Source: Planctomycetota bacterium
GTDB lineage: Bacteria > Planctomycetota > Phycisphaerae > SM23-33
NCBI GenBank assembly: GCA_026693065.1
Contig: JAPLNA010000237.1
Span: 1-33,640 of the forward strand
Reading direction: 5' to 3'
DNA: 33,640 nt
The position numbers and the translations under genes are program-made. This document shows positions 1 through 33,640 of this stretch, piece after piece (position 1 is the stretch's first letter; each line of letters opens with the position of its first letter). Under the pieces are notes generated by a model. The model saw nothing but the letters and a program-made list of their open reading frames with translations. It was not told the origin of the DNA and did no database searches.

Positions 1-2296
1 CGGACATCGCGGACGGCGCAGGCGTCCTGGTCGGCGGGCAGGACGCCGATGGCCTCTCCGGAGGGCGAGCCGAGGCGGAACTCCACGATCCCCTGTCGCG
101 GCTGGTCCGCCGGCGATGCAGGATCAGGGCACCATTGCACCCGACAGCGATTGAACCCGCCACCGCCGAAGTCGATGTTGTCGTACCGCACCCAAGCGCC
201 GCACTGCATCTGGTATATCCCGGTGTTTCCGTGGACACGGAGGCTCCGCATCCGGTCGTAATCCTCGGCTTGGATCTTCTCCGATGCCTGCCGGCGGCCG
301 AAACGTTCGCGGTCGAAGGGGAAGTCGTCCTTCAGGCCGATCTTATCGAGATCGAGCGGCCGAAAGCCCATCTTCAGCGCCGGCGAATCCGGTTTCAGGC
401 GGTAGTCGGTGAAGTGCCGGTCATGTTCGGGCCTCTTGGTGTCGAACATCGGGTCGGCGTGGACGTCGCCCTTGCACCAATCGTGTTCGTCACACGTCTG
501 GCGGAGTGCCGCGGGCCAGTACGGCTCGGCCGGGGCGGGGAAGATCAGGTTCGGGCCCACCCGGGCGAAGATCGCGGGCGGATTCTTCACGTTGAACCGG
601 AACAGCGCCCGGCAGCGGTTGGCGAGGATGTTGCCGGCCGCGGTCATGTCATGCACGTTGTCGCCGTAGTCCCATACGTCGAAGGGCGCGAAAAAGTCGT
701 TGTCCGCGAAGATGTTGTTCTCCACCGCCTGACACTCGTTGGTCATCAGCACGGCCGAGGAGTTCTCGCCGCCCTTGCACTCGTACACGACGTTGTTCCT
801 GACGGACAGGAACCCCGTGTGCCCGTCGGGCATGAAGGCCCGCGCGAACCCATCCCAGAAGACGCACGGATTGCAGTCGTGGACGGCGTTGTTCTCCCAG
901 ATGTTGCCGTTGCCGACCAGCCACAGCTCGATCGCTCCGTAGTCGTGGCTGTCGCGGCAGACGTTGGCGACGTCGTTGTACCGGATCACGTTGCGGCGGG
1001 TGTGGAGGTAGTCGAACTCCGTGGCCGCCGTGTCGCCGTAGGCCCCGAGCGCGACCGTGCCGCCTTTGCCGGAGATGCCGTACCGCGGCATGCGGCGAAT
1101 GACGTTGTGGGTGATCTCGTTCTCGCCGCTCTGGAACATCTGGATGCCGCACCCGTGGCCGACGAACTGCCCGCAGTCGGAGATATAGTTGTTGGAAATC
1201 CGGTTCCGGCGGTTCACGTCGGACTCGGCCGCACTGTTGAACGGGCCCTCGCCGGGCGCCCATCCGTTAAGGTACACGCCGGCGAAACCGGCGTCCTCGA
1301 TCCGGCAGCCGTATACCGTGCAGTCCTGGACGGAATGGTTGAGGTACACCGCGCTGTGCCCGGCCCCGCGGATCTCGCAGAACCGCACGTCGACCCCGCG
1401 GGCGTTCTCCATGGTGATCAGGCCGTGGCGCAGGGGCTCGGGCATGGTGTTGTCCCGTTCCTTGAGGGCGTAACTGAAGATCCGCCAACTGCCGCAAAAG
1501 TCCGAACCGATGAACGCGATGTTCTCGAACCGCAGGTTCGTGACGGGCCTGTCCGGGCCGGTGCCGTGGATGTCGATCACCCGCTCGACCGTCGGGGCGA
1601 CGATGAGTTGCTCCTCGATCGGTTCGCACCGCGGCCGGCAGTAGACGTAGCCCTCGTCGGGCTTGAGACACCACTGCCCGGGCCCATCCAGCAGTTCCAA
1701 CACGCCCTGGATGTAGAAGCGGTCGTTGATGCCCTTGAACATGGGCGACCAGTTGTTGCTGGCCGGGGTGATGGTGATCTCCGCCGACTCGCGATCGAAG
1801 CCAAGCACCTCGTGGATCTGCGAGAACCAGTCCGACGCGTCCATCGCGTACACCTGGGCGTGAGCGAGGTCGTACTCGCGCCAGGCGTCCGGCACGCGGA
1901 TGCGGTCGTCGCCCACCCGCGTCATGCCGCCGCGATACCCGCTGCCCTTCTCGGGATAGCGAGCCATCACCAGGGGCCGCCCGTTCTCGAACAGCCGGAA
2001 GAACCGCCGGCCGGGCTCGACCTTCGCGCGATAGACTTCCCGCCCGGCTCGCCCGCGTACACCACGCTGTGCCCGTCGGCCCCGCCGTCCCGCTCGTCAA
2101 ACCGCAGCGAGTCAGCCTGGAAATACACCCCCGGCCTCAGGATCACCCTGACATCTTCGTCAAGGCCCCCGCCGCCGCGCAGTTCCCGTATGGCATCCCG
2201 GGCCCTCTCCACCGACCGAAACGGCCTCGAGGCGTCACCGGGGTTGGTGTCCACGCCTTCGGGCGCCACGTAGAACGTTGTGCTCGCGATTTTCAT
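1..2296 (-). CDS. Right-handed beta-helix protein with C-terminal CBM6-like domain (3' end beyond window; internal frameshift)
   Basis: The N-terminus reads FYVAPEGVDTNPGD, the usual opening of pectate-lyase-fold parallel beta-helix proteins. The middle has many short helix turns (NNYISDCG, HNVIRRM, ENNAVHDCN, NNVVYECKGG). Near the window edge IQAEDYDRM and WVRYDNIDFGGG resemble a CBM6 carbohydrate-binding module. The frame is broken at about 2039-2041, in a GGG run on the minus strand: upstream reads ..VVYAGEPGG, and the downstream frame continues EVYRAKVEPGRRFF to the edge without a stop, so one base appears missing. ATG at 2296 is preferred because AAGGAAG sits at a suitable distance; ATG at 2305 is almost on top of it. 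There is no signal peptide. It is the last visible gene of the operon, 24 bp after the GH127-like gene. Likely a polysaccharide lyase, epimerase or glycosidase; the substrate cannot be read from sequence. Confidence 0.8.
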
Positions 2297-2320
2297 TTTG
2301 GGCATACTTCCTTTGCAAAA

Positions 2321-4048
2321 CTACTTCTTCGCGTGTTCAGCCCCGCCGAAGAGGATGGGCGTATCGAACAGACTCAGGCAGGAGGTGTTGTAGCACAGGG
2401 GGGTGAACCGCAGCGTCTTCTGGTTCCCGTCGGGGAACTTGACGCCCACGTTGCCCGCCGAACCCGCCACCCCGCAGCGCGAGGCCGGCCCGTCGTCGAA
2501 GTACATCCAGTCGGGCCGCGGAAGGTCGCTCAGCGACAGCAGGCCCTCAGCATCGCAGGCGGGCAGTTGCAGGATGGGCAGGCCCTGCGGCATGGACTCG
2601 GGAATGTATCCGGTCGGGGCGTGGGCGTCGCCGGCGGCCGCGGTATAGCAACCGTTCCCTTCCCCCTGCCACGAATAGATCGCCGGGGCGAGCACGAGCG
2701 GCCCGTACTTGAGCAGCACGCCGCCATGACAGGATTCCACGTGGTGCCCCAGTCGGCCGGCGAGCGTGACCTGCACGCGGTCGTTGGCTCGCGACTCGGT
2801 GACGGCCGGCTGCTTCACGCACGCGGGCGTCCGCAGACGGATCGCGCCGTCCTGCGGCACGCCCGTGGCCAGGATGGCCGCTTCGGCGCGAGCCGGATAC
2901 GCCGTCGTGATCTGGACTTCCACTTCACGCCCTCCGGGCAGTGCCGCCCGGTATCGCCCGGGGACGAGGAAATTGACGTGGATGGCGTTGTCCCGCACGG
3001 TCACGGCATGCCGGGCACACTCCACCAGCGCCAGGCCGCCGTGGTGCAGGCAGCACCACCAGGCTTCCTCGAAGCGGCGCATGCTGTAGCCGTTGGGCGA
3101 GGTGGAGCGGTGGCCGAAGCAGCCGGTGTTCCACTGGTTGAAGGCCAGCGCGTTCCACAGGATGTGCTCCGCCCGCTCGTAGCCGTCCGGGTCGCCCGTG
3201 ATCGCCGCCGAGTTCAGGTTCAGCATCAGCCAGTCGGCGATGGAGCAGCCCTCATTGGCCCCGCTGTTGGGGAAACCCTCCGGCGTGCCCCCGTCGGGCA
3301 TCTCGTAGTGCCGCTCGATGATCATCCGCCGGGCCGCCTCCGGCTTGGCGTTCCAGGTTGCCTCCCCCGTGATCAGCCCCGCCGTCTGCAGCCCGCGAAG
3401 CGTCGCCATGTACCCGTGAGCATGGACGCCTCTGTCGGGCATCTCGATCCCGTCGGCGATCATGCCGACAAAATCGAGATACGCCTGCTGGCCCGTCACT
3501 CCGTACAGCAGGGCCATCGGCTCGGCGATCCAGAACACGATGCCCCGGCCGCCGGTTTCCTTGGCGGCCTTGTGCCAGATGTCCTTGCAGCGGACGGTGA
3601 GATCCGCCAGGGCGACCGCCGCATCGAGCGCGCGAACGTCGTTCGATAATTCGTAGTAGTAGATAAGACCGGGGAAGTATCGGGCGCAGGCGGCGAAACA
3701 TTCCTGTTTCTGAAACATCGGGTCATCCAAGACCCGGCCGAACACCCCGGACGGCCGTCGTTGCCGCAGCATGCGCTCAAAGAGGACGGGCAGGCGCTCG
3801 TCGCGGCGGCCGTCCACACCCTCGGCGTGGGCCAGAAACTCCAGCAGTCGGCCGGTCAGATCGCCGGCGCACTGATAGGCATGGCGATGGTGCCCCTCGG
3901 GCCGCTCCAGGTCCATCATGATGAAATCCATGGAATCCAGCGGATACGCCCGTGTCCGCTGCCGGACGAGCCCCAGCCGGAACTGGAGCTGGGAATGCGC
4001 CAGCAACGGGGCAGACAGAGTCACATTCTTATACCCCGGCATCGCCAT
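2321..4048 (-). CDS. GH127/DUF1680-like glycoside hydrolase (beta-L-arabinofuranosidase-type fold)
   Basis: A 575-residue protein of the DUF1680 family, an (alpha/alpha)6 barrel followed by beta domains. In characterised GH127 enzymes a zinc-bound cysteine acts as nucleophile with a nearby Glu and a Cys-Cys pair. Matching residues are visible: E266 and C268 in NEGCSIADW, and C332-C333 in WWCCLHHGG. The family has members with other substrates, so arabinofuranosidase activity is inferred only. It is somewhat shorter than the roughly 650 residues of the best-known member. There is no signal peptide, so the location is probably cytoplasmic. The start ATG at 4048 is preceded by GGAAAGGTGA, a good ribosome binding site. 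It lies between the GH2 gene (232 bp upstream) and the beta-helix gene (24 bp downstream). A second family member at 16674-18245 keeps the same residues. Confidence 0.85.
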   Translation of the reverse strand: MAMPGYKNVTLSAPLLAHSQLQFRLGLVRQRTRAYPLDSMDFIMMDLERPEGHHRHAYQCAGDLTGRLLEFLAHAEGVDGRRDERLPVLFERMLRQRRPSGVFGRVLDDPMFQKQECFAACARYFPGLIYYYELSNDVRALDAAVALADLTVRCKDIWHKAAKETGGRGIVFWIAEPMALLYGVTGQQAYLDFVGMIADGIEMPDRGVHAHGYMATLRGLQTAGLITGEATWNAKPEAARRMIIERHYEMPDGGTPEGFPNSGANEGCSIADWLMLNLNSAAITGDPDGYERAEHILWNALAFNQWNTGCFGHRSTSPNGYSMRRFEEAWWCCLHHGGLALVECARHAVTVRDNAIHVNFLVPGRYRAALPGGREVEVQITTAYPARAEAAILATGVPQDGAIRLRTPACVKQPAVTESRANDRVQVTLAGRLGHHVESCHGGVLLKYGPLVLAPAIYSWQGEGNGCYTAAAGDAHAPTGYIPESMPQGLPILQLPACDAEGLLSLSDLPRPDWMYFDDGPASRCGVAGSAGNVGVKFPDGNQKTLRFTPLCYNTSCLSLFDTPILFGGAEHAKK

Positions 4049-4280
4049 TCACCTTTCCATCTGACTCGCCCAGACACCTTCGCCCACGACCCTCGTGGAC
4101 TTCCACTCCCCGAGTATCTCTCCCCGCCAGCCCGCTTCAAGCCTTTTCCGCCCGCCCCCTTCGCCGGTCCTGCCCGTGCCCGCAGCGCCTTTCAGCCTTC
4201 TCGCTCCCGCCCGCCGTGTTTCCTCCCGCCGCCGGCCCCCCCTTCTCCCTCCGACCTCTACTGCTCTCCTGCTCCAACGC
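4049..4280 (-). other. Purine-rich intergenic leader between GH2 and GH127-like genes
   Basis: This gap contains no convincing gene. On the minus (coding) strand it is strongly AG-rich. Its upstream end, 4243-4279, is a near copy of 7002-7038 (see the repeat entries). It ends in the ribosome binding site of the GH127-like gene. No canonical promoter or T-run terminator was seen. Confidence 0.5.
4243..4279 (-). repeat. AG-rich intergenic repeat D, copy 1
   Basis: Thirty-seven bases, differing at about five positions from 7002-7038. The shared core on the minus strand is TGGAGCAGGAGAGCAG followed by TCGGAGGGAGAA. It lies immediately after the stop codon of the GH2 gene. Function unknown. Confidence 0.6.
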
Positions 4281-6872
4281 TCACGTTTCCCGTGCCGGAC
4301 CGAGGGCCTCCAGGCGGATGTCGGCGGGACGGACGCCGGCGGCCGGACGAACGCGGACGGGCACCCCCGGCAGAAGGTCGAACCAGTTGTCGGAGAGCAC
4401 TTCGCCGCCATGGTCCTCGACGTGTACGGCGTGACAGTACACCGGGCTGGAGATTTCCAGCCGCCCGTCGGGGAGTTGTCGGAGGGACAGCGTCGGCGGC
4501 GCCAACGCCAACTGGCGGTGCGGCAGCAGAGGCCAGATCGACTGATCGAAGGGCGCCGCGTCGGCATCCCGCAGCAGGGCGGCGTAGAGCCACTCGCGGG
4601 CGTCGCGGGCGTCGGAGGGAGCGGCCGGCGCCGAGGCCACTTCCAGCATGCCGTTGGGCCCGACCGTCACCGCCTGCGACTGGGTATCGCGGGCGCCGCC
4701 GTCCAGCCGCCACCAGCCCCATTCGGCGGTGACGGCCGCCGGGGCGAACGTGTCGTTGACGATCCGCGTGACGAACCGGCCGTCGCGCCGACGGACGATC
4801 ACCTTCAGTGGGCGGCAGGCGCGGGCGAACCAGTAGTAGCTCGCCTTGCGGCGCAGGTAGTAGTCCAGGATCGACCAGCCGGTCTCGCCCCAGCAGTCCG
4901 AGTACGACCAGATCAGGGCGCCCTGGCAATCGTCCGCCGCGTCGTGCTTGCGGAATCGCAGCGCCTCCATGGCCCGCCCGTGAAGGATCGCCTGGAACAT
5001 CTGCCCGTACAGCACGTACCGCGGCACCGACAGCGTTTCCGGGTCCGCGTAGTGCAGGCCGATCGCGGCGGGCATGGTGCCCTGCTCGAAGGTGTTGGTG
5101 TGCACGCGCCAGGCTTCGCTGTCGGGCCGCCTCTGCTCGGGCGAGAGGTACTCGGCCAGCGAATCCAGATGGCAGGGCCCGATCACGCCGTACTCGCTGA
5201 CGAACCGCGCGCGGCATTCGTCGAACACCTCGTGGCGGATTCGCCGCCCCACGTCCGCGTTCATGAACGCCGGGGCCCACCAGTGACAGTCGCCCGACAG
5301 TTCGCTGTTGGGCGATTCCCCCCCGGCCGGACTGCCCGGCCAGTACGGCCGCCGCGGATCCAACTGCCCGCACAGGTCAGGCAGCACCCGGTTGTAGAAC
5401 CCCTCGCCCCCCAGCTCCAGCGGCAGGGATTTGTTCCAGTTCCACCACTCGCGGAACCCCCACGTGCATTCGTTGTTGCCGCACCAGAGGGCGATGCTGG
5501 GATGATGCCGCAACAATCGGACGGCGGCGGCGGACTCGGCGGCGACGGCCCGGGCGAATCGCTCGTCGGTCTCCGGGTACGTCGTGCAGGTCAGCATGAA
5601 ATCCTGCCAGACCAGGATACCCGCCCGATCGCAGGCGTCGTAAAACGCCCCGTCCTCGAAGATCGAGCACCCGTTGATCCGCAGCATGTTCATGTTCGCC
5701 CGGGCGGCATGGGCTACCAGCGACTCGTACTTCGCCGCCGAGACCCGCGCCAGGATCGCATCCTGCGGGCCGATGTTGCCCCCGCGGCAGAACACCTCCT
5801 GCCCGTTGACGCGGAAGCAGAAACGGCTGCCCTCGCTCAGCCGCGAACGGTCGATTTCGATCGTGCGCAGCCCGACGTGAAACTCCCGCGCGTCGCAGAC
5901 CTCGCCGCCCATCTCAACCCGAGCGGCCACCCGATACAGCGGCTGGGCGCCCATGCCGTTGGGCCACCAGAGCTTCGCCTCGGGCACCTCGACGACGTCG
6001 CGAAGGGTCGTCCGCCCCGGCGGGGCGTCCAGGTCGTACCGGCGGCCAATCGCCGCCGCCCCGTCGGGCGGGTGAATCGCCACGTGCAGCGTGCACGTTC
6101 GTTCGCCCCACGGGTGAAGGTTTTCGACCACCGCCTCCATTTCCAGCACGACCCCGCCGCCGTGCGGCACGGTGTCCAGCCGCAGGCTGTCCAGCACCGC
6201 CCCGCTGCGCCCCTCGATCCGCACCCCACGCCAGATGCCGATGTTGGGCAACGCGTCCACCCAGTCCCACCCGTAGCTGAACTGAGGCTTCCGCAGCCAC
6301 TTCCGCCCGGGCCAGATTCGGTGGCCGTACAGGTCGCCCTCGCGCGCGGGGTTCGGGACGGCCCCGCCGGCGGCGCTGTTGGGCCGGGCCTGCTGCTCCT
6401 GACCCACCCGCGTCTCGTCGGCGGCCAGTTCGCTCCCGGCCGTCAGGCGGACGACGAGTTCGTTGCTCCCTGCCCGCAGGCACGGCCGCACGTCCAGTAC
6501 CGCCGGCACGAACGCGTTGGCCGATTCCCCCACCGCCTGGCCGTTGACGAACACCTGGGCGTACAGGTCCAGCCCGTCAAACACCAACCACTGGCGTTCG
6601 TGGCCGAGAAACTCCGGCCCGACCTCGAACGTCGTCCGATACCACCACGACTTGGTCTCGGGCCAGCGGCACAGCGGGGCATTGTTGCCGACCGTCGGCT
6701 CCGGCATAAGCCCGGCCCGCATGAGGTCCAGGTGTATCTCCCCCGGCACGACCGCCTCGATCCAGCCCTCCTCTGCCCGGGCCGTCCTGGCCAGCCCCTC
6801 CAGCCCGCGGTCCGCCCACTCCCCCGGCCGCACCCGCCACGCTCCGTTCAACTGGATGGTCTCGTGCCGCAT
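4281..6872 (-). CDS. GH2 beta-mannosidase-like glycoside hydrolase
   Basis: An 863-residue protein with the full GH2 layout: N-terminal jelly-roll sugar-binding domain (about 1-200, including SWWYRTTFEV), immunoglobulin-like domain (about 220-340), TIM barrel (about 340-690) and C-terminal beta domains. The acid/base is E468 in WCGNNECTWG and the nucleophile is E560 in FVSEYGVIG; the GNNE form is typical of beta-mannosidases rather than beta-galactosidases. Length suits that subfamily. It would remove terminal beta-mannose (or a related sugar) from oligosaccharides. There is no signal peptide, implying action on imported oligosaccharides. The start MRHETIQLNG is preceded by GGGAAGGAACC, a clear ribosome binding site. 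It is the first gene of the minus-strand operon. Confidence 0.9.
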   Translation of the reverse strand: MRHETIQLNGAWRVRPGEWADRGLEGLARTARAEEGWIEAVVPGEIHLDLMRAGLMPEPTVGNNAPLCRWPETKSWWYRTTFEVGPEFLGHERQWLVFDGLDLYAQVFVNGQAVGESANAFVPAVLDVRPCLRAGSNELVVRLTAGSELAADETRVGQEQQARPNSAAGGAVPNPAREGDLYGHRIWPGRKWLRKPQFSYGWDWVDALPNIGIWRGVRIEGRSGAVLDSLRLDTVPHGGGVVLEMEAVVENLHPWGERTCTLHVAIHPPDGAAAIGRRYDLDAPPGRTTLRDVVEVPEAKLWWPNGMGAQPLYRVAARVEMGGEVCDAREFHVGLRTIEIDRSRLSEGSRFCFRVNGQEVFCRGGNIGPQDAILARVSAAKYESLVAHAARANMNMLRINGCSIFEDGAFYDACDRAGILVWQDFMLTCTTYPETDERFARAVAAESAAAVRLLRHHPSIALWCGNNECTWGFREWWNWNKSLPLELGGEGFYNRVLPDLCGQLDPRRPYWPGSPAGGESPNSELSGDCHWWAPAFMNADVGRRIRHEVFDECRARFVSEYGVIGPCHLDSLAEYLSPEQRRPDSEAWRVHTNTFEQGTMPAAIGLHYADPETLSVPRYVLYGQMFQAILHGRAMEALRFRKHDAADDCQGALIWSYSDCWGETGWSILDYYLRRKASYYWFARACRPLKVIVRRRDGRFVTRIVNDTFAPAAVTAEWGWWRLDGGARDTQSQAVTVGPNGMLEVASAPAAPSDARDAREWLYAALLRDADAAPFDQSIWPLLPHRQLALAPPTLSLRQLPDGRLEISSPVYCHAVHVEDHGGEVLSDNWFDLLPGVPVRVRPAAGVRPADIRLEALGPARET

Positions 6873-7313
6873 GGTTCCTTCCCAGCCTTGCCAACCGACC
6901 TCTCACCAACGACCGCCGCCAGTGCACTCCCTGATCCTACCCCCCCCTCCCGCTCCCGCAAGCGAATTCCCCATCCCCCAGTCCCTCCCTGTCTTGGCCG
7001 GTTCTCCCTCCGAGTTCTCCTGCTCTCCTGCTCCACCGCCCCCCTTTCTGTCCTGGCCCCGCCGGGACGCCCCCCGCCCGCCTGAACCCCAGTCGCCCCA
7101 CGAATCCTCGAGGAACAAGGCTTAGACAATATGTGTGCTTTCCCCCGAATTCGAATTCGATGAGGTCTTCTGGCACCGTCCTGTCGCGCTGGTGATCTGA
7201 ATTCGCCTTTGAATTCACCAGGAGGTCTTACCGGGCCGTTTGCTTAACTGGCAATCGCCACCCCTATGCAATACACTCTTCTCAGGCCCGTCACACACTG
7301 CAGAGGTCAGCAC
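6873..7313. other. Intergenic region between divergent GH2 operon and HEPN-like gene
   Basis: About 440 bp with no convincing gene. The left half is pyrimidine-rich on the plus strand and holds repeat D copy 2 (7002-7038). From about 7120 the GC content falls, and two direct repeats occur: GAATTCGATGAGGTCTT at 7154-7170 and GAATTCACCAGGAGGTCTT at 7211-7229, with extra GAATTC sites beside each. These could be operator half-sites for the divergent genes or the scar of an insertion. Clear -35/-10 pairs were not found. Confidence 0.4.
7002..7038 (-). repeat. AG-rich intergenic repeat D, copy 2
   Basis: Partner of 4243-4279, with about 32 of 37 bases identical. It lies in the GH2 leader, about 130 bp upstream of the start. 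Copy 1 sits right after a stop codon, so copy 2 may mark the 3' end of a gene that has since been lost; that is inference. Confidence 0.6.
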
Positions 7314-8018
7314 GTGGAACCTAAGAGAAATGGCGCCCGGCTAGACGTGTATCTCAGGCCGCTAGCAATACCGGAGCTAGAGGAATCCAGGCTTCTTCGC
7401 AAACCGGCAGCCCTGGATCCCCTGCGACTGATCGCATTTGCGGGAGGGAGTGGGAGCCCGATAACCCCTCAGGAAGTGGTGTCTCGATACAACGAGATAA
7501 GCACCGGCGATCTTGACATGATCGCCGTCCCAGCTGAGAAATTGTTACTTGAAAAGACCGTCTGGCCCTTGAAGAGCGCCAAGGTCTGCTATTGTCTGGG
7601 TCAGTACTTGAGCACTATTGCCATGGCCGGGCTTGTGGGCGAAATGCTGGCAATCCTGCTCTTTGAAGCCAGGCACGGGCGTGGGCAAGGGGCCGATGTT
7701 CCGGGAGTTGCTGATTTTGAAAAACTGGGTCAACGAGCCAGAGTTGTGAAATTGGCGAAGTTGGAGCTAGTCACCCAAACGGCGGAAAAAGCCTTTAACG
7801 AGATCCAGGAGATAAGGCGGAAATACCTTCATTTCTTGTCCTTCCCCCATAGGCAGTTGCGTAGCGACGCCAAGAAGACATACAAGGCCGCGTTCAGACT
7901 GGTCAACGAGAGCATCGGGCTGAGGCTTGTTCCCGAGTCGTACGCTCTTCATGTTGACCCTGACATCCTCCAGTATGTGAAACGGAAGTTGAGCCAAGGC
8001 AAGGAAAACACCCACTAA
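7314..8018 (+). CDS. Uncharacterised HEPN-like helical protein
   Basis: Not recognised as a named family. The C-terminal half is helical and contains EIRRKYLHF, which fits the R-x4-H motif of HEPN domains (some are RNases, others structural). A preceding helix (SAKVCYCLGQYLSTIAMAGLVGEMLAILLFE) and a following DAKKTYKAAFRLV helix suit a DUF4145-type HEPN fold. There is no signal peptide or clear membrane segment. GTG at 7314 (234 residues) is preferred because AGAGG sits seven bases upstream; ATG at 7266 would add 16 residues but has no ribosome binding site. Base composition is lower in GC than the flanks (7801-7860 has 29 G+C of 60), suggesting transfer. It precedes the thioredoxin-like gene by 71 bp. 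Its role could be toxin-like or regulatory; no antitoxin or nucleotidyltransferase partner is adjacent. Confidence 0.7.
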   Translation: MEPKRNGARLDVYLRPLAIPELEESRLLRKPAALDPLRLIAFAGGSGSPITPQEVVSRYNEISTGDLDMIAVPAEKLLLEKTVWPLKSAKVCYCLGQYLSTIAMAGLVGEMLAILLFEARHGRGQGADVPGVADFEKLGQRARVVKLAKLELVTQTAEKAFNEIQEIRRKYLHFLSFPHRQLRSDAKKTYKAAFRLVNESIGLRLVPESYALHVDPDILQYVKRKLSQGKENTH

Positions 8019-8089
8019 GAAGAAGGGGGGTGTGCTACCATGGGGGATGCGAATGCCTTGCCCAGGCGGCGAGGCGGAGGAGTGACTTA

Positions 8090-8680
8090 GTGAGCGATAC
8101 CCCAGAAACTGTTGCGGCCGGGACTCGCGGTGTGGAAACCGGAACCTGGTGGGGAAGGTTGGCCAGAGCTGTGGGCGGGCTGCTGGCGGGGGGGAAGGGA
8201 ATCTTGAGTATCCGGAGCGGGAAGAGTTTTCGGAGGCGGGTGCTGGAGGCCAGGGGGCTGGTGCTGGTGATGTTTTCGAAGACGGCCTGTCCGACGTGCG
8301 TGGCGCTGGGGCCGGTGATGAGGAAGCTGGCGAGGGAGTATGCCGGAAGGGTGGTGGTGGCGAGGTATAAGCATTACAACCCGTTCTTGAGGCTGACGTC
8401 GAAGGAGATCATGGAGCGGTACCGGGTGTACCTGGTGCCGACGGTGATCCTGTTCGTGAATGGGCAGGAGAGGCGCCGGTGGTTCATGAACTACCGGGCC
8501 CGCGACTACCGCAAGACGCTCGACAAGATTCTCGCCAGCGACGGCGACGGCGGCGAAGACGTTGCCGGCGAGCCCGAGGCCGGGGGTGAACCCGGGGAAA
8601 CACTCCCGGACTGCTGCGGCGAGGGCGGGGCCTGCAGGGTGCTGCCTTCGGCCGCGAGAGAGGGAGAGAGTAGAAAGTAG
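8090..8680 (+). CDS. Thioredoxin-like protein with CPTC active site and cysteine-containing tail
   Basis: A 196-residue protein whose residues about 45-150 form a thioredoxin domain: LVLVMFSKTACPTCVALGP carries the redox pair C67-C70 (CPTC instead of CGPC), and the cis-proline loop is VPTV (P117). The N-terminal 40 residues are glycine-rich without a convincing signal peptide. The low-complexity acidic tail ends with DCCGEGGAC (C175, C176, C182), which could be a second redox or metal-binding site. GTG at 8090 is chosen because GGAGG lies seven to nine bases upstream; a GTG at 8030 would add 20 residues. It probably reduces or shuttles disulfides in the cytoplasm. The partner is unknown. It follows the HEPN-like gene on the same strand. 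Confidence 0.75.
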   Translation: MSDTPETVAAGTRGVETGTWWGRLARAVGGLLAGGKGILSIRSGKSFRRRVLEARGLVLVMFSKTACPTCVALGPVMRKLAREYAGRVVVARYKHYNPFLRLTSKEIMERYRVYLVPTVILFVNGQERRRWFMNYRARDYRKTLDKILASDGDGGEDVAGEPEAGGEPGETLPDCCGEGGACRVLPSAAREGESRK

Positions 8681-8985
8681 AGAGGAGACAGCGGCCTACG
8701 GCCGGGGGAGAGGGGGAAAGAGAGTTCGTCCACGAATTATCGGGCGTGGCCTCGCACCTTCGGTTCTCGGCCGCAACCAAACCAGCCGTTAGTCCGCCTT
8801 CGGCGGATAGCCAGGGGGAAACGAGATCCCGTCCCAAAGAACGGAATTCCATACGTCGCGCCCAAGGTGGCCGCAGGCGGGTTCGTGGACGACCTTCCCG
8901 CTTCTGGCTTCTTCTTCCCGCTTCTTTTGAATCCATGCAATCCGCGTAATCCGTGGACTGAACGGCCTTTTCCCGGCGCGGGGGT
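8681..8985. repeat. Intergenic mosaic repeat: inverted A module followed by B module
   Basis: No gene seen. Bases 8728-8880 are the reverse complement of module A (found forward at 12152-12278 and, shortened, at 15070-15155), recognised by CTTCGGTTCTCGGCCGCAAC, GGGGGAAACGAGATCCCGT and CAAAGAACGGAATTCCATAC. Bases 8881-8960 are module B (second copy 12299-12375), recognised by GTTCGTGGACGACC and TGAATCCATGCAATCCGC. A small hairpin CCGCCTTCGGCGG lies near 8797. Confidence 0.75.
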
Positions 8986-10599
8986 TCAGGGGGCGTCGGA
9001 GGGGGGGAGGAGGTGGAGGGAGGCCAGCCATTGGAGGGATTGGCGTTGCCAGGCGTCCCAGGAGGGGCCGGCGTAGCCGTTGAGGCCGTGGCCGCCGGAG
9101 GGCAGTTCGAGGTACTTGGCGGGGACTTTGTGGGCCTGGAGGGCACGGAAGAACAGGAGGCTGTTGTCGGGGGAGACGAGGGTGTCGTCCTTGGCGTGGG
9201 CGAGGAAGGCCGGCGGGGTCTGGGCGGTGACCTGTTTTTCGTTGGAGAACAGATCGACGGCCTGGGGCTTGGGGGCCGGGCCAAGCAGGTTGTCCTTCGA
9301 GCCCTGGTGGGTCTTTGGGCCCATGGAGATCACGGGGTAGACCAGGACGGCGAAGTCGGGCCGGCAGCTCGTGCGGTCGAGTGGGTCGGCGGCGGCGGGG
9401 GCGCCGGCGTCGAAGTGGGTGGCGGCGGTGGAGGCCAGGTGCCCCCCGGCCGAGAAGCCCATGATGCCGACGCGGGCGGGGTCGCCCCCCCACTGCCCGG
9501 CCCGGGAGCGTGCCAGGCGGAGGGCGCGCTGGGCGTCCAGCAGCGGCACGGCCGAGCGCCCGCCGGGCAGGCGGTACTCCAGCACGACGCCGATGACGCC
9601 GTGGCCGTTGAGCCAACGGGCGATGCCGTGGCCCTCCGGCTCGGTCACCAGGACGCCGTACCCGCCGCCGGGGCAGATGACGACGACGGCCCCGTTGGCC
9701 TTGGCCGGGCGGTGGACGGTGACGAAGGCGTTGGCGCCGGGCTGGAACTGGCCCTCGCCGACGGGGGCGCGGCCGCCCCAGAGGGCGATCCGCTCGGGCT
9801 GGTGCGGGGGGGCGTCTTTCGCGCGGGCGATGGCGAAGTCGACAAGCTCCTGGCACTGGAACCAGCCGGTCCACATGTCGTGCCCCCGGCCGGGCATGAC
9901 CAGGAGCGTCATGGCCCCGCCGAGCTGGCGGTATCGCTTGGCCAGTTCGCGGGAGTTCTTCTCGAGGGGCACGACGGTGTCGCCGTCGCCGTGGATGTGG
10001 AAGATCGGCACGCGGGCCTTCGCCAGGGGGGCGAGGCGGTCGATGGGGTTGTGCTCGGTGAGGCGGGCGTGGAGCTGGGCCTCGGAGAGGTCGAACGCTC
10101 CGCACGCCGTCGCCAGCCCGGGCCAACTGGCCAGGTCGCACACGGGGTATATCCCCGCGACGCCGGAGAGGCAGTCGGGGTGTTCAGCCGCCCAGTTGTA
10201 GAGCATGAGTCCGCCGCGGCTGCGGGCGAGGAGGCAGGGCTTTTTCGCCATGCCGCGTTTGGCGGTCATTTCTTCGTAGAACGCGGTGTAGGCCGCCCGC
10301 CCCTTGGGGCTGCCGTAGGACTCGCCCACGTCCACGCCGGCGAGGGCGACGCCGGCGTCGAGGAACTTCTGGATCATCCACTTTTCTTCCGGCCCGGGCA
10401 GGCCCGGGAGGGTCGGGGCGTACCAGACCCACGGCATGGCGGCCTGGCCGGGGGCGGGCTTGGGGGCGATGAGGAATGCCTCGCCCCCCGTCACCTTAAA
10501 CACGTCACCGGGCATGGGCAGTTCCTTTGCGAGCAGTACGGACGCCGCCACGGCCGGCACGGCGAACGCCAACGCGACGCGAATCCACAGTCCGGGCAT
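8986..10599 (-). CDS. Secreted two-domain alpha/beta hydrolase (esterase, possibly acetyl-xylan type)
   Basis: A 537-residue protein with a signal peptide (about 1-24, LLAKE after a hydrophobic stretch) and two alpha/beta-hydrolase domains in tandem. Domain 1 (about 35-265) has nucleophile S127 in ARSRGGLMLYNW, D207 in HGDGDTVVP and H240 in PGRGH. Domain 2 (about 290-530) has the oxyanion motif CPGGGYG, S383 in GFSAGGH, D471 or D472 in AKDDTLV and H504 in SGGHG, resembling acetyl-esterase/xylan-esterase families. Two esterase steps on a decorated polysaccharide are likely; the substrate is inferred. The start at 10599 (MPGLWIRV) is preceded by AAGGAGCCAGCC, an excellent ribosome binding site; the frame is open further upstream but without support. 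It is divergent from the 10819 gene. Domain 1 is homologous to the single-domain protein at 15114-16019. Confidence 0.88.
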   Translation of the reverse strand: MPGLWIRVALAFAVPAVAASVLLAKELPMPGDVFKVTGGEAFLIAPKPAPGQAAMPWVWYAPTLPGLPGPEEKWMIQKFLDAGVALAGVDVGESYGSPKGRAAYTAFYEEMTAKRGMAKKPCLLARSRGGLMLYNWAAEHPDCLSGVAGIYPVCDLASWPGLATACGAFDLSEAQLHARLTEHNPIDRLAPLAKARVPIFHIHGDGDTVVPLEKNSRELAKRYRQLGGAMTLLVMPGRGHDMWTGWFQCQELVDFAIARAKDAPPHQPERIALWGGRAPVGEGQFQPGANAFVTVHRPAKANGAVVVICPGGGYGVLVTEPEGHGIARWLNGHGVIGVVLEYRLPGGRSAVPLLDAQRALRLARSRAGQWGGDPARVGIMGFSAGGHLASTAATHFDAGAPAAADPLDRTSCRPDFAVLVYPVISMGPKTHQGSKDNLLGPAPKPQAVDLFSNEKQVTAQTPPAFLAHAKDDTLVSPDNSLLFFRALQAHKVPAKYLELPSGGHGLNGYAGPSWDAWQRQSLQWLASLHLLPPSDAP

Positions 10600-10818
10600 G
10601 GCTGGCTCCTTCATCGCCCGGCGTGTCGGGGGCAAACTCGCCCGGGCGACGCCGCCGGCATCGGGCTTGAGTGTACCTCGCTGGAGGGCAGGGGAAAAGG
10701 GTCCGTGGACAACTGTTCCTTCGTCCCTCGCGGTGTTACAATCAAAGAGTGTCGGCTGTGGCGGTCGGCGCCGTGTCGGCGGCATGTCGTATGTGGAGTT
10801 CTCGATAAGGAGACGGGC
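10600..10818. promoter_or_regulatory. Divergent intergenic promoter region
   Basis: 219 bp between two divergent genes for secreted proteins. A plus-strand TACAAT at 10737-10742 is a plausible -10 for the 10819 gene, but no good -35 partner is visible. Nothing comparably clear was found on the minus strand. Confidence 0.35.
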
Positions 10819-11778
10819 ATGAAGGCATCGCCGCATCGCGGGGCCGTCCGGGCCGTGGCCGCGGTCTGGGCTCTACTGGTTCTCACGGCCACGGGCGCCC
10901 CGAAGCCCGCCTCCGCTCCGGCGCCGATCGCGTACGAGGGCGGTAAGGAGATCGCCCGGCTGGCGAACCCGGCCATTACCGAGAGCAGCGGGCTGGCCGC
11001 CAGCCGTCTGGCCGAGGGCGTCTTCTGGACCCACAACGACTCGGGCGACTCGCCCAGGCTCTTTGCCTTCAATCGCAAGGGCGAGGACCTGGGCGCGTAC
11101 CCGGTTCACGGCGCGACGGCCGTCGACTGGGAAGACATGGCCGCCTTTTCCCTCGGCAAGCAGCACTACCTGCTGATCGCGGACGTGGGCGACAACTTCG
11201 CCGCCCGGAAGTCCTGCACGCTGTACTTCCTCGCCGAGCCGCTCGTGAAGGCCAGGCCCGCCAAACCCGCTGCCCTGCCCGTGGCGATCCGAATGGACTT
11301 CAGCTACGAGGACGGGCCTCGCAACTGCGAGTCCGCCGCCGTCGACCCCGTGCGAAAAGAGATCCTCCTGGTCAGCAAGACCGGCGGCAATTCCTGCAAG
11401 GCCTACCTCCTGCCCCTGCCCCGTCAGAACCTCGTCAAGAACGCCGTGGCCCGGGCCGTCGGCACGCTGACGATCCCCACCGCGACGGCCATGGACGTCG
11501 CCCCCGACGGGCTCCGCGCGATCGTGCTGACCTACGGCGACGCCTACGAATACTCCCGCGCCGCGACCGAAGACTGGAAGGCCGCCTTCGCCCGGGCCCC
11601 CAGGAAGATCGCGATGCCCCCCCGCGCCCAGGGAGAGTCGATCTGCTACGGCCTGGACGGCCGAACGCTCTACCTGACGAGCGAACAGGCCCCCTCCCCG
11701 CTTCTCCAGGTCTCCCCGGCCACTCCGAAGCCCGCGGAGAACTCCCCCGCGACCGCCCCCTCCTCGATCGGGGACTGA
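10819..11778 (+). CDS. Secreted beta-propeller-like protein of unknown function
   Basis: A 319-residue protein with a signal peptide (MKASPHRGAVRAV.. then a hydrophobic stretch ending TATGAPKPA). The body is repetitive beta-strand sequence typical of a beta-propeller: ITESSGLAAS, FWTHNDSGDSPRLFAFN, DWEDMAAFSLGKQHYLLIADVGDN, ESAAVDPVRKEILLVSK, TAMDVAPDGLRAIVLTYGDAY, ESICYGLDGRTLYLTSE. The acidic loops (HNDSGD, DVGDN) could bind calcium. Such proteins are often annotated as WD40-like or esterase-like propellers without a proven activity. ATG at 10819 is preceded by AAGGAGACGGGC. The C-terminus is Pro/Ala-rich. Divergent from the two-domain hydrolase, possibly co-regulated. Confidence 0.8.
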   Translation: MKASPHRGAVRAVAAVWALLVLTATGAPKPASAPAPIAYEGGKEIARLANPAITESSGLAASRLAEGVFWTHNDSGDSPRLFAFNRKGEDLGAYPVHGATAVDWEDMAAFSLGKQHYLLIADVGDNFAARKSCTLYFLAEPLVKARPAKPAALPVAIRMDFSYEDGPRNCESAAVDPVRKEILLVSKTGGNSCKAYLLPLPRQNLVKNAVARAVGTLTIPTATAMDVAPDGLRAIVLTYGDAYEYSRAATEDWKAAFARAPRKIAMPPRAQGESICYGLDGRTLYLTSEQAPSPLLQVSPATPKPAENSPATAPSSIGD

Positions 11779-11969
11779 GGGCTGCCGACCTCGCTTCCTC
11801 GCGTCAACAAGACCATTCCCGGCATCCGGGGGGGGGAAGCGGCGGGCGGATTACACGAAATACTGAGGGAAAGAACTGGAAGGTTTGTCCGTTTCTCTTC
11901 CCCCCTTCGTACCACTGACGTCCAGAATCGCGAATTCTCGTGCAGATTTTCAGGCCCAGACTCCAACAA

Positions 11970-12129
11970 CGGGAAACATGGGGAGAGCGTGCGGACGCTC
12001 TGGCCAAACCCCTCTTCCCGGCCCACACACCCCCAAGAAAGAACCGGATAGACACGTCGCGCGGGGATCGGGCGTGGCGTTGTTTGGGCGTGTGTGGGCC
12101 GGGGAAGGGGGTCCGGGGGAATCCGCCTT
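11970..12129 (+). repeat. Intergenic repeat C, copy 1 (left of dinB)
   Basis: About 160 bases beginning AACATGGGGAGAGCGTGCGG, with an AGAGCGT/ACGCTCT hairpin at 11984-12001, then CGGCCCACACACC, ATCGGGCGTGGCGTTGTT and CGTGTGTGGGCCGGGGA. It matches the reverse complement of 13595-13745 along its length, and partly 14985-15040 in direct orientation. Confidence 0.8.
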
Positions 12130-12279
12130 CGGCGGACCGGGTCCCCCGCGAGCGGCCACCGTGTGCGCGACGTTTGGAATGCCGTTCTTTGGCAGTGGAA
12201 CCCGTTTCCCCCGGCTACCGGTTTCTTTGGTTGCGGCCGAAAACCGAAGGTTCGAGGCAGCGCCGGGTAATTCGTGTAA

Positions 12280-12299
12280 CCTGCCTGCCGGCAGGCAGG
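12280..12299. repeat. Perfect 20-base palindrome inserted in the repeat mosaic
   Basis: CCTGCCTGCCGGCAGGCAGG is fully self-complementary. The A copy at 8728 lacks it at the matching point, so it looks like a separate small insertion. A related hairpin is CCCGCC-GTA-GGCGGG at 12352-12366, inserted in module B copy 2 but absent from copy 1. Confidence 0.8.
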
Positions 12300-12413
12300 T
12301 TCGTGGACGGACCTCCCGCTTCTTCTGTTTCTTCTGAATCCATGTAATCCGCCCGCCGTAGGCGGGTCGTGGACTCTCTCCCCCTTCCTCCCCCGCCCGG
12401 GTATCCTTCCGGC

Positions 12414-13589
12414 ATGGCCCGATGGATTCTGCACGTGGACATGGACGAGTTTTTCGCCGCCGTCGAACGGCTGGACAATCCGGCGTTGGCGGGCAAGGCG
12501 ATTCTCGTGGGCGCCTCGGCCCGGGAGCGTGGGGTCGTCGCGACGGCCAGCTATGAGGCCCGGAAGTTCGGCTGCCACTCGGCCATGCCGACGGGGGAGG
12601 CCCTGCGGCTGTGCCCGCACGCGGTGCTCGTGCCCCCGCGGCACGGGCGGTATGAAGAGGTGGGCCTGCAGGTCCGGGAGATCCTCGAGCGGTTCAGCCC
12701 GGCCATCGAGCCACTGGGGCTGGACGAGGCGTTTCTCGATGTCACGGGCAGCGGGCGGCTGTTCGGCCCGGCGCCCGACATCGCCGCGAACATCAAGGCC
12801 ACCATCCGCCGCGAGCTGAAGCTGACCGCCAGCGTGGGGGTGGCCCCCAACAAGTTCCTGGCCAAGCTCGCCAGCGACCTCCGCAAGCCCGACGCCCTCA
12901 TGGTCATCACGCCCGAGACGGTGCAGGCGACGCTCGATCCGCTGCCCGTGCGGAAGATCTGGGGGGTGGGCCCGGCCGCCGAGGCCCAACTGGCCGCCAT
13001 GGGCATCCGAACCATCGCCCAGTTGCGGGTGGCCGGCGAGGCGACGATGGAACGCCGCTTCGGCCAGAGCGGGCTTCACCTGCTCCAGCTCGCCCGCGGG
13101 GAAGACGCCCGCCCCGTCGTCATGGACGAGCGGGCCAAGAGCATCAGCCAGGAGGTCACCTTCGCGACTGACCTGGCCGACCTGCGCGAACTGCGGGCCG
13201 TCCTGCTGCGACAGACCGAGCAGGTCGCCCGCCGCCTCCGCCGCTCGGGGCTGCGCGCCAAGACCGTGAGCCTCAAGCTCCGCAGCGGCGACTTCGTCAC
13301 CCGCACGCGTTCGCACACGCTGGAGGAGCCCACTGACGTGACGGACGAGTTGTGGTCGGTCACGGGAATGTTATTCGATCGCTGGTGGGCCGCCGAGGCC
13401 TGCCCCCTCCGCCTGATCGGCATGGGCGTCTCCCAGTTGACCGCCGGCGGCCAGTTGACCCTCCTGCCTCCCCCCCACCGCGAGAAACGCCAGCGGCTCG
13501 ACAAAGCCCTGGACGCCCTGGCCGACCGCTTCGGCCCCACCGCCCCCCGCCGGGGCGGCTCGCCCCGCCAAGACCGCGAAGGCGACTGA
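12414..13589 (+). CDS. dinB: DNA polymerase IV (Y-family translesion polymerase)
   Basis: A 391-residue protein, an ordinary length for DinB. Palm-domain catalytic acids are D9 (HVDMDEFFAAVE) and D104-E105 (GLDEAFLDV); the aromatic steric gate is F14. Nucleotide-binding residues lie in ASYEARKFG; SVGVAPNKFLAKLASD is the conserved thumb-side motif; the helix-hairpin-helix reads KIWGVGP; and the little-finger domain runs from about 240 to 345. QLTLL at 347-351 resembles the beta-clamp binding motif. It copies damaged DNA without proofreading. The start MARWILHVDMDEFF matches the family; a GTG 45 bases upstream would add residues unlike the family. There is no LexA-like site that I can recognise. 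It is flanked by inverted copies of repeat C. Confidence 0.97.
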   Translation: MARWILHVDMDEFFAAVERLDNPALAGKAILVGASARERGVVATASYEARKFGCHSAMPTGEALRLCPHAVLVPPRHGRYEEVGLQVREILERFSPAIEPLGLDEAFLDVTGSGRLFGPAPDIAANIKATIRRELKLTASVGVAPNKFLAKLASDLRKPDALMVITPETVQATLDPLPVRKIWGVGPAAEAQLAAMGIRTIAQLRVAGEATMERRFGQSGLHLLQLARGEDARPVVMDERAKSISQEVTFATDLADLRELRAVLLRQTEQVARRLRRSGLRAKTVSLKLRSGDFVTRTRSHTLEEPTDVTDELWSVTGMLFDRWWAAEACPLRLIGMGVSQLTAGGQLTLLPPPHREKRQRLDKALDALADRFGPTAPRRGGSPRQDREGD

Positions 13590-13594
13590 CGGCG

Positions 13595-13745
13595 GCGGTT
13601 CCCCCGAACCCCCATCCCCGGCCCACACACGCCGGAACAACGCCACGCCCGATCCGCGCGCGAGTTCCCCTTCCTGTTCCGTGGGGGGGAGTGTGGGCCG
13701 GCCAGAGGGGTTCGGGGAGAGCGTCCGCACGCTCTCCCCATGTTC
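13595..13745 (-). repeat. Intergenic repeat C, copy 2 (right of dinB, inverted)
   Basis: The reverse complement matches 11970-12129 over about 150 bases with scattered differences, sharing GATCGGGCGTGGCGTTGTT and GTGTGTGGGCCGGGGA. It fills the gap between dinB and the convergent PEP-CTERM gene. Confidence 0.8.
13714..13739. terminator. Perfect hairpin in repeat C, possible bidirectional terminator
   Basis: GGGGAGAGCGT, loop CCGC, ACGCTCTCCCC: an 11-bp perfect stem. It lies between the convergent 3' ends of dinB and the PEP-CTERM gene, 19 bases after the latter's stop. There is no T-run, so intrinsic termination is uncertain. The same hairpin recurs at 14985-15008 and, weaker, at 11984-12001, each on the 3' side of a gene. 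Confidence 0.5.
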
Positions 13746-13758
13746 CCGGTTGCTGGGG

Positions 13759-14850
13759 TCAGGCCTTCGCCCTCCGCTTGAGCAGCAGCCCGGCGGCGCC
13801 GCCCAGGAGGGTGAAGAGAGTGGCCGGTTCGGGCACGTTGGCCAGGGGATACGTGCCGGTGGGTCCGCCGTCGAGCCCGAAATTGTCCTTCAGCATGCCG
13901 AAGTCTTCCGGGCCGATCTCGCCGTCGTCGTTGGCGTCGCCCAGCGTCCAGCTCTCGTGGTGGCCGAAAGGCAGGCCGTCCAGGCCGAAACCGTCCTTCA
14001 GGATGCCGAAGTCTTCCGGGCCGACCTCGCCATCCTTGTTGAAGTCGCCGTCCAGGTAGTTGGGCCAGGCCGGGGCGGTCACGATCTCCAGGTCCGACGT
14101 CCTGAACGCGCCGGACTCGAAGGTGAAGATCCGGGCCTCGTCCAGGTCGCCGATGTAGTGGGCGCCGCCCATGGGGGCGATGGACATCATGGCGTTATCG
14201 CCGTCGGTAAGCCCGGCCGGGGTGACGGTGGAGGAGGCGCCGGACGCCGCGCCGTTGACGTAGAAGGTGGTCACGCCGTCGGCGCGAACGACCGCCAGGT
14301 GCACCCACTCGTTCACGGCCGCCGCATAGGGGGCGCCGACCTGGGATTGCGTGCTCAAGCCCGTGCCGATCATGCCGCGGAACTGGCTTGCGATGCAGAC
14401 GATATTGATCCCCCAGTTGACGCGGTTCCAAGGCGAGTTGCTCGTGCCGACGCCGAACACGGATTCGGCGCCGCTGTCGTCGGCGCTCGTCCGGCGTGCC
14501 CAGATCTCGACGCCCACGTTATCGATGGCCGTCACGGGGTTGGCCAGGTCGCCGAAGCCGTTCGTGCCGGAGAAGTAGTAGTACTTCGTGCTCGTCGGCC
14601 AGGCCGCCGGCCCGTCGCCCGTCTGGATGTAGTTGGCAATGTCCGTGGCGTTCTGGCCCCAGTTGTTGGGCAGGCCGCGGTTGTTGCCGCTGCTGTCAAT
14701 GGGGCATACGTAGCTGGGGTACTGACCGCCCGTGTTGAAGAACCCGTCCTCGCCGAGGCGATAGAGAGCCTGGGCTGTCACCGTCGCCCGCGCCGACGCC
14801 GCCGTCGCCAATACGGCCAGCCCTGCCGCCACAAAATCCCTGATGTGCAT
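13759..14850 (-). CDS. Secreted LamG-like, dockerin-repeat, PEP-CTERM protein
   Basis: A 363-residue protein. A signal peptide (1-22, ending SARA) precedes a LamG/concanavalin-like domain (about 28-255: VGVEIWARR, EWVHLAVVRADGVTTFYVNG, YIGDLDEARIF). Two dockerin-type calcium repeats follow: LDGDFNKDGEVGPEDFGIL (from 266) and LGDANDDGEIGPEDFGML (from 303), nearly identical to each other. The C-terminus is a PEP-CTERM sorting signal: VPEPATL (339-345), a hydrophobic helix, then KRRAKA. Such proteins are exported and then processed by an exosortase, which is not in this window. The start at 14850 has AAGGAGACGGGCC upstream. A perfect TATAAT lies at 14921-14926. It probably displays a carbohydrate-binding module on the cell surface or extracellular matrix. 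Confidence 0.93.
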   Translation of the reverse strand: MHIRDFVAAGLAVLATAASARATVTAQALYRLGEDGFFNTGGQYPSYVCPIDSSGNNRGLPNNWGQNATDIANYIQTGDGPAAWPTSTKYYYFSGTNGFGDLANPVTAIDNVGVEIWARRTSADDSGAESVFGVGTSNSPWNRVNWGINIVCIASQFRGMIGTGLSTQSQVGAPYAAAVNEWVHLAVVRADGVTTFYVNGAASGASSTVTPAGLTDGDNAMMSIAPMGGAHYIGDLDEARIFTFESGAFRTSDLEIVTAPAWPNYLDGDFNKDGEVGPEDFGILKDGFGLDGLPFGHHESWTLGDANDDGEIGPEDFGMLKDNFGLDGGPTGTYPLANVPEPATLFTLLGGAAGLLLKRRAKA

Positions 14851-14911
14851 GGCCCGTCTCCTTCGACCAGCGATATGGTGAACGTCCCGCCGCCGGCGCA
14901 GCGCCGACGAT

Positions 14912-14957
14912 CCGAAATCTATTATACCCCAGGGCCCATGTGTCCAGCGGATTTCGG
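14912..14957 (-). promoter_or_regulatory. Promoter of the PEP-CTERM gene bracketed by an inverted repeat
   Basis: On the minus strand TATAAT (14921-14926) is a perfect -10, about 70 bases before the start codon. A -35 is less clear: TGGACA is present but only 14 bases away. The half-sites CCGAAATC (14912-14919) and GATTTCGG (14950-14957) flank the promoter symmetrically, which would suit a repressor operator. Confidence 0.55.
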
Positions 14958-14984
14958 GCCTTTCTTTTATTTCGCGGCCGGAGT

Positions 14985-15040
14985 GGGAGAGCGTGCGGAC
15001 GCTCTCCCCAAACCCCTCTGACCGGCCCACACCCCCCCGG
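14985..15040 (+). repeat. Intergenic repeat C, copy 3 (partial), followed by A copy 3
   Basis: GGGAGAGCGT (14985-14994) and ACGCTCTCCC (14999-15008) form a perfect 10-bp stem, followed by CAAACCCCTCT and CCGGCCCACAC as in copy 1. Module A copy 3 follows at about 15070-15155 and runs into the 3' end of the hydrolase gene. Confidence 0.75.
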
Positions 15041-15069
15041 CCGTAATCGGTAAGCCCCCCGCACCGCGG

Positions 15070-15155
15070 GAGTGGATCCCGTTTCCCCCTGGCTACCGGC
15101 TACGGGCTACCGGCTACTTTGGTTCCGGCCGAGAACCGAGGGTTCGAGGCGCCGC
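15070..15155 (+). repeat. Intergenic repeat A, copy 3 (overlaps a coding 3' end)
   Basis: It shares GATCCCGTTTCCCCCTGGCT, TTTGGTTCCGGCCGAGAACC and GGTTCGAGGC with the other A copies. A short CCGGCTACGGGCTACCGGCTAC tract is reiterated inside. The stop codon of the minus-strand hydrolase (15114-15116) and its last dozen or so codons lie within the repeat. Confidence 0.75.
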
Positions 15156-16019
15156 CGTGTGCTTGAGAATGAACTCCATGATCGGCGTCGGGTCGTCCAG
15201 GCCGTGGGGGTGATGCTGGAAGCCTTTCCGCACGATCACCTGGATCTCGCCGCCGAGCTTCTTGTAACGCTCGTGGAGGACGGCGGTGTTTTCCAGGTAG
15301 GGGACGACTTCGTCGGCGTCGCCGGCCAGGTGGATGATGGGAACCTTCGCCGCGGCCAGGGGGGCGAGGTTGTCGACGGGGTTCTTGGTGTAGGCCATGG
15401 CCTCGGCCTCGTTCTTGAAGTGATAGTCCTGGATGAGCTTCGCCCAGTCGCCGGGGCTGCCCGGGCCCTTGCCCTTGCCCCCGGGCCAGCTCTTGAAGTC
15501 GCAGACGGGGTTGTCGCCGTAGAGGACCGAGACGCGGTCGGGATGGGCGGCGGCCCAGTTGTAGATGTACAGCCCGCCGCGGCTGAGGCCTTCCATCGCC
15601 GGCCGGGGACTGAACCCGTGCTTGCTCACCAGGAGGGTGTAGAACTCGTCCCACTTGGCCATCGCGTCGGGGCAGCCGAAGGTGTTGCCCACCTCGATGT
15701 AGGCCAGGTGGAAGCCCTTGCCCAGCAGGGCCAGGTCCAACTCGGGGCGATGGTCGAAGAATTCCGCCCGCCAGATCCAGGGCCTTCCCGCGGCCGGCTG
15801 CTTGGGGGCGACCACCAGGCACTTGAGCCCGGCGGCGGTGAACGTGTGCATCTCGAAGCCGTGGTAGTCGCTGACGGAGCCCGGCAGGGGCTGGGCCGGC
15901 TGGGTGGCGGGGGCGGTCATGGGGTCTCCTGCATGGCACAGTGACGACAACAACCCGGCCCCGACCACGGCGGCCAGCGCTCCGCAGACAACCGCCAGGG
16001 GCATTCGTTGATTACGCAT
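15114..16019 (-). CDS. Secreted alpha/beta hydrolase, single domain
   Basis: A 301-residue protein with a signal peptide (1-30, ending CHA). The hydrolase domain has S146 in GLSRGGLYIYNWAAAHPD, a second conserved block YGDNPVCDFKSWPGG, D236 in GDADEVVP and a histidine-rich segment FQHHPHG supplying the catalytic His. The blocks around the nucleophile closely match domain 1 of the protein at 8986-10599, so the two are paralogues. Probably an esterase or peptidase-like hydrolase; the substrate is unknown. The start at 16019 has GAGGAGAACCCG upstream. The last residues (TLGSRPEPK) are encoded by intergenic repeat A, so the original C-terminus has probably been replaced. A promoter lies at 16076-16103. 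Confidence 0.88.
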   Translation of the reverse strand: MRNQRMPLAVVCGALAAVVGAGLLSSLCHAGDPMTAPATQPAQPLPGSVSDYHGFEMHTFTAAGLKCLVVAPKQPAAGRPWIWRAEFFDHRPELDLALLGKGFHLAYIEVGNTFGCPDAMAKWDEFYTLLVSKHGFSPRPAMEGLSRGGLYIYNWAAAHPDRVSVLYGDNPVCDFKSWPGGKGKGPGSPGDWAKLIQDYHFKNEAEAMAYTKNPVDNLAPLAAAKVPIIHLAGDADEVVPYLENTAVLHERYKKLGGEIQVIVRKGFQHHPHGLDDPTPIMEFILKHTAAPRTLGSRPEPK

Positions 16020-16075
16020 CGGGTTCTCCTCGTCAAAAGACGGTAACGCAAACGGGTGGGTTCGGATTACCCGCG

Positions 16076-16103
16076 ATTGTACCCCACGTCGGGCATTCGG
16101 CAA
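16076..16103 (-). promoter_or_regulatory. Sigma70-type promoter of the hydrolase gene
   Basis: On the minus strand the -35 is TTGCCG (16098-16103), the spacer is 16 bases and the -10 is TACAAT (16076-16081). It ends about 57 bases before the start codon. A plus-strand TATGAT at 16131-16136 could serve higA, making this a compact divergent promoter region that the HigA-like protein might control. Confidence 0.6.
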
Positions 16104-16184
16104 GACGTTTCCGCCTGCGCGGGAACCGGGTATGATGGTGCTGACGCACAAGGAATACGCCACGAACAAATGGAAGGCCCGGTT

Positions 16185-16610
16185 ATGAAGACCAAGGCAG
16201 GAAAGATCCGAGACAGCTACTTCGACCTGGTGCGGGAGTTTCCGCTCGTGGCGGTCAAGACCGCCGATCAGTACGAGGCGGCCGTGGGCTTCCTGGGCAA
16301 ACTGGCCATCCGGGACGAGGCGTCCCTCGATGAGGGCGAGCGGACGTACCTCGAAGCCCTCACCCAGTTCGTGGGCGACTACGAGGAGGCCCACCTTCGC
16401 GCCCGGATCGGCCACATGAAGCCCCTGGAGGCCCTGAAGTTCCTGATGGCCGAAAACCACATGAAGCCCGCGGACCTCGGCCTGGTGCTGGGCAGCCGCA
16501 GCCTCGCCAGCCAGGTCCTCAACGGCAAGCGGGGCCTGAGCAAGGCCATCATCGCCCGCCTTTCCGAGCGGTTCAAAGTGGCCCCGGGACTGTTCTTCGA
16601 AAAGGCCTAA
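16185..16610 (+). CDS. higA: HigA-like antitoxin / XRE-family regulator
   Basis: A 141-residue protein of the HigA (COG5499) type: an N-terminal helical part (DSYFDLVREFPLVAVKTADQYEAA...) and a C-terminal helix-turn-helix (ALKFLMAENHMKPADLGLVLGSRSLASQVLNGKRGLSKAIIARLSERF, shown here only as its ends and recognisable from LGSRSLASQVLNGKR). Family members neutralise a HigB-type mRNA interferase and repress their own operon. No higB is visible on either side: upstream is a divergent hydrolase and downstream, after 63 bp, a GH127-like gene. ATG at 16185 has GGAAGG seven bases upstream; ATG at 16170 lacks one. It may be an orphan antitoxin or a local regulator of the following CAZyme genes. Confidence 0.85.
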   Translation: MKTKAGKIRDSYFDLVREFPLVAVKTADQYEAAVGFLGKLAIRDEASLDEGERTYLEALTQFVGDYEEAHLRARIGHMKPLEALKFLMAENHMKPADLGLVLGSRSLASQVLNGKRGLSKAIIARLSERFKVAPGLFFEKA

Positions 16611-16673
16611 CGCCCTGATTGCGCAGGCCCTGCCGATAGGCAGGCCGGAGCCGTGATCCGAATCGAGGATCCC

Positions 16674-18245
16674 ATGAAGCCGATCGCATTCGAAGATCTC
16701 ACGCCGGGGGGGTTGCTCAAGGACCGGGCCGAGCTGGCGCTGCGGCATCTGCAGGAACCCTACTTCCAGTGGGAGAGCATCTCGCAGGTCAACTTCGAGC
16801 CGTTTCCGGGCGACGCCGTCGGGCGGGCCATAAACGGCCTGACGCTGCTGTCGCGGGCGCTGCATCGGCCGGCGCCGGCGAATCTGCGGGAGATTATGAC
16901 CCGCCTGGGGACCCTGGCCAACGAGGACGGATACCTGGGCCCGAAGCTGCCGGAGGCCCGCGCCAATGAGGACGTGCTGGCCGCGCACAACGGGTATGCG
17001 TGCGGCCTGGCGGAGTACGTTTTGTGGACGGCGGACCCGGCCGCCCGGGAGGCCCTGCACCGCGTGGTGGAGAACCTGTTCGTCCCCGTCCGCGACGCGA
17101 TCGCCTGTTATCGCGAGGATTCGCAGGCGGCCGTCGAGGCGAATTGGCGTCTGTCCACGCTCGACGTGGGGCAGTTGTTCCTGGCGATGGACGGAATGAC
17201 GCGGGCGTATGAGCTGGCGCCCGTGCCGGGATTGAAGGCCACGATCGAAACCGCCATCGCCCGCTATCACACGCTGGACCTGGTCGGCATCGGGGCGCAG
17301 ACGCACGCCATGCTCTCGTGCACGATCGGCATTCTCCGCTGGCACGAGCTCCAGGGCCGGGCGGAGGACCTCGCCTTCGCCGAGGCCCTCTACGGGCAAT
17401 ACCGCGCCCTGGCCATGACGGAGACGTACGAGAACTACAACTGGTTCAATCGGCCGGAGTGGACGGAGGCCTGTGCGGTCATCGACTCGTTCATCCTGGC
17501 CGTGAATCTCTGGCGGGTCACGGGGAAGGCGGGCTACCTGGAAGACGCCCACCTGATCCTCTTCAACGGCCTGCTGCCCGGGCAACTGCCCAACGGCGGC
17601 TTCGGCACGGGCCCCTGCGTCGGGCCCGCCACGGGAGTCTGCCAGACCAAGGTACACACCGAGGCGCCGTTCTGCTGCTCGATGCGCGGCGGCGAAGGGC
17701 TGGCCCGGGCCATCCAATTCACCTACTTCCTGGACCGCGACACGGTCGTCCTGCCTTTCTACACTGACAACACGGCCGTGCTGCGATTTCCGGACGGGCC
17801 CTGCACGATCCGCCAGCAGACCGATTACCCCCACGGCGGCCGGGTGCGACTGGAGGTTCTCGACAGCCGCGTGCAAACGGAGAAGACGCTCCGGTTCTTC
17901 CTGCCCCCCTGGGCCCTCCGGCACAGTCTTCAGGTGCGCGTGAACGGGGCAAAGACCGAGCCCCGCGTGGCCGATTCCTTCGCCGAGATCTCGCTGCGTC
18001 CGGCCGCCGGCACGGTGATCGAGATCGTCTTTCAGCAGGAGCGGGGCCCGCGCGCGACGCTGCACCCAGAGCAGGCCCCCGGGGCCTTCCGCTGTTTCGC
18101 CGGCCCGCTGCTGCTGGGTTCGCCGACCGAAAACGCCGACGGGCCTCTCGTGCCGATCCTGGACCTTCTCGCCCCCGACGGCCGCGGGGGCGAGCCCTGC
18201 GTCCTCTTCCAGAAACACAATCAACCCCCGGCCGGTATCGCCTGA
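16674..18245 (+). CDS. GH127/DUF1680-like glycoside hydrolase, second member
   Basis: A 523-residue member of the DUF1680 family, clearly diverged from the one at 2321-4048. The expected cysteine-nucleophile site is present: E265 and C267 in RPEWTEACAVID, and C334-C335 in APFCCSMRGG. The (alpha/alpha)6 barrel covers about 1-350 (including NGLTLLSRAL and AHNGYACGLAEYVLW), followed by beta domains with LRFFLPPWA. There is no signal peptide. Activity on beta-L-arabinofuranosides is inferred from the family only. ATG at 16674 is preceded by GAGGATCCC; a GTG at 16653 is a possible longer start. It lies 63 bp after higA and 29 bp before the GH95-like gene, probably one transcription unit. Confidence 0.85.
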   Translation: MKPIAFEDLTPGGLLKDRAELALRHLQEPYFQWESISQVNFEPFPGDAVGRAINGLTLLSRALHRPAPANLREIMTRLGTLANEDGYLGPKLPEARANEDVLAAHNGYACGLAEYVLWTADPAAREALHRVVENLFVPVRDAIACYREDSQAAVEANWRLSTLDVGQLFLAMDGMTRAYELAPVPGLKATIETAIARYHTLDLVGIGAQTHAMLSCTIGILRWHELQGRAEDLAFAEALYGQYRALAMTETYENYNWFNRPEWTEACAVIDSFILAVNLWRVTGKAGYLEDAHLILFNGLLPGQLPNGGFGTGPCVGPATGVCQTKVHTEAPFCCSMRGGEGLARAIQFTYFLDRDTVVLPFYTDNTAVLRFPDGPCTIRQQTDYPHGGRVRLEVLDSRVQTEKTLRFFLPPWALRHSLQVRVNGAKTEPRVADSFAEISLRPAAGTVIEIVFQQERGPRATLHPEQAPGAFRCFAGPLLLGSPTENADGPLVPILDLLAPDGRGGEPCVLFQKHNQPPAGIA

Positions 18246-18274
18246 CGTGCCGGGAGGGTCCGTGCGGTTGGGTT

Positions 18275-20524
18275 ATGGCGTTGTTGACTATAGGAGTGTG
18301 CGCGGCTGGGTTCGCGCCTGACACCATGAATCTCGACGAGTATGACGTGATCTGGGATTCTCCCAGCGAGAATGCCCGCGGTTCGATGCCCCTGGGCAAC
18401 GGCGACATTGCCCTCAACGCCTGGGTGGAGGCGGACGGCGACCTCCAGTTCTACATCGGAAAGACCGACGCCTGGGACGACAACAGCCGGCTTCTCAAGG
18501 TCGGGCGGGTGCGGGTTTCGCTTTCGCCCAATCCATTCCGCGAGGGCGGCACGTTCCGCCAGGCGCTTCGACTGCGCGGCGCGGAGATGGTCGTCACCGC
18601 GTCCGCTCCCGGCGCGACGGACGCGCCCGTCGAGGTCCGACTCTGGGTCGATGCCAATCACCCGGTCATCCACGTCACGGTCGAGTCTAAGCAGCCGCTC
18701 ACGGCCACCGCCTCGTTCGAACTCTGGCGAACCGCGCAGACGGCACTGCCCTCCCTTGAGTACAGCGACATCTATCAGGGCTGCCCGCAACCGCCACCAA
18801 CGATTACCGAACCCGACACGGTCCTCGAGAACCTGCCGGAGGGCATCGGCTGGTATCACCGCAACGTCAAGTCAGTCGGGCCCGAGCTGACCATGACATT
18901 CCAGGATTTGGCGGAAGGGCCCTGGAAAGATCCCTTGCTCCACCGGACCTTCGGCGCGCTGATCCGAGCCCAAGAGGCCCGGCGGGTCGACGACCGGCAT
19001 CTGGAAAGCCCCAACGGGCCCCGTCACCGTTTCAGCATCACCGTCCTCACGAAACATCCCGCCACTCAGGAGCAATGGCTCGCCGGCGTGCGGGAGATTG
19101 TCAAGAAGACGGAGGCCGTCGATTTCCATGAGCGCCGGAAGGCGCACCTGGCCTGGTGGGAATCGTTCTGGGGCCGCAGCCACGTCTACATTCGCGATCG
19201 CGAGGCGGCCACGGCCACGGGCAACGGCCATGACGTCGCACGGGGCTACAACCTCCAGCGTTTCATCACCGCCTGCGCCGGTCGGGGCGCCTACCCGATC
19301 AAGTTCAACGGCAGCCTGTTTGTCATGCCCTGGCCGGGCAGGCCCTGTGACGCCGACTACCGTCAGTGGGGGCCGGACTACTGGTGGCAGAACAGCCGTC
19401 TGCCGTACGCCAGCTCGTGCGCCGCCGGGGACTTCGACCTTATGGAACCACTCTTCCGGATGTACGGCGGCGAGGTGCTGGATGTCTGCACGTATCGCAC
19501 AAAGCGCTACTTCGGGTTCGACGGCGCCTACTTCCCGGAGTGCATCTACCCCTGGGGCGCGGTCTTCATGGAGTCCTACGGCTGGGGGCAGAGGGCCGCG
19601 GAACGGACGGACAAGCTTCAGACCAGCGGGTTCCATAAGTGGGAGTGGGTGAGCGGGCTGGAACTGGTCTTCATGATGCTGGATCGCCACGATCACACTC
19701 GGGACGATACGTTCCTTGCCGACCGGGTCATCCCGACGGCCATCCCGGTCCTTGCCTTCTTTGACGGCTTCTACAAGACCAACGCCGATGGCAAGCTCGT
19801 CATGCATCCCTCCCAAGCCGTCGAGACCTGGTGGGATTGCACCAACCCGATGCCGGAGTTGGCCGGGCTCCACGCCGTGACGGCGCGGCTGCTGGCCCTG
19901 CCCGTCGGCACGCTGTCCGAAAAGGACCGTCGGTTTGTCGAATCGCTGCAAAAGAAGCTGCCGGACCTGCCGACTCGGGAGGAGGGCGGCGCGCGGATGC
20001 TGGCGCCGGCGGAACGATTTGACAGGAAGTCGAATTCCGAGAATCCGGAGTTGTACGCGGTGTTTCCCTTCCGCCTCGTCTCCTTCGAGAAGGCCAACGC
20101 CGATCTGGGCGTCCAGGCGCTCCGGCACCGCTGGGACCGGGGGGACTGCGGCTGGCGGCAGGACGACGTCTTCATGGCCTACCTCGGCCTGGCCCAGGAC
20201 GCGAAGGACAACGTGGTCGGGCGTGCCGAAAAGAAAGATCCCGAGTGCCGGTTCCCTGCCTTCTGGGGGCCCAACGCCGATTGGACGCCAGACCAGGACC
20301 ACGGCGGCGTCCTGATGAAAACGGTCCAGTCGATGCTGATGCAGACCGAAGGACGAAAGATCTTCCTCCTCCCGGCCTGGCCCAGCGACTGGGATGCCGA
20401 TTTCAAACTGCATGCGCCGGATCGCACGATCCTGGAGGGAACGGTGCGGAACGGGAGGTTGGCATCGCTTAAGGTCACGCCCGCGGCGCGGCAGAAGGAC
20501 ATAACGACACTGGATTCGCAGTGA
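18275..20524 (+). CDS. DUF5703/GH95-like glycoside hydrolase
   Basis: A 749-residue protein. The N-terminal beta domain (about 20-260) opens with YDVIWDSPSENARGSMPLGNGD, the signature I associate with DUF5703 proteins. The rest is an (alpha/alpha)6 barrel of the GH95/GH65 kind: FNGSLFVMPWPG, then ETWWDCTNPMPELAGLHAV, then HGGVLMKTVQSMLMQ and LLPAWPSDWDADFKLHAP near the C-terminus. GH95 enzymes are alpha-L-fucosidases or galactosidases; the exact activity here is unknown. The N-terminus (MALLTIGVCAAGFA) is a short hydrophobic stretch, perhaps a shortened signal peptide. No good ribosome binding site precedes ATG 18275 (GGGAGGG is 16 bases away), so the start is uncertain; translation may be coupled to the GH127-like gene, whose stop lies 29 bp upstream. 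Confidence 0.82.
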   Translation: MALLTIGVCAAGFAPDTMNLDEYDVIWDSPSENARGSMPLGNGDIALNAWVEADGDLQFYIGKTDAWDDNSRLLKVGRVRVSLSPNPFREGGTFRQALRLRGAEMVVTASAPGATDAPVEVRLWVDANHPVIHVTVESKQPLTATASFELWRTAQTALPSLEYSDIYQGCPQPPPTITEPDTVLENLPEGIGWYHRNVKSVGPELTMTFQDLAEGPWKDPLLHRTFGALIRAQEARRVDDRHLESPNGPRHRFSITVLTKHPATQEQWLAGVREIVKKTEAVDFHERRKAHLAWWESFWGRSHVYIRDREAATATGNGHDVARGYNLQRFITACAGRGAYPIKFNGSLFVMPWPGRPCDADYRQWGPDYWWQNSRLPYASSCAAGDFDLMEPLFRMYGGEVLDVCTYRTKRYFGFDGAYFPECIYPWGAVFMESYGWGQRAAERTDKLQTSGFHKWEWVSGLELVFMMLDRHDHTRDDTFLADRVIPTAIPVLAFFDGFYKTNADGKLVMHPSQAVETWWDCTNPMPELAGLHAVTARLLALPVGTLSEKDRRFVESLQKKLPDLPTREEGGARMLAPAERFDRKSNSENPELYAVFPFRLVSFEKANADLGVQALRHRWDRGDCGWRQDDVFMAYLGLAQDAKDNVVGRAEKKDPECRFPAFWGPNADWTPDQDHGGVLMKTVQSMLMQTEGRKIFLLPAWPSDWDADFKLHAPDRTILEGTVRNGRLASLKVTPAARQKDITTLDSQ

Positions 20525-20536
20525 CCGGCTAACCCC

Positions 20537-20674
20537 GACTACCGGGCCGCCGCCCCTGTGAACGTCTTCTCCGGCCAGCCGCTGCGGTATCGGGCGATGC
20601 CGGATGGGGGATATCTGCTCTACAGCGTCGCCACGGAGGGCGAAACCAGAGGACGGCCCAACCAGCAAGGGTGA
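20537..20674 (+). pseudogene. Decayed 3' end of a lost gene
   Basis: After the GH95-like stop the same frame stays open and encodes DYRAAAPVNVFSGQPLRYR, then DGGYLLYSV and a short tail to a stop. The pattern FSGQPLRYR...YLLYSV is, from memory, a recurrent C-terminal motif of uncharacterised planctomycete proteins. There is no start codon or ribosome binding site and no N-terminal part, so this looks like the remnant of a deleted gene. It may be coincidence, but the motif is distinctive. Confidence 0.5.
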
Positions 20675-20698
20675 GGGCGGTTTGAGAGATTACAGGCA

Positions 20699-20727
20699 TT
20701 GAACTCGTGTTGGTACATGTGGATAAT
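20699..20727 (+). promoter_or_regulatory. Sigma70-type promoter of the protease-HEAT gene
   Basis: TTGAAC (20699-20704), a 17-base spacer and GATAAT (20722-20727). It is placed about 100 bases before the GTG start at 20826, giving a leader of about 90 bases. The rest of the 20675-20825 gap shows nothing else. Confidence 0.6.
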
Positions 20728-20825
20728 GTTCGCGGCTGGACAAAGCCGACCCGCAGGGCGGCCTCGGCGAGGAGGCGGCGGCGGACATAGGGCACGACCG
20801 TGCCGAAACGGTGGGAGGCAGACAC

Positions 20826-23800
20826 GTGAAGCGAACGCATATCGGGCCGGCGGCGGCGATGGCGATGGCGGTGGCGGCCTGGGCCTGCATGGCCGCGGGC
20901 GATGAACTACAGATGATGGACGGCACGGTCCTCAAGGGCACCGTCCTCAAGGAAGATGACGCGTGGATCTTCTTCCGCACGGAGGCCGGTGTCGCCAAGG
21001 CCATCAAACGCGACGACGTTGCCTCGGTCGTCCGCAAGAAGGAATCGCCCGCCGGCAAGCCCGCGACGAAGCCGGCCCCGATGCCCGAGCCGAAGGGGGA
21101 GGCCACGGCCCCCGCGCCCGCGCCGGCCACGGGCGGGCGGTTTGCCCTCGAGGCCGTCCGCCGGGCCGTCGTCTGCGTGCAGTGCCTGCGAAAAGACCGC
21201 GTGCTGGGCATGGGCTCGGGGTTCCTCGTGCGAGCCGACGGCATCGTGTTCACCAACCGCCACGTCGTCGTGCCGCCCGACGAATCGGTCGTGATCGACA
21301 AGATCCTCGTCGGAGTGCCCTCCAAGAAGGATACCAAGGAGCTGGAATACTTCCCCGCCGAGGTCGTGTTCGCCGGGGACGAGGACACCGGGCTGGACTT
21401 TGCCGTGCTGAAGATCGCCGCCAAGGATTCCTACGGGGCGTTTCCGACGATCCGGGTGGCGGCGGCCGCGGCGAAAATGGGAGACGAGGTGGCCGTGCTG
21501 GGATACCCGGCGGGGTTGGGCGACGCCCCGTCCATGTCGTTCACCAAGGGGGCCGTATCGGCCGCGGGGGTGAAGTTCGAGGGGCAGCAGTATTACCAGA
21601 CCGACGCGGCGATCAACCCGGGCAACTCGGGTGGGCCGTTGATCAATGCCGCCGGCGAGGCCCTGGGCGTGGTGACGCTTCGCCGGCGCGAGGCCGAGAA
21701 CATGGGCTTTGCCCTTCAGGTGGAAGCGCCCGGAAAGATTCTGGCCCCGCTGGCCGGGGCCATCGCCAAGGCCAAGGCCCGCCCCGGGCCCGTCGACAGC
21801 AAGGAACTGCCCGCCGTGGGCGCGCGGGGGGACGTGGCCGTGCAGGCCCGGCCTCGCGCGGAAGACTGGGACGTAAACGGAACGGCCACCTGGCGGCCGA
21901 AATACGTGGAATTCGACGGCGATGGCGCGGATTACGGCATTACCACGCGCAAGACGTTGCCGGAGGACTTCAAGGTCACCCTCCACCTGCAGGTCGTGTT
22001 CTACTGGGGCAGGGAGACAATCTTTTCAGAGGGCCAGTTGGCCCTGGGGCGGATGTTGGTCATCCGCACAGGCTCGGACAAGGCCGAAGGGGCGAGCCTC
22101 GATAAAGCCGGGCGGGTTCTCCGCTGGACGCATCAGTTCATGGTGTTCCAGGCCGAGGGAAACCGCCTGGGGCCTCAACTGGGCGGTAACGACGACGAGC
22201 CGATGATTCTGACGATCACCAAGCGGGGCGGCAAGTACACCGTGACCGTGGACGGGAAGGAAACCCTCACCGCTACGGATCCCGACCCGGTCAAGGGGCG
22301 GTTTCCGCTTTCCATCGGAGGCATGCTGTCGCGGATCTACCTGGCGGGGATGACGGTGGAGGATCTTTCCTCCGCCCCGCGAGCCCCCGCCAAAACGCTC
22401 GGGGCGCTGCGGAAGCAACTCGCGTCGGCCGAGTGGGCCGATCGCAATGACGCCGTGGTGGAGATGGGCCGCCTGACCCCGCGCCCGATCGACGACCTGC
22501 TGGCGGCGACGCGGGATGCGCATCCCTATGTCCGCTCGCGGGCCCTGGCGGGGCTGGGCGTGGGCCCGGGCAGCGGCAAACCCGTCGTTGACGCGGTGGT
22601 GGCGGCCCTGTCCGACGACTCGGCCACCGTCCGGCGCGAAGCCGTCCGAGCGCTGGGCGCCTACGGCAAGCCCGATGCCCGGTTCGCCGAAGGGTTGGCC
22701 AAGGCCCTGGCCACGGCCGCCGACGCCCAGACGATCAAGACCGTCAAGGATCTGCTCGTGCAGATCGGCGCCCCGGCCGCGGCGCCGGTCGTGAAACTCT
22801 ACCTGGAGAAGAACCCGCAATTGCCCTACCGGATCGGCGCGGTGGTGGAGGAACTGCGCCTCCCGGGCGCCCAGGCGATCGCCGCGTTGCTGGGCGAGGC
22901 CGACAGGAACGCTCGCGAACGGATGCTGGAGATTTTGGTGGGCATCGTCGCCCGCGAGGCCAAGGCCATGCCCATTGTGCTCGAGGAGTTCGCTCGGGAG
23001 AAGGAGCCGGACCTTCGTTCGCGGATGCTGACGACCGCCCAGATGCGGAATCGTCCGCTCCTGTACCTGCCGCTCCTGATGGCGGCGCTGCGGGACGAGA
23101 ACCGCCGTGTGCAGGACAGCGCCGCGTCGTGGTTTGGCAACGGCAGCGAGGGCATGCCCCCTTCCGTGGCGGCGGAACTCGTCAAGATGGCCGAGGAAGG
23201 CGGGGAATACACCCGGCGCATTTCGCTGGACATTCTGGGGCGGTGCAAGATCGCCGGCGGCATTCCCGTGATGGCCAAGTCGCTGGACGATCCCGACGTC
23301 GCCGTTCGCCGGGCGGCCGCCGGGGCGCTGTGCGCCATGGGAGAGGCCGCCACCCCCGCCATTATCGAGCAGATCAAGACCGGCTCCGTTCGGGCGCAGG
23401 AGACGCTCCTGTCGGAGCTCAAACTGGACCGGGGCTCCCTGAACAAAACCATCGTCCCCTTGGTCGTGCCCTTGCTCAAGCACGATAGCCCCGAGATCCG
23501 CCAGCAAGCCGGCTGGGTGCTTTGCAAAGCACGGATCACCTCCCCGGACGTGATCGAAGGCATGGTGTCGCTGCTGGCCCAGAGCGACCGGAACTCCGAC
23601 CTGGTCAACACCTACCTGGAAAAGGCCGGGACCGCCGCCGTTCCATCCCTGATCAAGGCTCTGCACGACAGCCAGGATAAGAGATTTCGCGTGCAGTTGA
23701 TCCGAAGACTGGGCCGGGAGGAGTGGGCTACCGAGGCCTCCGTCAAAGCCCTGGGGGATCTGGTGAAAGACGATCCCGAGGCGGAAATCCGCCACGCCGC

Positions 23801-24629
23801 CATCGAGGGAGTCTGCAATATCCGAACCCGAACGGCCGAAGCGATCCTGATGACCGCCAGTCTTAACCCCGACCAGGTGATCGCTCGGCGGGCGATCCAG
23901 TGCCTCAAGGGCAACAACGCCCCCGTGTTCAAGGCCCTCCAGACGGCGGCCGAGAGCCCCGACCCGGCCACCCGGTGCCACGCCATGTTCGGGCTTGGCC
24001 TGCTGGCCACGTCCACCGCCCAGGCGACGCTCGTCAAGGCGCTCCAGGACAAGAACGCCGCGGTCGTCGAGGCCGCGGCGTTGGCCCTGGGAAACTCGGA
24101 GTTCCGCGACACACTGCCCACAGAGGCCATCGTGCCCCTGGTGAAGATCGCTTCCCGGGCCGAGGGCGCCGTTGCCTCGGAGGCCGAACGACGCCTCCAA
24201 CGAATCGGCGCCAAGATCGTGCCCTATCTCGCCGAGCCCTGCCGCAGCAGCAGCGAGAGAACCCGCGTGTGGGCGCTGAGTCTCCTCGAGCCCTACCCCA
24301 CCCGCGAAGTCCTCGACCTGGCCAAGCCGGCTCTGACCGACAAGGTGGTCTCCGTCAGGGCGAGAGCTATGTATATATTTGAGAAACAACTCGCCATCGA
24401 AAAGACCGTTGCCGGCCCGCAGGAACTGATCGACGCCGCCGCGGTCGCCCAGGCGGACTCGAATAAGGACCTCTGCCTGAGGGGCCTGTATATGGCACGC
24501 CGGGTGGCCGAACGATACCGGAAATTCAAGCCTCAAGCCGAAGCGATCTTCCAGAAGGCCTCGACCCACACCTTCGCACGGCGACCTATCCGCCCGAAAA
24601 CCCCTAGAGAGGCCCGTTCCGTGTGTTGA
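20826..24629 (+). CDS. Exported HtrA-type serine protease with ConA-like domain and HEAT repeats
   Basis: A 1267-residue protein. A signal peptide (about 1-25) precedes a small SH3-like beta domain (DGTVLKGTVLKEDDAWIFF), a Pro/Ala linker (about 75-105) and a trypsin-like protease domain with H146 (TNRHVVVP), D191 (GLDFAVLKI) and S268 (NPGNSGGPL), as in HtrA/DegP. Next comes a ConA-like beta domain (about 330-540), then HEAT-type helical repeats to the end (for example VRREAVRALGAYG, VRRAAAGALCAMG, TRCHAMFGLGLLA). No PDZ domain is visible, unlike DegP. The HEAT part probably recognises partner proteins or substrates. GTG at 20826 is preceded by GGGAGG at good spacing. A promoter lies at 20699-20727. 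All three catalytic residues are present, so it is probably active outside the cytoplasm. Confidence 0.88.
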   Translation: MKRTHIGPAAAMAMAVAAWACMAAGDELQMMDGTVLKGTVLKEDDAWIFFRTEAGVAKAIKRDDVASVVRKKESPAGKPATKPAPMPEPKGEATAPAPAPATGGRFALEAVRRAVVCVQCLRKDRVLGMGSGFLVRADGIVFTNRHVVVPPDESVVIDKILVGVPSKKDTKELEYFPAEVVFAGDEDTGLDFAVLKIAAKDSYGAFPTIRVAAAAAKMGDEVAVLGYPAGLGDAPSMSFTKGAVSAAGVKFEGQQYYQTDAAINPGNSGGPLINAAGEALGVVTLRRREAENMGFALQVEAPGKILAPLAGAIAKAKARPGPVDSKELPAVGARGDVAVQARPRAEDWDVNGTATWRPKYVEFDGDGADYGITTRKTLPEDFKVTLHLQVVFYWGRETIFSEGQLALGRMLVIRTGSDKAEGASLDKAGRVLRWTHQFMVFQAEGNRLGPQLGGNDDEPMILTITKRGGKYTVTVDGKETLTATDPDPVKGRFPLSIGGMLSRIYLAGMTVEDLSSAPRAPAKTLGALRKQLASAEWADRNDAVVEMGRLTPRPIDDLLAATRDAHPYVRSRALAGLGVGPGSGKPVVDAVVAALSDDSATVRREAVRALGAYGKPDARFAEGLAKALATAADAQTIKTVKDLLVQIGAPAAAPVVKLYLEKNPQLPYRIGAVVEELRLPGAQAIAALLGEADRNARERMLEILVGIVAREAKAMPIVLEEFAREKEPDLRSRMLTTAQMRNRPLLYLPLLMAALRDENRRVQDSAASWFGNGSEGMPPSVAAELVKMAEEGGEYTRRISLDILGRCKIAGGIPVMAKSLDDPDVAVRRAAAGALCAMGEAATPAIIEQIKTGSVRAQETLLSELKLDRGSLNKTIVPLVVPLLKHDSPEIRQQAGWVLCKARITSPDVIEGMVSLLAQSDRNSDLVNTYLEKAGTAAVPSLIKALHDSQDKRFRVQLIRRLGREEWATEASVKALGDLVKDDPEAEIRHAAIEGVCNIRTRTAEAILMTASLNPDQVIARRAIQCLKGNNAPVFKALQTAAESPDPATRCHAMFGLGLLATSTAQATLVKALQDKNAAVVEAAALALGNSEFRDTLPTEAIVPLVKIASRAEGAVASEAERRLQRIGAKIVPYLAEPCRSSSERTRVWALSLLEPYPTREVLDLAKPALTDKVVSVRARAMYIFEKQLAIEKTVAGPQELIDAAAVAQADSNKDLCLRGLYMARRVAERYRKFKPQAEAIFQKASTHTFARRPIRPKTPREARSVC

Positions 24630-24763
24630 CGCGGCAAGTACGATCGGCCCAGGGCGCCTCCCGTGGCGGAGACGACGACGGCGAGATACAATCATGGAAA
24701 CCGCTGACGGCGGTCGTCAGCGAAAGGTCATCCGGGAAATCCCGGGTAGCGGAGGCCATCGTA

Positions 24764-26806
24764 ATGAGAAACGCCCACCTGCGGCTGGTACAGGTAACGA
24801 CACTTTCGTTGTTGCTTGCGGCACAAACCCCCACCGCCGTTTTCGCGAATCCATCGCCGCCGCATTTCATTCCTTCTGTAAAGTCATTGACCCTGGGTTC
24901 CGGAGACACGGCCCTGACCGGCCGAAGCACAATCTACTACGCGCATCCAACGCTCCAGAACGTGGCCGAGACACTCAAGGCCGGCATCCACATTACGCAA
25001 GGACTCGATCTGGCCGTAGTGTCGGGCGGTTCGGCCGGCAAGGGCGATATCCTGCTGAAGATCGATCCTCGCGTCGCGGGCGTCGAGGGCTATCGACTGA
25101 CGGTCGACGGCAAAGTCACCATCGAAGTGCAGGACAAGAAAGGCGCCTGGCCGGGCACGGCCACCTTGCTCCAGGCGATCCGGGGCGACGAGGGCTTCAA
25201 GGTAGCCAACATGACCGTCGTGGACAAGCCCGACAAGCCCATCCGAGGCTACCAGATCGAGGTTAAGCAGGGCTGGACCATGCAGGACATCAAGGATGAG
25301 ATTCGCCTTATGCACCTGCTGAAACTGAACACCCTCACGCTGCACATGTCGGGCGAGCAATCGGCCGCCATGTGTATCGACCCACAACCCAAGGCCGGCG
25401 GGGACTATCAGCTATTCACCAAACGCGACATCACCGAGATCGTGGTTTACGCCAGGAACCACGGCGTCGATATGATTCCCAATTGCGGGCTCCAGTGGCA
25501 GTATCCCGATACCCAGTCGGCCGTCTACAAATTCATCGCCGAGATCGACGGGCAGGGCCCCTTCAAGGCGTATGACGACAAACGGTTTCATGCCTTTGTG
25601 AAGGAAATCATCCGGCGGGAAATCGATATATACAAGCAGGGGTATGACGACGGGAAGGTCAAGGGTTTCCATCTGGGCCCCGTCAACGGCGAAGGCGGCA
25701 TGAGTGCGGCCGAAGCGCTCTTGCAGGTAGGATACGTGAAAAACGCCTGTCCCGCGACGAAGTCATGGTTCTTTGGCGGCATGAACCCGGGCGACACCAC
25801 GCTGAACCAGTACAAGGCGGACATTGTCCAGGTTCCCTACTCCAACAAGTATGACCCCGGCATGAGGCCCTACGTCAACAACGGCTGGAATTGCGTCAGT
25901 ATCACCTGGCGGCCGCTGTATATGCTGGGCGGCACGGTCAGCTATTCCCAACAAACCGTATTCGAAACCTTCCACCACCACTATTTTTCAGGCGAAGTCG
26001 GCACCCCGGATTATATCAACACCCCCGCGGCCGACACGTACGTCCAGGGCAGCATGTTGAGTTCCTGGGATTGGGCCACCGCGTATTACATGGATCCCTT
26101 CCTGACGGTAGGGCCGGCCTTCGCCGAGCACGCATGGAATCTCAAGCCATGGCCGTATCCGGCTTCGGACTGGAAGGCCTTTCAGGCGGCGTATGAGGCC
26201 GGCTATGACAGGCTCTCTACCATGCTTCGGTTTGCCAAAGGACCGCCGCCGCCCATGCCCAAGCCGGGCGGATCGACATTGATCGCCGAGCGGTTCAATG
26301 GCACGGGCCTTCCAGGGTGGACGGCCAAGAACAGCCCGCACTCATCGTGGACTAACGACGCCGGGTGCTGCAAGGCTGTCATGGGCAACAACAATCAGAA
26401 TGAAGGGACGGTATTGACCAGGGACAACGTGACGGTTCCGCAGGACTTCACGTTGGATCTGGACATGAAGCAGGTGACCGGGGCGCCCAACAACGAACCG
26501 GCCTTTGGAGTCAGCGTCGGGGGCTATGGACTGACGGCGTGTGCGGGCCAGTTGTCCTTCTGCGGGCAGACTGCCGGCGGAATCAGTGTGGGGAAGTATC
26601 ATCATTACAGAGTTGTGGCCTCGGGCCCCAGCCTGAAACTGTACGTGGACTACGCGGCAACGCCCACGTTCACCATCACCCGCCCAGCCAAGGCGTCCGG
26701 CGGGTTGCAGTTGTGCCTGACCAGTTGGGGTGCCAGCGTAGCCTTTGACAACATCGCACTGGTCGCCACCGGAGCATCGCCGGCAACCAACCCGGCCAAA
26801 CACTGA
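24764..26806 (+). CDS. Secreted GH20-like protein with degenerate active site and C-terminal LamG-like domain
   Basis: A 680-residue protein with a signal peptide (1-29, ending VFA). Residues about 45-150 match the GH20 N-terminal domain (GYRLTVDGKVTIEV, then PGTATLLQAI). A TIM-barrel region follows (about 160-480: IRGYQIEVKQGW, MHLLKLNTLTLHMS). The usual GH20 catalytic Asp-Glu pair in HxGGDE is replaced by HLGPVNGEGG (303-312, only E310 left), and the usual IPEID.PGH block reads IPNCGLQWQYP. The C-terminal third (about 495-680) is a ConA/LamG-like carbohydrate-binding fold. It may be a non-catalytic sugar-binding protein or a glycosidase with another mechanism. ATG at 24764 has GGAGG eight to nine bases upstream; there is no clear promoter, and the gene lies 134 bp after the protease gene. 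Confidence 0.75.
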   Translation: MRNAHLRLVQVTTLSLLLAAQTPTAVFANPSPPHFIPSVKSLTLGSGDTALTGRSTIYYAHPTLQNVAETLKAGIHITQGLDLAVVSGGSAGKGDILLKIDPRVAGVEGYRLTVDGKVTIEVQDKKGAWPGTATLLQAIRGDEGFKVANMTVVDKPDKPIRGYQIEVKQGWTMQDIKDEIRLMHLLKLNTLTLHMSGEQSAAMCIDPQPKAGGDYQLFTKRDITEIVVYARNHGVDMIPNCGLQWQYPDTQSAVYKFIAEIDGQGPFKAYDDKRFHAFVKEIIRREIDIYKQGYDDGKVKGFHLGPVNGEGGMSAAEALLQVGYVKNACPATKSWFFGGMNPGDTTLNQYKADIVQVPYSNKYDPGMRPYVNNGWNCVSITWRPLYMLGGTVSYSQQTVFETFHHHYFSGEVGTPDYINTPAADTYVQGSMLSSWDWATAYYMDPFLTVGPAFAEHAWNLKPWPYPASDWKAFQAAYEAGYDRLSTMLRFAKGPPPPMPKPGGSTLIAERFNGTGLPGWTAKNSPHSSWTNDAGCCKAVMGNNNQNEGTVLTRDNVTVPQDFTLDLDMKQVTGAPNNEPAFGVSVGGYGLTACAGQLSFCGQTAGGISVGKYHHYRVVASGPSLKLYVDYAATPTFTITRPAKASGGLQLCLTSWGASVAFDNIALVATGASPATNPAKH

Positions 26807-27066
26807 CTCTGATCCTGCAGGGCCATCGACGGGAACGGCCAGAATCGCCCGGCGACCGTTTGGGAAAGAACGCCTTGAGGAACGCCGGGAGCATCCGTAG
26901 AATGGCCACATCCGATCTCCGTGCCGGGCGACGCGGCCGAATCGTGCGGGAAAGGCGGGCGATGGGCGATGAGCGTGAGTGCTGAAGAATCGAGGCAGGC
27001 GGAAGTGGCGGGAGGGCAGTTCCCGGACATGGCAGGAAAGGCCGGGCTTTCCGGGGAGGTTGACGC
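26807..27066 (+). promoter_or_regulatory. Promoter-leader module 1 upstream of the 27067 gene
   Basis: TTGAGG (26875-26880), a 17-base spacer and TAGAAT (26898-26903) form a good sigma70-type promoter. From 26871 to about 27019 the sequence is a near copy of 29825-29977, including the leader. The transcript would have a leader of about 155 bases. The first half is much better conserved than the second. No gene seen in the gap. Confidence 0.7.
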
Positions 27067-29745
27067 ATGCTAGCACGATCGATTCGGTTCCTTATCCTGG
27101 CCGCGTGCGTGGCCGGTGGTTGGGCGTTTGGGGAGCAGGCGGCCCCGGCCAGTAGGCCGCTGTCTCTGGAGCAGGAACTTCGACAGTACTACGAGCAAGG
27201 CGACTCGCCCGCGTGGAAAGCGGCGGTGGACCAACTTCGGCGGGAAGGCCAGGAAGGGGAAGAAGCCGCCCAGTATCTCCGTTCCCTGCTGGCCCGGGCG
27301 CTCAAGGACCAGTTGTCCGGTGCGGCCCCGTGGCGGGCTACCCCGTTCTGGGGGTCCAGCGGCGAGAACCCCGCCGACCGGCTGCGCGAGGCCGTCGCGG
27401 AAGCCCTTGGCGAGGCTGGCCCCTTGGTCGCAGCCCTGCCGGTGTATGAGTGGTTCCTTCGCGAGGAGCCCAGATCGGACCGCCAGGCGAAGTTGGCCAA
27501 GGTGGCGGCGCAGGTCAAGACGCCCGCCGGCGAGCAGGTCTTGCGGGGGCTGATCTCGCCGGCCCACCCCAACAGCGCGGTTCTGCGGGAGGCCCTCCAG
27601 GAGGCGGCGCGGCGGAAACTGGCGTTGCCGGCCGGGGTGCTGGGTCCGCTTTGTCAGCATCACCGCAAGGAGATTCGCCAGGCCGCCCGAAAAGCCGCCC
27701 AGGCCGCCGGATTGCCCGAGGAGAAGCCCTTCGACCAAGCGGCGGCGGTCAAGTCGCCGGCGGTGCAAGCTCTGATGGAGAAACTCTCGGCCCTGGTCCT
27801 GGAAGTCCCGCCGGCCCAGGCCCCGTTCGTCGTCGTCACCGTTAGCTGGTCTAACCAGAAGCAGGAAGGAAACAGGGAGATCCGGGGTTGGCTCGTGAAG
27901 GAGACGGCGGAGGACTACACGGTGGCCACCCCCTTTGGGCGGACAGAGACGATCCTCAAACAGGGGGGACAGGAGGATCGGGCGTTCACGGCCAAGGCCC
28001 AGACGATCGATGTGGCCCAGGAGGTCGCGCGGGTTGCGAAGATCCACTCCGAGGGCGACAAGGAGTTCGGCCTGTCGGAACGCGGTGGGCTGACAGGCCA
28101 GTTCGAGGGTCGCGGGGCGAGCCTGTATGAGATCCTTCTGGCCCACTGGCTCTACAAGACCGGACGGCTGGCGGCGGCGGGAGAGATTCTGTTTCCGGCC
28201 CTTGAGTCGCTCTATCGGGACGAGGACCTGCTGGCCCTGGTGCGGGAGAGGATGGGAACGCGCCTGGGGTACGACATGCTGGTGGCCTTCGTGGGAGACC
28301 GGGACTACCAGAAGACGTTGCGGATCGCCCGGCTGATGACCACGCAGTTCCAGGGGGTGCCCCTCTGCCAGTACGCCGAAGAACTGGCCCGCCAGTTGCC
28401 TCGCCGGGCCGACGACTTCAAGGCCCTGGCCCTGCCCACGCCCCAGCAGTGGCAGGAGATGAAGAAGAAGATGTCCCGCCCGCAGCAGATCCGCTTCCTC
28501 TGCGACCGCCTGCGGCTGCTCAACTGCTTTCAACTCGGCCAGCCCGGCGGGGTTTCGTTGAGTTACCCGCAGTATGCCGAGCCGGGCGGCCTGTCCGAAG
28601 ACGCCGCCTGGGGTGGGCGCCTCGGCAAGACGCTGCTCATCAATCCCTACGTCGAGTTGACGGGAGAGAACTGGTTCCAGACGAAGAAGGAGGAGGCCAG
28701 CCCTGGCCTGCATCTGGCGGTGGCGGATATTCCGGAACTGACGGGCTACCTCAAAGAGGACTGGTTCATCCTGGCCGTTTCGTTCTGGCGCGACTTCCAC
28801 AGCGCCCGTACGCTGTTGAACACGAGACGGATCGTCTGCGACCTCATCAACAGCGCCGCCGGGCAGGATCTCTGCATGGATCGGGTCCTGGCAGAAATGA
28901 CGCCGGCACAGCTCCAGCAGGAGATCGAGAAGGTCAACGCCTGGGCAGCCGGAAACAAGGGGCTCTCCCGCGAGCAGTTGTTGATCCAGGCCCTCGAGCA
29001 GAACCTCCGCGGGAACCATGGGTGGTATTCTGCGCGAGAGCAGGCCGGCGAACTCATCGAACTCAAGGCCGCCCAGGCCATACCTGTCATTGTTAAATAC
29101 CTCGACGAGAAGGGAATCGACGAGTTCGATGTAGCGGACATCCTGCGGGTCTGCCGGCGGCTGGACCCGAAGGCCGCCCGGGCCGTGGCGGTCGCCCGTA
29201 CCGGCAGCGACAAACGGGGGATCCGCATCCAGGCGGGTCTGCTGCTGATGGCCGCCGGCGATGTGGCCGCCGGACGCACCGTGGTTGCCGAAGCGATCCA
29301 GGACGGCGACCTGTTCAACGTGCTCTCAAGTTACGTGGTGCAGGCGGTCGAGGAACTTCTCAAGGAAGGATCGGAGCCTTCGCGCGAGGTGGCGGCCAGG
29401 TTGTTCTGCGACGACGGCGTCGCTGAACTGGACAGCCAGGAGCGACACGCCATCGTGCGGATGGTCCTGGCGGCCGGCATTACCACGCCCTACGGTTTCT
29501 ATGAGCGGCTCCTAAGCAACAGGGGCAACCGCCTCGCCCACACCGGCTATGGGCAGCGGGTGGCTGACGTGTTCGCCGACGAACTGATCGACCTCTTCGG
29601 CGACAGCGACCCGGCCCTGAAGGCGATTGCCGAAAAGGCCCCCAAGCGATCTGACCAACGTCTGGCGGCCGTGGACGGTTGGCTCAAGGCCCGGATCGCC
29701 GCGGTGGCCACCCGTCCGGCCCCCGCCTCCAGGCCGGACAAATAG
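27067..29745 (+). CDS. Large secreted alpha-helical repeat protein, function unknown
   Basis: An 892-residue protein with a signal peptide (about 1-22, ending WAFG). The sequence is mostly alpha-helical with irregular HEAT/TPR-like repeats (LREAVAEALGEAG, VLREALQEAARRK, IRQAARKAAQAAG). A beta-rich insert (about 255-310: VVVTVSWSNQKQEG, IRGWLVKETAEDYTVATPFG) resembles the SH3-like domain at the start of the protease-HEAT protein. No catalytic motif recognised. ATG at 27067 has GGGGAGGTTGACGC upstream, a good ribosome binding site. It has its own promoter-leader module. It could be a scaffold or adaptor acting with the exported protease upstream, which is inference from neighbourhood and shared domain style. 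Confidence 0.8.
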   Translation: MLARSIRFLILAACVAGGWAFGEQAAPASRPLSLEQELRQYYEQGDSPAWKAAVDQLRREGQEGEEAAQYLRSLLARALKDQLSGAAPWRATPFWGSSGENPADRLREAVAEALGEAGPLVAALPVYEWFLREEPRSDRQAKLAKVAAQVKTPAGEQVLRGLISPAHPNSAVLREALQEAARRKLALPAGVLGPLCQHHRKEIRQAARKAAQAAGLPEEKPFDQAAAVKSPAVQALMEKLSALVLEVPPAQAPFVVVTVSWSNQKQEGNREIRGWLVKETAEDYTVATPFGRTETILKQGGQEDRAFTAKAQTIDVAQEVARVAKIHSEGDKEFGLSERGGLTGQFEGRGASLYEILLAHWLYKTGRLAAAGEILFPALESLYRDEDLLALVRERMGTRLGYDMLVAFVGDRDYQKTLRIARLMTTQFQGVPLCQYAEELARQLPRRADDFKALALPTPQQWQEMKKKMSRPQQIRFLCDRLRLLNCFQLGQPGGVSLSYPQYAEPGGLSEDAAWGGRLGKTLLINPYVELTGENWFQTKKEEASPGLHLAVADIPELTGYLKEDWFILAVSFWRDFHSARTLLNTRRIVCDLINSAAGQDLCMDRVLAEMTPAQLQQEIEKVNAWAAGNKGLSREQLLIQALEQNLRGNHGWYSAREQAGELIELKAAQAIPVIVKYLDEKGIDEFDVADILRVCRRLDPKAARAVAVARTGSDKRGIRIQAGLLLMAAGDVAAGRTVVAEAIQDGDLFNVLSSYVVQAVEELLKEGSEPSREVAARLFCDDGVAELDSQERHAIVRMVLAAGITTPYGFYERLLSNRGNRLAHTGYGQRVADVFADELIDLFGDSDPALKAIAEKAPKRSDQRLAAVDGWLKARIAAVATRPAPASRPDK

Positions 29746-30185
29746 CCCGGCGCCCGCCAATCGGCTCAGACAGCCGGGGGCGTCGACGCGGTGCCTCCCG
29801 AAACGCCGCCCGCCCGGCGACAATCGCCTTGAGGAACGCCGGGAGCGGCCGTAGAATGGCCGCATCCGATCCTCCGTGCCGGGCGACGAGGCCGGAATCC
29901 TGCGGGAAAGGCGGGCGATGGGCGATGAGCGTGCGTGTGGAAGAAGCGCCGACGACCGGATTGGCGGGAGGGGGCAGGCTCAGGAAACGCTTGAAGCGGC
30001 CCGGCGGCGACAGATAATCAGAGATCAGATGCCCACGGCGGTCGTGGGCAGTGCCATATGGGAAATCCCGGTCTGGCACCTCGGAAAGGCGGGATGCCAC
30101 TGGTCGGTATGTGGTCCTCCCTCTGTTTTTCTTGGCCACGCCGCCGGATTCCAGCGTAGGAATGTCGGAGAGAGTACTGAGATAG
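29746..30185 (+). promoter_or_regulatory. Promoter-leader module 2 upstream of the EpsI-like gene
   Basis: TTGAGG (29829-29834), a 17-base spacer and TAGAAT (29852-29857). The unit 29825-29977 repeats 26871-27019; over its first 110 bases the two differ at only about seven substitutions and two single-base indels. Further on, GCCCACG-GCGGT-CGTGGGC (30031-30049) is a perfect 7-bp hairpin. The leader to the start at 30186 is about 320 bases. GC content falls after about 30050. A frame open across the leader is not conserved between the copies because of the indels, so I do not call a gene. Confidence 0.7.
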
Positions 30186-31061
30186 ATGGTCGACACGATC
30201 GCAATGAGTGGCAGTTCGAAAAGGGCAAAGAACCTGGCAGTGATCGTCGCGGCGTCGCTGTTGTCCTTGGCCACGGTAGCAATGATCCTCTTGCGCCAGC
30301 AGCCCTCCAAGAAGAGGGAGACACTGCCGGCGCCCTGGCCGGTGGGAATATCGGTGGATCCTGGGACTTTCCGCATGACCAGCCTGCCCACGACGTTCGG
30401 CCCCTACCGTATGCTGCAAATGGAAGATGGGCTTGGCACCAGCGAAGAGGCACCAATCGGCGAAGTCATCTATGCCGCGGATGTATTGTACAACCTCGGC
30501 ATCGGAAGCAATAAGGACAAACGCAATCTTCCCCTCCGGTGCAGCAATTGGTACGTCTCCCGCCTCTACCTCGACACGAGGACGTTCCAGCGGGGGCGTT
30601 CGGCCCTGCCATTGAGCGTGTGGCACTTAGACGTGACATACTTCCCGGGCGCCATGGAACTGGGATCTCGTCCCCCCGAAGCGGCCAATCACCCCGGCCG
30701 TGAGATCCTGGGGTGCCAGACTGTGCGGTTCCCGGTGTCCCTGTCTTCCCGCTGGAGGAAATGGTGGGGCAACAGCGTGACTTTCACCCGCGTCCTGTCC
30801 GAGAGCCGGAGGGGCTGCGAGAGATGGGTCGATTACTACATGTTCGTCGTAGATGGGATGCCGGAGACCGACAGGCAGGACGTGCGTAAGAAAGCTTTGG
30901 ATACCCAGGACCGGCAGTTCTACTACGCGAAGATCCTATTGGCCCCGCGGGACTGGAACAGCGACGACGTACCCCCCGTCGACGAGGCCGCCGCTGAGTT
31001 CATTCGTCACGCCTTGCCCCCCGTCCTTGAATGCCTGCCGAGCCCCGACGACGTCAAGTAA
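30186..31061 (+). CDS. Membrane-anchored EpsI-like (exosortase-associated) protein
   Basis: A 291-residue protein with one transmembrane helix near the N-terminus (about 17-36, NLAVIVAASLLSLATVAMIL) and an outer domain. The order of motifs follows exosortase-associated EpsI-type proteins as I remember them: DVTYFPGAMELG, then NHPGREILGCQTVRFPV (equivalent of HxPxxC), then VDYYMFVVDGM, VRKKALDT and YYAKILL. In EPS or PEP-CTERM systems such proteins assist an exosortase at the membrane. It would be consistent with the PEP-CTERM protein at 13759-14850, but no exosortase is present here. Neither ATG at 30186 nor ATG at 30204 has a strong ribosome binding site. Preceded by promoter-leader module 2. 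Family assignment is moderate. Confidence 0.6.
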   Translation: MVDTIAMSGSSKRAKNLAVIVAASLLSLATVAMILLRQQPSKKRETLPAPWPVGISVDPGTFRMTSLPTTFGPYRMLQMEDGLGTSEEAPIGEVIYAADVLYNLGIGSNKDKRNLPLRCSNWYVSRLYLDTRTFQRGRSALPLSVWHLDVTYFPGAMELGSRPPEAANHPGREILGCQTVRFPVSLSSRWRKWWGNSVTFTRVLSESRRGCERWVDYYMFVVDGMPETDRQDVRKKALDTQDRQFYYAKILLAPRDWNSDDVPPVDEAAAEFIRHALPPVLECLPSPDDVK

Positions 31062-31394
31062 GAGAGCCAATCCAGATTCCATGATCCCCTCTCCGCCCCG
31101 TGGAAACCGCCCCCTCTGTGCTGGGTCAGCGACTTCTGTGCGAGATCGGATCGGGGGACACAAGGGAATGGCACTTCCTTAAGCGGCAAGGCATTGCCTC
31201 CACTCATCGCGGGTACAGCGTAGTCGTGGGTAGTGTTTCTTCTCCCGAGATCGGGTGACACAATACTCATCTCCGCCTCTTGGGTGCCGGAGATGAGAAT
31301 TGTGTCCCCCGATCCAGCCAACAACCGCCGCACGCAACTCGGTGGTTCAACACAGCACACCGGAAACCCTCGAACTGAACTACGAACCAGATTC
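31062..31394. other. Intergenic region between convergent genes, with REP-like hairpin
   Basis: 333 bp with no gene seen. It holds the long imperfect hairpin at 31249-31314 and a partial copy of one arm (GATCGGGGGACACAA, from 31149). Confidence 0.6.
31249..31314. repeat. 27-bp inverted repeat, REP-like element or terminator
   Basis: The arms 31249-31275 and 31288-31314 match at 25 of 27 positions (GATCGGG.GACACAAT start, CTCATCTCCG end), with a 12-base loop. GGGGACACAAT-type palindromes are, from memory, typical of REP sequences mobilised by REP-associated tyrosine transposases. It lies between convergent genes, so it could also stop transcription. No transposase is present in the window. 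Confidence 0.7.
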
Positions 31395-31991
31395 CTATGG
31401 TTCCCTCCATGGAAACCCCAAGGCCTTGAAGGCATCCTTGGTCAAACGCAGTCCGCGTTCAAAATACGCCTTGGTATCGTCTACGCACTGCCCGTTTCGC
31501 AACCTGGTATCTGCCCGTTCCATAGCGGCAGTGTCCGTACCCGTGACCACAATGAGGTACAAACCGCCTACCTCTTCGGCCGACACCTTCGAGAGTAGCA
31601 GGAAGCGGCCGAGTTCTGAGTGACCATGTGAAGCACGTGCGTCGTCGCACCTCCCCGTCAACAGAAACCTCGGGACGAGTGCGTAACGTATCTTGGTTCC
31701 GTTCTCGCGCACCTGGCGGAGAGCCTCGAGGAACTCCCCGGGTTCACCTGCATAGACGGCGTACGTTGTTGCCCCAACACCAGACTGTAATCGGCAGACA
31801 TCCAACGTGCTCATTCCTGACGGCAGACGGCCATCGACGATCACGCAGATCAGGTCCTCGCCCCACAGTACGACCCCCGACCGCGCGGGTGGCAGCGTCT
31901 CTGATGCGCACCCAGAACACACCAACAACACATATCCGGCGAGAAGGCACGACAGCAATATGTGATACCTAGTTTTGGTCAAAGATTTCAT
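31395..31991 (-). CDS. Small secreted protein, probable lipoprotein, function unknown
   Basis: A 198-residue protein not recognised as a family. The N-terminus (MKSLTKTRYHILLSCLLAGYVLLVCSGCASE) is a signal peptide ending in CSGC, a weak lipobox (Cys instead of Leu at -3), so lipid attachment is possible. The mature part has a mixed alpha/beta pattern (EDLICVIVDGRLP, ATTYAVYAGEPGEFLEALRQV, RYALVPRFLL, GGLYLIVVTGTD). The start at 31991 has GGAG seven bases upstream; a start 24 bases earlier is less likely. GC is lower than in the CAZyme genes, suggesting more recent arrival. It is convergent with the EpsI-like gene. Confidence 0.7.
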   Translation of the reverse strand: MKSLTKTRYHILLSCLLAGYVLLVCSGCASETLPPARSGVVLWGEDLICVIVDGRLPSGMSTLDVCRLQSGVGATTYAVYAGEPGEFLEALRQVRENGTKIRYALVPRFLLTGRCDDARASHGHSELGRFLLLSKVSAEEVGGLYLIVVTGTDTAAMERADTRLRNGQCVDDTKAYFERGLRLTKDAFKALGFPWREP

Positions 31992-32157
31992 AGAAAAACT
32001 CCATCTGGACCGCATGCCAGAATTGATGTCGCATCACATCAGTGATTGATGACTCCAGAAACGCACTCGCGCCCTCATATGCCGACGCCGTTATTTGAGC
32101 CGCTACCTTCCTAGTGTTAGCCCATAGGCCCGATGCATCGCCTTTCGCTTGTAGCCT
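31992..32157. other. Lower-GC intergenic stretch
   Basis: No gene or recognisable site. Base composition is clearly lower in GC (31981-32040 has 25 G+C of 60), unlike the coding sequence to the right. Confidence 0.4.
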
Positions 32158-32379
32158 TCATGTAATCTTGTCCCGCAAAGGCGAATTAAATGGCGGACGA
32201 ATTCGCTTCCTCTGGACCATTCTTGGCAAAAGATAGCCGGACCGTTCCAGGGCCCGGCGTATGGCCTGGCGGACCACCGAGGCCCGCGGCTCAGGGTTGA
32301 TCTCTTCTCCGGCCAGGCCGTGGCCTTCCATGATCCCTGCCGGGAAACACTCCCGGAGATCGAGGGACGCAATACTCAT
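32158..32379 (-). pseudogene. Truncated 5' fragment of an unknown gene
   Basis: A 73-codon frame starting MSIASLDLRECFPAGIMEG, 29 bp downstream of the glycoside hydrolase stop and on the same strand. The first 48 codons use G/C in third positions like the neighbours (through RRALERSGYL). After about 32235 codon use becomes ordinary AT-rich (CTT TTG CCA AGA) and the frame soon ends. This looks like the start of an operon gene whose remainder was removed, perhaps by arrival of the lower-GC segment to the left. The family is not recognised. A functional small protein is possible but less likely. Confidence 0.45.
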
Positions 32380-32408
32380 GGGTGGGTTGTCCTTCCTTCT
32401 TGTCGGTT

Positions 32409-33640
32409 CTATTTCACGATCTCGACCCGGTAGACCGCTTCCTGCCCCGGAGCGAGCCATCGCCAGTCACGGATGTGGTCGCCGTCCGGGCGAGGCCCTT
32501 CGTAGTTGCCGGCGGGGCGCTCTTTGCCTTCGCTGCCGTAGTCGAAGACATACAGTTTCACGTTCTTCGGGAACAGGATCTTCACGTGGTCGCAGGCGTC
32601 CTTCTTCTGGCTGTTGTTGACGAACATGATGTATCGCCGGCCTTCGGCGTCGGCGAATTCGCCGATAACCAGCGGGGTCCCCTGTCCGAATTGCGGCACG
32701 AAGCCCGAGAGCAGTTCGTTGGGCGTCCACTCCTGGGAGCCGTTCCCGCAGGCGAAAGGAAAGAAACTCACCCGCGTGGACACCAGGTGGCTGAACAGGT
32801 TCCCGTAGGTCTTGTGGAACGTCTGCTGAACCCGACGAATGTCCTGGTAGGTCTGGGTCTCCTTCCAGAATTCGTCCACGGGCGGCAGGCGGTAGTTGAG
32901 GTCGGGCTTGGGCAGGTACCAGTGGAACCACGAAATGCCCTGGGCGCCACAGGCGACGGAGGTGTTGAACTGCCAGCGGATCTCGTCCAGGTTCGGGCAG
33001 GAGTACATCCAGTGCCCGATGCACAGCAGGGTGTTCCAGAAGGGCACGCCGTTGCGGCCCGAGGCCTCGCGGAAGGTCCGCAGGTTCTCGAAGTACCGGT
33101 CGATGCCCCGCACGCGTTGGGTGGCGGGGTTCTGCAATTGCAGGTAGCAGTCGTAGCCGAAGAGGTCGCAGTTGCTGAGCTTGGCACAACGGTCCAGATA
33201 CGCGTCCCGGCCGGGCCCCGTGCCGCCCTCGTGGTTGAGGAAGGAATGAAGATGCGGGGCGATCTCCTTCTGGATCCTCTGGCAGGCGGCGAAGGCCCGC
33301 ATCTCGTCCTCGTTGGGTTCGTCGCCGATAAAGAACCCGAACAGCCCCGGATGTTTCCCGAAATCAGCGACGGCGGCTTTGACGCCCGTGGCGTAGTCGG
33401 CCGGTGGCTTGCCGTCCTTCCCAATCTGGCCCACGCAGCGGGGGTCCCAGAGGATGAGCTTCATGTCGCGTGCGGCCGCCCAGTCCAGCATCTTCAACAT
33501 GTGGGCCTTCTGAGCCGGATCGTTCGGATCAAAGCTCGGGCCCAGCGGGACCGTGACGCCCGCGTCGGCGAGGGATTGCATGTCGGCCTCGGTCATGTGG
33601 TCCCGGTAGGTCTTCATGTCCAGGTAGTTCCAGATGCTGA
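32409..33640 (-). CDS. GH-A-type glycoside hydrolase (5' end beyond window)
   Basis: The frame stays open to the right edge, reading SIWNYLDMKTYRDHM before the first visible ATG, so the true start is outside. The visible 400-odd residues form a TIM barrel of the kind seen in beta-galactosidase-like or cellulase-like clan GH-A enzymes: MLDWAAARDMKLILWD, HPGLFGFFIGDEPNEDEM (likely acid/base Glu in DEPNE), SNCDLFGYDCY, GISWFHWYLPKP (barrel end). A small C-terminal beta domain follows (RRYIMFVNNSQKK to the stop). The nucleophile is not identified. The substrate is unknown; the protein is probably part of another polysaccharide operon extending to the right. Confidence 0.8.
   Translation of the reverse strand, partial: SIWNYLDMKTYRDHMTEADMQSLADAGVTVPLGPSFDPNDPAQKAHMLKMLDWAAARDMKLILWDPRCVGQIGKDGKPPADYATGVKAAVADFGKHPGLFGFFIGDEPNEDEMRAFAACQRIQKEIAPHLHSFLNHEGGTGPGRDAYLDRCAKLSNCDLFGYDCYLQLQNPATQRVRGIDRYFENLRTFREASGRNGVPFWNTLLCIGHWMYSCPNLDEIRWQFNTSVACGAQGISWFHWYLPKPDLNYRLPPVDEFWKETQTYQDIRRVQQTFHKTYGNLFSHLVSTRVSFFPFACGNGSQEWTPNELLSGFVPQFGQGTPLVIGEFADAEGRRYIMFVNNSQKKDACDHVKILFPKNVKLYVFDYGSEGKERPAGNYEGPRPDGDHIRDWRWLAPGQEAVYRVEIVK

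Follow-up and report, generated by a model that had tools for sequence, protein, structure and literature searches.

A worn MITE family as a probable mobile promoter before unrelated genes in a Phycisphaerae genome

Results

The window analysed here, a stretch of 33,640 nucleotides on contig C237 of a Planctomycetota bacterium (Phycisphaerae; SM23-33), carries two genes, A and B, each preceded by a copy of the same repeat (Table 1). A search of 247 further genomes of the class yielded no homologue of gene A. The paralogue of gene B on contig C372 directly follows a frame that we judged by eye to be exosortase-like. A plus-strand ORF at 16653-18245 of the window (530 aa) had been considered as a paralogue of gene A, which proved wrong: it is GH127-like, with GH127 domains. 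Elsewhere in the window, at 8731-15156, palindromic repeats (GGGAGAGCGTGCGGACGCTCTCCCC...) of a second dispersed family flank ORFs in direct and inverted orientation, and a minus-strand ORF (13867-14049) contains two direct repeats of 75 nt, 108 nt apart, possibly calcium-binding or dockerin-like coding repeats.

Table 1. Features of the two repeat copies and the genes that follow them (positions in the window)
Feature	Position	Strand	Basis or remark
Copy A of the MITE, recognisable part (promoter, leader, right arm)	26871..27019	+	Covariance-model match 26871-26974; BLAST similarity to other copies
Copy A, sigma-70-like promoter TTGAGG-17-TAGAAT (predicted)	26875..26903	+	Scan for sigma-70-like pairs
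Copy A, antisense remnant of transposase N-terminus (..DVAILRMLPAFLKAFFPKRS..)	26850..26915	-	Profile of 16 foreign transposase N-termini
Copy A, leader ORF MSVSAEES...	26969..27073	+	Stop overlaps gene A start (ATGCTAG)
Copy A, decayed terminal inverted repeat of parent insertion sequence	27001..27019	+	12/19 match at predicted place; joint test over copies
Gene A, 892 aa	27067..29745	+	Signal peptide-like N-terminus; no Pfam match
Copy B of the MITE, recognisable part	29825..29977	+	Covariance-model match 29825-29930
Copy B, sigma-70-like promoter TTGAGG-17-TAGAAT (predicted)	29829..29857	+	Scan for sigma-70-like pairs
Copy B, antisense remnant of transposase N-terminus (..SDAAILRPLPAFLKAIVAGRAA)	29808..29869	-	Profile of foreign transposase N-termini
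Copy B, decayed terminal inverted repeat	29957..29975	+	11/19 at predicted place; significant only jointly with other copies
Gene B, 291 aa	30186..31061	+	C372 paralogue 42% identical; orthologues in 29 family genomes

The two copies are ~87% identical with few indels, and the BLAST E-value of ~1e-44 places their similarity beyond chance, in agreement with the preliminary description, which had reported them as near copies sharing TTGAGG-17-TAGAAT. The -35 hexamer TTGAGG matches the consensus at four of six positions. A scan of the region for sigma-70-like pairs returned three against 0.2 expected in shuffles, two of them being the promoters of copies A and B. Transcription is predicted to start near 29864 in copy B and, judging from the spacing, near 26910 in copy A. 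A further promoter-like pair, TTGAAG-16-GATAAT, is located 3' of copy B at 29991-30018, closer to gene B. The preliminary statement that indels break any frame is correct for plus-strand sequence preceding the leader, but it overlooked an antisense transposase-N-terminus frame and a short leader ORF. The 3' ends given there for the two segments, 27019 and 29977, coincide with a decayed terminal inverted repeat.

The expectation of further copies was borne out when the genome (5.68 Mb, 441 contigs) was searched at the DNA level and then with a covariance model: exactly 16 copies were recovered at E<=1.2e-5, before mostly unrelated genes, the next candidate having E=0.8. Eight are on contig C71, two each on C237 (the window) and C232, and one each on C324, C79, C328 and C390. 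Fourteen of the 16 lie directly upstream of a gene reading in the same direction; the gene downstream of C71_45670 is doubtful, and the remaining, strongly decayed copy on C390 faces the end of an opposite gene. The copies are 85-95% identical to one another, so they are fairly recent, and subsets of them have upstream flanks in common. The C71 copies form an array (C71:33763-45820; L031:3763-15820) of eight within 12 kb, all in one direction and before different, mostly low-GC frames, for which independent insertions do not account; GC is 0.56-0.62 over much of the array and about 0.65-0.69 alongside. In the family, 35 genomes were searched, of which two, G006 and G001, contain faint matches to the element and the others none. 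Across 397 genomes of the class one more match appeared, in G342; it falls within repetitive DNA and was put down to chance. A plasmid search gave no match, nor did pattern scans of GTDB genome and viral collections; these collections possibly lack the genome studied here.

The downstream genes encode HEAT-repeat proteins, an LRR protein, a Sel1 lipoprotein, the N-terminus of a glycoside hydrolase of family 2 and a number of unknown proteins. Many of the products have the N-terminus of a lipoprotein or a signal peptide, the latter recognised by eye. Outside the HEAT and LRR groups these proteins share no homology; a simple tandem duplication of gene and promoter is ruled out, as the downstream proteins are unrelated. 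Third-position GC of most downstream genes is below that of their neighbours. The element was absent upstream of all fetched paralogues and orthologues of two of the downstream genes. On C71, a 591-aa gene (L031:13768-15543) matches parts of two genes of a cluster on C290 (961-aa and 437-aa frames), and it looks like a chimera or fusion of these parts.

The faint matches in G006 and G001 gave a key to the origin of the repeat, since the matching DNA encodes, on the opposite strand, a transposase N-terminus (...VGILRLILAFLRAFFTRPAALAAENVMLRQQLIV...). Other genomes hold complete relatives (341-349 aa), which belong to the rve_3 integrase-core proteins (PF13683) and have sub-cut-off similarity to IS3 and IS481 models. 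We built a profile (HMM) from 16 transposase N-termini of other genomes, leaving out G006 and G001, and compared it with 3157 frames from 156 kb of the genome carrying the repeat; the top eight were antisense frames of the element (e.g. VAILRLLPAFLKAIVAGRA). What had been described as a promoter plus leader is therefore a transposase start read backwards: the opposite strand of the repeat carries ~20 codons from the beginning of an rve_3 (IS3/IS481-like) transposase gene. The parental transposase N-terminus was not found in the same genome at E<=0.01 (the assembly is 93% complete).

The ends of the element could be recognised with the help of relatives. At locus L095 (G004:C186), about 30 N-terminal codons are joined to a transposase C-terminus (GGLHH*YTRAA) in an internally deleted copy bounded by TGTCTATCCCGAAAACTCC and GGAGTTTTCGGTATGGACA, with inverted repeats matching at 19/19 positions at both ends; this internally deleted rve_3 insertion sequence, found in a related genus, is itself likely to be a MITE. 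G048 holds a complete element (L083), which terminates in GGAGTTTTCGGTAGGGACA and has the same ends as the family. Scanning 156 kb of the genome studied here gave two instances of the left repeat TGTCCCTCCCGAGAACTCC (18/19) and no others; they stand at -74 and -73 of two element copies, and a third copy shows a weaker version at -58. The right repeat occupies +133..+151, with an offset in copies whose known indels displace it; over nine copies taken jointly, 104/171 positions agree, where the null distribution has a mean of 52.6 (sd 8.6) and, among 253 shifts, a maximum of 84. The leader was at first suspected to have lost 47 nt compared with G001, an idea dropped when the end turned up at +133..+151 in both. 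None of the copies has both inverted repeats well preserved, the MITE ends being recognisable at the level of the family, and no clear target-site duplication was seen among copies with one readable end; no copy has both ends intact. The element is short (about 225 bp between its ends) and present in 16 copies, with ~20 transposase codons left and no transposase gene. Antisense transposase codons between terminal inverted repeat remnants at about -74 and +151 mark it as a decayed MITE that arose from an insertion sequence by internal deletion.

The element is conserved unevenly, its promoter, leader and Shine-Dalgarno/ATG part being far better preserved than its arms. Identity is 0.94-0.98 at the upstream end of the promoter and 0.85-0.93 through the -10 and the early leader, drops to 0.71 in a variable nine-base stretch, returns to 0.92-0.98 up to the Shine-Dalgarno-like GGGAAAGGCGGG and falls beyond it to about 0.45. 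By position, it is 0.85-0.98 at +1..+60 and +71..+90 and 0.42-0.65 at +101..+150; in the left flank it is 0.34-0.50. Conservation of the promoter hexamers was not significantly better than that of the spacer (Fisher p=0.16). The 3' junction with the gene varies from copy to copy (+37, +62, +92, +103, +115 and beyond), and the promoter is always kept; in C232_18466, whose -35 and spacer differ, the leader is the same and TATAAT is found equally far from it. A leader ORF starts after the Shine-Dalgarno-like motif, and in eight of nine copies it either continues in frame into the gene or stops <=10 nt from the gene start, against 3.1 expected (P about 1e-4, with gene starts chosen by ourselves and a plain letter-shuffle null).

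Discussion

Overall, we consider it probable (roughly 70%) that a worn MITE family spread to 16 sites and was domesticated as a mobile promoter for unrelated genes. The pattern of conservation and the joining of leader ORFs to genes favour, at the sequence level, a domesticated promoter with a translation start, and the element probably supplies both, ready-made, to genes unrelated to one another. In the scenario that we propose, internal deletion of an rve_3-type insertion sequence would have produced a MITE that retained the end of the insertion sequence, some 20 transposase codons and the flank 5' of the transposase gene. Point changes specific to the lineage might then have turned these codons, read outward in the antisense direction, into the sigma-70-like promoter, after which the MITE would have been copied by transposition to at least 16 sites, presumably aided by a transposase no longer present. 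Copies that came to lie upstream of a gene and in line with it would have been transcribed to the benefit of that gene and retained as promoter, 5' leader and Shine-Dalgarno/ATG, while their arms decayed. The suggestion of a mobile promoter cassette, put forward in the preliminary description, fits these data well: genes mostly unrelated to each other follow the 16 copies, and the ends of an insertion sequence can be recognised on either side of the unit.

A less likely but quite conceivable alternative is that the family decayed with no present function, its middle being conserved by recent copying or gene conversion and its placement reflecting intergenic insertion and growth of the array. 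The recency of the copies, the upstream flanks common to subsets, the capacity of the C71 array to homogenise through recombination and the lack of special constraint on the hexamers all suit such a scenario. It has more difficulty with the sharp change of conservation inside the ancestral element, with 14 of 16 copies leading into a gene of the same direction while the clear exception is strongly decayed, with leader ORFs joined to genes above chance, and with the in-register -10 that C232_18466 kept despite its different -35. Another candidate, which we regard as unlikely, concerns the promoter itself: it might be an IS10-like antisense RNA (RNA-OUT) promoter, ancestral to the insertion-sequence family and inherited by the copies. 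An antisense promoter over a transposase start follows the same logic as in IS10, and G004 also has TTGAGG-17-GATAAT; nevertheless, nearly all of 28 transposase loci are not promoter-like at the homologous antisense place, where only L095 (G004) and L103 reach 9/12 matches. Such near-absence indicates that the promoter was probably born in this lineage and is not a case of IS10-like antisense control.

The two remaining explanations appear weaker still. The preliminary description had also proposed an RNA or protein-binding element, and a structured leader, riboswitch-like or bound by an sRNA, that controls a regulon of downstream genes could find some encouragement in the variable 9-nt stretch between TGCC and GGCC, a possible hairpin loop within a conserved leader. 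We nonetheless hold it to be highly improbable: four of six leaders, among them the two of the window (z = +1.3 and +1.5), are less stable than the shuffle average (z +0.8 to +1.5), while the fifth has z = -0.9 and the sixth, a foreign relative, -1.8; no compensatory pair was present in 15 sequences, where 500/500 shuffles reach the observed scores; RNAalifold was negative, and no Rfam match lay above threshold for the element. One hairpin seemed to show compensation in G006, and it was rejected, its pairing being broken in G001. For a protein-binding element serving a shared regulon we found no positive evidence; a shared regulon is still imaginable because one promoter is common to all copies. 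Least credible of all is an integron-like array of gene cassettes with the repeat as recombination site, despite the unrelated one-direction genes, the similar spacers between them and the low GC of large parts of the C71 array: there is no tyrosine recombinase on C71, C237, C232, C324, C79 or C328, the repeat, which is transposase-derived, stands before genes and joins them at a variable 3' junction, and transposon ends contradict such an origin.

If the family is indeed a domesticated mobile promoter, its copies amount to 16 natural replicates for measuring how new genes adopt such promoters and start codons, and related genera would offer readable intermediates on the way from antisense transposase codons to a promoter and to its copying before many genes. 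It is tempting to go further and to suppose, quite speculatively, that a transposon-derived expression cassette of promoter, leader, ribosome-binding site and start codon has acted as a landing pad on which duplicated, chimeric or new genes repeatedly became expressed. Were this doubtful idea true, the C71 array, in which eight copies front eight different, mostly low-GC gene frames, would be a nursery of new genes, largely for secreted proteins.

Several known systems resemble the element. Near-identical promoters upstream of non-homologous genes within one genome were reportedly described by Matus-Garcia et al. in 2012 (cited in PMC9208149) as putative mobile promoters, or promoter propagation. 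The same pattern is found here, one promoter standing before non-homologous genes, with the difference that it is tied to a vehicle that can be named, a MITE with insertion-sequence ends. Bacterial MITEs that carry promoters are known, such as the Correia elements (NEMIS/CREE) of Neisseria, MITEAba12, QMITE1, SonMITE_1 and BrickBuilt (PMC10969869), and ORFs of MITEs have been found fused to host genes (PMC2229807). Like them, the present element is short and non-autonomous, has inverted-repeat ends and a sigma-70-like promoter and lies upstream of genes; unlike them, it goes back to a different parent insertion sequence and has a different sequence, counts only 16 copies, draws its promoter from antisense transposase codons and gives no sign of current mobility. 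Many MITEs form long stem-loops, whereas the leader here does not. Insertion sequences also possess outward-directed promoters (PMC9208149, PMC9330008), and the RNA-OUT promoter of IS10 lies inside one end, antisense to the transposase start (PMC5006887). The element shares this outward, antisense arrangement inside one end, but its parent transposase gene is gone and its promoter is not conserved among relatives. We conclude that it is a new, previously undescribed family of a known kind, the promoter-bearing MITE, which is unusual among such elements in its antisense-transposase-derived promoter, its joined leader ORF and its eight-copy array.
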